Source of the DNA: Rhizobium sp. ACO-34A
Lineage (GTDB): Bacteria > Pseudomonadota > Alphaproteobacteria > Rhizobiales > Rhizobiaceae
Assembly: GCA_002600635.1 (NCBI GenBank)
Contig: CP021371.1
Coordinates: forward strand, 3,289,001 to 3,353,000
Direction of reading: 5' to 3'
Length of the DNA: 64,000 nucleotides
Shown piece by piece: positions 1 to 64,000 of the stretch. Under the pieces are notes generated by a model that worked only from the letters and a program-made list of their open reading frames with translations, did no database searches and had not been told where the DNA came from. Each line of letters begins with the position of its first letter. Position 1 is the first letter of the stretch. Both the position numbers and the translations under genes were made by a program.

Positions 1-556
1 CGGACCCCATGATCGATACGGCGCGGGCCTGTTCGAGAACAGAACGCACCTCGCCGTCCTTTTCCTCGGCAAGCGCGCTCTCCAGAAGCTCGAGATTGTC
101 GGCGCTCGGGGATTTGAGAACGGAAGCCGCCGCCTGCAGCCTGACGGTGCGGTCGGGGCTCATCAGCGTCAGGCCGCCCTGCGCGGAACGGATCGCGCGG
201 CGGAGATTGTTGTTGACCTTGATCTTGGTGAGAGCGCCCTTGCTCTCCTCGCCGACGACTTCGCCGGACAGCGGATCGATGAGCGAGAGCCTGGAGCCGG
301 CGGCTTTCGTGATGAACACGTTGCCGTCCGACTTTCTCGCATAGAGATCGCCTTCGCCCAGCGCCTCGAGCGCCGGCACGACCTTGGGGTCGCCGGTCTT
401 GCCGAGATCGCCGATGATCTTCTCCGCCTCGGGAAACGAGGCATTGCCGAGCGCGTTGATGAGCGTCGCAGCATCATCCGCGGCATGGGCAGGCAGGGTG
501 CCGAAGGCCAGAACCAGCCAGAGAAACAGTAGTTTGAATAAATTGGATAATGTCAT
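1..556 (-). CDS. urtB: Urea ABC transporter permease UrtB, N-terminal part (cut by window edge)
   Basis: Only the first 185 codons are present. The protein starts with a signal-like segment (MTLSNLFKLLFLWLVLAFG, then an AHA-AD cleavage-type site), followed by a hydrophilic region with ALEALGEGDLYARK and SAQGGLTLMSPDRTVRL. Rhizobial UrtB proteins carry such a long periplasmic N-terminal extension before the LivH-like membrane domain, which lies outside the window. The ATG at 556 is preceded by GAGGGG. It lies downstream of urtA on the same strand, the usual urtA-urtB order. UrtB is one of two inner-membrane permeases of the urea importer. The call depends on urtA next door and on recognising the extension; no permease helices are visible here. 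Confidence 0.8.
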   Translation of the reverse strand, partial: MTLSNLFKLLFLWLVLAFGTLPAHAADDAATLINALGNASFPEAEKIIGDLGKTGDPKVVPALEALGEGDLYARKSDGNVFITKAAGSRLSLIDPLSGEVVGEESKGALTKIKVNNNLRRAIRSAQGGLTLMSPDRTVRLQAAASVLKSPSADNLELLESALAEEKDGEVRSVLEQARAVSIMGS

Positions 557-649
557 CACATCGCCCCTCATCCGCCGCCCGGCCTTCCTGCGATCGTGTC
601 CGCATTCCCGGCATCTCGTGACCGTTTCACACATCCAGCGGGACGTAAG

Positions 650-786
650 GTGTTCGCCCCTCTGGTCTGCCGACCATCTCCCTCACGGAAGGGGAGAAGA
701 ACCGCGGCGCCGCCTCCTGCAAGCTCAAGCATGGACGGGTATCGAAAAAGCCCCTCCCCTGACGGGGAGGGGTTGGGGAGAGATAC
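650..786. repeat. Palindromic intergenic element between urtA and urtB
   Basis: The gap between urtA and urtB (557-810) has no credible gene. It holds a GC-rich mosaic of imperfect palindromes. The clearest is CCCCTCCCC (751-759), loop TGAC, GGGGAGGGG (764-772). A second, ATCTCCCTC..GAAGGGGAGAAG, lies at about 678-700. This composition matches the RIME-like repeats common in rhizobial intergenic DNA and resembles the element at 8681-8790. In the transcript it would fold into strong hairpins and could lower urtB expression relative to urtA. Confidence 0.6.
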
Positions 787-810
787 GCCTCCCCTAGTGC
801 TTCACGCGGA

Positions 811-2112
811 TCAGCTGCCCTTGCCGCCGCACTTGCCGGTGGCAACGTTGAAGTTGCCGCACGACATCGGCTTGCGCCAATCGGAGATCAGGTCTTTCGA
901 GTCCGGCAGATAGTCGGACCATTCGTCGCCAACCACTTGCGGGGTCTGCTGAACGATGTCGAACTGGCCGTCGGCCTGGATTTCGCCGATCAGCACCGGC
1001 TTGGTGATGTGATGGTTCGGCATGACGGTGGAGTAGCCGCCCGAGAGGTTCGGAACGGAAACGCCGATGATCGAGTCGAGAACGGCGTCGGTGTCGGTCG
1101 TGCCGGCGGCCTCGACGGCCTTGACCCAGGCGTTGAAGCCGATATAGGCGGCTTCCATCGGGTCGTTGGTCACGCGCTTGTCGTTCTTGGTGAAGGCATG
1201 CCATTCCTTGATGAACTCGGCATTGACCTCGGAATCGACGGACTGGAAGTAGTTCCAGGCGGCGAGATGGCCGACCAGCGGAGCGGTGTCGAGACCGGCA
1301 AGCTCTTCTTCGCCGACCGAGAAGGCGACGACCGGAATGTCTTCGGCCTTGATGCCCTGGTTGGCGAGTTCCTTGTAGAAGGGAACGTTGGCGTCGCCGT
1401 TGATGGTGGAAACGACGGCGGTCTTCTTGCCGGCCGAGCCGAACTTCTTGATATCGGATACGATCGTCTGCCAGTCGGAATGACCGAACGGCGTGTAGTT
1501 GATCATGATGTCCTCTTCCTTGACGCCCTTCGACATCAGGTAGGCCTTCAGGATCTTGTTGGTGGTCTGCGGATAGACATAGTCCGTGCCGGCCAGAACC
1601 CAGCGCTCGACGCCTTCGGTGTTGGCGAGGTAATCGACGGCCGGGATAGCCTGCTGGTTCGGAGCGGCACCGGTGTAGAAGATGTTGCGGGAGGATTCTT
1701 CACCTTCGTACTGGACGGGATAGAAGAGGATCGAGTTCAGCTCTTCGAAGACCGGCAGGACGGACTTGCGGGAAGAGGACGTCCAGCAACCGAAGACGGC
1801 CGCAACCTTGTCCTGAGAGATCAGCTGGCGGGCCTTTTCAGCGAAAAGCGGCCAGTCGGAGGCCGGGTCGACGACCACGGCTTCGAGCTTCTTGCCCAGA
1901 ACGCCACCCTTCTTGTTCTGCTCTTCGACGAGCATCAGCATGGCGTCCTTCAGCGTCGTCTCGGAAATCGCCATCGTGCCGGACAGCGAATGCAGAACGC
2001 CGATCTTGATCGTGTCGTCGGCGGCAAGCGCGCCATGGAAAGCCGTCGTGGACAGCATGGCGCCGAGCAGCGCGCCAGTGAGTTTTGCCCTGAATTTTGC
2101 CTTGAGTTTCAT
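811..2112 (-). CDS. urtA: Urea ABC transporter substrate-binding protein UrtA
   Basis: 433 residues, normal for UrtA. A basic, hydrophobic signal peptide ends near residue 30 (GALA-ADDTIKIG). The mature part is a type-I periplasmic binding fold of the LivK class with UrtA-type blocks: LHSLSGTMAISE, FGCWTSSSRKSVLPVFEE, LFYPVQYEGEESSRNIFYTG, and the C-terminal MSCGNFNVATGKCGGKG with two cysteines. It binds urea in the periplasm and delivers it to UrtBCDE. ATG at 2112 follows AGGAGAGGGG. urtB lies downstream with a palindromic spacer. Two inverted repeats sit upstream (2146-2163, 2206-2221). Urea transporters of this type are generally nitrogen-regulated, but I found no convincing sigma-54 site. 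Confidence 0.95.
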   Translation of the reverse strand: MKLKAKFRAKLTGALLGAMLSTTAFHGALAADDTIKIGVLHSLSGTMAISETTLKDAMLMLVEEQNKKGGVLGKKLEAVVVDPASDWPLFAEKARQLISQDKVAAVFGCWTSSSRKSVLPVFEELNSILFYPVQYEGEESSRNIFYTGAAPNQQAIPAVDYLANTEGVERWVLAGTDYVYPQTTNKILKAYLMSKGVKEEDIMINYTPFGHSDWQTIVSDIKKFGSAGKKTAVVSTINGDANVPFYKELANQGIKAEDIPVVAFSVGEEELAGLDTAPLVGHLAAWNYFQSVDSEVNAEFIKEWHAFTKNDKRVTNDPMEAAYIGFNAWVKAVEAAGTTDTDAVLDSIIGVSVPNLSGGYSTVMPNHHITKPVLIGEIQADGQFDIVQQTPQVVGDEWSDYLPDSKDLISDWRKPMSCGNFNVATGKCGGKGS

Positions 2113-2145
2113 GGATCGAACCCCTCTCCTTGTTCCGCAACGAAA

Positions 2146-2163
2146 GGTTAAAAAGCTTTAACC
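2146..2163. promoter_or_regulatory. Inverted repeat just upstream of urtA
   Basis: GGTTAAA, 4-nt spacer AAGC, TTTAACC. The arms are a perfect 7-bp inverted repeat, ending 34 bp upstream of the urtA start codon. It could be an operator or a leader hairpin. The two TTAA cores are separated by 6 bp rather than the 7 expected for a CtrA box, so I do not assign it to CtrA. Confidence 0.4.
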
Positions 2164-2205
2164 GTTGCTGAGAGGGACTATCCGACGCTGCAGCGCAAAA
2201 CCGTA

Positions 2206-2221
2206 TACGTCGTTTGACGTA
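2206..2221. promoter_or_regulatory. Inverted repeat TACGTC-N4-GACGTA upstream of urtA
   Basis: TACGTC, spacer GTTT, GACGTA: a perfect 6-bp inverted repeat about 95-110 bp upstream of the urtA start, where an activator or repressor site would be placed. No named regulator is recognised. Confidence 0.35.
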
Positions 2222-2273
2222 CCAAGGGGGGAAGATAACGGGTGCCGTTGCGCAAGGTCGCAAAACGACAACG

Positions 2274-2299
2274 CCAGCCTCCCTTCAGGGAAGCCGGCG
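2274..2299 (-). terminator. Probable terminator downstream of the terC-family gene
   Basis: GCCAGCCTCCCT / AGGGAAGCCGGC form an imperfect 12-bp stem. It lies upstream of urtA and before the stop of the terC-family gene at 2334. Read on the minus strand, the stem is followed by GTTGTCGTTTTG, a weak T-rich stretch. It is probably the terminator of the upstream minus-strand gene. Confidence 0.5.
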
Positions 2300-2333
2300 C
2301 AGTTAGTTTATCTGCCGAGACGGATCGTGTTTT

Positions 2334-2969
2334 TCAGGCCAGCCAGTTCGTAACGATCGGCCAGACCTCGATCGCACCGTGGTAGATCATATTGACCGTC
2401 ACATAGACGATGACGCCGAGACCGACATAGGCGATCCAGCGGTGGCGGTGCAGCAGGCGTGCAACGAGGCTTGCGGCAAGACCCATCAGGCCGATCGACA
2501 GAACGAGGCCGATGATGAGGACGCTGGTGTGCTCGGCGGCAGCGCCGGCAACGGCCAGAACGTTGTCGAGCGACATGGAAACGTCGGCGACGACGATCTG
2601 CATCGCGGCCTGCATGAAGGTCTTCTGCTTGACGTTATATTCGGTATCATCGGTCTCACCCTGCTTGTGCGGCTCATGGGCCGCTTCACGCAGTTCGCTC
2701 CACATCTTCCAGCAGACCCAGGCGAGCAGCAGGCCGCCGATCAATTGCAGGCCGACGACGCCGAGGAGATAGGCGGTGATCGTCGCAAACGTGATGCGCA
2801 GAATGGTTGCGGCACCGATGCCGACGAGAATGGCCTTCCGGCGCTGGTGATCGGGAAGGCCGGCAGCAGCAAGGCCGATGACGATGGCGTTGTCGCCGGC
2901 AAGAACGAGATCGACAGCAATAACCTGAAGAAGTGCCGCAAAGCCTGCGGCAGTGAAAATTTCCATCAT
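2334..2969 (-). CDS. TerC/YjbE-family integral membrane protein
   Basis: 211 residues with six or seven hydrophobic helices and the duplicated TerC-type acidic motifs: VDLVLAGDNAIVIGLA near residue 20 and ADVSMSLDNVLAVAG near residue 128. A hydrophilic loop (EPHKQGETDDTEYNVKQKT) separates the halves. Such proteins sit in the inner membrane; members of the family are linked to tellurite resistance or manganese export, but this YjbE-type subgroup has no firm function. Start is the double Met at 2969/2966. It is a monocistronic minus-strand gene flanked by hairpins. I looked upstream for a yybP-ykoY manganese riboswitch, which often precedes such genes, and did not find a convincing one. Confidence 0.85.
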   Translation of the reverse strand: MMEIFTAAGFAALLQVIAVDLVLAGDNAIVIGLAAAGLPDHQRRKAILVGIGAATILRITFATITAYLLGVVGLQLIGGLLLAWVCWKMWSELREAAHEPHKQGETDDTEYNVKQKTFMQAAMQIVVADVSMSLDNVLAVAGAAAEHTSVLIIGLVLSIGLMGLAASLVARLLHRHRWIAYVGLGVIVYVTVNMIYHGAIEVWPIVTNWLA

Positions 2970-3169
2970 GATTTTGGAACCGTGAATTTCAGAAAGTGTT
3001 TGTGCGTCCCGCTATAGCCCCCAAGCGCGGCAAGGCAAGGCGAATGACCGGAAAATATGGGATTTGTCGCACGATTTTTTGCGTTTTCCAAAAACCGCGG
3101 CACTCAGGCGATCCTCATCCATCGACAGGATGTCGCCATGGGCGCGCTCGTCATGAAGCAAATGGCAAA

Positions 3170-3191
3170 AAGGGGGCTTGAATGCCCCCTT
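3170..3191 (-). terminator. Rho-independent terminator of the LpxO/OlsC-like gene
   Basis: Stem AAGGGGGC / GCCCCCTT with a 6-nt loop. On the minus strand it is followed by a run of T (TTTTTGCC), 30 bp past the stop codon of the hydroxylase gene. Confidence 0.85.
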
Positions 3192-3220
3192 CGCAGTTGA
3201 AAGCCTCGCTTCCGCCGTCC

Positions 3221-4063
3221 TCAGTTCGGGCGGTTCCGCAACGCCTCGGCTTCGGCGTAGAACTTCTTTTCCCATTCCTTGTGGTTGTCGAGACCCTCGC
3301 GGATGAAGGGCGTGAAGATCGCCATGTTCATCAGCAGCCAGTTGACCAGCCGTGCCGGGAACTTGAGCGGCTTGACGAAATCGACAAACAGGACGACGCG
3401 CGTCTTGTCGGTGTGGTTCCACGCCTCATGCTCATAGGCATCGTCGAAAATCAGGACCTTGCCCTCTTCCCAGTGGCAAATCTGGTCCTTGACCCGGATG
3501 GCGAGGTTGTCGCCGGTATTCTCGGGAACGATCATGCCGAGATGCAGGCGAAGCACGCCGTTATAGGGACCGCGATGCGGCGGCAGGTGCTTGCCCGGCT
3601 CGAAGATCGAGAACATCACCGTCGTCAGGCCCGGGATCTTCTGCATGGCCTTCCACGTTTCCGGGCAGGCCTTGATGTTCTGTTCCGACTTCACACCGAA
3701 GCCGAGCAAAAAGAAGGTCTTCCAACCATTGTCGGTCGAGATCGTCTTCACGTCGGTGGAAATGTCCTGGAACGTCGGCAACTCGTTCTTGCGAACCAGA
3801 ATACGGTCGAGTTCGGTGCGGATCGCCGGCGCAGCCTTCTCGATTTCCTTCGCCCACGGAAAGGTCGCGTTGTCATAAACCGGAGGATTGCCGAGCTTGG
3901 CGTATTTGAGGTTCAGGCCTTCCGCCCATGCGACGATGCCCATGAAGGCACGCGTAATGGCGCTCGGCCGATCCATCGGCGCGATGCCATCGGTTGCAAA
4001 GGTCTGCTTCGGCTCGGGAGTATTGGAATCGGCGGAAAAGGGTGCAGCCACATCAGGCTCCAT
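3221..4063 (-). CDS. Aspartyl/asparaginyl beta-hydroxylase-family lipid hydroxylase (LpxO/OlsC-like)
   Basis: 280 residues. The 2-oxoglutarate/Fe(II) dioxygenase core is visible: HLPPHRGPYNGVLRLHLGM near residues 160-180 supplies the first His, and FDDAYEHEAWNHTD near 217-230 supplies the second. Downstream RVVLFVDFVKP matches the oxoglutarate-binding Arg region. Close relatives are LpxO, which hydroxylates the acyl chain of lipid A, and rhizobial OlsC, which hydroxylates ornithine lipids; both act on membrane lipids and alter acid and stress tolerance. The sequence alone does not separate these two, so no symbol is given. The first ATG at 4063 is used; a Met at residue 30 is an alternative. 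It is transcribed alone and ends at a clear terminator. Confidence 0.8.
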   Translation of the reverse strand: MEPDVAAPFSADSNTPEPKQTFATDGIAPMDRPSAITRAFMGIVAWAEGLNLKYAKLGNPPVYDNATFPWAKEIEKAAPAIRTELDRILVRKNELPTFQDISTDVKTISTDNGWKTFFLLGFGVKSEQNIKACPETWKAMQKIPGLTTVMFSIFEPGKHLPPHRGPYNGVLRLHLGMIVPENTGDNLAIRVKDQICHWEEGKVLIFDDAYEHEAWNHTDKTRVVLFVDFVKPLKFPARLVNWLLMNMAIFTPFIREGLDNHKEWEKKFYAEAEALRNRPN

Positions 4064-4361
4064 GACGTTCAGGATTGAAACTGGAAAACATGCTTATCGG
4101 GTTTACAGACGGCAACCGGCGCAACGCAAGCCCTCCTCCCCACGCTTGCCTCGGCCAGAACCGTAATCTCGACCATCTTTGTCGGAATAGCGGATAAATT
4201 GTGACACTTTCCGTCATGAAACCGTTCCGCAGTCCTGTTTCCACGCCTTCCACGCATTGTTGCAGGCCGCGACCTCCCTCCTCCGCCCCTTGCAATTCCA
4301 GTCATTCCCGGAAAGACTGCCTAATCCGCAATCACTTTCAATCGGGCACCAGTTTTTAGGC

Positions 4362-7300
4362 ATGGCCGCACGCCAACGCATCATCCCCGTCCGCCGCGAA
4401 TATAATCGCTGGGTGGCCAATCAGACGCTGGAAGACTATGCGCTGCGCTTCACGGCCAAGAGTGCCCGCAAGTTTTCCTCCAGCCGGATTTCGCAGACAG
4501 CCATCGGCGCCATCTCCTTTCTCGCGCTGGAAGCGATCGGCGGCACCATCACCCTGTCCTACGGCACCACCAATGCGGTCTTCGCCATTCTTGCAGCCGC
4601 CATCGCCATGCTGGTCGTGGGGCTGCCCATCAGCCGCTATGCCATCCGCCACGGAGTCGATATCGATCTCCTGACCCGCGGTGCGGGCTTCGGCTATATC
4701 GGCTCCACCATCACCTCGCTGATCTATGCCAGCTTCACCTTCATGCTGTTCGCGATCGAGGCATCGATCATGACCGGCGCGCTGGAGCTTGCCTTCGGCA
4801 TACCGCTGTGGATCGGCTACATCGTCTCCGCCATGGTGGTGATACCGCTCGTCACCTACGGCGTGCAGCTCATCTCCCGTTTCCAGCTGCTGACCCAGCC
4901 ATTCTGGATCGTCCTCAACATCCTGCCATTTGTCTTCATCGCCTTCGCGGATTGGGAGAAGTTCGACCTCTGGCGCGCCTTCGCCGGCATAGGTCATTCC
5001 AATGCCCAGACCGGCGGCATCGCCCCGTTCGACCTCGTGGAATTTGGCGCCGCCTCCGCCGTCATCCTGGCCCTGATGCCGCAGATCGGCGAACAGGTGG
5101 ACTTCCTGCGCTTCCTGCCGCCCGAAGGCGGGCGAAAGCTCCGGCATCGCTTCGCCGTTTTCCTTGCCGGCTCCGGCTGGGTGGTGCTCGGCGTTCCGAA
5201 ACTGCTCGCCGGCTCCTTTCTCGCGGTGCTGACCCTTTCGACCGGCGTTCCGGCGCAGGAAGCCGCCGACCCGGCGCACATGTATCTCGCTGCCTTCGGC
5301 TACATGATCCCCAACGACACGGCGGCCATGCTGCTGATGGCCTGCTTCGTCGTGATCTCGCAGCTCAAGATCAATGTGATGAACGCCTATGCCGGCTCGC
5401 TGGCATGGTCGAACTTCTTCTCGCGGCTGACCCACAGCCATCCGGGCCGCGTCGTCTGGCTGGTCTTCAACGTGGCGATCGCACTGCTTCTGATGGAGCT
5501 CGGCATCTACCGGCTGCTGGAGGAGACGCTCGGCATCTTTTCCATCATCGCGATGGCGTGGCTCTGCACGATTTCCGCCGATCTCTTCGTCAACAAGCCC
5601 CTCGGTCTCGCGCCCCCCGGCATCGAGTTCAAGCGCGCCCATCTCTACGACATCAATCCCGTCGGCTGCGGTACGCTGCTTCTTTCCGCCGGCGTGGCGC
5701 TCGCAGCCCATTTCGGCCTGTTCGGCCCGCTGATGGCCTCGCTTGCCACCTATATCACGCTCCTCGCCTTCCTGATCTCGCCGCTGATCGCCTGGGGCAC
5801 CCGTGGCAAGTTCTATCTCGCCCGCAAGCCGCGCCAGAGCTGGAAGACGCTGGGTTCGATCACCTGCTCGATCTGCGAACACCCCTTCGAGCCGGAGGAC
5901 ATGGCATGGTGTCCCGCCTATGCGGCGCCGATCTGCTCGCTCTGCTGTTCACTCGACAGCCGCTGCCACGACATGTGCAAGCCGCAGGCAAAGCTCAACG
6001 CCCAGACGGCAGCCGTCGCCGCGCGCCTGCTGCCACAGGACATGATTGCGTGGCTATCCACCCGCCTCGGCAGATATGCCATCACCTCCGTCATCGCCAT
6101 TTCCGTGATCGGCGCGATCCTCGCGCTCATCGCCCATCAGGTCGCCTCCCGCTCGCCCGACACCGCCGAAGTCGTCAATCGCACGGTTCTGATCGTCTTC
6201 TTCGTGTTCTCCGTGATCTCCGGCATAGCAAGCTGGTTCTACGTGCTTGCCCATGACAGCCGCGTCGTCGCCGAGGAGGAATCCTCCCGCCAGAACACCT
6301 TGCTGCTGAAGGAAATCGCCGCCCACCGCAAAACGGATGCCGCACTGCAGACCGCCAAGGAAACGGCCGAAGCCGCCAACCGGGCCAAGAGCCGTTATGT
6401 CGTCGGCCTTTCCCACGAACTGCGCACGCCGCTCAACGCCGTCATGGGCTATGCCCAGATCCTCGAGCACGACGAGACGATACCAGCCCCGCGGCAATCC
6501 GCGATCAAGGTCATCAGGCGCTCCGCCGACCACCTCTCCGGCCTGATCGACGGACTGCTGGACATCTCCAAGATCGAGGCCGGCCGCCTCCAGGTATTTT
6601 CCAACGAACTGAACATTCAGGATTTTCTCGACCAGCTCACCGACATGTTCGCCCCACAGGCCGCGGCAAAGGACCTGATCTTCGAGCACGAGCGTTCCCG
6701 CGCCCTGCCGCAATATGTTCGAACCGACGAGAAGCGGCTTCGCCAGATCCTCGTCAACCTGCTCTCCAACGCGATCAAGTTCACCGAGGAAGGAACCGTC
6801 CGCTTCGAGGTGGGCTATCGCAGCCAGGTCGCGACCTTCACCATCTCCGATACCGGCCGCGGCATTTCCGAACGCGATCTCAACCGCATCTACGAGCCCT
6901 TCCAGCGCGGCGAGGCGGAAATCGTCAAGCCGCAGCCCGGTCTCGGACTGGGACTGACCATCACCAAGCTGCTCACCAACACGCTCGGCGGCGAAATCGC
7001 GGTGACGAGCGAGCCCGGCAAGGGCTCGTCCTTCAAGGTGCGGCTGATGCTTTCGGCAATCGAGCGGCCGAGCACGGCCCCGGCCCCGGAAAGAAAGATC
7101 GTTTCCTACACCGGCCCGCGCCGCACCATCGTCGTGGTCGACGACAACGAGGATCACCGCGACCTGATGCGCGAGGTTCTGGCTCCCCTCGACTTCGTCG
7201 TCCTGACGGCGACCAGCGGCCCCGACTGTCTGACGCTGATCGAGGGGATCAAGCCCGATCTCTTCCTCGTCGACATCTCCATGCCCGGCATGAATGGCTG

Positions 7301-7745
7301 GCAACTCGTTGAAAAACTGAGGGAAACCGGCCAGACTGCCCCAATCCTCATGCTCTCCGCCAATATCGGCGACGCCCCCGCGCCGGGCGGTGACGGCCAC
7401 AACGACGCCATCGCCAAGCCGGTCGACGTCAAGCGTCTGCGCGACAAGCTGGCGCTTTATCTTGGGCTGGACTGGATCTATGCCGACGAGATACCTCCAG
7501 TACCCGCGACACCCGTTTCGATAAAACCACGCTCGCCGGGACCGGCCCATCTGGAAGAGTTGCTGCGACTCGGGGAAATCGGCTATGTGCGCGGCATAGA
7601 GGCGAAGCTGGCGGATCTCGCCAGACTGGATGGCAATGCGGCCTTCGTCGAGACATCGAAAAGCTTCGTGCAGGGTTTCGACATGACGGGCTACATCGCC
7701 TTCCTGAAGACGTTCCAGCCGGGCAAGGAGGAAACCCGTGGTTGA
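4362..7745 (+). CDS. NCS1-permease-like hybrid sensor histidine kinase/response regulator
   Basis: About 1127 residues from the ATG at 4362 (an earlier in-frame Met at 4257 is unlikely). Order: residues ~30-490, roughly 12 membrane helices resembling NCS1 purine/cytosine/allantoin permeases; residues 502-539, a Cys-rich module (CSICEHPF.., ICSLCCSLDSRCHDMC); two more helices (~572-632); a coiled linker; a HisKA dimerisation domain with FSHELRTP-type motif LSHELRTPLNAVMGYAQ, phospho-His at 685; an ATPase domain with NLLSNAIKF, DTGRGIS and GLGLGLTI; a receiver with VVVDDNED and the phospho-Asp in LVDISMPGMNG at about 971. A ~60-residue C-terminal tail follows. The protein probably couples binding or transport of a solute to phosphorylation of the next gene product, whose start overlaps its stop. 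The ligand is unknown. The 298 bp upstream (4064-4361) contain no gene. Confidence 0.88.
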   Translation: MAARQRIIPVRREYNRWVANQTLEDYALRFTAKSARKFSSSRISQTAIGAISFLALEAIGGTITLSYGTTNAVFAILAAAIAMLVVGLPISRYAIRHGVDIDLLTRGAGFGYIGSTITSLIYASFTFMLFAIEASIMTGALELAFGIPLWIGYIVSAMVVIPLVTYGVQLISRFQLLTQPFWIVLNILPFVFIAFADWEKFDLWRAFAGIGHSNAQTGGIAPFDLVEFGAASAVILALMPQIGEQVDFLRFLPPEGGRKLRHRFAVFLAGSGWVVLGVPKLLAGSFLAVLTLSTGVPAQEAADPAHMYLAAFGYMIPNDTAAMLLMACFVVISQLKINVMNAYAGSLAWSNFFSRLTHSHPGRVVWLVFNVAIALLLMELGIYRLLEETLGIFSIIAMAWLCTISADLFVNKPLGLAPPGIEFKRAHLYDINPVGCGTLLLSAGVALAAHFGLFGPLMASLATYITLLAFLISPLIAWGTRGKFYLARKPRQSWKTLGSITCSICEHPFEPEDMAWCPAYAAPICSLCCSLDSRCHDMCKPQAKLNAQTAAVAARLLPQDMIAWLSTRLGRYAITSVIAISVIGAILALIAHQVASRSPDTAEVVNRTVLIVFFVFSVISGIASWFYVLAHDSRVVAEEESSRQNTLLLKEIAAHRKTDAALQTAKETAEAANRAKSRYVVGLSHELRTPLNAVMGYAQILEHDETIPAPRQSAIKVIRRSADHLSGLIDGLLDISKIEAGRLQVFSNELNIQDFLDQLTDMFAPQAAAKDLIFEHERSRALPQYVRTDEKRLRQILVNLLSNAIKFTEEGTVRFEVGYRSQVATFTISDTGRGISERDLNRIYEPFQRGEAEIVKPQPGLGLGLTITKLLTNTLGGEIAVTSEPGKGSSFKVRLMLSAIERPSTAPAPERKIVSYTGPRRTIVVVDDNEDHRDLMREVLAPLDFVVLTATSGPDCLTLIEGIKPDLFLVDISMPGMNGWQLVEKLRETGQTAPILMLSANIGDAPAPGGDGHNDAIAKPVDVKRLRDKLALYLGLDWIYADEIPPVPATPVSIKPRSPGPAHLEELLRLGEIGYVRGIEAKLADLARLDGNAAFVETSKSFVQGFDMTGYIAFLKTFQPGKEETRG

Positions 7746-8661
7746 TGCCGCCCGGCCCCGCGACATCGTTCTGTTGGTCGACGACAGCCCGGAAGCGCTC
7801 GGCTTTCTGACGGACGCGCTGGAACAGGCGGGCTTTTCCGTACTGATCGCCACCTCCGGACAGGTCGCGCTTTCCATCGTCGCCCGCATCAGCCCCGACA
7901 TCATCCTGCTCGATGCCGTCATGCCCGGCATGGACGGCTTCGAGACCTGCCGCAGACTGAAGGAAGACGCCGCCGTCGCCCAGGTACCGGTGATTTTCAT
8001 GACCGGTCTGTCGGAGACCGAGCATATCGTCCACGCGCTGGAATCGGGCGGTGTCGACTATCTCACCAAGCCGATCAACATCGATGAACTGCGCGCCCGC
8101 ATCCGGGTGCACCTCACCAATGCCCGCTCGGCCCAGAGCGCGCGCGTGGCGCTCGACGCCGCCGGCCGGCACCTGCTTGCGGTCAAAGGCGACGGCAGCA
8201 TCCACTGGTCGACACCGCAGGCGACCCGGCTTGCCGAAACCGCCACCAGTCGCTCCGATGGTCTGGATCTCGTGGCACGCGCGATCGCGGACTGGATGTC
8301 GAAGCGCGAGGCAGCCGGCGCACAGGCCGAAAGCGGCTTCACCTTCACCCACGGCGGCGGCGCGGCCCTGCAACTCGGCTATCTCGGCGCCATCGGCTCC
8401 GATGAATACCTGTTTCGCCTGACCGTCTCAAACCGCACCAGCGACGACGAGACGCTACGCCGCCACTTCACCCTCACCCAGCGTGAATCCGAAGTGCTGC
8501 TCTGGATAGCAAAGGGAAAATCCAACCGGGATATCGGCGATATCCTTGGTCTTTCTGCCCGCACGGTGAACAAGCACCTCGAACAGATCTACGTAAAGCT
8601 CGGCGTCGAAAATCGCGCATCTGCCGCAGTCAAGGCGGCGAATGTCCTGCACGTGGATTGA
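7738..8661 (+). CDS. LuxR-type response regulator, partner of the permease-kinase
   Basis: 307 residues. An N-terminal receiver domain (VLLVDDSPEALGF; phospho-Asp 59 in ILLDAVMPGMDGF; Thr in FMTGLSE; Lys in YLTKPINIDE) is followed by a ~100-residue middle region and a C-terminal LuxR/FixJ helix-turn-helix (LTQRESEVLLWIAKGKSNRD..LSARTVNKHLEQIYVKLGV). It starts with GTG at 7738 and overlaps the kinase stop by 8 bp, so the two are translationally coupled and almost certainly a cognate pair. The middle region (residues ~125-235) is not a standard linker and may be a sensory or regulatory insert. Target genes are unknown. Confidence 0.92.
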   Translation: MVDAARPRDIVLLVDDSPEALGFLTDALEQAGFSVLIATSGQVALSIVARISPDIILLDAVMPGMDGFETCRRLKEDAAVAQVPVIFMTGLSETEHIVHALESGGVDYLTKPINIDELRARIRVHLTNARSAQSARVALDAAGRHLLAVKGDGSIHWSTPQATRLAETATSRSDGLDLVARAIADWMSKREAAGAQAESGFTFTHGGGAALQLGYLGAIGSDEYLFRLTVSNRTSDDETLRRHFTLTQRESEVLLWIAKGKSNRDIGDILGLSARTVNKHLEQIYVKLGVENRASAAVKAANVLHVD

Positions 8662-8680
8662 TAACAGGCCTATCGGCTTT

Positions 8681-8790
8681 GCCCCTCACCCCAACCCTCT
8701 CCCCGCAAGCGGGGCGAGGGAGTGCCAACGGCGCGGCCTTCGCCTTCTCCCCGCCTGCGGGGAGAAGGTCCCGGCAGGGGGATGAGGGGC
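8681..8790. repeat. RIME-like intergenic palindromic element
   Basis: A 110-bp element bounded by GCCCCTCACCCC at the left and GGGGGATGAGGGGC at the right (inverted). Inside are two nested hairpins: CCTCTCCCCGC..GGGGCGAGG and CCTTCTCCCCGCctGCGGGGAGAAGG-type arms (8751-8767). This layout is the usual one for mosaic palindromic elements in rhizobial intergenic DNA. It lies between two converging genes and probably also serves as a bidirectional terminator. Confidence 0.75.
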
Positions 8791-8824
8791 TTTTGTCTTG
8801 ATATCATGTCCACGGGCTTTCCCA

Positions 8825-10471
8825 TCAAAGCGCCCGCGCCTTCTCGCGCAGAACGAACTTCTGGATCTTGCCCGTCGATGTCTTCGGCAGCGGGCCGAAC
8901 ACGACCGTCTTCGGCGCCTTGTAATGCGCCATGTTGGCGCGGCAAAAATCGATCAGTTCCTTTTCCGTCACCACCGCACCTGCCTTGAGGCCAATGAAGG
9001 CGCAAGGGGTTTCGCCCCACTTCTCGTCGGGACGGGCGACGATGGCGGCCTCCATGACGGCGGGATGCCGGTAAAGCACACCCTCGACCTCGATCGAGGA
9101 GATGTTCTCGCCGCCGGAAATGATGATGTCCTTGGAACGGTCCTTGATCTCGATATAGCCATCCGCATGGCAGACCGCGAGATCGCCGGAATGGAACCAG
9201 CCGCCGGCAAACGCCTTGTCGCTGGAGGACGGGTTTTTCAGGTAACCGCGCATGACGTTGTTACCGCGGAAGAAGATCTCTCCCATGGTTTCCCCGTCGC
9301 TCGGAACCGGCTCCAGCGTTTCCGGATCGGCGACCATCAGGCCATCCAGCACCGAGTAACGCACGCCCTGGCGGGCCTTCAGCCGCGCCTTTTCAGAGAT
9401 GTCGTGATCGTTCCACTCGTCATGCCATGCGCAGACGACGGCCGGGCCATAGGTCTCGGTCAGGCCATAGGTATGGGTGACGTCGAAGCCCAGCTCTTCC
9501 ATTGCCTCGATCACTGCCGCCGGAGGCGCAGCACCTGCCGTCATGACGGAAACCTTGTGGTCGATGCCCGCTTTCAGCTCATCCGGCGCATGGGCGAGCA
9601 GGTTGAGCACGATGGGCGCTCCGCAGAAATGCGTGACCTTTTCGGCGCGTATGAGATCGTAGATCGGCTCCACGCGCACGGACCGCAGGCAAACCGACGT
9701 GCCGGCGGCAGCGGCAATCGTCCAGGGGAAGCACCAGCCGTTGCAGTGAAACATCGGCAGTGTCCAGAGATAGACCGGATGATTGGCCATACCCCAGGTC
9801 AGGATATTGCCGACGGCGTTCAGATACGCGCCGCGATGATGATAGACGACGCCCTTCGGGTCACCCGTGGTGCCGGAGGTATAGTTGAGGCTGATCGCAT
9901 CCCACTCATCGACGGGGCGCTCCCATTTGAAATTGGGGTTGCCCTCCGCGAGGAGATCGTCATAGGTCGCCTCTCCAAGACGATGCCCGCCGGAAAAGCT
10001 CGGGTCGATGATATCGATGATCTCGATCGGCCGCCCTGCGATATGAACGGCGCGCTCGGCGACATCGGCGAACTCGGGATCGACGATCAGCAGGCGCGCC
10101 TCGCCATGGTTCAGAATGAACGCGATCGCCTCGGCATCGAGCCGCGTGTTGACGGCGTTCAAGACCGCGCCCGTCATCGGCACGGCGAAATGGCATTCGA
10201 ACATCTCGGGGATGTTGGCGGCGATCATCGCAACCGTATCTCCCCGGCCGATGCCACGATTGGCCAATCCACTGGCAAGACGGCGAACGCGGTCATAGGT
10301 CTGCAGCCAGTTGCGGCGCACATCGCCATAAACCACCGCGGTACGGCCAGGATAGACCTGGGCGGAGCGCTCGATGAAACTCAGCGGCGTCATCTGGGAA
10401 AAGTTCGCGGCGTTCTTGTCGAGCTCGCGATCGTAGATCCCCTCCCCGTGCGGAATCGTCATTCCATGCAT
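8825..10471 (-). CDS. Acyl-CoA synthetase (AMP-forming), DmdB/medium-chain type
   Basis: 548 residues from the ATG at 10471, chosen because GGGAGG lies 8 nt upstream; an earlier Met at 10516 has none. It is an ANL-superfamily enzyme: P-loop YTSGTTGDPKGVVYHHRG (~residues 175-195), GLTETYGP, WFHSGDLAV, IKDRSKDIIISGGENISS and the C-terminal catalytic Lys in PKTSTGKIQKF. It activates a carboxylic acid to acyl-AMP and then the CoA thioester in the cytoplasm. Similar proteins are annotated as 3-methylmercaptopropionyl-CoA ligases or fatty-acyl-CoA synthetases; the substrate cannot be fixed from sequence. It converges on the two-component pair, and whether it is a target is open. Confidence 0.88.
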   Translation of the reverse strand: MHGMTIPHGEGIYDRELDKNAANFSQMTPLSFIERSAQVYPGRTAVVYGDVRRNWLQTYDRVRRLASGLANRGIGRGDTVAMIAANIPEMFECHFAVPMTGAVLNAVNTRLDAEAIAFILNHGEARLLIVDPEFADVAERAVHIAGRPIEIIDIIDPSFSGGHRLGEATYDDLLAEGNPNFKWERPVDEWDAISLNYTSGTTGDPKGVVYHHRGAYLNAVGNILTWGMANHPVYLWTLPMFHCNGWCFPWTIAAAAGTSVCLRSVRVEPIYDLIRAEKVTHFCGAPIVLNLLAHAPDELKAGIDHKVSVMTAGAAPPAAVIEAMEELGFDVTHTYGLTETYGPAVVCAWHDEWNDHDISEKARLKARQGVRYSVLDGLMVADPETLEPVPSDGETMGEIFFRGNNVMRGYLKNPSSSDKAFAGGWFHSGDLAVCHADGYIEIKDRSKDIIISGGENISSIEVEGVLYRHPAVMEAAIVARPDEKWGETPCAFIGLKAGAVVTEKELIDFCRANMAHYKAPKTVVFGPLPKTSTGKIQKFVLREKARAL

Positions 10472-10603
10472 AGCGTGAGCCTCCCAACTCTCATAGACGG
10501 GAGGAGTATTACCCAATTGATCGCCGACGCAACATAATCCGTTGGGCTAAGAACCATTTCCGGTTGAAACCGGCTACGCGGCCTTGTGCGCGGCCACAAA
10601 CGC

Positions 10604-10630
10604 AGAAGCCCGGCACGAGGCCGGGCTTCC
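10604..10630 (-). terminator. Terminator of the branched-chain amino-acid (liv) operon
   Basis: GAAGCCCGG / CCGGGCTTC-type stem around a short CACGAGG loop, about 25 bp beyond the livK stop codon. The T-tract is weak on the minus strand (TTCTGCGTTTG). Confidence 0.7.
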
Positions 10631-10652
10631 GTAGTCAGATCGCAAGAGCGTA

Positions 10653-11771
10653 TCAAGAACCCTGCTGGATGTAGGTGTACTTGCCGTCGGCGCCCTTCTT
10701 CCATTCGTACATGACGTAGCCCGGAAGCTTCGGGTCACCCTTTTCGTCGAAGGAGATTTCGCCGAGAGCGGTCGGGAACGTGCCCTTCTTCATGGCTTCG
10801 GCGACAGCTTCTGCTTCGAGCGAACCGGCAGCCTTGGCGGCTTCAGCAATGACCTGAACGGAAGCGTAGGAGTAGAGGGTGTAAGCTTCCGGGTTGAAGC
10901 CGGCTGCCTTGAACTTCTCTACGAGTTCCTTGTTTTCCGGACGCAGCGTCGGATCCGGGCCGAAGGTGTTCAGCGTGCCGGCAACGGCGTCACCAGCGAT
11001 CGATGCCAGTTCGTTCGAAACGATACCGTCACCCGAAACGAGCGTAGCCTTGAGGCCCTGGTCGGCAGCCTGACGGATGATCAGGCCGGCTTCGGTGTGG
11101 AGACCACCCCAGTAGATGATGGAAACGCCGGCTTCCTTCATCTTTGCTATAAGAGCGGAGAAGTCCTTGTCACCGGTGTTCACGCCTTCGTACATGACTT
11201 CCGTCACGCCGGCTGCGTTCATGGCCTTCTTGGTTTCGTCAGCAAGGCCCTGACCGTACGGGGTCTTGTCGTGAACGACAGCGATCTTGGCATCCTTGAA
11301 GTGCTCTGCAAGGTATCCACCGGCAATGCCGCCCTGCTGGTCGTCACGGCCGCAGGTACGGAAGGTGTTCCACAGGCCACGCTCGGTGAAGACCGGGTTG
11401 GTAGCAGCCGGGGTCACTTCGAGAATGCCGTTTTCGGCGTAAACTTCAGAAGCCGGAATGGAAACGCCGGAGTTGAAGTGACCGACAACGAACTTGACGC
11501 CGTCAGCAACGAACTTATTGGCAACAGAGATGCCCTGCTTCGGGTCCGACACGTCGTCGCCGAGAACGATCTTGATCTGTTCGCCGTTGATGCCGCCAGC
11601 CGCGTTGATGTCGGCAGCAGCCTGCTCGGCGCCCTTCTGCAGCTGCGCACCGAAGGCAGCGTTCGGGCCGGTCAGCGGACCGCCGACACCGATCAGCACG
11701 TCAGCCCAGGCGTTGCCGCCGAAGGCCACGAGAGCCGTCAGCGCAACGGCTGAAAGGAGAGACTTCTTCAT
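10653..11771 (-). CDS. livK: Branched-chain amino-acid ABC transporter substrate-binding protein (LivK/BraC type)
   Basis: 372 residues. A signal peptide ends near residue 23 ([18 protein letters not shown]). The mature protein is a LivJ/LivK-type two-lobed periplasmic binding protein, with [47 protein letters not shown] and [11 protein letters not shown] typical of leucine/isoleucine/valine binding. It is the last gene of the livHMGF-DUF6867-livK run. The 140 bp before it include a small inverted repeat (CGGGTT..AACCCG, 11795-11816), so it may also have its own promoter or processing site, as expected for a protein needed in excess over the permease. Confidence 0.9.
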
Positions 11772-11911
11772 TTTGTTACTCCCAATTTTTTAAGCGGGTT
11801 TGGTTTCAAGAACCCGACGCAATACCCACCATGACTGCGCCGGAAAAGCTGTTCCACTCTTATGAGAGCTCACGTTATTTTCGCCAATCTGAGGCGAGAA
11901 AAACGCGGCTG

Positions 11912-12265
11912 TCAATCTTTCTTCTTCCATGAAAACGGAGAGGTCCGTTCATAGAGCCAATAGTAGTTGTCGACCATCTGCGTCGTCCGGCGGCTCTGGA
12001 AGCCGGCAACGGAAAACACAAGAAGAACAACGACGTCGATGATGTAGAGAACCGGGCTGACCATCGGCCCCTGGAACAGGGCGTAGTGCAGGAAGCGCAT
12101 GGCGAAACCCAGAAGCAGCGTATAGACGACGACAGTCGGGTAACCATGCCATCCCTCGGCCACCGCCTTGCCGGTCCGCCAAGCGGTCCAGAAACCGAGC
12201 AGCAGAACGAGGAAGCGCAGGACGTAGCGGACGCCGGTGTCGTTTTCGAAAAACAAGCCTTGCAT
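11912..12265 (-). CDS. DUF6867-family small membrane protein of the liv operon
   Basis: 117 residues with three or four hydrophobic segments (YVLRFLVLLLGFWTAW, VVVYTLLLGFAMRFL, YIIDVVVLLVFSVAGF) and a basic C-terminus. The function is unknown. I recognise it as the small inner-membrane protein that sits inside liv operons of rhizobia. It starts 20 bp after livF and precedes livK, so it is co-transcribed. A role in assembly or stability of the permease is an inference from position only. Confidence 0.75.
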   Translation of the reverse strand: MQGLFFENDTGVRYVLRFLVLLLGFWTAWRTGKAVAEGWHGYPTVVVYTLLLGFAMRFLHYALFQGPMVSPVLYIIDVVVLLVFSVAGFQSRRTTQMVDNYYWLYERTSPFSWKKKD

Positions 12266-12285
12266 TTTCTATTCCCCCTGTCCGC

Positions 12286-13014
12286 TCAATGGTGCCCGCC
12301 TTCGAGATAGGCGGCGCGGACCTGCGGATCCGCCAGCAGTTCCCTGCCGGTGCCGCTCATGGTGACCTTGCCGTTGACCATGACATAGGCACGGTCGGAG
12401 AGCTTCAGCGCGGCGAAAGCGTTCTGCTCCACGAGGAAGACCGTCAGGCCCTCTTCCTGGTTCAGCTTCTTGATCGCCTCGAAGATGCCCTTGACGATCA
12501 GCGGAGCGAGACCGAGCGACGGCTCGTCCAGGAGAAGCAGCTTCGGACGCGCCATCAGCGCACGGCCGATGGAAAGCATCTGCTGCTCGCCGCCGGAGAG
12601 CGTGCCGCCACGCTGGCTCTGGCGTTCCTTGAGGCGCGGGAACATCGCGAAGACCTTCTCCACGTCCTCATGGAAATATTTCAGGTTATCGAGCCCTGCC
12701 CCCATCTGGAGGTTTTCCAGAACGGTCATGCGCGGGAAGATGCGACGGCCTTCCGGCGACTGCGCGATACGCCGGCGGGCGATCATGTGCGTCGGCATCC
12801 TGGTGATATCGGTGCCGTCGAAGATGATCGAGCCGGTGCGGGCCTGCGGGCTGCCGCAGATGGTCATCATCAGCGTCGACTTGCCGGCGCCGTTGGCGCC
12901 GATCAGGCTGACGATTTCGCCCTGACGCACCTCGACATCGACCCCGGCCAGCGCCCGGATATTGCCGTAATAGGTTTCAACACCCTGTACTTTGAGAAGC
13001 GCTTCACCGGTCAT
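12286..13014 (-). CDS. livF: Branched-chain amino-acid ABC transporter ATPase LivF
   Basis: 242 residues. Walker A GANGAGKST near residue 39, Q-loop region ARRRIAQSPEGRRIFPRMTV, signature LSGGEQQMLSIGRAL, Walker B KLLLLDEPSLGLAPL, then the switch His region replaced by the LivF-type FLVEQN. It powers import together with LivG. Its ATG overlaps the livG stop (ATGA), indicating translational coupling. Confidence 0.93.
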   Translation of the reverse strand: MTGEALLKVQGVETYYGNIRALAGVDVEVRQGEIVSLIGANGAGKSTLMMTICGSPQARTGSIIFDGTDITRMPTHMIARRRIAQSPEGRRIFPRMTVLENLQMGAGLDNLKYFHEDVEKVFAMFPRLKERQSQRGGTLSGGEQQMLSIGRALMARPKLLLLDEPSLGLAPLIVKGIFEAIKKLNQEEGLTVFLVEQNAFAALKLSDRAYVMVNGKVTMSGTGRELLADPQVRAAYLEGGHH

Positions 13015-13886
13015 CAGTCTTCACTCCCGGCAACGGCTTCGACCTCGGAAATTGCGTCGGTCAACTCTTCATCCTCGACACCCAGATAGGCGGCGATCAC
13101 CTTCGGGTCGTTCTTTACTTCGTTCGGCGTGCCGTCCGAGATCTTCTGGCCATATTCGAGCACCACGACGTGGTCGGAGATTTCCATGACCACGGACATG
13201 TCGTGCTCGATCAACAGCAGCGAGGTTCCCTCGTCGCGAATGGAGCGCAGCAGGGTGTTGAGCGCCAGGGATTCCTTCGGGTTCAGGCCTGCTGCCGGCT
13301 CGTCGAGGCAGAGCAGTTCCGGACCCGTGCACATGGCACGCGCAATTTCCAGACGACGCTGTGCGCCATAGGGCAGATCGCCGGCCGGATCGTCGGCGCG
13401 ATCGGTCAGATCCGCCTTCTCCAGCCAGTACTTGGCCTTTTCGATCGCCTCGGCTGCTGCCCGCTTGTAGGCCGGCAGGCCGAGGAGGCCGAGCACGGTG
13501 AAACCCGAAGCCTTCATCAGCACGTTATGCTGAGCCACCAGCAGGTTTTCCAGAACGGTCAGACCCGAGAACAGGCGGATGTTCTGGAAGGTACGGGCGA
13601 CCTTCGCATGCTTGGTGATCTCGAAATCCGGCAGGCGTTCCAGCAGGTATTCCTTGCCTGCCTTCTGGGTCAGCGTGATCATGCCCATCGTCGGCTTGTA
13701 GAAGCCGGTGATGCAGTTGAAGACCGTCGTCTTGCCCGCCCCGTTCGGGCCGATCAGGGCGGTGATGTCGCCGCGCCTAGCCTCGAAGGAGAAGTCGTTG
13801 ATGGCCATCAGGCCGCCGAACTTCATCGAGAGATGTTCGACTTTGAGGATCGTGTCGTTCGTCATCGTAGTGGTTCCGGAAGTCAT
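13014..13886 (-). CDS. livG: Branched-chain amino-acid ABC transporter ATPase LivG
   Basis: 290 residues. Walker A GPNGAGKTTVFNCITGF, LivG-type signature LPYGAQRRLEIARAM in place of LSGGQ, Walker B LLCLDEPAAGLNP, and LLIEHDMSVVMEISDHVVVLEYG. A ~25-residue acidic C-terminal tail (DEELTDAISEVEAVAGSED) extends beyond the typical LivG end. The ATG at 13886 overlaps the livM stop by one base; a second Met seven codons on is possible. It pairs with LivF on the cytoplasmic face of LivHM. Confidence 0.93.
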   Translation of the reverse strand: MTSGTTTMTNDTILKVEHLSMKFGGLMAINDFSFEARRGDITALIGPNGAGKTTVFNCITGFYKPTMGMITLTQKAGKEYLLERLPDFEITKHAKVARTFQNIRLFSGLTVLENLLVAQHNVLMKASGFTVLGLLGLPAYKRAAAEAIEKAKYWLEKADLTDRADDPAGDLPYGAQRRLEIARAMCTGPELLCLDEPAAGLNPKESLALNTLLRSIRDEGTSLLLIEHDMSVVMEISDHVVVLEYGQKISDGTPNEVKNDPKVIAAYLGVEDEELTDAISEVEAVAGSED

Positions 13887-15277
13887 CAGCCGTGACCTTC
13901 CTTGGTGAAGCTTCCCGAGACGGCCTTGCTCTCCTTGAGGAAGGCCGTCGGTTGACGCGAGCCGACGAAGCCGCGCGGCTTGAACAGCATCACGACGACC
14001 ATGGCCAGACCGAACAACAGCATGCGGTAGAGTTCCGGCGTGAAGTCAGGCCCGAAGACGACCTTCAGGAATTCCATTTCGCGCAGGAGTTCGGTGCCGC
14101 CGACCATGACGATGGCAGCGATCGCGATACCCGTCAGCGAGCCCATGCCGCCGAGAACGACGATGGCGAGAATGACGGCCGATTCCAGGAAGACGAAGCT
14201 TTCCGGGGAAACGAAGCCCTGGCGTGCCGCGAAGAAGGAGCCGGCGAAGCCGCCGAACATCGCACCGGTTGCAAACGCCGTGAGCTTGGTCGCCACCGTG
14301 TTGATGCCAAGCGAGCGGCAGGCGATCTCGTCTTCGCGCAGCGCTTCCCATGCACGGCCGATCGGCATCCGGCGAAGACGGATCGTCACATAGGCCGTCA
14401 GCAGGCAGAGCGCGAGAATGATGTAGAAGAGGAAGATCTTGTAGTAGACCGACGACATCGGCAGACCGAAGGTCTTGGCAAAGCCGGTTGCCGACGCATC
14501 GAACTTGATGCCGAACAGCGTTGCCTTCGGAATGCCCGAGATGCCGAACGTGCCCTTGGTCACATCCGTCCAGTTGATGAGGACGAGACGGATGATTTCA
14601 CCGAAGGCCAGCGTCACGATGGCCAGATAGTCACCGCGAAGTCGCAGAACCGGGAAGCCGAGGATGATGCCCCAGAAGGCTGCGAGAATGCCGGACAGCG
14701 GCAGCAGGACCCAGAAGGACAGGCCGAACTGCTGCGACAGTAGCGCGTAGGAGTAGGCACCGACTGCGTAGAAGGCCACATAGCCGAGGTCGAGCAGACC
14801 GGCGAGACCGACCACGATATTCAGGCCCCAGGCCAGCATGACGTAGATCAGGATCTGAATGCCGAAGTTGTCGACATATTTCAGCGAGCCCTGCAGACCG
14901 GTCAGCGCGACCATGACAGGCGGGTAGAGAAGCAGCGCCAGAAGCGCGATCTTCAGGAAGTGCTGGTGGAAGAAGGAAGGCTTGGCTTCGATCTCATGGA
15001 CCGGCACCTGTGCGCGAAGTTCCTTGCGGGCCCGGGCCCACGGATGGAAGAAGCCGACGATGAGGAAACGGCCGACCGCGGCAATCGCCACGAAGATCGC
15101 CAGAAGGCCCCAGCGCGGATACCAGATCAGGGCATTGTTGATGTCCTGATCGGTCTTGATGCCGACATAGAGAATGAACAGGCCAAGGGCGAGAACACCG
15201 GCAAAAATGCCTTCCTTGATCGCGCGCGCAAGGGTTCCGGTTTCAGGCGTACCGGTCACGTTTGCAGAATTTGTCAT
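13886..15277 (-). CDS. livM: Branched-chain amino-acid ABC transporter permease LivM
   Basis: 463 residues. The N-terminal ~130 residues carry extra helices and a loop ([13 protein letters not shown]) that precede the conserved LivM core starting at [20 protein letters not shown]. The EAA-like coupling segment is [20 protein letters not shown]. The C-terminus [17 protein letters not shown] is typical. It forms the heterodimeric membrane channel with LivH, whose stop lies only 4 bp upstream. Confidence 0.93.
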
Positions 15278-15281
15278 GAGG

Positions 15282-16184
15282 TCAGACCTTCTCGACTTCC
15301 GGTCGGCCCAGAATACCCGTGGGCTTGAAGATCAGCACGAATGCCAGGATGCCGAAGGTTGCGACATCCTTGTAGGCGATGCTGAAGTAGGCGGACCAGA
15401 GCGACTCGATGAGACCGATCAGGAGGCCGCCGAGAACGGCACCCGGCAACGAGCCGATACCGCCAAGAACAGCCGCGGTGAACGCCTTGACGCCCGGAAC
15501 GAAGCCGTCGTTGAACGATGCCACGCCATAATACATCAGATACATCGTGCCGGCGACCGCAGCGAGCGCCGCGCCCATGACGAAGGTCACGGAGATCGTC
15601 CGGTCGACGTCGACGCCGAGAAGAGCCGCCATCTTGCGGTCCTGCTCGGTGGCGCGCTGCGCGCGACCGAGCGGCGTCTTGTTGACGATATACCAGAAGG
15701 CGAAGAGCAGCACCGAGGTGATGGCAACGATGATGAGCTGCTTCAGCGAAATCGTGATCGAGCCGAAATGATAGACATCGCTGACCAGAGCCGGGATCGG
15801 CTTGTTGCGCGGACCCTGCGTGACCTGGATGAAGTTCGAAAGCGCGATCGACATGCCGATTGCGGTAATCAGCGGCGCCAGCCGGAACGAGCCACGCAGC
15901 GGCCGGTAGGCCACGCGCTCAATGGTCCAGTTCCACAGGCCCGTCATCAGCATCGCGACCACCAGCATAACCAGAAGCATGAGTGCAACCGGAATACCTG
16001 CGAAGAACGATGTCAGGATGAGGAAGACGATAAGAGCGGCAAAGCCGCCAAGCATGAAAATGTCACCATGGGCAAAGTTGATCATGCCGATGATGCCGTA
16101 AACCATCGTATAGCCGATTGCGACAAGGCCATAGATGGATCCAAGAGTCAGCCCGTTTATGAGCTGCTGGATGAAGTACTCCAT
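15282..16184 (-). CDS. livH: Branched-chain amino-acid ABC transporter permease LivH
   Basis: 300 residues from the ATG at 16184 ([20 protein letters not shown]), preceded by GGGGGATTGGTA. It has about eight membrane helices with the LivH hallmarks [34 protein letters not shown] (coupling helix) and [10 protein letters not shown]. It is the first gene of the operon, so the promoter should lie in 16185-16453. That stretch is AT-rich near 16310-16390 and shows no gene. Confidence 0.93.
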
Positions 16185-16396
16185 TACCAATCCCCCGGGC
16201 ACGGTACCGATGTTCCCGTGCCTCTTGTATGTTGCCCTTTTGGGTTCTTAACATGAAGAAATTCCATAGCGTTTTGTCCGCAAATGTGAAGCCTAAAACC
16301 CGGTTAACGCGCATTTTATTGTCAGTTGCTCACAATTTGGCGCAAACGAAATCAATTTTATCAAAAAAGCGGCATGAAATGCCTCTGAAATAGACA

Positions 16397-16422
16397 GGGG
16401 CCGCATCGCTGCGACCCCCTTT
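16397..16422 (-). terminator. Hairpin terminator after the dimethylglycine-dehydrogenase-like gene
   Basis: GGGGCCGCATCGCTGCGACCCC folds into an imperfect stem about 32 bp beyond the stop of the minus-strand gene. It is flanked by CCTTTCC on one side and CTGTC on the other; the T-tract is weak on the minus strand. Confidence 0.55.
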
Positions 16423-16453
16423 CCTATTCCTTTGGGGATATGGACATCAGGCG

Positions 16454-18880
16454 TCAGGAACGCATACGCGAACCGTTTGCGTCAAAGAGGGGCTGCGGCT
16501 GCAATCTGGCCGGCAATTCCTCGCCGAGAATCTCGATCGACCAGCCGTCGATCTCGTCCGCGACCTCCTTCGGAACATAGCCGATCGCCACCGAAACGCC
16601 GCTGGGATGGGCAAAACCGCCCGATGTCACCCAGCCCTTCACCTCGCCATTGAGGAAGATCGGCTCGTCGCCGATGACGTCGGCATCCCTGGCGGAAACC
16701 ACGAAGGTTCTGAGTCGCAGACTTCCGCCTTCGGCCTTTTCCTTCAGGGCTGCTTCCTTGCCGATGAAGTCCGCTTCCTTGCCGAGTGCCACGAAGCGCG
16801 ACAGACCGGCCTCCAGCGGTCCGTAGAGCGGCCGGTACTCGCGCGACCAACTGCCGAAGGACTTCTCCAGCCGGAGCGAATTCAGCGCGCGTGCACCGAA
16901 GAGGCTGATGCCGAATTCGGCTCCTGCCTCCATGATCGCGTCGAAGAGATAGCGCTGATATTCCGGCCGCATCCAGAGCTCGTAGCCGAGATCGCCGGTA
17001 TAGCTGACGCGCCCCACGATGGCGGGCGCCATGCCGATATCCATCTCGCGAATGTCCATGAACGGGAACGCGCTGTCCGACATGTCGAGATGGGTCAGCT
17101 TCGCCAGCACGTCGCGCGCCCTGGGACCGGCGATGGAAAGGCCGACAAGCCCGAGACCGAGCGGGCTGACCTCGACGGAACCGTCATCCGGCAGATGCTG
17201 CTCGAACCAGCGCATGTGATATTCCTCGGCAATACCCGAGCCGATGACGAGGAATTCCTCTTCATCGAGATTGGCAACGGTGAAATCGCCGATCAGCTTG
17301 CCCGCCTCGTTCAGCATCGGCGTCAGCGCCATGCGGCCGGCCGGTGGAATGCGTCCGGCAAGCAGGGTGTCGAGCCATTCGCGCGCGCCATCGCCCGAAA
17401 CCGAATACTTGGCATAGCCCGATGTCTCCATCAGACCGACGCCCGCGCGCACCGCCTTTGCCTCGGCACCGACCGAATCGAAGTCGGTCGAACGACGCCA
17501 GGAGAACTTGTCCTCGACACCCTCCGGCGCGAACCACAGCGGCGTTTCCAGACCGTAGGACGCGCCGAAGACGGCACCGGCAGCCTTCAACTTGTCATAG
17601 ATCGGCGTGGTCAGCAGCGGACGCGCCGCCGGCAGCTCCTCGTTCGGGAAACGGATGGAGAAGCGGCGAGTATAGTTCTCGCGAACCTTGGCGTTGGTGT
17701 AAGCAAGCGTCGCGTAGTCACCGTAGCGGGAGACGTCCATGGCGAAGACGTCGAAGCCGGGATCGCCGTTGATCATCCAGTTGGCAAGCGCAAGACCCAC
17801 GCCGCCGCCCTGACTGAAGCCGGCCATGACGGCGCAGGCAGACCAGTAGTTGGTCATGCCGCGAACCGGGCCGACGAGCGGATTGCCGTCCGGCGAGAAG
17901 GTGAAGGGGCCGTTGATGATCTTCTTGATGCCCGCCTTGTTGAAGGCCGGGAAGTGGCGGAAGCCGACCTCGAGTTCAGGCGCGATACGTTCTAGATCCT
18001 CGGCCAGCAATTCATGGCCGAAATCCCACGGGGTGGTAAGCGGCGACCACGGACGGCAGGCCTTTTCATAGGTCCCCATCAGCATGCCGTTACGCTCCTG
18101 ACGGAGATAGATCTCGCCGTCGAAATCCACGCAATGCTGGATTTCCTTGCCGCTCTTCTGATTATATTCAATGACTTCCGGCATGTCCTCGGTGATGAGA
18201 TACATGTGCTCCATGGCAAGCACCGGCAGTTCCAGACCGACCATGCGGCCAACCTCGCGCGCCCACAGGCCACCGGCATTGACGATGTGTTCGGCGCGGA
18301 TCTCGCCCTTGTCGGTCAGCACCCGCCAGGTGCCGTCTTCCAGCTGGACGAGGTCTTCGACCCGCGTGTGCAGGTATATTTCCGCGCCATTCTTCTTCGC
18401 CGATTTCGCATAGGCGTGAGTGACGCCGTAAGGGTCGACATGGCCCTCGTTCGGGTCATAGACAGCACCGACGAAATGGCTCGGATCGAGCAGCGGCATC
18501 ATGTCCGCCGCCTCCTTCGCCGTCAAAAGCTCGGCATCCATGCCAGCATACTTGCCCTTGGCGAGGACGGATTTCAGCCATTCGAAACGCTGCTGGGTCG
18601 CGGCCAGCATAAGGCCCGAAGTCAGATGCAGTCCGACATCCTGCCCGGAATACTCCTCGATCTCCTTGTAGAGTTCGACAGTATATTTCTGCAGCTTGGC
18701 GACGTTCGGATCGCCGTTGATGGTGTGGATGCCACCGGCGGCATGCCATGTGGAGCCCGACGTCAGCTCCGAGCGTTCCAGCAGGACGACATCCGTCCAG
18801 CCGAATTTTGTCAGGTGATAGAGCACCGAACACCCGACGACACCACCGCCGATGACGACGACCCTGGCATGGCTCTTCAT
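16454..18880 (-). CDS. FAD-dependent dimethylglycine/sarcosine dehydrogenase-like protein with GcvT domain
   Basis: 808 residues. The N-terminal half is a DAO-type FAD domain: dinucleotide motif VVVIGGGVVGCSVLYHL, then SGSTWHAAGG, whose His46 matches the His covalently linked to FAD in dimethylglycine and sarcosine dehydrogenases. From about residue 430 a GcvT/aminomethyltransferase-like folate-binding domain follows (ETPLWFAPEG, GLMETSGYAKYSVSG, YTGDLGYELWM, LRLEKSFGSWSREY). Enzymes of this architecture oxidatively demethylate N-methylglycines and pass the methyl carbon to tetrahydrofolate. It lies near the sarcosine oxidase operon, which fits glycine betaine to glycine breakdown. The precise substrate is not certain. 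Confidence 0.88.
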   Translation of the reverse strand: MKSHARVVVIGGGVVGCSVLYHLTKFGWTDVVLLERSELTSGSTWHAAGGIHTINGDPNVAKLQKYTVELYKEIEEYSGQDVGLHLTSGLMLAATQQRFEWLKSVLAKGKYAGMDAELLTAKEAADMMPLLDPSHFVGAVYDPNEGHVDPYGVTHAYAKSAKKNGAEIYLHTRVEDLVQLEDGTWRVLTDKGEIRAEHIVNAGGLWAREVGRMVGLELPVLAMEHMYLITEDMPEVIEYNQKSGKEIQHCVDFDGEIYLRQERNGMLMGTYEKACRPWSPLTTPWDFGHELLAEDLERIAPELEVGFRHFPAFNKAGIKKIINGPFTFSPDGNPLVGPVRGMTNYWSACAVMAGFSQGGGVGLALANWMINGDPGFDVFAMDVSRYGDYATLAYTNAKVRENYTRRFSIRFPNEELPAARPLLTTPIYDKLKAAGAVFGASYGLETPLWFAPEGVEDKFSWRRSTDFDSVGAEAKAVRAGVGLMETSGYAKYSVSGDGAREWLDTLLAGRIPPAGRMALTPMLNEAGKLIGDFTVANLDEEEFLVIGSGIAEEYHMRWFEQHLPDDGSVEVSPLGLGLVGLSIAGPRARDVLAKLTHLDMSDSAFPFMDIREMDIGMAPAIVGRVSYTGDLGYELWMRPEYQRYLFDAIMEAGAEFGISLFGARALNSLRLEKSFGSWSREYRPLYGPLEAGLSRFVALGKEADFIGKEAALKEKAEGGSLRLRTFVVSARDADVIGDEPIFLNGEVKGWVTSGGFAHPSGVSVAIGYVPKEVADEIDGWSIEILGEELPARLQPQPLFDANGSRMRS

Positions 18881-18990
18881 GTAAAATCTCCGGTTTTGCG
18901 AAGGCCGCGAAGGGCCTGAAATTCCGCGTTGAAAGTCAAAAATCCGGAGCCAGCCTAGTGGCTATTTTTTTCGTCCAATAGTCCGTACTG

Positions 18991-19010
18991 CGAAGCGAAA
19001 TGTCGCTTCG
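18991..19010. promoter_or_regulatory. Inverted repeat between the dehydrogenase gene and the TetR gene
   Basis: CGAAGCGA, loop AATG, TCGCTTCG: a perfect 8-bp inverted repeat, with an outer GTCCG..CGGAC that extends it imperfectly. It lies 110-130 bp upstream of the dehydrogenase start and 55 bp after the TetR stop. It could be an operator of the dehydrogenase promoter or a terminator of the TetR gene. There is no T-tract in the TetR direction. Confidence 0.4.
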
Positions 19011-19064
19011 GACATAATTTTTATCCCGTCCGCGCCACTCGCGGACAGGTCCGTCCAAGGCCGG

Positions 19065-19709
19065 CTATGGAAGTTCCAAAACGCCCTTCAGCATGGCCGC
19101 TGCGATCTCGACGCGGACAACCAGCTCGCGGCGGAGGCTTTCCTGATCCATATCCAGCATGAGTGCACTGATCTGGGCAGCGCCGAGCGTCGCCCCGATG
19201 AACATGTCGGCGATGCGCCTTGCCTCCTGCGGGTTTCTTCCGGCGAAGAGACCGCCCCGCTCCAATTCGTGCGTCACGAAGGAAAGCGTCTTTTCCATGC
19301 ATTCCTTGTGGAAACGCCGCGCGAGATCGGGAGACTTGCGCGCCTCGGCAATGACAAGTCGTGTCAGCGTAAGCTGTCGCGGAGAAAGGATGAAGGCGGA
19401 TAGCTCCAGCAACAGCTGACGAAAGTGCTCCTCTACCACCATCCCCTCGCGCGACTGGCTGGTCCAGTCATCGATCAGGGTATCGTGGCTGTCGATCAGG
19501 GCGCTGAACAGGGACGCCTTGTCTGGAAAGAACTTGTAGACCGTCTTCTTCGCCATGCCGCATTCGCGCGCCACCTCCTCCATCGTGGCGGCACCATAAC
19601 CGACCGCATCGAAGACACGCTCCGCCGCCTGAAGGATCAGGCCCCTGCGCTCCTCGTCCGGGAAAAGCGGCGGACGCCCGACGGCGGATGTGTTCACGAA
19701 AGCCTCCAT
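19065..19709 (-). CDS. TetR-family transcriptional repressor
   Basis: 214 residues from the ATG at 19709. The N-terminal helix-turn-helix is clear (RGLILQAAERVFDAVGYGAATMEEVARECGMAKKTVYKFFPDK, read in segments). The rest is a helical ligand-binding domain. It is divergent from a drug-efflux-type MFS gene, and the 109-bp gap holds two perfect 18-bp palindromes. The usual arrangement is repression of both genes, relieved by a substrate of the pump. An upstream in-frame extension to 19961 runs through the operators and the MFS gene, and is rejected. Confidence 0.9.
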   Translation of the reverse strand: MEAFVNTSAVGRPPLFPDEERRGLILQAAERVFDAVGYGAATMEEVARECGMAKKTVYKFFPDKASLFSALIDSHDTLIDDWTSQSREGMVVEEHFRQLLLELSAFILSPRQLTLTRLVIAEARKSPDLARRFHKECMEKTLSFVTHELERGGLFAGRNPQEARRIADMFIGATLGAAQISALMLDMDQESLRRELVVRVEIAAAMLKGVLELP

Positions 19710-19729
19710 AACGAAATCAATTGACAATT

Positions 19730-19747
19730 GGAAACGAATTCGTTTCC
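19730..19747. promoter_or_regulatory. TetR operator 1, perfect 18-bp palindrome
   Basis: GGAAACGAATTCGTTTCC, fully self-complementary, 20 bp upstream of the TetR start codon. It shares the arms GGAAACGA/TCGTTTCC with operator 2; only the central bases differ. A TTGACA (19721-19726) lies just before it, a possible -35 element of the MFS promoter. Confidence 0.8.
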
Positions 19748-19758
19748 TCTCAAAATAA

Positions 19759-19776
19759 GGAAACGATATCGTTTCC
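19759..19776. promoter_or_regulatory. TetR operator 2, perfect 18-bp palindrome
   Basis: GGAAACGATATCGTTTCC, fully self-complementary. Its centre is 29 bp from the centre of operator 1, nearly three helical turns, so two dimers would bind on roughly the same face. It ends 42 bp before the chosen MFS start. Confidence 0.8.
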
Positions 19777-19818
19777 AAAATGTCGATACAACAATTCCAT
19801 CTTTCACGGAACCCGTTC

Positions 19819-21021
19819 ATGAACAAGAAGACCCTGTCCATCGCCGTGGCGCTCGGGGCGCTGTGCGCCCTCGGGCCGTTCGCGACCGACATGCACGTCG
19901 CAGCGATGCCGCGCATGGCGGGCGACCTCGCCACGACCGACGCCACCATCCAGCTCAACATGATGACCTACTTCGTCGGCTTCACCCTCGGCCAGCTGTT
20001 CTACGGCCCGGCCTCCGACCGCACCGGCCGCAAACCAATGATCTATCTGGCGCTTGCGATCTTCATCGCCGGCTCGGCCGGCTGCGTCATCGCCGCCGAC
20101 GGCACCCAGTTCCTCGCCTTCCGGTTCCTGCAGGGGATCGGCGGCTCCATCGGCATGGTCATTGCCACCGCGTCGATCCGCGACCTCTATACCGGCCATG
20201 AAGCCGCCAAGCTGATGTCACTGGTCATGCTGGTTCTCGGCGTAGCACCTGTCATCGCGCCCCTCGCCGGCAGCCTGATTCTCGAGACGGGACACTGGCG
20301 GACGATCTTTACCGTGCTCATCATGCTCGGCCTGCTCGTGGCCTTCGTCGTTCTGTCCCTGTTGCCGGAAACGCGGATGCCGGAATTGCGCGCCCACAGC
20401 CGACCGGCTGCGGCACTGCACTGGTATGGACGGCTGCTCTTCACTCGCAGCTTCATCCCTTATGCCGGCGCGCTTGCCTTCGCGCAGGGTGGCTTCTTCG
20501 CCTATATCGCCGGTTCATCCTTCGTGCTGATCAACGTCTACGGCATGTCGCCGGTGGAATACGCGCTGGTCTTCAGCCTCAACTCGATCGGTATCGGCAT
20601 CGGCACGCAGATCGGCCCGAGGCTCTCCCGCCGCATCGGCATTCGCGGCGTGGTGAAGGCATCCTCGGCAATCTATGCGCTTGCCGCCGTCCTGATGCTG
20701 GCTCTGGAACTCACCGGAAACGGCAGTCTCCTCTCCATCTGCATCCTGCTCTTCATCATGGTCATGGCGCTTGGCGGCATCATGCCCTCGTGCAACATCC
20801 TGGCGATGGAAAGTCACGGCGCGATTGCGGGGACGGCAGCGGCACTGATGGGCGCGCTCGGCTTCGGCGCCGGCGCATTAGGCAGCTTCGCCATCGGCAT
20901 CTTCGCCGACGACTCCGCCCTGCCCCTGCTCGCCGTCATCGCCGCCTGCGCGGTCGCGACAACGCTTACCGCCCACCTGGCGTTTGGCCCGTCACGGGTC
21001 GCGCACGAAGCGGCGATCTGA
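19819..21021 (+). CDS. Bcr/CflA-type MFS multidrug efflux transporter
   Basis: 400 residues from the ATG at 19819 (MNKKTLSIAVALGALCALGPFATDMH). An ATG at 19780 is in frame but begins 4 bp after operator 2, leaving no room for a leader. Twelve membrane helices and the MFS signature GPASDRTGRKPMIY between helices 2 and 3; ATDMHVAAMP in helix 1 is typical of the drug:H+ antiporter (DHA1, Bcr/CflA) group. It probably exports a toxic small molecule under control of the divergent TetR. Its stop abuts the stop of the converging soxG with no gap. Confidence 0.88.
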   Translation: MNKKTLSIAVALGALCALGPFATDMHVAAMPRMAGDLATTDATIQLNMMTYFVGFTLGQLFYGPASDRTGRKPMIYLALAIFIAGSAGCVIAADGTQFLAFRFLQGIGGSIGMVIATASIRDLYTGHEAAKLMSLVMLVLGVAPVIAPLAGSLILETGHWRTIFTVLIMLGLLVAFVVLSLLPETRMPELRAHSRPAAALHWYGRLLFTRSFIPYAGALAFAQGGFFAYIAGSSFVLINVYGMSPVEYALVFSLNSIGIGIGTQIGPRLSRRIGIRGVVKASSAIYALAAVLMLALELTGNGSLLSICILLFIMVMALGGIMPSCNILAMESHGAIAGTAAALMGALGFGAGALGSFAIGIFADDSALPLLAVIAACAVATTLTAHLAFGPSRVAHEAAI

Positions 21022-21579
21022 TCAGCCGGCGGAAAGCCCCGAAGACATGGCGAACTCGCGGCCCATTTCCATGAGTTCGTCAAACACATAGCCCGCATAG
21101 GAACGCATGACGGCGACCTCGAATTCGTCCTCTCCCGTGCGGGCGACGTTTGCCGTCACATGGCAGCACAGCATGTTGGCAGCCTGCCCGATCACGAAGA
21201 CATCGGGATGCAGGTCTGCGGCGACGCATTTCGCCAGGATCTGGCGGACCTTCGGTCCTGCGATGCGCATGACGACGCGACCATCGCTTTGCTCGATGAA
21301 GGAGGCCCGCTCGGAGCCCAGCGCCGCAAGATCGCGGGCCAGTGCTTCAGCTCCAAGGATTTCCGACACCACAAGCCATTCGGACAGCGACACGAAGCGG
21401 GCGGAAATCTCTTCCATCGCCTCGAGCGCGCCGGCAATATCGGCCTCATGACCCGTTCGCGCCATGACGGAAAACACCGTCGGCCGCGTCAGAACCGTCA
21501 GATGATGCGGATTGGCATCCCCTTCGAAGCCCGCGATGTGGTCCTCGAGCGCATGCCGGTAGGCGAAATTCGTTGGCAT
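21022..21579 (-). CDS. soxG: Sarcosine oxidase gamma subunit SoxG
   Basis: 185 residues from the ATG at 21579, with GAGG 9 nt upstream. It overlaps nothing upstream but starts 12 bp inside the end region of soxA. Sequence blocks (VFSVMARTGHEADIAGALEAM, ERASFIEQSDGRVVMRIAGP, LSVAECVAADLHPDVF-like segment KCVAADLHPDVFVIGQ, HVTANVARTGEDEFEVAVMRSYA) match the GcvT-like gamma subunit. Last gene of soxBDAG; the complex oxidises sarcosine to glycine with formation of methylene-THF and H2O2. Confidence 0.9.
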   Translation of the reverse strand: MPTNFAYRHALEDHIAGFEGDANPHHLTVLTRPTVFSVMARTGHEADIAGALEAMEEISARFVSLSEWLVVSEILGAEALARDLAALGSERASFIEQSDGRVVMRIAGPKVRQILAKCVAADLHPDVFVIGQAANMLCCHVTANVARTGEDEFEVAVMRSYAGYVFDELMEMGREFAMSSGLSAG

Positions 21580-21590
21580 GGTGGCGATCC

Positions 21591-24548
21591 TCAAAGGTGG
21601 AGCTTCTTGTTGTCAGGGTCGACGAAGACCGGGCTACAGACTTCCGCCAGCACTTCCGTGCCGCGCAGGCCATCCCAGACGACGATCTTTTCGCCGATAC
21701 GCTCGCGGCCGGATTTCAGCATGGCGAGCGCGATGTAATGACCGAGCGACGGCGAAAAGCAGACCGACGAGATATGGCCCTGATCGTTGAGCATGGAGGG
21801 TTTCGCACCTTCCTTCAGGAGATGCGCGCCCGCCTTGATTTCCTTGTCCGTCTCCACCGGCTTCAAGCCGACAAGTTGCGGCCGGTCCGCGGCCGTCAGG
21901 CCGAAACGGCTCGACATTCGCTTGCCGATGAAATCCTGCTTCTGGGTCGAGAACATACGGCCGAGGCCGACGTCGTCAGGCGTCGTGCGCCCATCGAGTT
22001 CGTTGTGGGTGACGTGACCTTTTTCGATGCGCAGCACATTCAGCGCCTCGACGCCATAAGCGCAAATGCCATGCGGCTTGCCCGCTTCCATGATCGCATC
22101 CGCGACCGCCTCGCCGAAACCGGCCGGCACGGCGATTTCATAGGCCAGTTCGCCGGAGAAGGAGATGCGGAAGAGCCGCGCCTTCAACCCGCCCTTGAGC
22201 ATGACCTCACGGGCAGAGAGAAAGGGGAACGCCTCGTTCGAAAGATCCTCATCCACGATCTGCTCGAGGATCAACCGCGCCTTCGGTCCGGCGAGCGACA
22301 TCTGCGCCCACTGGTCGGAAGAAGAGACGAACCGCACGTCGAGATCCGGCCAGAGGGTCTGGGCGGCGAATTCCATGTGGGTCATGATCTCGCCGGCATA
22401 GGCCGTCGTGGTCGTCACGAAGAAATGGTCTTCCGAAAGACGGCTGGTCGTGCCGTCGTCATAGACCATGCCGTCTTCCCTCAGCATCAGGCCATAACGG
22501 GCCTTGCCGACGGGCAGCTTGAGGAAGGCGTTGGAATAAAGCCGGTTCAGGAACTCGGCCGCATCCTTGCCGAACACTTCGATCTTGCCGAGCGTCGATA
22601 CATCGCAAAGGCCGGCATTGGTACGAATGTTCAGCACTTCGCGGTCGACGCTTTCGCGCCAGGACTTCTCGCCGTCCTTCGGGAACCACGACGACCGGTA
22701 CCACAGCCCCGTCTCGACGAAGACCGCTCCGTTCTTTTTGGCCCAGCCATGCAACGGCGACTGGCGCACGGGGCGGGAATGTTCCGCCCGGCTGGCACCC
22801 GCCATCGCGCCGAAAGATACCGGCGTATAGAAGGGCCGGAACGTCGTCGTGCCGATTTCGGCCGGGGAGACACCGCGCATGCCGGCGATGATGCCGGCCG
22901 CATTGACATTGCCGAGCTTGCCCTGGTCGGTCGCCATGCCGCCGGTGGTGTAGCGCTTGGTGTGCTCGACATGGCCCATCGCCTCGCGCTGGGCAAGGCT
23001 CAGATCCTTGATGTGCACGTCGTTCTGGAAATCGATGAAGGCCTTCTGCTTGGCGCCGGCGACATACCAGAGCGGCGCGAAGGAAGCGTCGTATTCGCCC
23101 TCGACCTCGGGCAGTTCGATCGAACCGACCAGCCGCCCCTGCGCGCCGATGATGGCATGCGCCTTGTCGGCACCGTCCTTCAGGCATTCCGACAGGGAGG
23201 CGACACCTGCGGCCGAGCCGGCGATTGCAAGGCCAGCCCCGACATCCGGTGCAAGAAAGGCCTGATGCGCATCAGACCAGACCGGCTTGGAGCCGCGCTG
23301 GCAGGCGAGATGAATGACCGGGCTGAAGCCGCCGGACATCGCCAGCGCATCGCAGGCGATCTCTTCCTGATGCCCGGAACGCTCGACGATCAGGCCGGAA
23401 ATGCGTTTGCCGCCCTTGGTCGCGACCACGGAACCGCCGCGAATGACGCGGACACCGGCCGGCACCTCATCGGAAGACGCTGCACGACCGTCGATGACGA
23501 CCGAAACGCCGATCCCGGCGGCCACCAGATCCTGCGCCGTGCGATAACCGGCACCGCCATTGGTGAAAACGGCCACCTCATGGCCGGGGGCCACGCCGTA
23601 TCGGTTGAGATAGGTACGGACGGCACCCGACATCATCACACCCGGCTTGTCGTTGCCGCCGAACACCAGAGGACGCTCTTCCGCGCCCGTCGCAAGGATG
23701 GCGTTGCGGGCGACGATGCGCCAGAGCCGCTCGACCGGCAGTTCCTGCAGCGGCTGCGCGACATGCTTCTGCACCTTCTCGACCGCACCGAAGACATTAT
23801 CATCATACCAGCCGAACACAGTGGTGCGCGGCATCAGCGTGACGTTCGGCAGGCTCTTGAGCTCGTCCACCACGCTCTGGGCATAATCGGCGGCCGAAAC
23901 GCCACCGACCGACAGCTTCTCGGAGAGAAGCGAACCGCCAAACCGGAAGCCTTCATCGGCGAGAATGACACGCAGCCCAGCGCGACCGGCGGCAAGCGCC
24001 GCCGTCAGGCCGGTGGGACCGGAACCGATCACCAGCAGGTCGCAATGCGCCCAAGACTTTTCGTAGCGGTCCGGATCCACCTCCATCACAGCCTTGCCGA
24101 GACCGGCGGCCTTGCGGATCAGCGGCTCGTAGACCTTTTCCCAGAAGCTCCTCGGCCACATGAAGGTCTTGTAGTAGAAGCCCGCCCCGAGGAAGGGCGA
24201 AAGCAGGCTGTTGAACGAACCGATGTCGTAATTCAGCGAGGGCCAGCGATTCTGGCTCACCGCTTCCAGCCCGTGATAGAGTTCGGCAACCGTTGCCCGC
24301 GTATTCGGCTCGGTGCGGCCACCCTTGCCAATCGTCACCAGCGCGTTCGGTTCGGCCGAACCGGCAGTCACGATGCCGCGCGGGCGGTGATATTTGAAGC
24401 TGCGGCCGACCAGCAGCTGGTCGTTGGCGATCAGGGCCGAGGCAAGCGTGTCGCCTTCGAAGCCCTTGAATTCACGACCATCGAGCTGGAAGGAAACGGC
24501 ACGGCTGCGGTTGATGATACCGCCGCTCGACAGACGATAACCGGTCAT
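21591..24548 (-). CDS. soxA: Sarcosine oxidase alpha subunit SoxA
   Basis: 985 residues, normal for SoxA. An N-terminal ferredoxin-like segment (SFQLDGREFKGFEGDTLASALIAN) precedes the NAD(P)-binding domain with LLVIGSGPTGLTAALAAGRAG (~residue 170). The C-terminal ~380 residues form a GcvT-type folate-binding domain (LCDVSTLGKIEVFGKDAAEFL, FSGELAYEIAVPAGFG). The subunit binds NAD and tetrahydrofolate in the heterotetramer. Start overlaps the soxD stop by 4 bp. Confidence 0.95.
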   Translation of the reverse strand: MTGYRLSSGGIINRSRAVSFQLDGREFKGFEGDTLASALIANDQLLVGRSFKYHRPRGIVTAGSAEPNALVTIGKGGRTEPNTRATVAELYHGLEAVSQNRWPSLNYDIGSFNSLLSPFLGAGFYYKTFMWPRSFWEKVYEPLIRKAAGLGKAVMEVDPDRYEKSWAHCDLLVIGSGPTGLTAALAAGRAGLRVILADEGFRFGGSLLSEKLSVGGVSAADYAQSVVDELKSLPNVTLMPRTTVFGWYDDNVFGAVEKVQKHVAQPLQELPVERLWRIVARNAILATGAEERPLVFGGNDKPGVMMSGAVRTYLNRYGVAPGHEVAVFTNGGAGYRTAQDLVAAGIGVSVVIDGRAASSDEVPAGVRVIRGGSVVATKGGKRISGLIVERSGHQEEIACDALAMSGGFSPVIHLACQRGSKPVWSDAHQAFLAPDVGAGLAIAGSAAGVASLSECLKDGADKAHAIIGAQGRLVGSIELPEVEGEYDASFAPLWYVAGAKQKAFIDFQNDVHIKDLSLAQREAMGHVEHTKRYTTGGMATDQGKLGNVNAAGIIAGMRGVSPAEIGTTTFRPFYTPVSFGAMAGASRAEHSRPVRQSPLHGWAKKNGAVFVETGLWYRSSWFPKDGEKSWRESVDREVLNIRTNAGLCDVSTLGKIEVFGKDAAEFLNRLYSNAFLKLPVGKARYGLMLREDGMVYDDGTTSRLSEDHFFVTTTTAYAGEIMTHMEFAAQTLWPDLDVRFVSSSDQWAQMSLAGPKARLILEQIVDEDLSNEAFPFLSAREVMLKGGLKARLFRISFSGELAYEIAVPAGFGEAVADAIMEAGKPHGICAYGVEALNVLRIEKGHVTHNELDGRTTPDDVGLGRMFSTQKQDFIGKRMSSRFGLTAADRPQLVGLKPVETDKEIKAGAHLLKEGAKPSMLNDQGHISSVCFSPSLGHYIALAMLKSGRERIGEKIVVWDGLRGTEVLAEVCSPVFVDPDNKKLHL

Positions 24549-24826
24549 CGGCCAGCCTCCCTCGCCTTTTCGGCCGCATCGGTGACGGAATACACTTCAT
24601 GGCTCATCGCGTTGTCACGCTCGACCACCAACCAGCGCCGGCAACCGGAGGCATGATGCCAGTATTCCTGGATGCGTCCCTTGGGATTGTCGCGCACGAA
24701 GACGTAGGAATACCATTCTTCATCGGAAGCCGACGGTGACGGGCGCGCCACCGAGGCATCGCCAAGGATGGAGAATTCTTCCTTCGGACGGACCCCGCAA
24801 TGCGGGCATTTGATAAGGCTGGCCAT
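24545..24826 (-). CDS. soxD: Sarcosine oxidase delta subunit SoxD
   Basis: 93 residues. A zinc-ribbon: CPHCGVRP (Cys7, Cys10) and later YWHHASGCRRWL supplying His and Cys. Acidic/aromatic EEWYSYVFVRDNPKG and the typical C-terminal DAMSHEVYSV-like NAMSHEVYSVTDA. It is the small structural subunit of the heterotetramer and lies 9 bp after soxB. Confidence 0.95.
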   Translation of the reverse strand: MASLIKCPHCGVRPKEEFSILGDASVARPSPSASDEEWYSYVFVRDNPKGRIQEYWHHASGCRRWLVVERDNAMSHEVYSVTDAAEKAREAGR

Positions 24827-24835
24827 GGTCTTGTC

Positions 24836-26089
24836 TCAGTGCAGATTGGGTTGCGGGCCCTTGCCGCCCTCGTCGATGGCGAAGCCGCGACGGAAACGGT
24901 CAAGACGCAGCAGCCTTGCTACGGGGTGCGGCTCGTTCTTCGCGATCAGATGCGCGTAACAGAAGCCCGATGCCGGCGTGGCTTTGAAGCCGCCATAGCA
25001 CCAGCCGCAGTTGAGGTAGAGATTGTCGATCGGCGTGCGGTCGATGATCGGCGAACCGTCCATGCTCATGTCCATCACGCCGCCCCAGGTGCGCAGCACC
25101 CGGACACGCGACAGGCCGGGAATGAGGGACACACCCTCCTCCATGGTATGCTCGACCGTCGCCAGATTGCCGCGCTGGGCGTAGGACGAGTAGTAGTCGA
25201 TATCCGCCCCGAACACGAGGCCGCCCTTGTCGGACTGCGATATATAGAAGTGTCCTGCGCCGTAAGTGATGACGTTGTCGATCACCGGCTTGATGCCTTC
25301 CGAGACGAAAGCCTGCAGCACATGCGTCTCGATCGGCAGATCCAGCCCCGCCATGCGGCCGACGGTCGTGGTGTTGCCGGCAGCGGCTAGCGCCAGCTTG
25401 TTGCAGCCGATGAAGCCCTTGGTCGTCTCGACCCCGAGTACCTTGCCGTTTTCATCGCGACGAATGCCGGTAACCTCGCAATGCTGGATAAGATCCACAC
25501 CGCGGCTATCCGCGCCACGTCCGTAACCCCAGGCCACCGCATCGTGACGGGCAGTCCCCGCGCGCTTCTGAAGAAGGCCGCCAAGGATCGGGAAGCGGGC
25601 GTGATCGAAGTTGAGATAGGGCATCATCTTGCGCACCTGCTCCCGGTCGAGCAATTCCGCATCGACACCATGGATGCGCATGGCGTTGCCGCGCCGCGCA
25701 TAGGCGTCGCGCTGCCCGTCCGAATGGAAGAGGTTGACGATGCCGCGCTGGCTCACCATGGCATTGTAATTGAAATCCTGCTCCAGCCCTTCCCAGAGCT
25801 GCATCGACAACTCGTAGAAGGGCTCATTGCCCTCAAGCATGTAGTTCGATCGGATGATCGTCGTGTTGCGGCCGATATTGCCCGAGCCGAGATAACCCTT
25901 TTCAAGAACCGCGACGTTGGTGATGCCGTGTTCCTTGGCAAGATAATAGGCCGTCGCGAGGCCATGGCCGCCCCCACCGACGATGATGACGTCGTAGTGC
26001 GGCTTGGGCGTGGGTTCACGCCACATGGGCGCCCAGTTCCGATTCCCGGAAAGAGCCTGTTTGAAAATCGAGAAAGCGGAATAACGCAT
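24836..26089 (-). CDS. soxB: Sarcosine oxidase beta subunit SoxB
   Basis: 417 residues from the ATG at 26089 (MRYSAFSIFKQALSGNRNW), the length and N-terminus typical of SoxB; an upstream in-frame Met at 26179 is rejected. FAD-binding motif VIIVGGGGHGLATAYYLAK, then GSGNIGRNTTIIRSNYM. It holds the flavins and oxidises sarcosine's N-methyl group. First gene of soxBDAG, so the operon promoter should lie in 26090-26327, shared with the divergent cysQ. Confidence 0.95.
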   Translation of the reverse strand: MRYSAFSIFKQALSGNRNWAPMWREPTPKPHYDVIIVGGGGHGLATAYYLAKEHGITNVAVLEKGYLGSGNIGRNTTIIRSNYMLEGNEPFYELSMQLWEGLEQDFNYNAMVSQRGIVNLFHSDGQRDAYARRGNAMRIHGVDAELLDREQVRKMMPYLNFDHARFPILGGLLQKRAGTARHDAVAWGYGRGADSRGVDLIQHCEVTGIRRDENGKVLGVETTKGFIGCNKLALAAAGNTTTVGRMAGLDLPIETHVLQAFVSEGIKPVIDNVITYGAGHFYISQSDKGGLVFGADIDYYSSYAQRGNLATVEHTMEEGVSLIPGLSRVRVLRTWGGVMDMSMDGSPIIDRTPIDNLYLNCGWCYGGFKATPASGFCYAHLIAKNEPHPVARLLRLDRFRRGFAIDEGGKGPQPNLH

Positions 26090-26327
26090 CGGGCATCCTG
26101 TCGAGATTTCGATGCACATTCGCACACGCCAGCCAAAGAGCAAGCCAGAATAGGACGGGAAACAACAAGATTGAGACATGACTTATCTTCTTTCCGGCCC
26201 GCCCGCGTTCTGGCAGGAAAGACCGGATTCACCTTTCGGCGGAAAAGCCTCAAGAACCATTGGCATCAGCGCCCGCCTGCCGCATAAGCAACCCGACACG
26301 TGTTGAATACGGGGCCATTAGAGAGGC

Positions 26328-27104
26328 ATGCTGGCAATATTCGAGAAGGCGGCACTGGATGCCGGCCGCGCGATCATGGAAATCTGTCGCACCGGGCCTG
26401 ATGTCCGCCTGAAGCAGGACCAGTCGCCGGTGACCGAAGCCGACGAGCGCGCCGAACGGATCATTCTCGCCTGTCTCTCCGAAAGCCTCGGCGCCATCCC
26501 GGTTGTCGCCGAGGAATCCGCTGCCGCCGGTCGCATACCGGAAACCGCCGGCAGCTTCCTGCTCGTCGACCCGCTGGATGGCACTCGGGAATTCGTTGGC
26601 GGACACTGCGATTTCACCGTCAACATCGCATTCATCGAGACCGGCCGGCCAGTCGCAGGCTTCGTCTACGCCCCGGCGCTTGGCGTGGCCTATGCGGGAT
26701 CATCGGAAGGCGCATTCAAGCTGACGGTGGATGACGAGTTCCGGGTAAGCGAACGGACACCGATTGCCGCGCGCACCACTCCGGCACACCCGAAGGCTCT
26801 GATCAGCCGCTCCCACAACAGCCCGGCCACCATGGAATATTTGAACGCGAACGATATCACCGACCGCGGCGTGGTCGGCTCTTCGCTCAAGTTCTGCCTG
26901 CTGGCGGAAGGCAGCGCCGACCTTTACCCCCGCTTCGGCTGCACCATGGAATGGGACACGGCAGCGGGAGACGCGCTGCTGCGAGCAGCTGGCGGCGTGA
27001 CACTAACACTCGACGGGCTGCCCCTGACCTATGGCAAGCGCGGCCGACCGGGCCTTCGCGATTTTGCCAATCCCGACTTCATCGCCTGGGGAAAAAAGCC
27101 GTAA
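26328..27104 (+). CDS. cysQ: 3'(2'),5'-bisphosphate nucleotidase CysQ
   Basis: 258 residues. The lithium-sensitive inositol-monophosphatase fold is shown by VAEESAAAG (metal-binding Glu), VDPLDGTREFVGG and MEWDTAAGDALLRAAGG. It removes the 3' phosphate from PAP/PAPS and so supports sulfate assimilation. AGAGG precedes the ATG. Divergent from soxBDAG; no functional link is implied. Confidence 0.9.
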   Translation: MLAIFEKAALDAGRAIMEICRTGPDVRLKQDQSPVTEADERAERIILACLSESLGAIPVVAEESAAAGRIPETAGSFLLVDPLDGTREFVGGHCDFTVNIAFIETGRPVAGFVYAPALGVAYAGSSEGAFKLTVDDEFRVSERTPIAARTTPAHPKALISRSHNSPATMEYLNANDITDRGVVGSSLKFCLLAEGSADLYPRFGCTMEWDTAAGDALLRAAGGVTLTLDGLPLTYGKRGRPGLRDFANPDFIAWGKKP

Positions 27105-27262
27105 ACGTCGGAAAGAAACCTGAAAAAGCCAAGCCTTTTCAGTTTCGGGATACCGATTTCATCCCCCTCCATCGCGCCTGCTTCAGGATGGCTCCATGAA
27201 CCTCGCATCGGCACCTCGCACAGGCGGGGAACCGATGAGCAGCAAAGCGGAGCTCCGAACGC

Positions 27263-28288
27263 ATGTCCGATATCACCAGCAATCTCGCCCTTCCCTATAT
27301 TCTGCCGGCCCAGGCGCAAAAACACGTCACCCATAACGAGGCGCTGCAGAGACTGGACGCGATCGTCCAGCTGACCATTGCCGGCAGCCTGCATGAACCA
27401 CCGGCAGAAGCCGAGGAAGGCGATTGCTACTGGGTCCTCACCCCGGCATCCGGCGCTTTTTCCGGTAAGGGCGAGCGATTGGCCTTCCGGCAGGATGACG
27501 CATGGATATTCATAACCCCGAAAACCGGCTGGCGCGCCTTCGATCTGACAGACAACAGCACCAAGATTTTCTCGGCAGGCGTCTGGCACGACATTTCGAT
27601 GCCCTCGGAGGCCGAGGTTTCTTCCCTTGGCATTTCGACCTCCGCCGACGCGACAAACCGTCTGTCGCTTTCCTCGCCGGCGAGCCTCTTCAATCATGCC
27701 GGCGGCGATCATCGTATGAAGGTCAACAAGGCTGCGACCGGCGACACGGCATCACTGCTTTTCCAGTCCGGCTGGCAGGGCAAGGCCGAGATGGGTCTTG
27801 CCGGTGATGACAGCTTCTCGATCAAGGTGAGCGGCGATGACGCGAACTGGAAAACGGCGCTCGCCATCTCGCCGGACGGTGTGGTCAGCATGGACCATCG
27901 TCCCCTCGCCCGCGCCGCAAGATCGGCTGCTACGCTGACGATTGCCGACGACACCGTGACGGGTTTTCACGACCTTCATGCTTTGGCCGGAGATTTTTCA
28001 CTCGGAACGCCGCTCGCCTCCGGTCACGGCAACGGTCTGGTGGTGCCGGCATCAGGCTTTTATCTTATCGCACTCGGCGTAACCGTTCTGTCAGCCACCA
28101 GCCACACCGTGAGCCTCCGCCGGAACGATGCATCGACACTTGCCGTCGCCACGGGACCCGCCGGCCGCTGGTCGGCGGTTGCAATTGCCAGCCTGTCCGC
28201 CGGAGATATTCTGACCCTGTATCACACGGGGTCGGCACAGCTTCAATTCGGCCTTGCCGCCACCGAAGTGTCCATCGCCATGCTGTGA
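27263..28288 (+). CDS. DUF2793 domain protein (phage-tail-associated family)
   Basis: 341 residues. The N-terminus LALPYILPAQAQKHVTHNEAL is the hallmark of DUF2793, a family found next to phage or gene-transfer-agent tail genes and also as isolated genes in rhizobia. Residues ~20-110 form the DUF2793 domain; the remainder is Ser/Ala/Gly-rich beta-type sequence ending in a C1q/TNF-like block (HTVSLRRNDASTLAVATGPAGRWSAVAIASLS, read in segments). No other phage gene is nearby. Function unknown; a tail-fibre or surface-adhesion role is only an inference. Confidence 0.8.
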   Translation: MSDITSNLALPYILPAQAQKHVTHNEALQRLDAIVQLTIAGSLHEPPAEAEEGDCYWVLTPASGAFSGKGERLAFRQDDAWIFITPKTGWRAFDLTDNSTKIFSAGVWHDISMPSEAEVSSLGISTSADATNRLSLSSPASLFNHAGGDHRMKVNKAATGDTASLLFQSGWQGKAEMGLAGDDSFSIKVSGDDANWKTALAISPDGVVSMDHRPLARAARSAATLTIADDTVTGFHDLHALAGDFSLGTPLASGHGNGLVVPASGFYLIALGVTVLSATSHTVSLRRNDASTLAVATGPAGRWSAVAIASLSAGDILTLYHTGSAQLQFGLAATEVSIAML

Positions 28289-28640
28289 AACGCATTTTTT
28301 CAACAGGTTTCGGGCCGCGATTCTCGCGGTCCTGCGATTCGCCGGCGAGGGAGCGGAAACCCCTGAAATTCTTGGCGATACACATTTCCACTTCACGAAG
28401 CTGCCTCATAATGGAACACGAGGCCGGCACCAGTCATGATGTCGTTGCATGGCTGCTTCATAATGAGACCAAATTTAGCCGGTAACAATTTCACCGCTAA
28501 AATCGGTAACTTATCGAGAACTGTTGTCATTCACGCCCCGAAGGGGCCCATTGAGGTTAACCAACAGTTAAAAACAGTAATGACAAGATCGCTGAGCTGT
28601 ACTATTTATAGGTACGGACATTGAGCAACAATCGACACCA
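28289..28640. other. 352-bp regulatory gap upstream of the sugar transferase
   Basis: No credible gene. It contains a hairpin GGGCCGCGA-TTC-TCGCGGTCC (28312-28332) just after the DUF2793 gene, two near-identical direct repeats GCTGC(C/T)TCATAATG (28400-28413 and 28452-28465), two GGTAAC motifs (28483 and 28505 region) and a perfect TTAA-N7-TTAA box (28557-28571). The AT content rises sharply here. This is an unusually rich promoter region for a single downstream gene. Confidence 0.6.
28557..28571. promoter_or_regulatory. CtrA box TTAA-N7-TTAA upstream of the sugar transferase
   Basis: TTAACCAACAGTTAA matches the CtrA consensus TTAA-N7-TTAA exactly; the left half TTAACCA also fits the preferred CtrA half-site TTAACCAT in 7 of 8 positions. 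It is 70-84 bp upstream of the sugar-transferase start and 4 kb from ctrA itself. Confidence 0.65.
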
Positions 28641-29384
28641 ATGAGCTGGGTAAAGATTTTGAGTTTCCCGCAAGCCCAAAACGATCGCGCGCCCCGCCGT
28701 TTCCAGATGGCGAACTCCGCTATACTTCTCGAAGACTACTATCGGGAAGCGAGCAGCTTGCCCTCAAAAAGTGCAGGGCATGCACATTATTTCATCAAAA
28801 GAGTGACCGACATTGTCCTTTCCGGAACGGCTCTTCTCGTTCTGCTGCCGTTTTTGCTTACGGTGGCGGCGCTGATTCGGCTCGACAGTCCTGGCCCGGT
28901 CCTGTTCACCCAACAGCGTTGGGGCAAGGGCTGCCGGAAAATCCGGGTCTACAAGTTCCGCTCCATGCGGACGGATCTTTGTGATGTCACCGGCGTCAAT
29001 CAGACGGTTGCCGGCGATCCGCGTATCACCAAGATCGGCGCGATCATTCGTCGTACCAATATCGATGAATTGCCCCAGTTGCTGAATGTGCTGAAGGGCG
29101 ACATGTCGCTCGTCGGGCCCCGTTGCCATGCCATCGGCATGCTGGCGGCCGGTATGCCGTATGAGGAGCTGGTGCCGGAATATCATCGCCGTCACGTCAT
29201 GCGTCCCGGCATGACCGGACTGGCCCAGATGCGTGGCCTTCGCGGTCCGACGGACAGGCCAGGCAAGGCTCGTGCCCGCATCGCCTGCGATCTCCACTAT
29301 GTGGAGAACTTCAATTACTGGCTCGACCTGCGCATCATCGTGGGCACTGTTGTGTCCGAACTCAAGGGCGGCAAGGGCTTCTGA
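28641..29384 (+). CDS. ExoY/PssA-like undecaprenyl-phosphate sugar phosphotransferase
   Basis: 247 residues. One membrane segment (DIVLSGTALLVLLPFLLTVAAL, ~residues 58-80) is followed by the bacterial sugar-transferase domain: LDSPGPVLFTQQRWGKG, IRVYKFRSMRTD, RRTNIDELPQLLNVLKGDMSLVGPR, RPGMTGLAQMRG and the C-terminal YWLDLRIIVGTV. It transfers the first sugar-1-phosphate onto undecaprenyl phosphate to start a surface polysaccharide on the inner membrane. Upstream Met is used; a Met at residue 23 is an alternative, neither has a strong ribosome site. No other polysaccharide gene is adjacent. A perfect CtrA box upstream suggests cell-cycle timing of polysaccharide synthesis. Confidence 0.88.
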   Translation: MSWVKILSFPQAQNDRAPRRFQMANSAILLEDYYREASSLPSKSAGHAHYFIKRVTDIVLSGTALLVLLPFLLTVAALIRLDSPGPVLFTQQRWGKGCRKIRVYKFRSMRTDLCDVTGVNQTVAGDPRITKIGAIIRRTNIDELPQLLNVLKGDMSLVGPRCHAIGMLAAGMPYEELVPEYHRRHVMRPGMTGLAQMRGLRGPTDRPGKARARIACDLHYVENFNYWLDLRIIVGTVVSELKGGKGF

Positions 29385-29410
29385 GGCCGGCACGGGAATT
29401 GGAAATAACG

Positions 29411-29444
29411 ACCCGTCATTTGCGAAGCGATGGCGGGTTTTTCT
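29411..29444 (+). terminator. Rho-independent terminator of the sugar-transferase gene
   Basis: ACCCGTCAT / ATGGCGGGT stem (one mismatch) with a 10-nt loop, then TTTTCTTG. It lies 27 bp after the stop and just before the end of the converging luxR-type gene. Confidence 0.75.
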
Positions 29445-29455
29445 TGTTTCAGGCG

Positions 29456-30193
29456 TCAGAGGAGCCGGAAACGGCACGCACGTGCGACAGCCTGCATGCG
29501 GTTCACCGAATCGAGCTTGCGCATGGCGCTCTTCAGGTAACTCACCACCGTGTGGCTCGAAATATTGAGAATGATGGCAATTTCGTCGCTGCTCTTGCCC
29601 GCAGCCGACCAGCGCAGGCATTCGAGCTCCCGCGCCGACAGCTTCTCCCGCGGCCCGTCCTGAGGGACGAGACGGCCGAAACAGGTGTCGATCAGTTCGA
29701 TGCAATCATAGTGGATCGTCGCCATCTCCGCCCGTTCGAGCGGCTGCCGCTGGCCGGAAAAGGCGACGACATAATGGGCGAGCGCACGATCATGCAGACT
29801 GAAGGCAAGCGTCGAGTTCAGACCATGGGAGCGAAATGCCGCGGCAGCGGCGCCATTGGAAGCGTCCTGAACGGCCGGAAAGGGGCAATCGACCGAAAAG
29901 ACCGGAATGATCGTCGCTTTCAGACGGGAAAGCAGCACGCTCGAAGCAAACGTATCGCTGGCACCATAGGAAGCAATGAGGTCCGCCGGCCAGTTGGTCA
30001 GCATCAGGTTCGCAGCAAAGCCCGGCTTGTCGGCCTTGGGAAAGGTCGTCACCAAAAAAAACGGCAGATCGTTCTTGCGTCCGAGCGCGGCGAACTGCTG
30101 ACCAAGCGCGCAAAGGCCGCTTTCGTCGGCGGGTACAGTCTTTACCGCACCGTCTTCACCGTCCCGACAGACGGCTTCGTTCACCCTGAACAT
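29456..30193 (-). CDS. Orphan LuxR-family transcriptional regulator
   Basis: 245 residues. The C-terminal ~65 residues are a LuxR-type helix-turn-helix (LSARELECLRWSAAGKSSDEIAIIL..SSHTVVSYLKSAMRKL). The N-terminal ~150 residues resemble the autoinducer-binding fold (LTNWPADLIASYGASDTFASS) but keep few of the acyl-homoserine-lactone pocket residues: the Asp-Pro pair is Ser-Asp-Thr here. There is no luxI gene nearby. ATG is preceded by AAAGGAG, and a 22-nt perfect palindrome lies immediately upstream. It may control surface polysaccharide or motility, given its neighbours, but that is inference. Confidence 0.82.
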   Translation of the reverse strand: MFRVNEAVCRDGEDGAVKTVPADESGLCALGQQFAALGRKNDLPFFLVTTFPKADKPGFAANLMLTNWPADLIASYGASDTFASSVLLSRLKATIIPVFSVDCPFPAVQDASNGAAAAAFRSHGLNSTLAFSLHDRALAHYVVAFSGQRQPLERAEMATIHYDCIELIDTCFGRLVPQDGPREKLSARELECLRWSAAGKSSDEIAIILNISSHTVVSYLKSAMRKLDSVNRMQAVARACRFRLL

Positions 30194-30204
30194 CGTGCTC
30201 CTTT

Positions 30205-30226
30205 CGAGCGAATTGCAATTCGCTCG
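30205..30226. promoter_or_regulatory. 22-nt perfect palindrome abutting the luxR-type gene's ribosome site
   Basis: CGAGCGAATTG followed directly by its reverse complement CAATTCGCTCG. It ends 2 bp before the AAAGGAG ribosome site of the minus-strand luxR-type gene, with its centre 22 bp from the start codon. It fits an autoregulatory LuxR operator in size and symmetry, and as RNA it could also fold next to the ribosome site. Confidence 0.65.
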
Positions 30227-30604
30227 TCCGCTAAAGAATTTCGATCAAACGAGTTTCACCAGCCAAGCAGGAAACGGGCCAGATCCCGGTTACCTGGATC
30301 TCATCGAGACCGCCTTTTAGACCGCCTCTATTGGCGACAAACAAAAAATGAGCGCGCCGAAACATCCGTTCCGCTGCGGCTTCTACAATAAATTTCGAGC
30401 AAATAAATTCCTGAATCGGCATAACTCCTATGCAGATGCCGCAACTTTACGCAACGTCAACCTGCATATGAAGGATAACCGGCCCGCCACCCCGCTGGCA
30501 ACCTGCGAAAATTATTATCAAATGCTTACAATGGGCTTAGGCAAATTTTAAAGGTGGAGGGCTAGGATGCGCTCGTGTGGTCTTGAGTTTGTATAGAGAG
30601 TCCA
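30227..30604. other. Gap between the luxR-type gene and sciP
   Basis: About 380 bp without a credible gene. AT-rich towards 30360-30560. It contains TTAG-GCAAATT-TTAA (30537-30551), one mismatch from a CtrA box, 54-68 bp upstream of sciP, and otherwise nothing I recognise. Confidence 0.45.
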
Positions 30605-30880
30605 ATGACCGAAATGATCCGCCCCCGAGTGAAATATGTCATCGGTCCCGATGGCAGCCCGCTGACCATTGCCGATCTTCCGCCGGCCAATACGCGCCGC
30701 TGGGTGATTCGCAGGAAAGCTGAGGTTGTCGCTGCGGTGCGCGGCGGCCTGTTGAGCCTTGAGGAAGCCTGCGAGCGCTACACCCTGACCGTCGAGGAGT
30801 TCCTTTCCTGGCAGTCGTCCATCAACGACCATGGTCTTCCGGGCCTGCGCACGACCCGCATCCAACAGTACCGCCACTGA
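30605..30880 (+). CDS. sciP: CtrA inhibitor SciP (DUF1153)
   Basis: 91 residues, almost entirely the conserved family: RPRVKYVIGPDGSPLTIADL, PPANTRRWVIRRKAEVVAAV, GGLLSLEEACERYTLTVEEF. SciP is a small helix-turn-helix protein that binds CtrA and blocks its recruitment of RNA polymerase in swarmer cells. It lies 1.9 kb from ctrA in the same cell-cycle block, on the same strand. A one-mismatch CtrA box upstream fits the known CtrA dependence of sciP. Confidence 0.93.
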   Translation: MTEMIRPRVKYVIGPDGSPLTIADLPPANTRRWVIRRKAEVVAAVRGGLLSLEEACERYTLTVEEFLSWQSSINDHGLPGLRTTRIQQYRH

Positions 30881-30974
30881 TGCCGACGGCGGAAAACGGC
30901 AAAAGTCGCTGTTTTCCAGGATCATGGAACCATTCCCGGAGCGGGCCGCACCCATCGGCCCGCTTAACGTCTTG

Positions 30975-31436
30975 TCAGTTGCCCCGCGGCCGTTTCAGCA
31001 GCGCATGCAGGAGCCCCGCGAGGATTGCCGAGCCGGCATAGAACCACAGGCCCGGCTGGGTGAACGCCTCCGCCAGGCCGCTGGTCTTTGCCGCAACGAT
31101 CACGAGTGCAACCAGCAGCACATCCATCATCGACCACCTGGACAGGATCGGCACCAACCGGCGCAAGAGGTCCCGCTCCACCGGCGAGGATGATGCCGGC
31201 GTCAGGGCTTCCGCTGTCAGCCCCAGAAGCTTTATCGTCGGGCAAACGATGGAAAGCAGCGCCACCAGAACCGCAAGCGCCCCGTCCCCACCCTGCCAGA
31301 GCGAAGCAACGATCGCGAGAAGCGACGGTGTTTCACTGAAGAAATAAAGTGTCTCGAAACGCACCAGTGGCAGGGTCAACCCCAGCGTCAGGAAGACCGG
31401 CGCAGCCACCAGAGCGATCGATTTCAACCACAGCAT
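30975..31436 (-). CDS. PqiA-like (paraquat-inducible protein A) membrane protein
   Basis: 153 residues from the ATG at 31436, preceded by GGAGAGGGAG; an earlier Met would run into the divergent gene. Four membrane helices, with LPLVRFETLYFFSETPSLL, VCPTIKLLGL (Cys-Pro motif), LSRWSMMDVLLVALVI and GLWFYAGSAILAGLLH, all PqiA hallmarks but only one PqiA module instead of two. The family contributes to envelope lipid transport and stress resistance in other bacteria. It converges on sciP. Confidence 0.85.
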   Translation of the reverse strand: MLWLKSIALVAAPVFLTLGLTLPLVRFETLYFFSETPSLLAIVASLWQGGDGALAVLVALLSIVCPTIKLLGLTAEALTPASSSPVERDLLRRLVPILSRWSMMDVLLVALVIVAAKTSGLAEAFTQPGLWFYAGSAILAGLLHALLKRPRGN

Positions 31437-31548
31437 CGCGGCACTCCCTCTCCGGTCATTGCCGGCATGCGTTGAAACGGCGTGTGGTTTGGCTATCATC
31501 GCCGAACCGTCCCGCGCAAGGGATGGCAACCGTGGAAGGAGCCCCGAG

Positions 31549-31842
31549 TTGAACATCGTCCATGAAGAGGAAAAGTCCGGGGGCCGCTACATTGCTCGGG
31601 TGGACAGCGTGGAGGAACCCGCGCTGATGACCTATTCGCGGGCGAGCCCCAAGCTGATCATCGTCGACCACACGGAAGTGCCGGACAGCATGCGCGGTCA
31701 GGGTGTCGGACAGGCATTGGCAAAACATGTCGTCGAGGAGGCCCGCCTCGGCGGTTGGCAAATCATTCCGCTCTGCCCGTTCTTCCGTGCCCAGTCACTG
31801 CGCCATCCTGAATGGAGCGATGTGGTCAAGGCTCAAGGCTGA
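31549..31842 (+). CDS. Small GNAT-family N-acetyltransferase (YjdJ/NATD1 type)
   Basis: 97 residues if the TTG at 31549 is the start; GGAAGGAG lies 9 nt upstream and there is no ATG in frame nearby. The acetyl-CoA loop is RGQGVGQALAKHVVEEAR and the conserved end is PLCPFFRAQSLRHPEWSDVV. It belongs to the single-domain acetyltransferases whose substrate is unknown. Divergent from the pqiA-like gene and ends in a strong shared terminator with fliJ. Confidence 0.82.
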   Translation: MNIVHEEEKSGGRYIARVDSVEEPALMTYSRASPKLIIVDHTEVPDSMRGQGVGQALAKHVVEEARLGGWQIIPLCPFFRAQSLRHPEWSDVVKAQG

Positions 31843-31877
31843 CCCGTTTCGGCACGGCAGACACAATCCCAGAAATG

Positions 31878-31926
31878 AAAACGGCCGGATGCGGTCGCGG
31901 AAAACCCGCGCCATTCCGGCCGTTTT
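31878..31926. terminator. Bidirectional terminator between the GNAT gene and fliJ
   Basis: AAAACGGCCGGA / TCCGGCCGTTTT, a perfect 12-bp stem enclosing a smaller GCGG..CCGC hairpin. A/T tracts flank both sides (TTTTATTG on the plus strand), as expected between convergent genes. Confidence 0.85.
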
Positions 31927-31953
31927 ATTGTTCGATGCAAGCGCTTGCCTTGT

Positions 31954-32304
31954 TCAGGCGCGCGCCCGCATCTGGCCGTCCCGCTCTTCCAGCGCAGCAG
32001 CCTTTGCATATTCGGCCTCGGCTTCTTCCAGCGCAAGTTCCGCAGCATCCTGCTGGACCTTGAGTTCACGGATGGAAACCTGAAGGTTGTCCGCCCGCTG
32101 GCGCGCCGCCTTGGCAAATGTTGGATAAGCAAAATGATTAGGATCGCTGATCCCGGTCTTCTTTTCCTCGATGGCGATCTGGCTTTCCAGCTCCTTCGCC
32201 ATGCGTTCGAATTCCGACATCATTGATTGCAACTGCTGCAACTGCCGACGCTTTTCTGTGACCTGAAATCCCTTCAGGCGCACTAGGCTCTCACGCGACT
32301 TCAT
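31954..32304 (-). CDS. fliJ: Flagellar export chaperone FliJ
   Basis: 116 residues from the ATG at 32304. Almost entirely alpha-helical coiled coil (VTEKRRQLQQLQSMMSEFER, AARQRADNLQVSIRELKVQQ). A FliJ-like protein next to and divergent from ctrA is the usual rhizobial arrangement. FliJ escorts flagellar export substrates to the FlhA gate and FliI ATPase. Low sequence conservation makes gene context the main support. Confidence 0.75.
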   Translation of the reverse strand: MKSRESLVRLKGFQVTEKRRQLQQLQSMMSEFERMAKELESQIAIEEKKTGISDPNHFAYPTFAKAARQRADNLQVSIRELKVQQDAAELALEEAEAEYAKAAALEERDGQMRARA

Positions 32305-32746
32305 ACGCAATACTCCCGTGATGCGAGACCCCCCGCCACACTTACTGACAAATGCCATCCCCGCTTTTCGGCGAATCATTCTCGAAAAAAAACGGCGGCG
32401 TTAACAAAAAACTACCGTTGGTAACCTTTCGTTTACGGGCATCGTTAATGATAAGGACGATCATTTAAGGGTCAGTAAACGCCAGGGCCCCAAAAGGCCT
32501 GTGACAATGATGAGTCAAATGAATCGGTTACGGGTATTTCCTGATGTTCTGATTCAACGGTGGCGATGCCGGAAACTTGTGAAAAATCAGGAGACTGCAA
32601 AAAATGTTTAATGAATTCGATATTCCTTGCCAGAGGGAATCAGAATTTGTTAACCATTTGGTGGCAGCCTTCAAATCAGGCAACGACTGGATCCGTATCG
32701 CGTAGGGGGCCAACTCGACCTTTCGGCGGCGGTAAAGGGGATAATT
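32305..32746. promoter_or_regulatory. ctrA/fliJ control region with GANTC cluster and CtrA half-site
   Basis: 442 bp without a gene. Five GANTC sites, the target of the cell-cycle methylase CcrM, start at 32373, 32512, 32521, 32551 and 32637. A TTAACCAT CtrA half-site lies at 32650-32657, about 90 bp before ctrA. An inverted repeat TTAATGAT..ATCATT (32445-32465) and TTAAC (32401) occur in the AT-rich middle. This agrees with the known layout of ctrA promoters: methylation-sensitive and CtrA-autoregulated. AAAGGGG precedes the ctrA ATG. Confidence 0.75.
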
Positions 32747-33448
32747 ATGCGGGTTCTACTCATTGAAGACGATAGCGCTACGGCGCAGAGCATCGAATTG
32801 ATGCTCAAATCGGAAAGTTTCAACGTCTACACCACGGATCTCGGCGAAGAGGGTGTCGATCTCGGCAAGCTCTACGATTACGACATCATTCTGCTCGACC
32901 TTAACCTGCCCGACATGTCGGGTTATGAAGTGCTGCGCACGCTGCGCCTCTCCAAGGTGAAGACGCCGATCCTGATTCTCTCCGGCATGGCCGGCATCGA
33001 GGACAAGGTACGCGGTCTCGGCTTCGGCGCCGACGACTACATGACCAAGCCGTTCCACAAGGACGAACTGGTTGCTCGCATTCACGCGATCGTCCGTCGC
33101 TCCAAGGGCCACGCCCAGTCGATCATCATCACCGGCGAACTGATCGTGAACCTCGACGCCAAGACCGTCGAAGTCGGCGGCCAGCGCGTTCACCTGACCG
33201 GCAAGGAATACCAGATGCTGGAGCTGCTTTCGCTCCGCAAGGGTACGACGCTCACCAAGGAAATGTTCCTGAACCACCTTTACGGCGGCATGGACGAGCC
33301 GGAACTCAAGATCATCGACGTGTTCATCTGCAAGCTGCGCAAGAAGCTCGCAAACGCCGCAGGCGGCGCGAACTACATCGAAACGGTCTGGGGCCGCGGC
33401 TACGTTCTGCGCGAGCCGGACGGTTCGGAATACATGGAAACGGCTTAA
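32747..33448 (+). CDS. ctrA: Cell-cycle master response regulator CtrA
   Basis: 233 residues. Receiver domain [17 protein letters not shown] with phospho-Asp51 ([17 protein letters not shown]) and Lys in [11 protein letters not shown]; OmpR-type winged helix with [20 protein letters not shown] and [16 protein letters not shown]. The sequence is practically invariant CtrA. It controls division, flagellar, pilus and methylase genes and silences replication initiation. It ends in ETA rather than the hydrophobic degradation tag Ala-Ala of Caulobacter, so ClpXP recognition may differ. Neighbours sciP, fliJ and chpT belong to the same circuit. Confidence 0.97.
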
Positions 33449-33490
33449 AGCCGTTTCCTCCCCCGCTGCCAATTCCCCCAAGGATCTCGA

Positions 33491-33517
33491 CCTGCCCTAC
33501 CCGGGCAGGTTTTTTAT
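33491..33517 (+). terminator. Rho-independent terminator of ctrA
   Basis: CCTGCCC-TAC-CCGGGCAGG followed by TTTTTTATT, 42 bp past the stop codon. Confidence 0.92.
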
Positions 33518-33590
33518 TGCCCGCAACAAACCCTTGAAAGCCGGAGGCGCGATCGCCAGCCGTCCGGAAAGCTGAAAGCGCAAACAAGAA

Positions 33591-33610
33591 CGCCCCGACG
33601 AAGCGGGGCG
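33591..33610 (-). terminator. Terminator of the atypical receiver gene
   Basis: CGCCCCG, 6-nt loop ACGAAG, CGGGGCG, followed on the minus strand by TTCTTGTTTG; 35 bp past the stop codon. Confidence 0.75.
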
Positions 33611-33644
33611 CAAGACGGGGAGGAGGTTTATGCTTATCGACGGA

Positions 33645-34007
33645 TCAGGCGGCAATTGCCTTGTCGGTGAAGATCGTCGTCAGGATCTTGCGGTCGAACG
33701 GCTTCAGCAGGAAATCGTTGGCGCCGGCGCGCTTGCCGGCCATCATCGTCTTGAGATCGGCTTCGATGACGCAATAATAGATCCGCACGCTCTTGCCGTC
33801 GGGCAATGCGCGGATGTTGGCGATCAGGTCCAGGGCTCCGTCGAGACCGGCGTCGATGATCGCAATGTTCGGCAGCTCGGTCTCGCTGCGCAGAATGGCA
33901 TCGCGGGCAGACGCAGCTTCGCTGACGAGGAAACCGAGCTCCGACAGAATCTTCTTGCCCACCTTGCGAACGACGTCGGAACCATCCACGATCATTAAGC
34001 GCTGCAT
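33645..34007 (-). CDS. Single-domain response regulator, atypical receiver
   Basis: 120 residues from the ATG at 34007 (AGGGAG upstream, 6-nt spacer); a TTG six bases earlier is less likely. A stand-alone receiver: MQRLMIVDGSDVVRKVGKK, phospho-Asp in IAIIDAGLDGALDLI, Lys in FLLKPFDRK. Two departures from the consensus: the acidic pair at the N-terminus is Asp-Gly and the switch Thr/Ser of strand 4 is absent (RIYYCVIEAD). It is not CpdR or DivK, which have normal pockets. Its place between ctrA and chpT suggests a role in the same phosphorelay. Confidence 0.85.
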   Translation of the reverse strand: MQRLMIVDGSDVVRKVGKKILSELGFLVSEAASARDAILRSETELPNIAIIDAGLDGALDLIANIRALPDGKSVRIYYCVIEADLKTMMAGKRAGANDFLLKPFDRKILTTIFTDKAIAA

Positions 34008-34157
34008 CGTCAACTCCCTATACCGACCTTGTCCCGCAAGCGGGATTTCGATCCATGCAACCGAGCATAGGAGCTTTCAACTAAGGAAAGGTTACCGCAA
34101 GTCGCATCCCGCCGTCCCGAGTTGGAACAGAACGGCAGGATTCCGGGGAGATGGCGC

Positions 34158-34805
34158 TCAGGCCGCCGCGATCTCCGCGGTGAAGGCGATGTGATCTTCG
34201 CCGACCACATGCTTCAGTTCCATCCCGCATTCCTCGGCAAGCAGGACGGTGTAGTAGGGCTGGATCGAATGAGCATCGATCGCCTCTTCCACGGTGCCGT
34301 TGCAGATCTCCGCATATTTCGGCGGCACACGCATCATCCGGCCCTTGACCACGATCTTGAACTTCGCGTCGTATTCCGGGTTTTCCAGAAACACGTCCAA
34401 CGAGCCGCCACGCGGGATTGCGCCGTAAGCCACGAGGAAGAGGTTGAGCAGCAGCTTCACCCGGTTCTTGGCGATGATCGCGCGCGGCCCGTTCCAGGAC
34501 ACCTCGGTCTTCTTTTCCGCGGCGGCGAAATCCTTGGCGGCCTTTTCCGCCTCACCGGTATCGATCGACGCACCGACAGAGCCGGAAGCACCGAACGCCA
34601 GACGGGCGAATTTCAGCCGAACGGAAGCATTGAGGGCGCTCGCGCGGATGAGGTCCATCGCGTCGGCATCGGCTCCACCCTCGTCGAGCAGTTCAAGACC
34701 GTTGTTGATCGCTCCGACCGGCGAGATCACATCATGGCAGACCCTGCTGCACAGCAGAGCCGCAAGATCGGGACCGGCGAGCGTGAGGTTCGGGTTTTTC
34801 GGCAT
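34158..34805 (-). CDS. chpT: Histidine phosphotransferase ChpT
   Basis: 215 residues from the ATG at 34805, preceded by AGGAGAGACG. The dimerisation helix holds the phospho-His24 in SRVCHDVISPVGAINNGLELL (read SRVCHDVISPVGAINN); the second half is a degenerate ATPase-like fold (NLFLVAYGAIPRGGSLDVFL). ChpT passes phosphate from CckA to CtrA and CpdR. It lies close to ctrA, as in Brucella and other Rhizobiales. It is divergent from eipA across a one-mismatch CtrA box. Confidence 0.93.
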   Translation of the reverse strand: MPKNPNLTLAGPDLAALLCSRVCHDVISPVGAINNGLELLDEGGADADAMDLIRASALNASVRLKFARLAFGASGSVGASIDTGEAEKAAKDFAAAEKKTEVSWNGPRAIIAKNRVKLLLNLFLVAYGAIPRGGSLDVFLENPEYDAKFKIVVKGRMMRVPPKYAEICNGTVEEAIDAHSIQPYYTVLLAEECGMELKHVVGEDHIAFTAEIAAA

Positions 34806-34908
34806 CGTCTCTCCTGAAGAACGCAATCCCGACGAAAGAGACCGGATAGGCCGAATCCCGGCGTCCGGCATGGTCGGATTCCTTTAAGTCATAATGACAC
34901 CATATTTG

Positions 34909-34923
34909 GTAAACCGATTATTA
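34909..34923. promoter_or_regulatory. CtrA-like box between chpT and eipA
   Basis: TAAACCGATTATTAA: TTAA-N7-TTAA with one mismatch in the left half. It lies 104 bp upstream of chpT and 74 bp upstream of eipA. A GATTC methylation-type site lies at 34876-34880. Confidence 0.5.
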
Positions 34924-34996
34924 AGACGATCCTTTCTAAATTGGCCCATAAGCATTGGAGATGCCGATTGCATCGAAATTCGGACGGAGGACCCCC

Positions 34997-35584
34997 ATGC
35001 GCCATTTGAGATTCAGCGACTTCGCCGGCCACCGACTGCTGGCAGCCGCCCTCTTGGTCATCACCGCATTGACCCTCGCCCCACGGCCGTCCTATGCCGA
35101 CGGCGAATATAGTCCCCAGGAAATCGTCGACGCCGGACACGGCTTCTTCGGTGAAACCAGTGGCGGTCTCGCCAAGGTCATCGAAAAAGCCTTCCAGCAA
35201 TACGGCCTGCCGAACGGCTATATTCTCGGCCAGGAGGGTTCCGGCGCCTTTGTAGCCGGCCTCACCTATGGCGAAGGCGGCCTCTACACCAAGAACGCCG
35301 GACAGCACGATGTCTTCTGGCAAGGTCCCTCGCTCGGCATCGACTATGGCGGCAACGGTACGCGTGTCATGATGCTGGTCTACGACCTGCCGTCGGTCGA
35401 CAGCCTCTATACCCGCTATGGCGGCGTCAGCGGTTCGGCCTATGTGGTTGCCGGCCTCGGCATGACGGCGATGAAAAGCCGCAATGTCGTGCTTGTGCCG
35501 ATCAGGACCGGCATCGGGGCCCGCCTCGGCGTCAACGTCGGCTATCTCAAGCTGACCCGGCAGCCGACGTGGAATCCCTTCTGA
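34997..35584 (+). CDS. eipA: Periplasmic envelope-integrity protein EipA (DUF1134)
   Basis: 195 residues from the ATG at 34997 with CGGAGGAC upstream. A signal peptide ends near residue 34 (PSYA-DGEYSPQEIV). The mature part is the DUF1134 domain (DAGHGFFGETSGGLAKVIEKA, GAFVAGLTYGEGGLYTK, YGGNGTRVMMLVYDLP, YGGVSGSAYVVAGLG). The Brucella orthologue EipA sits by chpT/ctrA, is CtrA-regulated and is needed for envelope stress resistance. Position and sequence agree. Confidence 0.9.
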   Translation: MRHLRFSDFAGHRLLAAALLVITALTLAPRPSYADGEYSPQEIVDAGHGFFGETSGGLAKVIEKAFQQYGLPNGYILGQEGSGAFVAGLTYGEGGLYTKNAGQHDVFWQGPSLGIDYGGNGTRVMMLVYDLPSVDSLYTRYGGVSGSAYVVAGLGMTAMKSRNVVLVPIRTGIGARLGVNVGYLKLTRQPTWNPF

Positions 35585-35626
35585 GAAAATAAGCCCGTAC
35601 GGTTCGCACAAGCTTACTGGATTTTT

Positions 35627-35643
35627 CTATGCATCGTGCATAG
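35627..35643. promoter_or_regulatory. Inverted repeat CTATGCA-TCG-TGCATAG
   Basis: Perfect 7-bp arms with a 3-bp spacer, in an AT-rich stretch 56-72 bp before the coiled-coil gene and 43 bp after eipA. It could be an operator of the downstream promoter; the short loop and lack of a T-tract argue against a terminator. Confidence 0.45.
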
Positions 35644-35698
35644 ATTATATATTTGTTGATGCTCACTTGCTCAGCGAAGCAAGGGGCGATTATCGAAT

Positions 35699-36934
35699 TT
35701 GTATGTTCGACGAACCGGAATTGGCGCGCCCGTGATTGAATATGGCCTGCTTTTTGGACTGGGTTTTATGGCGGCCGCTCTGGTCGTGATGTTGGTCGCG
35801 CCCGCAATCCATCAGCGCATCGTGCTCTATACCGAGAACCGCCTGAAGGCGACGATGCCGCTCAGCCCCCAGGAAATCCGCGCCCAGAAGGACATGGCCC
35901 GGGCCGTCTACGCGGCGGAGAACGCCCGCACGACGCAGGAACTCACCCGTGAACGGGAAAAGTCCATCGCCCTGAAGCTTTCGAACGAGCAGCTTGGTCA
36001 TGAGGCCGGACGTCTGGTTGCCGAAAACCAGGATCTCCACGCGCAGATCAACGAGATGAGCGTGGAGGCCGCCGAATTCCGATCCAAGCTTCGCCGCGCC
36101 GAACTCGAAGCCGACAATCTCAAGGAAGCACTGAAGCGCACCGAGGAAAACATCGTTGCCAAGGGGCTGGAAATCGAGGCCCAGTCGAAGCGTCTCCGGC
36201 TGATGGCCTCCGACATCGACAACATGAAGATCGAGGCTTCCAGCCGCGAAACCGAGATCGAGAACCTCAGGATACGGGTGCAGACCCTGCGCGACGAGCG
36301 CGAGGAACTGCGCCGTGAAACCAAGCTTCTGACCAAGCGGGCAAAGGACGCCGAGTTGCGCCTCTCGCAGGAAGAACACAAGCTGCTGCGGCTTGACGAC
36401 CGCCTTGCCCGGCAAATGTCCGAAAACGTCGACAAGGACGCCACCATCGACCGCCGCGTCAAGGAAATCGCCCGCCTCAAGCAGAACCTCAAGTCGGCAA
36501 ACGGCCAGCTGCGCCAGGTGGCCAAGACGCTGCGGGGTGCTAACCTGCCCGTGCCGGATTTCAAGGAGAGCGAAGTGGCGGAAGAAGAATTGATCGAAAC
36601 CGCTCCCGCCCTGCTGGCAACTCCCGCGCCGGAAATCGATATCGAACGGCTGGCCGAAGAGCTCCGTCATCGCCATACGGCGCTGACGGAACGCCTGCTG
36701 AAGGCCAGGTCACCGGCGAACGACGATGCCCTGCGCGAGGAGATCGCTGATATCGCCGCCAAGATGATCGTCGTCACGGCTCACCGCGAAGGCGATGGTT
36801 CACCGATCCCTGGCCTGCTGCGCAGCAAGTCGGTCAAGGGCGCCAATGCCCATCCGAGCCTCGCCGAACGCGCGCTGGCTCTCGATCCTGCCCTTGGGGG
36901 TAAAACCTCCAGCCAGCACTCGGCCGCGGAGTAA
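35699..36934 (+). CDS. Membrane-anchored coiled-coil protein, function unknown
   Basis: Up to 411 residues. One N-terminal membrane helix (EYGLLFGLGFMAAALVVMLVAP read in parts, ~residues 14-36), then about 230 residues of almost uninterrupted heptad-type coiled coil (residues ~60-290, Glu/Lys/Arg/Leu-rich), a Pro-rich linker and a second helical stretch with a disordered end. The start is uncertain: TTG at 35699 has AAGGGG upstream; GTG at 35732 would give MIEYGLLFG. I know no name. Such cytoplasmic coiled coils on one membrane anchor can organise the cell pole or division site; this is inference from its position beside the CtrA block. Confidence 0.78.
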   Translation: MYVRRTGIGAPVIEYGLLFGLGFMAAALVVMLVAPAIHQRIVLYTENRLKATMPLSPQEIRAQKDMARAVYAAENARTTQELTREREKSIALKLSNEQLGHEAGRLVAENQDLHAQINEMSVEAAEFRSKLRRAELEADNLKEALKRTEENIVAKGLEIEAQSKRLRLMASDIDNMKIEASSRETEIENLRIRVQTLRDEREELRRETKLLTKRAKDAELRLSQEEHKLLRLDDRLARQMSENVDKDATIDRRVKEIARLKQNLKSANGQLRQVAKTLRGANLPVPDFKESEVAEEELIETAPALLATPAPEIDIERLAEELRHRHTALTERLLKARSPANDDALREEIADIAAKMIVVTAHREGDGSPIPGLLRSKSVKGANAHPSLAERALALDPALGGKTSSQHSAAE

Positions 36935-36968
36935 GGCCATATCAGGGGCCCACGCCCTCACCGGCCGC

Positions 36969-37802
36969 TCAGGAAATCCGCCTCATGGCCCGCGCCATGG
37001 AATAGAGCGCAATACCGGCTGCCGTTCCCACATTGAGACTGTCGAGATGGGGCGACTGGGCAATCCGTGCCGTCGCAAAGCGCGAGAGTATCCCGGCCGG
37101 AAGCCCCTCCCCCTCGGTTCCGACGACCAGCGCCATGCGACCGGCAGCGGGAATGGAACCGAGTTCTGTCGCGCCGGCAGGGGAAAGCGCCCAGATCGAG
37201 AAACCTGCATTGGCCAGCGACGACAGCATCGTCTCGGCGGAACCGCCGCGCGCATAAGGCGTCGTCAGCACGGAACCGACCGACACTCTTAGCGCCTTGC
37301 GATAGAGCGGATCGCAGCTCGTTTCGTCGAGCAACACGGCATCGGCGGAAAAGGCGGCAGCGTTGCGAAACAGGGAACCGACATTGTCGTGGTTGGAAAT
37401 CCCGCAGCCGACCAGCACCAGCGATGTCTCGGGCAAGCGACCGACGAGATCAGCCGGCTCGGCAACAGAAAGCCGCTGTCCAAGCGCCAGCACGCCGCGA
37501 TGCAGGTGAAAGCCGGCAATGGCATCGATCACCGTGGCGTCGGCGACATAAACCGGGACATCCTCGGGAAAGGCGGCAAGGATATCGCTGACACCATCCA
37601 CACGGTTTTTCAGGAGCAGGATCTTTTCTGCCCGGAAATCCCTGGCCGCTTCATGTGCTGCGGCCAACATCCTGAGAACCACCGTTCCCTCGGCGATGAA
37701 GCGTCCCGAACGCCCCGTCAGGTCCCGTTCGCGGATCTGGGAGAATTCCGCAATCCGCGGGTCCTTCGGATCCTCGATGGTGATGAAGGTGTGTCCGGAC
37801 AC
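36969..37802 (-). CDS. TrmH/SpoU-family RNA 2'-O-methyltransferase
   Basis: 277 residues. N-terminal substrate-binding part (GRFIAEGTVVLRML, as in SpoU_sub_bind) and SPOUT domain with motif 1 LVGCGISNHDNVGSLFRNAA, motif 2 LVVGTEGEGLP and motif 3 SLNVGTAAGIALYSMARA (deep trefoil-knot SAM site). It methylates a ribose 2'-OH of rRNA or tRNA; the exact target is unknown. Follows the DUF6476 gene on the same strand, 9 bp apart. Confidence 0.88.
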   Translation of the reverse strand: MSGHTFITIEDPKDPRIAEFSQIRERDLTGRSGRFIAEGTVVLRMLAAAHEAARDFRAEKILLLKNRVDGVSDILAAFPEDVPVYVADATVIDAIAGFHLHRGVLALGQRLSVAEPADLVGRLPETSLVLVGCGISNHDNVGSLFRNAAAFSADAVLLDETSCDPLYRKALRVSVGSVLTTPYARGGSAETMLSSLANAGFSIWALSPAGATELGSIPAAGRMALVVGTEGEGLPAGILSRFATARIAQSPHLDSLNVGTAAGIALYSMARAMRRIS

Positions 37803-37811
37803 GGGAAACCG

Positions 37812-38201
37812 TCAGTTTCCGGAGAGCGTCACGTCGGCGACGATACGGCCGACGGCGATATCGAAGACATAGGCCTTGCGTTGGCCGTCAGCGGCTTCGC
37901 CGTAGAACAGGATCTGCGTGCCGGAAAGCGACGTCGACAACACACGGAAGCCAGCGGGGAGCGCTGCGGTCGCAGCAACCGGCTGATCGGCAGGAACGGC
38001 AAGACTGCTGCCGACGGCAACGGGACGTTCGGCACCATCTTTGCGCGTAACCTTGTAGACAATCGCCGCCAGCACCGCCATGAACATCAGGAGCATGATG
38101 CCGCCGGATACGAGCTGGAGCTTCACCATCTTGCGGCGGACATTTTCCATCGCCGGATCGAGCGGCTTGTCTTCCTGTTCGTCGGGCTCGACATTTGCCA
38201 T
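37812..38201 (-). CDS. DUF6476-family single-pass membrane protein
   Basis: 129 residues: acidic N-terminal tail, one membrane helix (LQLVSGGIMLLMFMAVLAAIVY read in segments, ~residues 29-50), and a C-terminal domain (LPAGFRVLSTSLSGTQILFYG, KAYVFDIAVGRIVADV). Function unknown. It is probably co-transcribed with the RNA methyltransferase 9 bp downstream, and divergent from rluD. Confidence 0.72.
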   Translation of the reverse strand: MANVEPDEQEDKPLDPAMENVRRKMVKLQLVSGGIMLLMFMAVLAAIVYKVTRKDGAERPVAVGSSLAVPADQPVAATAALPAGFRVLSTSLSGTQILFYGEAADGQRKAYVFDIAVGRIVADVTLSGN

Positions 38202-38381
38202 GGCTGGTATCCCGGGTCCTTGTCGTTCGCAGGGGCTCTTGCATTTTCCCTGCTGCGAACCTTAGCTCGGGGAAAACCAGCCATGATTTTCATGGCCGTC
38301 GATTGTGGATCGCATCGGTCTGTGCCAATTGGCAGCAAAACCTCTGCCGCAACGCCGGTGGTAGACACGCGGGATGACAGA

Positions 38382-39422
38382 ATGAACGACCCCTTTAAAC
38401 AAGCAGAGACGTCAAGAAAAGAGCTGATTGCCGGCGAAGATGCCGAAGGACGGCTCGATGCCTGGTTGACGGCGGAACTTTCCGGCGAATTTTCGCGCAA
38501 TCGCATCAAGGCGCTGATCGAACAGGGGGCGATCACCATCAACGGTGAAACCATCACCGAGCCGAAGCGCAAGATCAAGCCCGGCGACCGCCTGTCCGTC
38601 GTTCTGCCGGAGCCGGAAGACCCCGAACCCAAGGGCGAGAACATTCCGCTCGAGGTGCTTTACGAGGATGACGACCTGATCGTCATCGCCAAACCGGCCG
38701 GCCTTGTCGTCCATCCCGGTGCCGGCAACTGGACCGGCACGCTGGTCAATGCGCTGATCTATCATTGCGGCGACAGCCTGTCGGGTATTGGCGGCGTCAA
38801 GCGCCCGGGCATCGTGCACCGCCTCGACAAGGAAACCTCCGGCGTCATGGTCGTCGCCAAGAACGATGCGGCCCACCGCCACCTTGCCGACCAGTTTGCC
38901 GACCATGGCCGCACTGGCCCGCTGGAGCGCGCATATCAGGCAATCGTCTGGGGCCGTCCCCGCACGCTCCACGGCACGATCGACGCACCGCTCGGCCGCG
39001 CCGGCGACCGCACCAAGCGCGCCGTCAAGCGCGAGGACAGTGACGACGCCCGCGAGGCGATCACCCATTACGAGGTGCTGGAGCGTTATGGCGAAAAGCC
39101 CGATGCCAGCTGCCTCGCCTCGCTGATCGAATGCCGGCTGGAGACGGGCCGCACCCACCAGATCCGCGTGCACATGGCTCATATCGGCCATCCGCTGATC
39201 GGCGACCCCGAATATGGAGCAGCCTTCAAGACCAAGGCGAACCTCCTGCCCGAACCGGCGAAATCCATCGTCAACGGTTTCCACCGTCAGGCGCTGCACG
39301 CCTATCTCCTCGCCTTCGAGCATCCGGCAACGGGCGAAACCATGGCGTTCGAGGCCCCGATCCCGGACGACATGCAGCAGATCATCGACGCGTTGCAGAC
39401 CATCGAGCAGCCCCGTTCCTGA
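38382..39422 (+). CDS. rluD: Ribosomal large-subunit pseudouridine synthase RluD type
   Basis: 346 residues from the ATG at 38382; longer in-frame openings upstream run through the methyltransferase and are not used. An N-terminal S4 domain (GRLDAWLTAELSGEFSRNRI, KALIEQGAITINGETI) and a RluA/RluD catalytic domain with GIVHRLDKETSGVMVVAKND, the Asp being the nucleophile, and ETGRTHQIRVHMAHIGHPL. It makes pseudouridines in helix 69 of 23S rRNA. RluD rather than RluC is inferred from the overall pattern, so the symbol is probable. Confidence 0.85.
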   Translation: MNDPFKQAETSRKELIAGEDAEGRLDAWLTAELSGEFSRNRIKALIEQGAITINGETITEPKRKIKPGDRLSVVLPEPEDPEPKGENIPLEVLYEDDDLIVIAKPAGLVVHPGAGNWTGTLVNALIYHCGDSLSGIGGVKRPGIVHRLDKETSGVMVVAKNDAAHRHLADQFADHGRTGPLERAYQAIVWGRPRTLHGTIDAPLGRAGDRTKRAVKREDSDDAREAITHYEVLERYGEKPDASCLASLIECRLETGRTHQIRVHMAHIGHPLIGDPEYGAAFKTKANLLPEPAKSIVNGFHRQALHAYLLAFEHPATGETMAFEAPIPDDMQQIIDALQTIEQPRS

Positions 39423-39508
39423 CCACGGGACGGGAACTCTCGCAACAGCGCGAACCGTGACGCGGATGGACTTGCCGCTCATGGCAACGGCCCGTCCGTA
39501 GCACTTCG

Positions 39509-39516
39509 TTAACCAT
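39509..39516. promoter_or_regulatory. CtrA half-site TTAACCAT upstream of the autotransporter
   Basis: TTAACCAT, identical to the preferred alphaproteobacterial CtrA half-site, ends 61 bp before the autotransporter start. No second half at the N7 distance. Confidence 0.4.
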
Positions 39517-39576
39517 GATTGTCTACCACTTGTTAGCGAACCCGCATCTGCGGCGGCCTCGCTAGCATCGGGCATC

Positions 39577-42567
39577 ATGAGGAAAAGACGGCTCTCGGCA
39601 TATTCCCGGCATCTCGGGCTTTTCACCGCAATGGTCTCGGTATCCATCGCGCTGCCGGTGCTTGCGCAGTCGGTATGGACCGGCGCTTCCGATAACGAAT
39701 TCTCCAACGACGCCAACTGGAACCCCTCGGCACCCGGCGCTGGCGATGGCGCGACCGTTGCGACCGGCTCGCCGCAGGTGACCACCAACTTCGTCATCAC
39801 CGATCTCGACGTCAGCGGCGGCAACGTCACCGTCACCAACACCGGCGAACTGACCGCCACGGGCGGCACCACACTGAGTTCCGGTACGATCAGCATCAAT
39901 GCCGGCGGCGTTCTCAATTCCGACGTCGAGATGAATGGCGGCGGCCTGTCCATCGATGGCGATCTCAATGGCAAGCTGACGCTGAATAGCGGCAATGTCA
40001 CCGTCAACGGCACGCTCGGCAGTGCCGCGGTCGGAGCCACGACGGCGCTGACGAATAACGGGGATGTCGGCGATGTCGATGTGTCCGCAAGTGGAACCTT
40101 CGTCAACAACACCGGCGCAACAGCCGGAGACGTAACGAATGCCGGAGCGACCTCCAACGCCGGCACCATCGCCTCGCTGACCAACACCGCCGGCACCTTC
40201 ATCAACAATTCCGGTGGCACAGTCACCGGCGACACGACGGTGACGGGCGGAACGGTCACCAACAACTTCGTCATCACCGATGCCGATGTTGCCGCAGGCG
40301 CGACGCTGGTCAACAACTTCGGCGCCACCGCCGAGAACGTCACCAATGCCGGCACGCTCTCGAATTCGGGAACGATCGCCTCCGTCGAGAATACTGCGGG
40401 CATCTTCACCAACAATTCCGACGGCACAGTAACAGACCAGACCACGGTGGCGGGCGGCACCGTCACCAATGACGGCACGCTCGGCGACGTCGATGTCGCA
40501 ACCGGTAGCACTTTCACCAACACGACCGGCTCTACGGCCGGCGATGTCACCAATGCCGGGACATCGTCCAATGCCGGCGACATTGCCTCCCTGACCAACA
40601 CCGGCGGCACCTTCACCAACAATTTCGGCGGAACCATCACTGGCGACACGACGGTGACAGGCGGAACCGTCACCAACAACTTCGTCATCAGCGATGCCGA
40701 TGTTGCGGCAGGCGCGACGCTGGTCAACAACACCGGCGCGACGGCGGGCAATGTCACCAACGCCGGCAACACCAGCAATGCCGGCACCATCGCTTCGGTC
40801 GTGAACACCGGCGGCACCTTCACCAACAATTCCGGCGGTACCATCAGCGGAACGACGACCGTCACCGGCGGCACCGTCGTCAACAACGCGACATTCGCCA
40901 ACGTCGACATCGGAGTGAATGGCACCTTCGTCAACAATAGCGGCGCGGTTGCGGATGCGGTCACCAACGCCGGCACCGGCTCCAACGACGGAACGATCGC
41001 ATCGCTGACCAACACCAACGGTCTCTTCGCCAATACCGGCACCATCAGCGGCGCGGCTGATGTTACGGGCGGCACGCTCACCAACGACGGCACGGTGCTT
41101 GGCGCCGTCGGGGTCTATGACGGCGGCACTCTCTCCGGCAGCGGCACGACAGCGGATCTCACCATCTATTCCGGCGGCACGCTTTCACCCGGCCCCGGCA
41201 TGCAGACGATCTCCGTCGACGGCAACCTGACGTTTGCTACCGGATCGACCTATCAGGTCGATATCGATGCGAGCGGCAATTCCGACAGCGTCGATGTCTC
41301 CGGCGCAGTCATCATCAGCGGCGGCACGCTGGAACTCATTGCCGGCACCGGCAGCTACACGCCCGGCATCGACTACACGATCATCACAGCCGCCTCCGGT
41401 ATCACCGGCAGCTTCGACAACGTCACAAGCGACTTCGCCTTCCTGACACCGGTGCTGACCTACGGCGGAACCGGTATCGATCTCAGCCTCGACCGTAACG
41501 ACGTGGCCTTCGCCGATGTCGCCTCGACTGCCAACGGGCGCTCGACCGCGGGCGCGGTTGAAGCGCTCGGCGCGTCGAATTCTCTCTACCTCGCCGTCGT
41601 CTCCCTGAATGCCACAACGGCCACCGATGCCTTTTCGCAGTTGAGCGGCGAGGATCATGCTTCCCTGAAGAGCCGGACACTGCAGGACGGTCGTATCCCG
41701 CGTGAGGCGATCCTCGACCGGATGAGCAGTGTTCATGCCTCTCTTCCAGGCGCGAACGAGGGCCTGAGCGTCTGGACGACCGGATATGGCACGACGAGCC
41801 GGCTTGAAGGAGACGGTAACGCCGCCGGGATCGACGGCAGGACCGCCGGCCTTTTCGCCGGCGCCGATGCGGCGCTGTCAGACGAATGGCGCGTGGGCGG
41901 CATGCTCGGCTACAGCCGCACCAGCCTTGACCGTCTCGCGGATTACGACACTTATCACCTCGGCCTCTATGCCGGCGGCACCTATGGCCCGCTCGGCCTC
42001 ACGGCGGGTGCCATCTACTCGGTGAATGAGGTATCGACCGCCAGGGATGTCTCCTTGAGCAATTTCGATGACAGGCTGACGGCAGATTACCGCAGCGCCA
42101 TGGCGCAAGCATTCGCCGATATCTCCTGGACGACGAGGCTGGATGACATAACGCTGCAGCCTTTCGCCAACATCGCCTATCTCAACCTCGACACAGATGG
42201 CTTCGCTGAAGATGGCGGCGCGGCAGCCCTTTCGGCTGCCGGCGCCAATGACGACATAACGCTCTCCACGCTCGGCCTGCGATTGTCGGCCGAGCTAGTG
42301 GCCGGCGAAATGCCGTTCACGATTTCCGGCATGCTCGGCTGGCGTCATGCCTTCGGCGACCTCACCCCATCGACCAGCTTCGCCTTTGCCGGCGGCAGCC
42401 CCTTCCTGATCGAAGGCGTGACCATCCCGCGCAATGCCATGGTGGCCGAGGCAGGCATCACCGTCGCGCTCACGAAAAGCGCGAGGCTGAACCTGACCTA
42501 TTCCGGCGAGTTCGGTTCCAGCTCGGCATCCCACGCGGCCAAAGCCAATCTCAGGGTCGATTTCTAG
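39577..42567 (+). CDS. Autotransporter (type Va) with tandem-repeat passenger
   Basis: 996 residues. A basic, long signal peptide ends near residue 31 (LPVLAQ-SVWTGASD). The passenger is Gly/Asn/Thr-rich parallel beta-helix sequence with four tandem 69-residue repeats at residues 187-462 (TNAG..SN.GTIAS.TNT.GTF). Residues ~560-650 (SGGTLSPGPGMQTISVDGNL, YQVDIDASGNSDSVDVSG, GTGSYTPGIDYTIITA) are the conserved pre-barrel/autochaperone block. The C-terminal ~260 residues form the beta-barrel, ending in the required aromatic (NLRVDF). It probably displays an adhesin on the outer membrane. Confidence 0.9.
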   Translation: MRKRRLSAYSRHLGLFTAMVSVSIALPVLAQSVWTGASDNEFSNDANWNPSAPGAGDGATVATGSPQVTTNFVITDLDVSGGNVTVTNTGELTATGGTTLSSGTISINAGGVLNSDVEMNGGGLSIDGDLNGKLTLNSGNVTVNGTLGSAAVGATTALTNNGDVGDVDVSASGTFVNNTGATAGDVTNAGATSNAGTIASLTNTAGTFINNSGGTVTGDTTVTGGTVTNNFVITDADVAAGATLVNNFGATAENVTNAGTLSNSGTIASVENTAGIFTNNSDGTVTDQTTVAGGTVTNDGTLGDVDVATGSTFTNTTGSTAGDVTNAGTSSNAGDIASLTNTGGTFTNNFGGTITGDTTVTGGTVTNNFVISDADVAAGATLVNNTGATAGNVTNAGNTSNAGTIASVVNTGGTFTNNSGGTISGTTTVTGGTVVNNATFANVDIGVNGTFVNNSGAVADAVTNAGTGSNDGTIASLTNTNGLFANTGTISGAADVTGGTLTNDGTVLGAVGVYDGGTLSGSGTTADLTIYSGGTLSPGPGMQTISVDGNLTFATGSTYQVDIDASGNSDSVDVSGAVIISGGTLELIAGTGSYTPGIDYTIITAASGITGSFDNVTSDFAFLTPVLTYGGTGIDLSLDRNDVAFADVASTANGRSTAGAVEALGASNSLYLAVVSLNATTATDAFSQLSGEDHASLKSRTLQDGRIPREAILDRMSSVHASLPGANEGLSVWTTGYGTTSRLEGDGNAAGIDGRTAGLFAGADAALSDEWRVGGMLGYSRTSLDRLADYDTYHLGLYAGGTYGPLGLTAGAIYSVNEVSTARDVSLSNFDDRLTADYRSAMAQAFADISWTTRLDDITLQPFANIAYLNLDTDGFAEDGGAAALSAAGANDDITLSTLGLRLSAELVAGEMPFTISGMLGWRHAFGDLTPSTSFAFAGGSPFLIEGVTIPRNAMVAEAGITVALTKSARLNLTYSGEFGSSSASHAAKANLRVDF
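40135..40962 (+). repeat. Four tandem 207-bp repeats in the autotransporter gene
   Basis: Units 40135-40341, 40342-40548, 40549-40755 and 40756-40962 encode 69 residues each, every one starting TNAG. Units 1 and 3 are most alike, both containing VTNNFV(I)(T/S)DADVAAGATLVNN with near-identical DNA, which points to duplication of a 414-bp pair. A partial unit precedes and another follows. Confidence 0.85.
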
Positions 42568-42622
42568 GGATCGCACCTAACCTGCCTCAGTCGGTAATGC
42601 TCATGCATCACGGCCAGAGCCT

Positions 42623-43495
42623 TCAGACAGTCCCGGCCCGCATGTTCTGCCTCGTCGTCGCGACAACGTGCAACCCGACCGCCGCAAGCACCACGCTGCC
42701 TCCAACCATGGTCGCGCCGGAAGGCACCTCCCCGACGAACAGCCACACCCAGAGCGGTGCCAGCGGCGCATCCATCGCCCCGATCAGCGCCGCCTCCACG
42801 GGCGGCAGCAGGCGCGAACCGACGATCAGCAGCACCACGCCGAGCGAAAAGCCGAAGATGGCGAAGAGCACCACCACCATGAGATCGTCACTGGACACGG
42901 CAAGCGGAACAGCGAAGGGCGCGGCAAAGGCAGCACTCAGCAGCGTCGACAGCACCGAGCAGGCAAGCACCGGCTTGTCCGGATAGCGCCGCACGAGGAC
43001 GGTCCAGAGCGCGATGGTGAATGTCATGGCAAATGCCAGGAGATCGCCGAGGATCGAACCTTCTCCTCCCTGCCCGATCATCAGCACGACACCGACCAGT
43101 GCGATGCCGCTTGCGGCAAGCGCTCCCCGCCCCGGTCTTTCGCCGAGCATCAGGAAGCCAAGACCGGCAGCGGCGAAGGGACAGGTCGCGAAGATGATGG
43201 CAACATGGGCAACCGTCGTCTCGTGCAGCGCCGCGATGAAGAACGAGGCGCTGACGGCCGATGCCACGCAGATGGCAAGCCCTGAGAGCCCCAGGCCTGC
43301 GAAATCGCGATAGACACCCCTCCCTCTGACCACGATGAGGCAGAGGAGCAGGAAGGCTCCGCTGATCACGCCGCGCCAGAAGAGCAGCGTCGCGCTGTCC
43401 ATGTCGATCAGCCGGGTCATCAGCCCAGCAGTGGAAAGGGCAATGGTGGCGACCGAGACGGCAATCAGGCCGACAAGATAAGTGGGCATCTGCAT
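42623..43495 (-). CDS. DMT-superfamily (EamA) exporter
   Basis: 290 residues from the ATG at 43495 (MQMPTYLVGLIAVSVATIAL). Ten hydrophobic helices in two EamA repeats (TRLIDMDSATLLFWRGVISG; VGSRLLPPVEAALIGAMDAP). Divergent from a WYL-domain regulator, with an inverted repeat between, so the pair is probably a regulator/exporter unit. Substrate unknown. It resembles the transporter at 60731-61621. Confidence 0.85.
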   Translation of the reverse strand: MQMPTYLVGLIAVSVATIALSTAGLMTRLIDMDSATLLFWRGVISGAFLLLCLIVVRGRGVYRDFAGLGLSGLAICVASAVSASFFIAALHETTVAHVAIIFATCPFAAAGLGFLMLGERPGRGALAASGIALVGVVLMIGQGGEGSILGDLLAFAMTFTIALWTVLVRRYPDKPVLACSVLSTLLSAAFAAPFAVPLAVSSDDLMVVVLFAIFGFSLGVVLLIVGSRLLPPVEAALIGAMDAPLAPLWVWLFVGEVPSGATMVGGSVVLAAVGLHVVATTRQNMRAGTV

Positions 43496-43542
43496 GGAGA
43501 AATCTCGACGGATTGGAAAGACAGGAAAGCTGTAGCAGAATG

Positions 43543-43566
43543 CTGCTGACAGCTTCTTGTCAGCAG
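43543..43566. promoter_or_regulatory. Operator-like inverted repeat between the exporter and WYL regulator
   Basis: CTGCTGACA, 6-bp spacer GCTTCT, TGTCAGCAG: perfect 9-bp arms centred in the 94-bp divergent gap. It is a strong candidate for binding by the adjacent HTH-WYL protein. Confidence 0.65.
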
Positions 43567-43589
43567 AAGTCAGGGATCGGGAAACGGCA

Positions 43590-44273
43590 ATGGTGCAGCC
43601 GCGCCGCATGTTCGACATCATCCAGATGCTGCGCGCATCGCCAACGCCTCTGACCGCAGAGGCCATCGCCACGCGGCTGGAGGTAACGAAGCGCACCGTC
43701 TACCGCGACATCGCCGCCCTGCAGGCCTCCCGCGTACCGATCGAGGGAGCAGCCGGTGTCGGCTACGTGATGCGCCGCGGTTACGACCTGCCACCGCTGA
43801 TGTTCTCGCCGGAAGAGATCGAGGCGATAGCGGTCGGATTATCACTGGTAGCGCGCACGGGCGACAGCAGCCTTGAAGCCGCAGGGCGCAGCGCTGCCGC
43901 CAAGATCGGCGACGTCCTGCCTTGCGACACGACAGGCATCGACGCCATGCCTCTCTACGTCTCCCGCTGGCATGAGATCCCCGAACCCAAGGCCGACCTT
44001 GCCACCATCCGCCGCGCCATCCGCGAGGAACGCAAGCTCCTGATCACCTATCGCGACGCCGAAAACCGGGAGACGGAAAGAACGATCCGGCCGCTCGGCC
44101 TCGTCTATTATGTCGATGGCATACACCTTGCGGCATGGTGCGAAATACGGCAGGATTTCCGTCACTTCAGGCATGATAGGATCGAGTGCTGCCGCCTGCT
44201 GGAAGACGGTTTTCGCGACGGGGAAAAGCTCCGCAAGACATGGCGGGAGAACCGGAAACTGTTCGATTGCTGA
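43590..44273 (+). CDS. HTH-11/WYL-domain transcriptional regulator (YafY type)
   Basis: 227 residues from the ATG at 43590. The N-terminal HTH_11 (MFDIIQMLRASPTPLTAEAI, ATRLEVTKRTVYRDIAALQA) and a C-terminal WYL-like domain (RKLLITYRDAENRETERTIR, PLGLVYYVDGIHLAAWCEIR) match the YafY/PafBC-type regulators, which sense a ligand or nucleic acid through WYL. The tripeptide is Leu-Val-Tyr-Tyr-Val here rather than strict WYL. It probably controls the divergent exporter. Confidence 0.85.
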   Translation: MVQPRRMFDIIQMLRASPTPLTAEAIATRLEVTKRTVYRDIAALQASRVPIEGAAGVGYVMRRGYDLPPLMFSPEEIEAIAVGLSLVARTGDSSLEAAGRSAAAKIGDVLPCDTTGIDAMPLYVSRWHEIPEPKADLATIRRAIREERKLLITYRDAENRETERTIRPLGLVYYVDGIHLAAWCEIRQDFRHFRHDRIECCRLLEDGFRDGEKLRKTWRENRKLFDC

Positions 44274-44321
44274 GCGCTTCCGACATTAACAAAACGTAAT
44301 GTCATAACGCGTCCGTGATCG

Positions 44322-44350
44322 CTTGAAACACCGTTTGGCCGCACTTATCT
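44322..44350 (+). promoter_or_regulatory. Heat-shock-type promoter upstream of rpoH
   Basis: CTTG-N18-CTTATCT, close to the alphaproteobacterial sigma-32 consensus CTTG-N17-CYTATNTNNG. Read for sigma-70 it is TTGAAA, 16-bp spacer, TTATCT. It lies 93 bp upstream of the rpoH ATG. It could give autoregulated or housekeeping transcription. Confidence 0.55.
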
Positions 44351-44442
44351 GATACGTGGGTTTCTGTGGGGTTTTGGAAATCCACGGAGATCCGGCTCGC
44401 CCAGGGATGAAGGGGAGCCACACTTGGAAAAGGGGGTGCTTT

Positions 44443-45345
44443 ATGGCCCGCAATACTCTGCCTACCATTACCGCCGGTGAAGCCGGCCTCAATCGTTATC
44501 TCGACGAAATCCGCAAGTTCCCGATGCTGGAGCCGCAGCAGGAATACATGCTCGCGAAGCGCTACGCCGAACACGGCGACCGCGATGCAGCCCACAAGCT
44601 CGTCACCAGCCATCTGCGCCTCGTCGCCAAGATCGCCATGGGTTATCGCGGCTACGGCCTGCCGATCGGCGAAGTCGTGTCCGAGGGCAATGTCGGCCTG
44701 ATGCAGGCCGTCAAGAAGTTCGACCCGGAACGCGGCTTCCGCCTGGCAACCTATGCCATGTGGTGGATCAAGGCCTCGATCCAGGAATACATCCTGCGCT
44801 CATGGTCGCTCGTGAAGATGGGCACCACCGCAAACCAGAAGCGGCTGTTCTTCAACCTCCGCAGGCTGAAGGGCAAGATCCAGGCAATCGAGGAAGGCGA
44901 TCTGAAGCCTGAGCAGGTGGCGGCAATCGCCACCAAGCTCAACGTTTCGGAAGAGGAAGTCATTTCGATGAACCGTCGCCTCTCCGGCGACGCCTCGCTG
45001 AACGCTCCGATCCGCGCCACCGAAGGCGAATCCGGCCAGTGGCAGGATTGGCTGGTGGACGATCACGACAGCCAGGAAGAAGTGCTGATCGAGCAGGACG
45101 AACTGGAAACACGCCGTCGCATGCTGGCCCGCGCCATGAGCGTTCTCAACGACCGCGAACGCCGCATCTTCGAGGCTCGCCGCCTCGCGGAAGATCCGGT
45201 GACCCTCGAGGAGCTGTCGTCCGAGTTCGACATCAGCCGCGAGCGCGTGCGCCAGATCGAGGTTCGCGCCTTCGAAAAGGTTCAGGAAGCCGTCCAGAAG
45301 GAAGCGCTGGAACGCGCTTCCCAGCTCCGCGTCGTCGAAGCCTGA
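44443..45345 (+). CDS. rpoH: Heat-shock sigma factor RpoH (sigma-32)
   Basis: 300 residues from the ATG at 44443 (MARNTLPTITAGEAGLNRYL). Region 2 with SHLRLVAKIAMGYRGYGLPIG, DPERGFRLATYAMWWIKASI; the RpoH box TANQKRLFFNLRRLKGKI; region 4.2 with LSSEFDISRERVRQIEVRAF. It directs RNA polymerase to heat-shock promoters. Rhizobia often have two rpoH genes; this one most resembles the RpoH1 class by its length and N-terminus, but I cannot prove it. Confidence 0.95.
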   Translation: MARNTLPTITAGEAGLNRYLDEIRKFPMLEPQQEYMLAKRYAEHGDRDAAHKLVTSHLRLVAKIAMGYRGYGLPIGEVVSEGNVGLMQAVKKFDPERGFRLATYAMWWIKASIQEYILRSWSLVKMGTTANQKRLFFNLRRLKGKIQAIEEGDLKPEQVAAIATKLNVSEEEVISMNRRLSGDASLNAPIRATEGESGQWQDWLVDDHDSQEEVLIEQDELETRRRMLARAMSVLNDRERRIFEARRLAEDPVTLEELSSEFDISRERVRQIEVRAFEKVQEAVQKEALERASQLRVVEA

Positions 45346-45372
45346 TCCTCCTGAAAGACGAATGAAACGAGA

Positions 45373-45405
45373 AAACCCGGGGCCGCAAGGCACCCGGGTT
45401 TTTCA
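45373..45405 (+). terminator. Rho-independent terminator of rpoH
   Basis: AACCCGGGGCC-GCAA-GGCACCCGGGTT with one bulged A, then TTTTC; 28 bp past the stop. It also lies just beyond the end of the converging gene. Confidence 0.88.
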
Positions 45406-45432
45406 TGTGTCGCAGGATTACAGGCGGCCGGA

Positions 45433-47790
45433 TCAGTTTCCGGCCGACCCAAGCGCTTCCCATTCCTTGAGAACGGCATTGAAGACAGCCGTACCGGCCG
45501 CGCCCTTGTCGAGCGTCAGCAGAGCGCGGCGGCCGTTGCGGTAGGTGATCGGCATGTCGATCCAGCCGCGCGTCGACAGGAGTTCCAAGTTCTGCTTGAT
45601 CACGTCCTGGAAGTCGTTGAGCGCCACCAAGTAGGTATCTTCCGTGACCTGCGCCGAAACCGCGACCAGCGGATCGCCACGGTCCTGCTCGGTGCGCTTC
45701 ATCGCGATGCGCTGCAGGTTATCCACCGCCCCGCCTTCGAAATCCGGCGGGATCGAGAAGACGACTTCGATGATGTGGCTTGCCGGCAGCGAATTGTCCG
45801 TGTTGCGCCGGATGGTCAGGAGCGCTGTCATGCCGCGTTCCGGAATCGTGATCTTGCCCTGGATTTCCGGATTGGGCTTGCCATCGTCGCCAGTCTCGCG
45901 AACGGCAGTCCAGGCAACGGTGCCGGCCACGGCGACAGGCGTGGTCTGGCCGAGCTTCTCCTCATAGAGGAATGCCTTTTCGCCGGCAGCGGTGCCCGCA
46001 CCGGCAGCAGCCGGAGGCGTCGTCGTAGAGGGAGCGACAGGCGTGCCGGCATTGGTGCCGACCGGCGGTTGATCCGTCGGCTCGACCTTGGAGGCGACAT
46101 TCTGCTGGGAAACCGACTTGCCCTCGGCGTCTGCACCAGCGGCGGCAGCCGTTCCAGCGCCTTCATCGACTTCCGAACCATCGGCCATGAGACGCTGGGT
46201 GAACTTCTGCCCCTCCACCGCACCTTCTTCCGGCGGAGTGGCCGCACCATTCGCTGCCGGTGGAGTTTCTGTTGCCGGCGGTTCCGACTGTCCGTCCGTC
46301 GTCGCTGGCTGTCCAGCGACAAACGGCGGCTCGGAGCCCGTCAGGCCGTTGATGAATTCCGTCATCGATGTGCGATAGGTCCATGCGGCAAAGCCACCGC
46401 CGGCCAGAAGCAGCACACCGAGTGCGCCAAGCACGATCGGCGCGAAATTACGGCGCGGTTTCGTTTCCTTGCGATAGGCCGACTGCTGTGCGCTTTCGAG
46501 GAAGGCATCGACGTCCTCATCGGAAGCAGCCACGGGCGCGACGGGGGCCGCCGTCCGGCCACCATTTCCGCCGGCTGCTGCCGGCTGCTGCTCCTTCGAC
46601 TTCAGGTCACCGACATCGGCAAACCAGTCCGAGAAATCGTCGCTCTGTTTCGGAGCTGCTACCGCTGCCGCTGCCTGCGCAGGAGCCGCCGGAGACCGAT
46701 ATTCATCGACATTCCACTCGAGAAGGTCGGGAACTTCTGCCGCGGCGGGCTCAGTACGCGCCGCCGGAGCGGCCGGCGCGAAAGCACCGAAATCATGGTC
46801 ACGCCGCTGTTCGGGGGCCGCCGGAGCGACATCCTCGCGACGAACAACCGGTGCAACCTCCTCGGCCGGAGCAGCCTGAGCCGGTGTATCCTCCGGGAAA
46901 TCCCAGGGTTCATAGGCAACCGGCTCGGAAGCGGGAGCGGGCTTTGCAGTAAAATCGGACCGGGCCGGAGAAAGCCATTCCTCGGCTTCATCCGTCATCG
47001 GAGCGGCCTGACGGGTCACAGGCTGTACCGGTTCGACCTGCTTTTCCTCGTAACGGTGGATCGTCTCCTCTTCCCATACCGGGAAGGCCTCTTCCGCACG
47101 CGGAGCTTCGACAGGCGCAGGCTCGACAGGTGCAACGACTTCCGGCTCGCGGCTTGCAGGCGGCTGATAATCCGGCGTCTCCGGCTCTGCTTCCTGCCAG
47201 GGATCTTCTACTTCTTCGTATTCGGCCGAAGGAGCGGTGCGAGCAGGCTCGACATATTCCTCTTCGTGCTCGCGATAGGTCTCGTGAGCGGCAGCCGCGA
47301 CCGGCTCCTCGGCCCATTCGACCTGCGTCGACGCGGGAGTTGCGGGAGCAACATGCGGCTCGTCTTCGTATTCGGGATAAGCAGCCCCTTCAGGCTCTGG
47401 CTGTTTTTCCGGTTCCGGCTCAGAGGCCTGCTCCGGTTCATGGACCGGTTCTGGCTCTTCCTCGGCCTCATAGGCGGGCGCCTGCCGGGACTCGGAAGCG
47501 CCGGGAACATGATCTTCCCAGGATGCCGCGGCCGGCGCGGGCGAAACGTCTTCCGGAAGTTCTTCAACTTCCGGAAGTGCCTCGGCGTGCTCGGCCTCGA
47601 CTTCGTTGATGGCGGTCTCGAGCTTGTCGAGTTGACGGCGCAGCATCTCTTCGGGCGGGCGCGGAGACATGTTCTCGAGCTGCCGCAATACGGCACTGCG
47701 AGCCTTGTCATAGACCTTCGCACGCATCTCAGGGGTATTGTTCGACAGTCCGTCCACGGCCCGCCGAATAACTGCGATAAAGTCAGCCAT
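45433..47790 (-). CDS. Large acidic Pro/Glu/Ala-rich single-pass membrane protein
   Basis: 785 residues from the ATG at 47790. Residues 1-55 form a conserved helical head (MADFIAVIRRAVDGLSNNTP, KARSAVLRQLENMSPRP). Residues ~60-430 are low-complexity, rich in Glu, Pro and Ala, almost certainly disordered. One membrane helix at ~452-475 (IVLGALGVLLLAGGGFAAW). After a Pro/Ala/Thr-rich stretch, residues ~600-785 form a folded periplasmic domain (YEEKLGQTTPVAVAGTVAWT, VSAQVTEDTYLVALNDFQDV, GWIDMPITYRNGRRALLTLD). No function recognised. It sits between purA and rpoH and has no partner on its strand except purA, 63 bp upstream. Confidence 0.85.
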   Translation of the reverse strand: MADFIAVIRRAVDGLSNNTPEMRAKVYDKARSAVLRQLENMSPRPPEEMLRRQLDKLETAINEVEAEHAEALPEVEELPEDVSPAPAAASWEDHVPGASESRQAPAYEAEEEPEPVHEPEQASEPEPEKQPEPEGAAYPEYEDEPHVAPATPASTQVEWAEEPVAAAAHETYREHEEEYVEPARTAPSAEYEEVEDPWQEAEPETPDYQPPASREPEVVAPVEPAPVEAPRAEEAFPVWEEETIHRYEEKQVEPVQPVTRQAAPMTDEAEEWLSPARSDFTAKPAPASEPVAYEPWDFPEDTPAQAAPAEEVAPVVRREDVAPAAPEQRRDHDFGAFAPAAPAARTEPAAAEVPDLLEWNVDEYRSPAAPAQAAAAVAAPKQSDDFSDWFADVGDLKSKEQQPAAAGGNGGRTAAPVAPVAASDEDVDAFLESAQQSAYRKETKPRRNFAPIVLGALGVLLLAGGGFAAWTYRTSMTEFINGLTGSEPPFVAGQPATTDGQSEPPATETPPAANGAATPPEEGAVEGQKFTQRLMADGSEVDEGAGTAAAAGADAEGKSVSQQNVASKVEPTDQPPVGTNAGTPVAPSTTTPPAAAGAGTAAGEKAFLYEEKLGQTTPVAVAGTVAWTAVRETGDDGKPNPEIQGKITIPERGMTALLTIRRNTDNSLPASHIIEVVFSIPPDFEGGAVDNLQRIAMKRTEQDRGDPLVAVSAQVTEDTYLVALNDFQDVIKQNLELLSTRGWIDMPITYRNGRRALLTLDKGAAGTAVFNAVLKEWEALGSAGN

Positions 47791-47853
47791 CAGCACTTTT
47801 TCTCTTGGTCGCCGGAGTGATTCCGACTGACAAAACGTTAACGATTTCTATCA

Positions 47854-49152
<1,299 letters not shown>

Positions 49153-49241
49153 TTCCAAATCCTGTTCATTGCACGAGAGGCCTGCGCCTAACCCAAACCC
49201 GCGCATCTATACTGTGTTGTTTTTGGGAAATCGACCCGTTT

Positions 49242-50240
49242 GTGATCAGCAATTTGGCTTTTTGCGTGACATGTCAGCGCCCGTCGCCTATCCAAACGGC
49301 GAATTGCAGTCGAGCGAACCCCCGTCCCCTATTCCATCTGGTGTTGCAGTTGCTTCTTCGGGCCTATTTTTTCCTCACCGTCGCGACGCTTCTTTGGGGC
49401 GGCAATACCATGGTCGGCAAGCTGGCTGTCGGCCATGTCAGCCCCATGGTTCTCAACTTCTCACGCTGGCTGATCGCCGTCATTGTCATCTGCGCCATTT
49501 CCGTGCCGCAGATCAGAAAGGACTGGCCCCTGCTGCGCAAGAACTGGCTGCTGCTGCTCGCCTATGGCGCGGTGGGCTACACGGCCTTTAACGGCTTTCT
49601 CTATACAGCCCTCAAATACACGAGCGCCGTCAATGGCGCGATCGAACAGGGCGGCATCCCGGTCCTGATCTTCATCCTGAACTTCGTGCTGTTCCGCATC
49701 CCGGTGTCGCTCGTGCAGATCATCGGCTTTGCCATCAGCTTTGCCGGCGTCGCGGTGACCGCAAGCCATGGCGACCCGATGTCGCTGCTGCACCTCACCC
49801 TGAATTACGGTGATGGGTTGCTGCTGCTCGCCGTCCTCGCCTATGCGATCTACACCATCGCGCTGCGCTGGAAGCCGCCGGTGCACTGGAAAAGCCTGAT
49901 GGCCGGTCCGGCGCTCGGCGCGGCACTGACCGCCCTTCCCCTGATGTTCTGGGAACAGGCGAACGGCGAGATGATCCTGCCCGATACGCTGGGATGGGCA
50001 ATCATCGCCTATGCCGGCCTGCTGCCGTCGCTGATCTCGCAGATCTTTTATATCAAGGGCGTCGAAGGCATCGGCGCCAACCGCGCCGGCCTCTTCATCA
50101 ATCTGGTGCCGGTGTTCGGGACACTTCTGTCGCTCGCCCTTCTCGGCGAGGCGCTCCAGCCGTTCCATGTTCTTGCTCTGGCCCTCGTTCTGGGCGGCAT
50201 CGCCATCGCCGAATGGGGCAAGCCGGCGAGTAAAATTTAG
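49242..50240 (+). CDS. DMT-superfamily (EamA) transporter
   Basis: Up to 332 residues. Ten hydrophobic helices; RAYFFLTVATLLWGGNTMVG is helix 1 and SLISQIFYIKGVEGIGANRA is typical of the second EamA repeat. The start is doubtful: the outer GTG at 49242 gives a 34-residue hydrophilic extension, while GTG at 49341 begins right before helix 1. Neither has a good ribosome site. Divergent from purA; substrate unknown. Confidence 0.8.
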   Translation: MISNLAFCVTCQRPSPIQTANCSRANPRPLFHLVLQLLLRAYFFLTVATLLWGGNTMVGKLAVGHVSPMVLNFSRWLIAVIVICAISVPQIRKDWPLLRKNWLLLLAYGAVGYTAFNGFLYTALKYTSAVNGAIEQGGIPVLIFILNFVLFRIPVSLVQIIGFAISFAGVAVTASHGDPMSLLHLTLNYGDGLLLLAVLAYAIYTIALRWKPPVHWKSLMAGPALGAALTALPLMFWEQANGEMILPDTLGWAIIAYAGLLPSLISQIFYIKGVEGIGANRAGLFINLVPVFGTLLSLALLGEALQPFHVLALALVLGGIAIAEWGKPASKI

Positions 50241-50256
50241 CAGCAAAAAAGAAAAG

Positions 50257-50285
50257 GCCCTGACGGTGGTTCACACCGTCAGGGC
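50257..50285 (+). terminator. Strong terminator after the DMT transporter gene
   Basis: GCCCTGACGGTG / CACCGTCAGGGC, perfect 12-bp stem with 5-nt loop, 16 bp past the stop, flanked by A-rich (left) and AAATTAGG (right) sequence. The left A run would serve as a T-tract for minus-strand transcripts. Confidence 0.8.
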
Positions 50286-50351
50286 AAATTAGGCAGTACA
50301 GACAGAAACATTCAGCCGGGCGGAAACCTGCCGCCCTGAAGAATTCGCGAG

Positions 50352-50396
50352 AGCATAATCCGACCGGAGTGAAACGAGGATCGACAGGATTATGCT
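50352..50396. repeat. Inverted repeat AGCATAATCC...GGATTATGCT
   Basis: Perfect 10-bp arms separated by 25 bp, just after the end of the minus-strand gene at 50411. It resembles short dispersed palindromes common between rhizobial genes, and may act as a terminator or mRNA end. Confidence 0.5.
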
Positions 50397-50410
50397 TCAA
50401 AAACAAAACT

Positions 50411-50986
50411 TTAGAGCCCAATGGGGCGAATGCTTGCGGTCGGGATCTCGACGCGCTTCCACTTCTTGATGGCGTTCGAGCGGTCGTCCAGTGCGTAGTC
50501 ACCCCTGTTGGTGGTGACCACCAGAACGACACGTCGCTCGCCGTCCGTGGTGCGGCCATTGGCAATCGTCAGCGCATCAGCCGACCAGCCCATGGCGATC
50601 AGCATGGCGCGCTTGGCGCTGGCGAGGTCGGAGCCGATGGTGACAGGCCCGGAAATCTTCAGAACGTCCCGACGACCGAACGAATAGAGGTCGTTGATAA
50701 GCTGGACCGAGGCGTTGACCGTCGCATTGACGCGCTTCAGCTGGCTCTCGCGATACGAGGTGAGCACGAAGGTGTAAGGGCGTTCGATGGCGTGGCAGCC
50801 TTCCTGTGCATCGACGCACAGCTTCGCATCGCTCGACGACAGACGCTCACCGGAAATCACGAGACGCATGTTCGGCGCATCGGTGAGGTTGCGGGCGAAG
50901 CCGCCAGGCCCGAATGCATGGGCCGGGTCGGACAGAACGAATGCCGTCGCGGCGACGACGGCCGTTGCGAGGAGTTTCTTCAGCAT
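50411..50986 (-). CDS. Exported hypothetical protein
   Basis: 191 residues from the ATG at 50986. A signal peptide ends near residue 24 (DPAHA-FGPGGFARN). The mature part has two Cys (KLCVDAQEGCHAIE) that could form a disulfide, and a block ISGPVTIGSDLASAKRAMLI followed by GERRVVLVVTTNRGDY. The latter is faintly like an OmpA-type domain, but the match is too weak to assign. Monocistronic. Confidence 0.75.
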   Translation of the reverse strand: MLKKLLATAVVAATAFVLSDPAHAFGPGGFARNLTDAPNMRLVISGERLSSSDAKLCVDAQEGCHAIERPYTFVLTSYRESQLKRVNATVNASVQLINDLYSFGRRDVLKISGPVTIGSDLASAKRAMLIAMGWSADALTIANGRTTDGERRVVLVVTTNRGDYALDDRSNAIKKWKRVEIPTASIRPIGL

Positions 50987-51296
50987 ATCCTTAGGTCCCC
51001 GTTCAGAACTCTTGGTTTTGGCGGGCCGGAACAAATCCTCCGGCTTCCTTGTGACTGAACCTACACGGGGTGTTTTTCGGTGCGCTTAAGCAGATGCCGA
51101 CAATTTTAGCGAATAGCGTCTTTTTCTCGAATCGATACACACGCCCTGCCGGCGGCGATGTCGATCCATTGTCGCCCTCCTGTCCGCATTCTTTCCGCCG
51201 CGACATTTAAGGCATCAGCCTGCACGCAATATGATGCTTTTCGCAGCCCGCATTATTTCCTAATCGAATGGGTAGAGAAACAGCGAGGGTGCGGAC
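50987..51296. other. Gap upstream of the creatininase-family gene
   Basis: 310 bp with no gene that I can support. It must hold the divergent promoters of the exported protein and the creatininase-family gene. GCGAGGG lies 6 nt before the ATG at 51297. No clear palindrome found. Confidence 0.4.
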
Positions 51297-52094
51297 ATGG
51301 CGAAGCCATTCTTCTGGAACGAACTGAACACGGGCGATTTCGCCGGCCTCGATCCGGAAAAGACCGTCGCCATCCTGCCGATCGCATCGACCGAGCAGCA
51401 CGGCCCGCACCTGCCGATCGCCACCGACGTCGCCATTGCCAACGGCATGCTGGCCGAGCTTCGCAACCAGCGGCCCGACGACATCGATTTCCTCGTTCTG
51501 CCGACCCAGGAAATCGGCAAGGCAAATGAGCACATCTATGGTCCCGGCACCCTGTCCTTCGGCCCGGAGATCCTGATCCCCGCATGGACCGCGATCGGCA
51601 CCAAGGTCGCCGAAGCCGGCATCCGCAAGATGGTGATCGTCAATTCCCACGGCGGCAATGTCGATGTGATGAGCATCGTCGCCCGCGAGCTGCGCGTTCG
51701 CCACAAGATGGCTGTCGTCTCCACCCAGTGGGGCCGTTTCGGCAACCCTGAAGGCATGATTTCCGAGCATGAGAGCCGCTACGGCATTCATGGCGGCGAG
51801 GTCGAGACATCCCTCATGCTGCATTTCCGGCCGGAACTCGTGCGCATGGAAAAGGCGGAGAACTTCATCTCCCGCGCCGAGGAAATGCGCGCCAATTCGA
51901 AGTTCCTGACGCCGCTTCCGCCCCATTCGCTGGCATGGATCGCCCATGACCTCAACCCGAACGGCGTCGTCGGCGATGCCTCGAAGGGCACGGCCGAAAA
52001 GGGCGAACTCATCTGCAAGCATCAGGTAAAGGGTTTCATCGAGCTTCTGCGCGATCTCGTCGCTTATCCGCTCGCCAACCTCTATTCGCGCTGA
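51297..52094 (+). CDS. Creatininase-family amidohydrolase
   Basis: 265 residues. The family's metal-binding motifs are present: PIASTEQHGPHLPIATDV (Glu-x-His, His..Asp), VIVNSHGGNVDV and GIHGGEVETSLML (His..Glu). Relatives include creatininase, a formamidopyrimidine-nucleotide deformylase and cofactor-maturation enzymes, so the natural substrate is open; all hydrolyse a cyclic or linear amide. It starts the catabolic cluster, and its end overlaps the converging lysR gene by 13 bp. Confidence 0.88.
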   Translation: MAKPFFWNELNTGDFAGLDPEKTVAILPIASTEQHGPHLPIATDVAIANGMLAELRNQRPDDIDFLVLPTQEIGKANEHIYGPGTLSFGPEILIPAWTAIGTKVAEAGIRKMVIVNSHGGNVDVMSIVARELRVRHKMAVVSTQWGRFGNPEGMISEHESRYGIHGGEVETSLMLHFRPELVRMEKAENFISRAEEMRANSKFLTPLPPHSLAWIAHDLNPNGVVGDASKGTAEKGELICKHQVKGFIELLRDLVAYPLANLYSR

Positions 52095-53092
52095 TCCCCG
52101 GCGCCATCGGCATCCGCTGACCGCTCGGCCGGTTTTTCACCGGCCGGCAGATGCCCCTTGGCACGCAACTCCTGCATCAGCAGCATGAGTTCCTGCATCA
52201 GATATTCCACGAAAAGGCTGGTTGCCGCATCGAGCGGCGCTCGCGCCCGGGCAAACAGCCTCATCGGCTGGTGGCGCACATGCTGTTCCGCAAGCGGCCT
52301 GAACACCAGATCGCCCGCCCGACATTCGGTAATGACATCGAGCGGATTGAGAAGCGTCAGCCCTGTACCACACTTGACGAGCTGCTTGATCAGCTCGGAG
52401 GAATTCGTCTCCAGAAGCGGCTCGACCGGCAAGGGCAAGGGCGAAAGCGCAAGGTCGATGATATTGCGCAGACTGGTTCCCGATTGCGCCAGCACCAGCT
52501 TTTCCTGCACCACGTCGACAAGATCGATCGGCCCGTCCTCCTGCGCAAGCGGATGGGAAGGCGGCAACACCACTCCTACCGGCACATCGAAATTCGCAAG
52601 CGTGCGGATACCCGGTGTCGCTGGAATATTGAAGCCGAGGCCGATATCCACTTCCCCGGTCAGCACCGGATTGATGGTGGTGGAACCGCCGTCGTTCCTG
52701 AGCTTGATACGCACACGAGGATGACTTTCAAGAAACCGCGCAAGGATCGGCGGCAGCGGACCGGAGGCGAGCCCCACCGTGGTCACCAGCGTCACCTTGC
52801 CGGCCTGCGGCATCTTCAGCCCGCGGATACGGCTTTCCAGCCGCTCGTAATTCTTGAGCACGTCCCGGATGTGCTCGACGCAGAGTTCCCCGGCGGCCGT
52901 CAGCCGCAAGCCCCTCGGCAGGCGCTCGAAGAGCGGCGCGCCGATCTCTTCCTCCAGCGCCAGAATCTGGCGATTGACCGCCGAAGAGGCCACGTTCAGC
53001 CGCGCCGCAGCCTTACGGATGGAGCCGCAGCGCACGATTTCGTTGATGTAGAGAAGTTTTCGGGAATGCAGCACGAAACCACCATTGCGCAA
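52082..53092 (-). CDS. LysR-family transcriptional regulator of the adjacent uptake/catabolic operon
   Basis: About 330 residues. N-terminal winged helix (RKLLYINEIVRCGSIRKAAA, RLNVASSAVNRQILALEEEI, GAPLFERLPRGLRLTAAGEL) and the substrate-binding domain with VTLVTTVGLASG and PLLETNSSELIKQLVKCGTG. The start is TTG at 53092 or GTG at 53074; no ATG fits. It is divergent from the NMT1-type binding-protein gene; three TTGATGC half-sites lie between. It is the probable regulator of that operon. Confidence 0.88.
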   Translation of the reverse strand: MRNGGFVLHSRKLLYINEIVRCGSIRKAAARLNVASSAVNRQILALEEEIGAPLFERLPRGLRLTAAGELCVEHIRDVLKNYERLESRIRGLKMPQAGKVTLVTTVGLASGPLPPILARFLESHPRVRIKLRNDGGSTTINPVLTGEVDIGLGFNIPATPGIRTLANFDVPVGVVLPPSHPLAQEDGPIDLVDVVQEKLVLAQSGTSLRNIIDLALSPLPLPVEPLLETNSSELIKQLVKCGTGLTLLNPLDVITECRAGDLVFRPLAEQHVRHQPMRLFARARAPLDAATSLFVEYLMQELMLLMQELRAKGHLPAGEKPAERSADADGAGDQRE

Positions 53093-53127
53093 AATTTATT
53101 CAGAAAGCATTATTTGTGCAGTCATCT

Positions 53128-53172
53128 TTGATGCAGTGCAAAAAAGGCATCAATGCGGACGAATTTTGATGC
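53128..53172. promoter_or_regulatory. Three regularly spaced TTGATGC half-sites (probable LysR operator)
   Basis: TTGATGC (53128-53134), its complement GCATCAA (53147-53153), and TTGATGC (53166-53172). Centres are exactly 19 bp apart. They lie 85-129 bp upstream of the binding-protein start codon and 36-80 bp upstream of lysR, the expected place for recognition and activation sites. Confidence 0.6.
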
Positions 53173-53256
53173 TTTTCAAAGAGCAAGGCAATCGCTCAAA
53201 TATCAAAAACGGCCAGTCTCACGATGCCGCAAGGTTTAACAGGGGAACAAATAAAT

Positions 53257-54273
53257 ATGCATAGCTCTTTGAAACTAAAGGCTCTCGCGCTCTCTTTCGG
53301 CCTCTCTGCTGCGTTTTCGGTGGCCGGTCAGGCTTACGCGCTGGATGAAGTCAGCTACGGCACCAACTGGCTCGCCCAGGCAGAGCATGGCGGTTTCTAC
53401 CAGGCCGTTGCCGATGGCACCTATGAGAAGTACGGCCTGAAGGTCACCATCGTCCAGGGTGGCCCGAATGCAGCCAACCGCGCCCTGCTGATCGCCGGCA
53501 AGGTCGATTTCTACATGGGCAGCCCGCTCGGCGAAATGGACGCCGTCAAGGAAGGCATTCCGCTGGTCGACGTCGCCGCGATCTTCCAGAAGGATCCGCA
53601 GGTTCTTCTCGCTCACCCCGATCAGGGCATTGAAAAGTTCGCAGACCTCGCCAAGCTCGACTCGATCTTCATGGGCAAGGACGGCTACGTCACCTATTTC
53701 GAGTGGATGAAGAAGAACTACGAAGGCTTCAAGGACGAGCAGTACAAGCCCTACACCTTCAACCCGGCTCCTTTCATCGCCGATCCGAAGTCGGCACAGC
53801 AGGGCTACCTGACCTCCGAGCCTTATGAAATCGAAAAGCAGGCCGGCTGGGCTCCGAAGGTCTTCCTTCTCGCAGACAACGGCTTCAACCCCTACTCCAC
53901 GATGATCACCACCAAGACCGATCTCGTCGAAAGCAAGCCGGAACTCGTCCAGCGCTTCGTCGATGCCTCCATCGAGGGCTGGTACAACTACCTCTACGGC
54001 GACAACAAGGCCGCCAACGACCTGATCAAGAAGGACAATCCGGAAATGACGGATGGTCAGATCGCCTTCTCCATCGCCAAGATGAAGGAATACGGCATCG
54101 TTGAATCCGGCGAAGCGCTCGACAAGGGCATCGGCTGCATGACGGACGAGAAGTACAAGGCATTCTTCGACGCCATGGTCCAGATCGGCGTCGAGCCGGC
54201 CGACCTCGACTACAAGAAGTCCTACACCACGCAGTTCGTCTGCAAGAGCGTCGGCGCCTCGCTGAAGAAATAA
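53257..54273 (+). CDS. NMT1/THI5-type ABC transporter substrate-binding protein
   Basis: 338 residues from the ATG at 53257 with AGGGGAAC upstream. A signal peptide ends near residue 28 (QAYA-LDEVSYGTNWLAQAEH). Members of this family bind hydroxymethylpyrimidine, riboflavin, or other small N-heterocycles; shown by GGFYQAVADGTYEKYGLKVT, VTIVQGGPNAANRALLIAGK and QQGYLTSEPYEIEKQAGW. First gene of the transporter operon. A perfect hairpin at 54318-54351 follows, which may keep this protein in excess. Confidence 0.9.
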   Translation: MHSSLKLKALALSFGLSAAFSVAGQAYALDEVSYGTNWLAQAEHGGFYQAVADGTYEKYGLKVTIVQGGPNAANRALLIAGKVDFYMGSPLGEMDAVKEGIPLVDVAAIFQKDPQVLLAHPDQGIEKFADLAKLDSIFMGKDGYVTYFEWMKKNYEGFKDEQYKPYTFNPAPFIADPKSAQQGYLTSEPYEIEKQAGWAPKVFLLADNGFNPYSTMITTKTDLVESKPELVQRFVDASIEGWYNYLYGDNKAANDLIKKDNPEMTDGQIAFSIAKMKEYGIVESGEALDKGIGCMTDEKYKAFFDAMVQIGVEPADLDYKKSYTTQFVCKSVGASLKK

Positions 54274-54317
54274 GTTTCGAACGCTCCCTCGACGGGATGC
54301 GTCGAACGGCAAAAGGT

Positions 54318-54356
54318 GACGAGGGGAACCGGGATTTTCCCTCCCCTCGTCCCGTC
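54318..54356 (+). terminator. Hairpin between binding-protein and ATPase genes
   Basis: GACGAGGGG / CCCCTCGTC, perfect 9-bp stem with 16-nt loop, followed by CCGTCCTTTT. It may be a leaky terminator or an mRNA-stabilising end, giving unequal expression within the operon. Confidence 0.6.
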
Positions 54357-54433
54357 CTTTTAGGACCACCCCTCTCCGTCCGAGGGTAAGGGAGCCAAAG
54401 GCTCCGCCATCCGAGACCTGACAAAGGCCCGCA

Positions 54434-55276
54434 ATGACTGCTTTCGACGCCACGACGGCAACGCCATCCGTTCCTGCCAGCGCCCCACGCGAGCAACGCC
54501 GGCCGCTCGTTGTCATGAACGCGGTCTCGAAGACCTTTTCCAGCGGAACGCTCGCCCTTTCCGATATGTCGCTCACCGTCAACGGCGGCGAGTTCGTGAG
54601 CCTGCTCGGCCCCTCCGGCTGTGGCAAGTCGACGGCGCTCCGCATCATCGCCGGCCTCGGCGATGTGTCGAAGGGCACGATCGACTGGCCGAGCTCGCGC
54701 ATCAATTCCCGGGGCTTGCCGGAAGGCGACATTTCCTTCGTCTTCCAGGAACCGACGCTGATGCCCTGGCAGACCGTGTTCGGCAATGTCTACCTGCCGC
54801 TCAAGCTGCGCGGCATATCCAAGGCAGCGGCCCGCGACGACATCATGGCGGCACTCGCCACCGTCGGCCTCAAGGACTTCGCCGAGGCCTATCCGCGCGA
54901 ACTCTCCGGTGGCATGAAGATGCGCGTCTCCATCGCCCGCGCACTGGTCACCAAGCCCAAGCTGCTGCTGATGGACGAGCCCTTCGCCGCCCTCGACGAA
55001 ATCACCCGCCAGAAGCTCAACGACGACGTGCTGCGTCTCTGGAAAGAGACCGGAATCACCGTCATTTTCGTGACCCATTCGGTCTTCGAAAGCGCCTATC
55101 TTTCCAGCCGCATCGTCGTGATGAAGGCGCGGCCCGGTCGCGTCCATGCCGATTTCCCGCTGAAGACCAGCCTCGAACGCGATGCGCATTACCGCACCTC
55201 CGAGGAATACCGGCAGGCCTGCGAGACTGTTTCCGAAACCCTTCTCGAAGCCATGGGCGGAGAGGACGCGCACTGA
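54434..55276 (+). CDS. ABC transporter ATPase, NitT/TauT type
   Basis: 280 residues. Walker A GPSGCGKSTALRIIAGL, Q-loop FVFQEPTLMPWQ, signature ELSGGMKMRVSIARAL, Walker B KLLLMDEPFAALDE and the switch His in VIFVTHSVFESAYLS. Belongs to the group that serves THI5-type binding proteins. Its TGA overlaps the permease ATG. Confidence 0.92.
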   Translation: MTAFDATTATPSVPASAPREQRRPLVVMNAVSKTFSSGTLALSDMSLTVNGGEFVSLLGPSGCGKSTALRIIAGLGDVSKGTIDWPSSRINSRGLPEGDISFVFQEPTLMPWQTVFGNVYLPLKLRGISKAAARDDIMAALATVGLKDFAEAYPRELSGGMKMRVSIARALVTKPKLLLMDEPFAALDEITRQKLNDDVLRLWKETGITVIFVTHSVFESAYLSSRIVVMKARPGRVHADFPLKTSLERDAHYRTSEEYRQACETVSETLLEAMGGEDAH

Positions 55277-56136
55277 TGTCCGACATGACCGCCAGCTCTT
55301 CCCGCACTTCCGGCACCCCTTCCGTTAAAGCACCCGGCTTTCTTACCCGCCAGGGGGAGACGCTGCTGCGCATCCTCGTGCCCGTCCTCGTCGTCGCGGT
55401 GCTGATCGGCATCTGGCAGATCGGCGTGATGGTCAGCGGCGTGCCGCAATACATCCTGCCAAGCCCAGGCGCTGTCGCCATCTCCCTGTTCAAGGACTGG
55501 GCGATCCTCGCGCCTGCCCTGTGGGTCACCACCCAGATCACCATGGCCTCGCTGGGGCTGGCGCTGATCGGCGGCGTCGGCATCGCCGTCTTCCTCGTCC
55601 AGTCGAAGTGGATCGAAACGGCCTTCTATCCGATCACCGTCATCCTGCAGGTCACCCCGATCGTGGCGATTGCGCCGCTGATCCTGATCTATGCGCCGTC
55701 GACCCAGGTGGCGCTGCTAATCTGTGCCTTCCTCGTCGCCTTCTTCCCGATCCTGTCGAACATGGTTCAGGGCCTGAAGAGCGTCGACCACAACCTGCTG
55801 AACATGTTCGATCTCTACGGCGCTTCCCGCTGGCAGACACTGCTTTATCTGAAGCTGCCGGCCTCGCTGCCCTATTTCATGACAGGTCTGAGGATCGGCG
55901 GCGGTCTGGCGCTGATCGCGGCAGTCGTCGCGGAATTTGCCGCGGGTTCCGCCGGTGCCGGTTCAGGCCTCGCCTTCCGCCTGCTCGAGGCCCAGTATCG
56001 CCTCAACATTCCGCGGCTGTTCGCCGCCCTCTTCCTGCTTTCCTGTCTTGGCGTCGTGATCTTCGCCATCACCTCCTTCATCTCATGGCTGGCACTGCAT
56101 CGCTGGCATGAAAGCAGCCTCAAGCGAGAAAACTGA
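55276..56136 (+). CDS. ABC transporter permease, NitT/TauT type
   Basis: 286 residues with six membrane helices. The coupling EAA-type loop is NMFDLYGASRWQTLLYLKLP; AVVAEFAAGSAGAGSGLAFR follows as usual. Overlaps both neighbours by one base (ATGA), a tightly coupled transporter-enzyme operon. Confidence 0.92.
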   Translation: MSDMTASSSRTSGTPSVKAPGFLTRQGETLLRILVPVLVVAVLIGIWQIGVMVSGVPQYILPSPGAVAISLFKDWAILAPALWVTTQITMASLGLALIGGVGIAVFLVQSKWIETAFYPITVILQVTPIVAIAPLILIYAPSTQVALLICAFLVAFFPILSNMVQGLKSVDHNLLNMFDLYGASRWQTLLYLKLPASLPYFMTGLRIGGGLALIAAVVAEFAAGSAGAGSGLAFRLLEAQYRLNIPRLFAALFLLSCLGVVIFAITSFISWLALHRWHESSLKREN

Positions 56137-57455
56137 TGCCCGCATATCCTCCCCGCTTGCCTGTTGCCGATCGCTTCGTCCTTGCGAACGCCACGCTGCC
56201 AGCCGTTTCCGTCGACGGCTTCAATGCGCCTGCGCGCGAAGGTCTCGTCAGCGCCGATCTGGTGATCGCCAGCGGCAGGATCGAAGCCATACTGCCTGCA
56301 GGCGCGGCACCGGCCGAACTGCCGCAGGCTGATCTCGGCCGAAGCATGGTCTGGCCCTGCTTCGTCGACATGCACACCCACCTCGACAAGGGGCATATCT
56401 GGGAACGCCGGCCGAACCCGACGGGAGACTTTCCCGGCGCCCTCGACGCGGTCCGTACCGACCGTGAGGCCCGCTGGAACGCGGATGACGTCCGCGCCCG
56501 CATGGAGTTCTCACTGAGGACGGCCTATGCCCACGGCACCAGCCTGATCCGTACCCATCTCGACAGTCTCGCGCCCCAGCACCGGATCTCCTTTGAGGTC
56601 TTCGCCGCCCTGCGCGAGGAGTGGAAGGACAGGATCGCCCTACAGGCGGCGGCCCTCTTCCCGCTCGACATGATCACCGACGAGGCCTACTTCCCCGATC
56701 TGATCGACACGATCGTGACCCATGGCGGCCTCATCGGCGGCCTGACCCAGATGTGGCCGGATCTCGATCAGCGCTTGGATCTCTTGTTCCGCGCGGCCTC
56801 CGACAACGGCCTCGATATCGACCTCCATGTCGACGAGACGCAGGACAAGGAAGTCCTCACCCTGAAGGCCATCGCCGAGGCGAAGCTCAGGAACCGTTTC
56901 GAAGGAACCGTTACCGTCGGCCATTGCTGCTCGCTCGCCCGGCAGGACGAGGACGTCGCAAAGCAGACCATCGACAAGGTGGCGGAAGCCGGTATCGCGG
57001 TCGTTTCGCTGCCCATGTGCAACATGTACCTGCAGGACCGGCATCACGGCTTTACCCCGCGTTATCGCGGCGTCACGTTGTTCCACGAACTGGCGGCCGC
57101 CGGTGTCGCGACCGCCGTTTCCTCGGACAACACCCGCGATCCCTTCTACGCCTATGGCGATCTCGATGCCGTCGAGGTCTTCCGCGAAGCGGTCCGCATC
57201 ATTCATCTCGACCATCCGCTGGACAGTTCGGCCCGCGTCGTCACGCGCACGCCGGCCGACATTCTCGGCCGCCCGGACAAGGGCCGCATCGCCGCCGGCT
57301 TTCCAGCCGATCTCGTGCTTTTCAGCGCCCGTAGCTGGAGTGAATTCCTTTCCCGTCCGCAGGCTGACCGCATCGTGATGCGGAATGGCATGGGCATCGA
57401 CCGCAGCCTGCCGGATTATCGCGACCTTGACCCGCTGATGCGTGATCCCGGCTGA
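56136..57455 (+). CDS. Cytosine-deaminase-like metal-dependent amidohydrolase
   Basis: 439 residues. Active-site pattern of the CodA branch: HTHLDKGHIWE (metal His pair), DIDLHVDETQDKE (His and catalytic Glu), VTVGHCCSLA (His) and AVSSDNTRDPFY (Asp). It is cytoplasmic and should deaminate an amino-substituted ring such as cytosine, isocytosine or creatinine. The transporter genes overlap its start, so its substrate is probably what is imported. Compared with E. coli CodA the ring-binding Gln/Trp positions cannot be assigned with certainty here. Confidence 0.85.
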   Translation: MPAYPPRLPVADRFVLANATLPAVSVDGFNAPAREGLVSADLVIASGRIEAILPAGAAPAELPQADLGRSMVWPCFVDMHTHLDKGHIWERRPNPTGDFPGALDAVRTDREARWNADDVRARMEFSLRTAYAHGTSLIRTHLDSLAPQHRISFEVFAALREEWKDRIALQAAALFPLDMITDEAYFPDLIDTIVTHGGLIGGLTQMWPDLDQRLDLLFRAASDNGLDIDLHVDETQDKEVLTLKAIAEAKLRNRFEGTVTVGHCCSLARQDEDVAKQTIDKVAEAGIAVVSLPMCNMYLQDRHHGFTPRYRGVTLFHELAAAGVATAVSSDNTRDPFYAYGDLDAVEVFREAVRIIHLDHPLDSSARVVTRTPADILGRPDKGRIAAGFPADLVLFSARSWSEFLSRPQADRIVMRNGMGIDRSLPDYRDLDPLMRDPG

Positions 57456-57487
57456 GATCATGCAGTTCAAGAATCTGGAGACAAACC

Positions 57488-58894
57488 GTGCCTGACTACC
57501 AGCAGATCAAGAAGGAACTCGAAGGGATAGCCATCGAGGACAACCCGGCCCTCGTGAAGCAGAAGAGCCGCGACTTCTATTGGTATTCGCCAATCCTGAA
57601 GGCGCAGCTCGACAACGTGACCGCTGACCTCATCGTCTCGCCGAAGACGGAAGAGGAAGTGATCCGCACGCTGAAAGTGGCTTACGCCCATGGCGTGCCT
57701 GTCACCCCTCGCGGCGGCGGCACCGGCAATTATGGCCAGGCCATGCCGCTTTCGGGCGGTATCGTGCTGAACCTCCTCAACATGAACAGGATCAAGGAGA
57801 TCCATCCCGGCCGCGTGATTGCCGAACCCGGCGTCATCACCGCCGAACTGGATCGCCAGACCAAGGCGCATTCCGGCCAGGAACTGCGCTTCCATCCTTC
57901 GACCACCGGCACGGCGACGCTTGCCGGCTTCATCGCCGGCGGCTCCGGCGGCGTCGGCTCCATCACCTGGGGCGGCCTGCGCGATCTCGGCAACATCCTG
58001 CGCCTGCGCGTCGTCACCATGGAAGCTGAACCGCGCGTTCTGGAACTGTCCGCCTGGGACCTGCAGAAGGTCAGCCATGCCTACGGCACCAACGGCATCA
58101 TCACCGAAGTCGAGATGCCGCTGGCGCCGGCCTATGACTGGGTCGATGTGGTCATCGGTTACGACGACTACATGGACGCCGTCCGCTTCGCCGACGCGCT
58201 GACCCATCGCAACGGCATCCTGCTCAAGGAAGTGGCCCCGATCTCCGCGCCGATCCCTTACGAATACTTCACCCGCCACAAGCCGTGGCTGAAGGAAGGC
58301 CAGTCCGTCGTCGTGCTGATGGTCGCGCCGCATTCCATGGCACCGCTCGTCGCCTATGCCGAGAAGATGAAGGGCGACATCCGCTTCCGCTCAGACAAGG
58401 TCGAGAGCATGAAGGGCATCCCGCATGCCTATGAACTCGCCTGGAACCACACGACCCTTCGCGCCCTGAAGGTCGACCCGGGCATCACCTATCTGCAGGT
58501 CCAGTATCCCGGTCCCGATCATGTCGAGAAGGTCGGCAAGCTGGTGAAGATCTTCGGCGACGAGGTCATCAGCCATCTCGAATTCATCAAGTTCGACGGC
58601 GCCATCCAGTGCTCCGGCCTTCCGCTGGTCCGTTACACGACGGAAGAGCGGCTCGAGGAGATCATCAGGATCCACGAGGATAACGGCTGCCCGATCTTCA
58701 ACCCGCATCGCTATACGCTGGAAGAAGGCGGCATGAAGCAGACCGACACTGTCCAGCTCGCCTTCAAGAAGGAGACCGATCCGAAAGGCCTCCTGAACCC
58801 TGGCAAGATGATTGCCTGGGACAACCCCGACTTCGACTTCAAGGCCGGCAAGAACTACCTCTTCCCGGGTCTTCAGTCTTTCATGGAGGCCTGA
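57488..58894 (+). CDS. FAD-linked oxidoreductase (FAD_binding_4/GlcD family)
   Basis: 468 residues from the GTG at 57488, with TCTGGAGACAAACC upstream. The PCMH-type FAD domain is at residues ~45-215 (LIVSPKTEEEVIRTLKVAYA, PVTPRGGGTGNYGQAMPLSG, GTATLAGFIAGGSGGVGS). The C-terminal half ends NPHRYTLEEGGMKQTD and DPKGLLNPGKMI. Such enzymes oxidise hydroxy acids or alcohols, or ring compounds. In this operon it would act on the deaminated product; its exact reaction is unknown. Confidence 0.87.
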   Translation: MPDYQQIKKELEGIAIEDNPALVKQKSRDFYWYSPILKAQLDNVTADLIVSPKTEEEVIRTLKVAYAHGVPVTPRGGGTGNYGQAMPLSGGIVLNLLNMNRIKEIHPGRVIAEPGVITAELDRQTKAHSGQELRFHPSTTGTATLAGFIAGGSGGVGSITWGGLRDLGNILRLRVVTMEAEPRVLELSAWDLQKVSHAYGTNGIITEVEMPLAPAYDWVDVVIGYDDYMDAVRFADALTHRNGILLKEVAPISAPIPYEYFTRHKPWLKEGQSVVVLMVAPHSMAPLVAYAEKMKGDIRFRSDKVESMKGIPHAYELAWNHTTLRALKVDPGITYLQVQYPGPDHVEKVGKLVKIFGDEVISHLEFIKFDGAIQCSGLPLVRYTTEERLEEIIRIHEDNGCPIFNPHRYTLEEGGMKQTDTVQLAFKKETDPKGLLNPGKMIAWDNPDFDFKAGKNYLFPGLQSFMEA

Positions 58895-59096
58895 TACCGC
58901 CAAAACCGATAGAACTTCCGAAGGTACTCCCGGCCGGGGCAAGACGATTGCCTCAGGTGCATGGAACAGACCATGGTGATGGCAGGACCGGCTATGGCGG
59001 CGGGCCTCCCATCATCGGGACAAACGGCGCGGAAAAAATTCACTCGACGCCCGGCGAAACCTTTTCGTCGGGCCAAGACATGGAGCTTTCCAGACT

Positions 59097-59678
59097 ATGC
59101 GCGTACTTGTTCTGCATTCTCACCCCCTCGATGAAAGCTACGGCCGGGCACTTTACCGCCAGACCTGCGAGAGCCTGACGAAGGCCGGCCACGACGTCGA
59201 TGGCTGCAATCTCTACGAGGAAGGTTTCGACCCGGTGCTGTCCGCCCATGACCGCCGCGTCTATCACGACTATCCCGAAAACACGGTTCTGGTGAAAAGC
59301 CATGTCGAGCGGCTGAAGGCCGCCGAGGGGCTGGTGATCGTCACCCCCGTCTGGAACTTCGGCTTTCCGGCAATGCTGAAGGGCTATTTCGACCGCGTGT
59401 GGCTCATGGGCGTGTCCTTCGACCTCCAGGACGGCAAACTGACGCCGACGCTTCGGCATATCAGGAAGATGGCCGCCGTCATGACCTATGGCGCCACACA
59501 GTGGCGGGCCTTCGTGGTCGGCAATCCGCCGAAGAAGATCGTCACGCGCGTCCTACGCGCCCAGATCAAGATCGGTGCACCGGTGAAATACCTCGCCCAT
59601 TACGACATGAACAACTGCACGGACGAAACGAGAGCCGCCTTCCTTGCCAAGGTGAAACACCAGATGGAGCGGTTCTGA
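59097..59678 (+). CDS. Flavodoxin-fold NAD(P)H:quinone reductase-like protein
   Basis: 193 residues. FMN-binding start MRVLVLHSHPLDESYGRALY and VTPVWNFGFPAMLKGYFDRV, as in the NQO/MdaB/KefF group. It transfers two electrons from NAD(P)H to a quinone or similar acceptor. It lies 200 bp after the FAD oxidase gene on the same strand, probably as the last member of the cluster; the intervening 58895-59096 shows no gene. Ends in a strong terminator. Confidence 0.87.
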   Translation: MRVLVLHSHPLDESYGRALYRQTCESLTKAGHDVDGCNLYEEGFDPVLSAHDRRVYHDYPENTVLVKSHVERLKAAEGLVIVTPVWNFGFPAMLKGYFDRVWLMGVSFDLQDGKLTPTLRHIRKMAAVMTYGATQWRAFVVGNPPKKIVTRVLRAQIKIGAPVKYLAHYDMNNCTDETRAAFLAKVKHQMERF

Positions 59679-59693
59679 ACCTCTGAATGCAAA

Positions 59694-59721
59694 GGCGGGC
59701 CGGATGTTTTCCCGGCCCGCC
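59694..59721 (+). terminator. Terminator at the end of the catabolic cluster
   Basis: GGCGGGCCGG / CCGGCCCGCC, perfect 10-bp stem with 8-nt loop, 15 bp past the stop and 40 bp before the end of the converging gene. It lacks a long T-tract. Confidence 0.8.
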
Positions 59722-59762
59722 TCCCTCAATTTCCGATCCCCTCTCGTGGCCGTTGGCCCGCG

Positions 59763-60161
59763 TCAGGGAAGTACCTGAACGACCACGTAGCTTTCAGGGT
59801 CGACGATCACCCAATGCTCGTTCACCATCGCATAGGCATAGCTCGGATCTTCCGGAACCGGGGTCAGCACGACATCGGGCGGCAGCGGCTCACCCACGGC
59901 GATCGGCTGCTCAATGATGATCGGCTGCGGCGGCAGCGGCTGTTCCTGAATGTAGGTGACGACCCGCTCCGGCGGGGGATCGATCGCAGTACCGGCCACG
60001 GCACCGACCACACCACCCACGGCCGCGCCTACCGGGCCGCCGACAATCGCGCCGGTAACGGCTCCGCCTGCTGCGCCCGTCAATGCACCTTCCTGCGCGA
60101 AGGCCGGAGCAGATACGGACGCAAGTAGTACCGCAGATACGGCGAGAATCTTCATGGTCAT
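59763..60161 (-). CDS. DUF1236-family exported protein with glycine-zipper segment
   Basis: 132 residues. A signal peptide ends near residue 22 (APAFAQ-EGAL). Residues ~25-60 are a Gly/Ala zipper (GGAVTGAIVGGPVGAAVGGV), a Pro-rich linker follows, and the C-terminal DUF1236 block is YAMVNEHWVIVDPESYVVVQ. Envelope protein of unknown role; family members are widespread in rhizobia. AAAGGA precedes the ATG. An inverted repeat TTAACG-TTTTT-CGTTAA lies upstream at 60259-60275. Confidence 0.82.
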   Translation of the reverse strand: MTMKILAVSAVLLASVSAPAFAQEGALTGAAGGAVTGAIVGGPVGAAVGGVVGAVAGTAIDPPPERVVTYIQEQPLPPQPIIIEQPIAVGEPLPPDVVLTPVPEDPSYAYAMVNEHWVIVDPESYVVVQVLP

Positions 60162-60325
60162 GGCGAGTTCCTTTCGTTTCTGTCATGCCAATGACGAAAC
60201 AATCCGAACCACCGGACTTTGTTCCTGCGATATATTCCCTGCGAAATAGGCAGGGCGCTTAACGTTTTTCGTTAAACGTTGGCCTCAGTGGGAGATTTCG
60301 ACACTGAGGCAGGCCAGAATTTTCC

Positions 60326-60715
60326 TTAAAATACCTTTGCGGCCGTCACTTCGACCTCGACGAGAAAGTCCGCGCGGGTGAACCCGCCGACCACGATCAG
60401 CGTGGAAACCGGCTTGGGCTCCAGCGTGTAGCGGTCGCGCACCGCCATGTAGGCGGCAAAGTCCTCGCGCTTGGTCACGAAGCCGGAAATGCGGATCACG
60501 TCTGCGAAGGTCATGCCGGCTTGATCGAGAATTGCCTTGATCGCCTCGAAGCAGAGTTCCGCCTGACCGGTGACATCGGACGGAATGCTGTCATCGACGC
60601 CAATGCCCAGCTGACCGGATGTCACCAGCAGGCTAGCGCCCGGCGGCACCAGCAGGCCGTGATTGTAGTTGCCGAACGGCGCACGGACAGATGAGGGATT
60701 GAAGACGCGTTTCAT
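60326..60715 (-). CDS. RidA/YjgF-family protein
   Basis: 129 residues. RidA-fold blocks: NYNHGLLVPPGASLLVTSGQ, LGIGVDDSIPSDVTGQAELCF, ISGFVTKREDFAAYMAVRDR, and PKPVSTLIVVGGFTRADFLVEVE with the Arg-type anchor position. RidA proteins hydrolyse reactive enamine/imine intermediates. Only 15 bp after the DMT transporter, hence one operon. The enamine-generating flavin oxidase upstream makes an imine-quenching role plausible. Confidence 0.85.
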   Translation of the reverse strand: MKRVFNPSSVRAPFGNYNHGLLVPPGASLLVTSGQLGIGVDDSIPSDVTGQAELCFEAIKAILDQAGMTFADVIRISGFVTKREDFAAYMAVRDRYTLEPKPVSTLIVVGGFTRADFLVEVEVTAAKVF

Positions 60716-60730
60716 GAGGGTGTTGCTCCT

Positions 60731-61621
60731 TTAAGTCGCGACGACATCGGTCCGGTCGCGCCGGACCTCGTGGAAGATATGACCGAACAACGCCGCAAGC
60801 ACGATGGGGCCGCCGATCATCGTTGCCGCCGAAGGCGTTTCGCCGAGGATCAGCCATACCCACAGCGGCGTCAGCGGCACCTCCAGCGAGGTTAGCAGGC
60901 TGGCATCGGCGGCGGGAACCCGGCGCGAACCTGCCGTATAGAGGATCAGGCCGACCGCATTCTGAACAATACCGAAAACGACGATGAGCCCCATGTCACT
61001 GGCGCTGACCGAAAGAGGTGCAGCGAAGGAGAAGGTCAGCAGTGAACAGAGCCAGGCGGAACCGGCCATCGCCGGCAACATCGGCACGCCGCGATATTTC
61101 CGCATCACGGTTGCCAGAGCGGCAACGGAAATCGTCATGATGGCGGCAAGCACCTTGCCGAACAGCCCCCCGCTTTCGCCGCCGCTATCGGCGAGCATGA
61201 CCAGAACGCCGCAGATCGCGACCGCGCTGGCGATCAGGGTCGCGCGCGTCGCCTTCTCCCCGATCCACAAATAGGCGACACCCGCGGTCACGAAGGGCAC
61301 GGTGGCATAGATCACCATCGCATCGGCAACCGAGGTGTAATACATCGACCCGATGCCGGAGATCATGCTGACGGCGGAAAAGAACATCGCCATGAACGAC
61401 GGCGCGCGCATGCGCTTGAGGATCGTGATCGCGGCACCACGCTCCATGTAGAAGAACAGCATCAGCACGCAACTGCCAGACACGAGGCCACGCCAGAACA
61501 GCATGGTCATCAGATCGGCCGTGATCGTGCGGATGAACAGACCGGACGTCGACCAGGCGAGCGCGGATATCGCGACATACAATACGCCGAGACGATATTG
61601 ACGGGGGTCGTCGAGGGTCAT
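60731..61621 (-). CDS. DMT-superfamily (EamA) transporter
   Basis: 296 residues from the ATG at 61621. Ten helices in two EamA repeats; FIRTITADLMTMLFWRGLVS and AGSRRVPAADASLLTSLEVP are typical. Close in type to the exporter at 42623-43495 (shared LFWRG and PxWVWL patterns), so both belong to one subfamily. Co-transcribed with the ridA-like gene; substrate unknown. Confidence 0.85.
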   Translation of the reverse strand: MTLDDPRQYRLGVLYVAISALAWSTSGLFIRTITADLMTMLFWRGLVSGSCVLMLFFYMERGAAITILKRMRAPSFMAMFFSAVSMISGIGSMYYTSVADAMVIYATVPFVTAGVAYLWIGEKATRATLIASAVAICGVLVMLADSGGESGGLFGKVLAAIMTISVAALATVMRKYRGVPMLPAMAGSAWLCSLLTFSFAAPLSVSASDMGLIVVFGIVQNAVGLILYTAGSRRVPAADASLLTSLEVPLTPLWVWLILGETPSAATMIGGPIVLAALFGHIFHEVRRDRTDVVAT

Positions 61622-61714
61622 GGAAAAACCGGTATGAACGAGAATGGGGCAAGGAGTATCGCGACCGCAAGGTCGCCACAAGCTCAGGCTGCGGCGCTTT
61701 CAGTCGCGGAATGA

Positions 61715-61743
61715 GAAAGGCTCGCTTGGACCGCGAGCCTTTC
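61715..61743 (-). terminator. Terminator of the aldehyde-dehydrogenase gene
   Basis: GAAAGGCTCGC / GCGAGCCTTTC, perfect 11-bp stem with 7-nt loop, 27 bp past the stop of the minus-strand gene, followed by TCATTCC. Confidence 0.8.
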
Positions 61744-61769
61744 GATTTAAGTTCAAGAGGCGCCGGAGT

Positions 61770-63197
61770 TCAGTCGCCGTAGCCGACGATACCCTTGATC
61801 TCGAGGAAGTCGTGGATGCCCCAGTCGGCATATTCGCGGCCATTACCGGACTGCTTGTAGCCGCCGAAAGGCGCAAACGTGTCCCATTCGGGATAGTTGA
61901 GATACACGGAGCCAGCCCGCATGCGGGCTGCCACCTTGCGGGCGTGGGCGATATCCTGCGACTGCACATAGGCCGCAAGCCCGTAGACGGTGTCGTTGGC
62001 GATGGTGACGGCCTCTTCCTCATCCTTGTAGGGCAGGATCGACAGCACCGGCCCGAAGATCTCTTCACGCGCGATGGTCATGTCGTTGGTGACATTGCCG
62101 AAGATGGTCGGGCGGATGTAGTAGCCGCGATTGAGACTTTCCGGCCGACCGGGACCGCCTGCGACCAGCGTTGCGCCTTCCTTGATGCCGGCTTCGATCA
62201 GCCGCTGGATCTTGTCGAACTGCAACTGGCTGACCACCGGGCCGAGCACGGTTTCTTCCGAGCGCGGATCCCCGACCACGAAGGTCTCGGCTTCCGACTT
62301 CGCGTAACCGAGAGCTTCGTCATGACGGTCGGCCGGCACCAGCATGCGGGTCGGCGCATCGCAGGACTGGCCGGAATTGCCGAAGCACCCCTGAACGCCC
62401 TTGCGAACGGCCGTTTCGAGATCCGCATCGGGCAGGATGATGTTGGCCGACTTGCCGCCAAGCTCCTGCGCCACGCGCTTGACCGTGTCGGCAGCCGTCT
62501 TGGCGACGATGATGCCGGCGCGGGTCGACCCGGTGAAGGAAACCATGTCGACATCGGGATGACCGGCCATGACCTGACCGACATCGGGGCCGTTGCCCTG
62601 CACCATGTTGTAAACGCCCTTCGGCACGCCGGCGGCTTCCATGACCTCCGAGAAGACGACACCGGAAATCGGCGCGATCTCGGAAGGCTTCAGCACAACA
62701 GTGCAGCCGGCGGCGATGGCAGGGGCCACCTTGCAGACGATCTGGTTCAGCGGCCAGTTCCACGGCGTGATCAGCGCGCAGACACCGATAGGCTCCTTGA
62801 CCACCGTGGTGCTACCGCGCTTCTCCGAAAACTCATAGGTTTCAAGCGCTGCGATGGTGGATTCCATGTGGGCGCGACCGGCCCATGCCTGCGCCTCGCG
62901 GGCGAAGGAAAGCGGCGCGCCCATCTCCTGGCTGACGGCCTGGGCGATATCCTCGAAGCGCTCGTTATAGACTTCGAGAACCTTCTTCAGCAGCGCCAGC
63001 CGCCCAGCCACCGGCCACAGGGAGAAGGTGGCAAATGCCGTCTTGGCGGCGGCCACGGCCTTGTCCACATCGGCCTTCGAACCGACCGATATCTGCGTGT
63101 AGGCCTCCTCGGTCGAGGGATCGATCACGTCCAGAACCGCGGGCACCACGGGATCGACCCACGCGCCGTCGATGAAAAACTTCAGGTGATTGGACAT
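61770..63197 (-). CDS. NAD(P)-dependent aldehyde dehydrogenase
   Basis: 475 residues, preceded by AAGGAG. Typical ALDH signatures: ITPWNWPLNQIVCKVAPAIA, SFTGSTRAGI, the Glu in QELGGKSANI, and the catalytic Cys in GNSGQSCDAPTR; EEIFGPVLS later. It oxidises an aldehyde to an acid. It lies 118 bp downstream of the flavin amine oxidase on the same strand, so the aldehyde is probably released by that enzyme. The substrate cannot be named. Confidence 0.92.
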   Translation of the reverse strand: MSNHLKFFIDGAWVDPVVPAVLDVIDPSTEEAYTQISVGSKADVDKAVAAAKTAFATFSLWPVAGRLALLKKVLEVYNERFEDIAQAVSQEMGAPLSFAREAQAWAGRAHMESTIAALETYEFSEKRGSTTVVKEPIGVCALITPWNWPLNQIVCKVAPAIAAGCTVVLKPSEIAPISGVVFSEVMEAAGVPKGVYNMVQGNGPDVGQVMAGHPDVDMVSFTGSTRAGIIVAKTAADTVKRVAQELGGKSANIILPDADLETAVRKGVQGCFGNSGQSCDAPTRMLVPADRHDEALGYAKSEAETFVVGDPRSEETVLGPVVSQLQFDKIQRLIEAGIKEGATLVAGGPGRPESLNRGYYIRPTIFGNVTNDMTIAREEIFGPVLSILPYKDEEEAVTIANDTVYGLAAYVQSQDIAHARKVAARMRAGSVYLNYPEWDTFAPFGGYKQSGNGREYADWGIHDFLEIKGIVGYGD

Positions 63198-63315
63198 GCA
63201 AGGCTCCTTGGAAGGAAGTGGGGGCGGGTTTGTCGCGGCGAACTATCCGTCAAGGCAAAGTCGACCGCAAGAAGATCGCGTCACAGGACGCGCAAATATT
63301 CAACGATGTACGGGG

Positions 63316-64000
63316 TTACTTCTCCAGACCGTCCAGCAAGCGATACCAGGCGATTGCAGCCGCCACGCCGATTTGCCGAAGGCCGTGAAACGGAATGGGA
63401 TGAATGGCCGAGACGGGAAAAGGCAGCGTCGTCCGGTCGCCTGTCTCGATATACTTCGCAAGACGCGGCCCTATTGCGGTCATCAGACCGACACCCCTCC
63501 CTTGACAGCCGGCAACCATCAACAGGCCCTTTTCCGGCTCGTGAACATGGGGCAGATGATCCGGCGTCACGGCCACCCGGCCGAACCACCTGTGGGCAAT
63601 GGAAATATCGCCGAGAGCGGGAAAAAGGCGCAGCATCGCCCGCTGCAGATGCGCCCAGTCCTCCTCGCTCTTCGGCTCGGACATTCGCCCTCGCCCACCG
63701 AGTACAAGCCGGCCATCCGGGCTTTTGCGATAATAGACGAGGATACGCCGGCTGTCGGAAACCGCCTGTCCATGGGGCAGAATCGTCTCCCGCTGCGCTT
63801 CGTTCAGCGGCGCGGTGGCGATCTGGAAGGAATGCAGCGGCACGAGGCTCTGGGCAAGCCCCGGCACCAGACGACCGGAATAGGCGTTGGTCGCCAGCAG
63901 AACGGTGCGGGCCGAAATCGACTGGCCGCCGGACAGCGAAACCGTCCAGGCGCCGCTCTCCTGCCGAAGCCCAGTGACGGTCTCTCCCGTAGCGATGCGG
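63316..64000 (-). CDS. FAD-dependent amine oxidase/oxidoreductase (DAO/PuuB-like), C-terminal part
   Basis: The last 228 codons of a longer gene cut by the window edge. Visible: the second half of a DAO fold, with RTVLLATNAYSGRLVPGLAQ, IATAPLNEAQRETILPHGQA, LVLGGRGRMSEP and the C-terminal FAD-binding GLLMVAGCQGRGVGLMTAIG, GPRLAKYIETGDRT. The pattern fits gamma-glutamylputrescine oxidase-type or glycine/D-amino acid oxidases. It would release an aldehyde for the following aldehyde dehydrogenase. The N-terminal dinucleotide motif lies outside the window. Confidence 0.85.
   Translation of the reverse strand, partial: RIATGETVTGLRQESGAWTVSLSGGQSISARTVLLATNAYSGRLVPGLAQSLVPLHSFQIATAPLNEAQRETILPHGQAVSDSRRILVYYRKSPDGRLVLGGRGRMSEPKSEEDWAHLQRAMLRLFPALGDISIAHRWFGRVAVTPDHLPHVHEPEKGLLMVAGCQGRGVGLMTAIGPRLAKYIETGDRTTLPFPVSAIHPIPFHGLRQIGVAAAIAWYRLLDGLEK

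Follow-up and report, generated by a model that had tools for sequence, protein, structure and literature searches.

The locus lies within a stretch of 64,000 nucleotides from Rhizobium sp. ACO-34A, which was analysed as a whole and is called the window here. A gene for a hybrid sensor histidine kinase is followed on the same strand by a response regulator gene, and the two ORFs share an 8 bp overlap (Table 1). On the strand opposite the kinase, urtA is the first gene of a cluster of urtABCDE and urease genes that runs on leftwards past the window edge. At locus L139, models for UrtB-E, UreC and UreE scored above their cut-offs, and the UreD model also matched.

Table 1. Features of the locus, with positions in the window.
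Feature	Position	Strand	Basis or remark
urtA, urea ABC transporter binding protein	811..2112	-	TIGR03407, 560.4 bits (cut-off 492.75)
Palindrome TACGTCAAACGACGTAT, about 100 bp before urtA	2205..2221	-	Predicted target site of the response regulator
TerC-family gene (YjbE type), between urtA and kinase	2334..2969	-	Cluster in 5/81 loci
olsC-type hydroxylase gene, between urtA and kinase	3221..4063	-	Cluster in 9/81 loci
Hybrid sensor histidine kinase gene	4362..7745	+	1127 aa; ATG 4362 (likely start), stop 7743-7745
NCS1-related domain, about 12 TM helices, residues about 20-480	4419..5801	+	hhalign, hydropathy
Eight-cysteine segment, residues 502-539, C-x2-C-x11-C-x7-C-x2-CC-x5-C-x3-C	5865..5978	+	Alignment
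Two further predicted TM helices, residues 568-633	6063..6260	+	Hydropathy peaks
HisKA domain, residues 676-741, phospho-acceptor His685	6387..6584	+	Pfam match
HATPase_c domain, residues 788-897	6723..7052	+	Pfam match
Response_reg receiver domain, residues 923-1030, Asp971	7128..7451	+	Pfam match
Kinase C-terminal tail, residues 1031-1127	7452..7742	+	No Pfam match
Response regulator gene, 307 aa, GTG start, REC + LuxR-type HTH (GerE)	7738..8661	+	ORF and Pfam
Acyl-CoA synthetase gene, adjoining the regulator, convergent	8825-10516		

A longer kinase ORF beginning with TTG at 4257 can also be read, but the ATG is likely the start because the full-length close homologues among the matches listed were mostly about 1123-1138 aa long. 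A full-length homologue with 80-98% identity was found in 21 of the 23 genomes of the same genus that were searched, and a partial one in the other 2; therefore, the ORF is no chance frame. The protein was aligned with its counterparts from 156 homologous loci, giving 157 rows with the window. His685 was conserved in all 157 rows, and Asp971 in all 155 rows with a letter at that column, as is proper to a hybrid histidine kinase with HisKA, HATPase_c and receiver domains. In the regulator, Response_reg covered residues 11-123 and GerE residues 245-300, the receiver and HTH arrangement of the NarL/LuxR type. Of the 80 named loci and the window, 81 in all, 80 had a regulator homologue; with a 50% coverage filter, 150 of the 156 loci had one. 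The sequence-only reading had described a protein of about 1127 residues with a permease-like half, kinase core, receiver and tail, next to an overlapping LuxR-type regulator gene, and the ORFs, Pfam domains and hydropathy bore out this description.

The permease-like half had been read as an NCS1 fold serving as the input. Row-averaged hydropathy over the 157 rows, with overlapping windows grouped by eye, indicated about 12 TM helices between residues 43 and 482, the number typical of NCS1 transporters. With hhalign, the domain aligned over 375 columns with four classic NCS1 members that were picked by the Pfam model alone (probability 96.5, E 8e-10). It also aligned with L033 (probability 97.3, E 2.7e-11), a standalone relative that scored 36.8 bits against the Pfam NCS1 model (cut-off 23.5). 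The value for five standalone relatives together was higher (probability 99.9, E 6.4e-36) but partly circular, since these proteins came from searching with the domain itself; only two of the five, L033 and L160, passed the Pfam cut-off. By these comparisons, homology to PF02133-matching proteins extended over the whole domain. The NCS1 models of Pfam and NCBIfam did not match the window's domain (PF02133 not at E up to 10), and the Pfam NCS1 model did not match nine homologous domains either. Because that model gives no score, profile comparison places the domain as an outlying, NCS1-related relative and not as a PF02133 member. The NCS1 fold is LeuT-like, as in Mhp1. A profile search of the PDB with the domain returned nothing at E up to 10, and another PDB search gave only short, weak matches, the best of them (E 0.014) to engineered G-protein chains. 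The label 'purine-cytosine permease-like', which JGI attaches to some homologues, is that source's naming only.

An SLC5 input was rejected. The hhalign probability was 0.6 and 0.4 against an SLC5 protein of the same genome and 0.3 against a six-sequence SLC5 alignment, some rows of which were partial, and PF00474 had no match in the front domain. Residues 491-643 gave no STAC-named match in a profile search, the library of which may hold no STAC model. These comparisons checked whether the N-terminal half belongs to SLC5 or to a different sensory family already known, and the NCS1 reading held.

The front domain was strongly conserved over its whole length (mean column identity 69% in 16 sequences), which would also suit a true transceptor that transports urea or amides and signals, as CbrA does with histidine. 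CbrA is reported both to transport and to signal (PMC7096432, PMC13022988). However, Ks-Amt5, an Amt-type sensor kinase, has lost transport according to the relevant passages of PMC5764959; therefore, fusion of a transporter to a kinase does not imply transport. A transceptor appears rather unlikely here.

Between the front domain and the kinase core, all eight cysteines of the segment in Table 1 were present in 157 of 157 rows, and strong matches of this segment fell in frames of the same kinase family. The segment is possibly a metal site; a PDB search with it returned sirtuin matches that were weak (E 0.55 or higher) and unconvincing. The two helices that follow were assigned to residues 568-598 and 600-633 by the same hydropathy procedure. 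Neither the eight invariant cysteines nor the upstream urea transporter gene was part of the earlier description of the locus.

The neighbourhoods of the kinase gene were compared over the 156 homologous loci. Urea genes (urt/ure) assigned 93 of them, and short-chain amide genes (formamidase, amidase, FmdD-type importer) assigned 54; no locus had both, and 9 had neither. Identity thresholds were used for the assignment because 'fmdABC' matches included ones of 25-28% to liv-type genes. The named loci comprised 69 urea and 8 amide loci of 80. Among the 76 loci from sampled genomes, which include only four of the kinase loci detected in close relatives, 24 were urea loci and 46 amide loci. The counts are not independent, since near-identical loci were included. 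Four of the loci with neither context were cut by contig ends (L049, L102, L175, L191), and five had full flanks with other neighbours (L092, L206-L208 from one genus, and L211). The association of the pair with urea or amide genes extends across Pseudomonadota. All six genomes found to have two full-length hybrid copies carried one urea-type and one amide-type locus (L244 and L245 were fetched in addition for this check). The earlier suggestion that a nitrogen compound is sensed is therefore supported by the neighbourhood and narrowed to urea or short-chain amides.

The pair could control these operons while its NCS1-related domain senses ammonium, general nitrogen status or a nucleobase-like compound. 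PF02133 is described as a family of permeases for cytosine/purines, uracil, thiamine and allantoin, and urea operons are often under nitrogen control. Such a ligand is nevertheless unlikely in view of the clean split between urea and amide contexts and of the two-copy genomes with one of each, as two sensors would be needless for a general nitrogen signal. In addition, inspection by eye of the 30 most frequent clusters of neighbours revealed no recognisable purine, pyrimidine, allantoin or hydantoin gene.

Of the 147 loci assigned to a urea or amide context, 137 had a UrtA/FmdD-type binding-protein gene by the thresholds used, and in 129 of these 137 it was divergent from the kinase. This frequency would fit indirect sensing, in which the kinase monitors the state of the ABC importer or of UrtA/FmdD, and the NCS1-related domain serves as a membrane partner and does not itself bind the ligand. 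At L145, L153, L155 and L176, however, the queries picked up urease subunits but no gene for an importer within the fetched stretch; at L159 they found FmdA and again no importer gene, and at L158 FmdA accompanied only by an ABC ATPase match at 31%. Many polar residues of the domain were moreover kept in at least 97% of the 157 rows, as would be expected of a binding site. Taken with these loci, indirect sensing seems quite improbable.

Other neighbours were also considered. The TerC-family gene is probably a local insertion outside the system, given its occurrence in 5/81 loci, and the olsC-type hydroxylase gene is probably outside it as well. Since the acyl-CoA synthetase gene adjoins the regulator, this gene, or the liv operon, might be the main target, comparable to acs under CrbS/R. 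However, only 5 of 81 loci had the acyl-CoA synthetase cluster, on which ground its regulation was rejected as the main role, and 38 had the LivJ cluster. Furthermore, the palindrome before urtA had no other match in the window at up to one mismatch, or two for its longer form, and main targets of this kind are very improbable.

The palindrome has the core TACG-N8-CGTA and the consensus TACGTCA-N4-ACGTAT. Of 87 kinase-linked loci, the window among them, 79 had the core about 100 bp upstream of urtA and 77 the stricter form TACGY-N6-RCGTA; the 8 loci without the core were every tested urtA locus of two of the five urea clades. The best 26 of 30 urtA-type matches (L247-L272) served as controls, four with 34-44% identity (L273-L276) being left out, and each was checked for a kinase within flanks of about 1.5 kb. 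Their genomes were mixed: most were kinase-negative on search, some were unsearched, and G346 had a kinase elsewhere. Only 2 of the 26 had the palindrome, precisely the 2 with a kinase adjoining urtA. The site thus went with the regulator as a correlation (79/87 versus 0/24 loci without an adjacent kinase), and it was absent in the two urea clades. In a scan of 6.28 Mb, TACGY-N6-RCGTA had two sites and the reversed pattern 31. Around the kinase start (700 bp upstream to 350 bp downstream), this form occurred in 44 of 93 urea loci and in 39 of 54 amide loci, 15 of the latter thus having none, compared with 161 of 3120 pieces of 1050 bp drawn at random from these loci. Of 51 loci with an amide-type binding-protein gene, 24 had the palindrome immediately upstream of that gene. 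A pattern scan for a sigma-54 site covered 80 of the 87 pieces upstream of urtA and found none.

The history of the two contexts was followed on a tree of 66 front domains built by a quick method, for which an 85% identity filter kept 62 of the 157 rows, and some two-copy rows and rows with neither context were added. As read off this tree, in which 25 of 63 inner branches were well supported, the urea loci fell into five clades, and the context changed between urea and amide five times. No residue of the 157-row alignment distinguished all five urea clades from the amide clades; the best separator, position 327, differed in four of the five.

Gene neighbourhoods and the conserved promoter palindrome are the grounds from which we infer the ligand and the regulation of the pair. 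On these grounds, it is probably a two-component system responsive to urea or short-chain amides, in which the input is NCS1-related and the LuxR-type regulator uses the palindrome to control urt or fmd operons. The ligand of the NCS1-related domain would be urea in this bacterium or, in other bacteria, a short-chain amide, and the conformational change of the domain would pass through the cysteine segment and the two further TM helices to the kinase. Phosphate would then move from the kinase to the LuxR-type regulator, with the receiver domain perhaps an intermediate or a brake, and the regulator would bind TACGTCA-N4-ACGTAT and turn on urtABCDE or the fmd/ami operon.

Neither a characterised orthologue nor a described counterpart of the pair was found in a literature search, in agreement with the earlier statement that a system of exactly this layout was not known to have been described. 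The SLC5/STAC kinases CbrA, CrbS and RpuS likewise carry a secondary-transporter-type domain fused to a kinase, and the Sinorhizobium CrbS/R and RpuS/R systems use LuxR-type regulators, as here, according to passages of PMC9100948. In contrast, the input here is NCS1-related, STAC stands in those kinases where the eight-cysteine segment and two TM helices stand here, and the neighbours here are urea/amide genes. CrbR works through an inverted repeat, as is proposed for the regulator here, but the palindrome here is unlike the ACTU motif examples printed in the relevant part of PMC5715377. Ks-Amt5 also uses the fold of a nitrogen-nutrient transporter as a kinase input, but it combines an Amt domain with DHp and CA subdomains, and the passages of PMC5764959 concerned identify no regulator. 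Standalone NCS1 transporters share homology by profile comparison and about 12 TM helices, whereas the domain here is below Pfam detection, fused to a kinase and set among urea/amide genes. For Ectopseudomonas guguanensis G3, a hybrid kinase and a LuxR regulator are listed along with a urtABCDE operon, and the fmdA locus tag is next in number after the cluster (PMC13296017). The likeness to the present locus is one of description, the passages of that source giving genome annotation only, without an NCS1 domain, ligand or motif.

It can be proposed tentatively that the pair represents a widespread, undescribed class of Pseudomonadota receptors dedicated to urea and short-chain amides. Their kinase input would be an NCS1-related fold, linked to the kinase by an eight-cysteine metal module; the class would have switched about five times between amide and urea and would drive urt/fmd operons by way of a single shared palindrome. 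Transporter folds that serve as kinase inputs are few, being SLC5 and Amt examples in the literature excerpts examined, and the NCS1 fold would, if this is true, be added to them. The pair would then be a candidate for the detection of urea and of formamide/acetamide by many soil bacteria. The paralogues within one genome and the about five context switches on the tree would form a natural experiment; therefore, the basis of ligand choice would be testable. Urea is a main fertiliser, and urea sensing in rhizobia is therefore of practical interest.

The hybrid histidine kinase of the window and its overlapping regulator gene were compared with homologues from 156 fetched loci (L numbers), 80 from named and 76 from sampled genomes. 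Pfam models HisKA, HATPase_c and Response_reg matched the 1127-residue kinase, and Response_reg and GerE matched the 307-residue regulator. For kinase residues 1-520, neither Pfam nor NCBIfam returned a match at E ≤10. When hydropathy was averaged across the 157 aligned rows and the peaks were grouped by eye, about 12 transmembrane peaks were found up to residue 482 and two more at 568-633. Eight cysteines between these two groups (502, 505, 517, 525, 528, 529, 535 and 539) were each kept in 157 of 157 rows. A 90-residue query from this region gave matches at E ≤0.01 in 44 of 299 genomes; among the matches listed, all those with E <1e-10 lay inside open frames of at least 894 residues, typical of the kinase family, and the remaining ones were weak (E 0.002 or more).

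Positions of genes in the window and in fetched loci
Feature	Sequence	Position	Strand	Remark
terC and olsC	window	2334-4063		separate urtA from the kinase gene
Kinase gene	window	4362-7745	+	1127 aa
Regulator gene	window	7738-8661	+	307 aa; 8-bp overlap with the kinase gene
Shorter kinase and neighbours	L158	3659-9656		kinase of 885 aa
Shorter kinase and neighbours	L159	3656-9847		kinase of 894 aa
Standalone NCS1-type gene and neighbours	L160	3949-8370		protein of 497 aa; PF02133 36.4 bits
Presumed phytochrome-like gene (~850 aa)	L041-L043, L047, L048, L053, L099			in the gap between urtA and the kinase gene

A single-sequence search with the N-terminal domain matched 21 of 289 alphaproteobacterial genomes, including the window's own; in 20 of the 21, the domain lay in open frames of 1130-1243 residues with 52-100% identity. 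The remaining match, a standalone 473-residue protein at L033, showed 24% identity to the domain (E 4.8e-8) and scored above the PF02133 cut-off; its hhalign probability against 16 fusion domains was 97.3. Alignment of the fusion domains with five standalone relatives gave a probability of 99.9 (E 6.4e-36), a value that is partly circular because these relatives were retrieved with the N-terminal domain as the query. Two of the five (L033 and L160) exceeded the PF02133 cut-off, one fell below it (19.5 bits) and two had no match. Four classic PF02133 proteins picked by the Pfam model provided the independent test: 30 fusion domains aligned with them at a probability of 96.5 (E 8e-10, 375 columns), and the standalone relatives did so at 99.2. 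Judged by these profile alignments, the N-terminal domain is NCS1-related, as the sequence-only reading had proposed. An SLC5 identity was rejected, with hhalign controls giving only 0.6, 0.4 and 0.3.

The NCS1-type gene at L160 adjoined genes for a Peripla_BP_5 protein and for a protein with two CN_hydrolase domains. Its product, perhaps a urea/amide permease, was the nearest transporter relative among those found.

Kinase matches occurred in 61 of 398 Pseudomonadota genomes (52 strong, E <1e-150; nine weak or fragmentary), and a scan of named genomes gave at least 593 relatives. The best 80 of these, retained for locus comparison, included Rhizobium, Sinorhizobium, Devosia, Roseibium and Bradyrhizobium according to record titles. 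One locus labelled as an Arenimonas MAG (L041), with a kinase domain 91% identical to the window's and Rhizobium gene order, is probably a mis-binned contig.

ORF clustering across 81 loci (the 80 named and the window) placed the regulator in 80 and UrtA in 74, with UrtA always on the strand opposite the kinase. In the window's genome, urtABCDE and the urease genes likewise lay on the opposite strand; in many relatives, urtA was directly divergent from the kinase gene. In 7 of the 81 loci, the gap between urtA and the kinase contained a gene that we take to be phytochrome-like and a small partner gene. The 76 sampled loci came from a phylum search (56, all strong copies there except the window's own), a class search (16) and relatives (4). 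With identity thresholds used to assign each locus, the named loci comprised 69 urea (urt/ure), 8 amide (formamidase, amidase and importer genes) and 3 other loci, and the sampled loci comprised 24, 46 and 6; none of the 156 carried both gene sets. Of the nine loci with neither, four (L049, L102, L175, L191) were truncated by contig ends and five (L092, L206-L208, L211) had full flanks with other neighbours; the pairs of these five may respond to a different ligand or act on distant genes. Profile models confirmed representative UrtA, UrtB-E, UreA, UreB, UreC, UreD and UreE neighbours, the aliphatic amidase AmiE and the formamidase FmdA (771.7 bits against a cut-off of 500). The median gap between the kinase and the closest urea or amide gene was 224 bp, and it was below 1 kb in 103 of 147 loci. 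At L140, L152 and L179, the regulator was present although missed by the 50% coverage filter (221 residues in L152, within longer ORFs in L140 and L179).

In searches scoring limited candidates per genome, six genomes (G505, G589, G569, G710, G023, G005) had two full-length hybrid copies, and in all six one copy was at a urea locus and the other at an amide locus; the urea copy of G005 was ~4 kb from urtA. In genome G444, a hybrid copy and a shorter 885-residue copy each sat at an amide locus. A tree of 66 domains built by a quick method had good support for 25 of 63 inner branches. On this tree, changes between urea and amide context required five steps; single labels against the rest required 6 or 7, and the shuffled mean was ~22. 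The shorter kinase of L159 had no receiver by Pfam and was followed by a REC-HisKA-HATPase protein and FmdA; L158 had a similar layout, and both loci carried a presumably OmpR-like regulator on the other strand. This layout gives the sensor a third architecture, and the amide link survives the change of output, since FmdA still accompanies these kinases.

A palindrome, TACG-N8-CGTA (consensus TACGTCA-N4-ACGTAT, ~100 bp before the start codon), was common to the urtA upstream stretches and is the predicted binding site of the regulator. It was present before urtA in 79 of 87 loci, with 350-bp and 500-bp stretches alike, and the stricter TACGY-N6-RCGTA in 77. The search pattern imposed the four outer bases on each arm but left free the T following the right arm, which was found in 79 of 79; positions farther out were more variable. 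Among 26 control urtA loci, the element occurred in two, exactly those with an adjoining kinase; the other 24 had neither. Fisher's test gave 5e-18 for this association (81/89 vs 0/24) and 1e-5 for sampled genomes only (11/19 vs 0/24), both values being optimistic because the loci are related. TACGY-N6-RCGTA had two sites in the 6.28-Mb genome, the second inside an ORF, and the reversed pattern had 31. In the stretch between 700 bp upstream and 350 bp downstream of the kinase start, the element occurred in 39 of the 54 amide loci and 44 of the 93 urea loci, compared with 161 of 3120 random pieces. In 24 of 51 loci, it immediately preceded the amide-type binding-protein gene, and at some amide loci it also stood near FmdA. 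Three amide loci (L140, L152, L179) had two palindromes 22 bp apart. The eight urea loci lacking the element before urtA (L164, L165, L168, L215; L205, L210, L212, L213) were every urtA locus tested of two urea clades, so a different site or a different logic must operate in these clades.

The available excerpts of PMC9100948 pair each of the Sinorhizobium SLC5/STAC kinases CrbS and RpuS with a LuxR-type regulator, and those of PMC5715377 describe an inverted repeat required by CrbR. The pair studied here resembles these systems, and Ks-Amt5 as excerpted in PMC5764959, in its working mode, but its kinase falls outside both groups by its input domain. Titles and abstract openings, mostly outside subscription journals, yielded no published NCS1-kinase fusion and no urea- or amide-sensing system of the same layout. 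A hybrid kinase and a LuxR gene by a urtABCDE operon are mentioned in passing in an excerpt of PMC13296017, and the main text of the formamide-use review PMC10781810 contains neither 'two-component' nor 'sensor'.

The explanation that best fits the kinase-regulator pair is a urea/amide-responsive system activating urt or fmd operons. The analysis establishes its domain anatomy, its gene neighbourhood and the joint occurrence of palindrome and kinase. We infer its ligand, phosphotransfer and DNA binding: the pair would respond to urea or amides, and the urt or fmd operons would be switched on. We call it a transporter-type sensor kinase with a new input family, a new linker and a new regulon.
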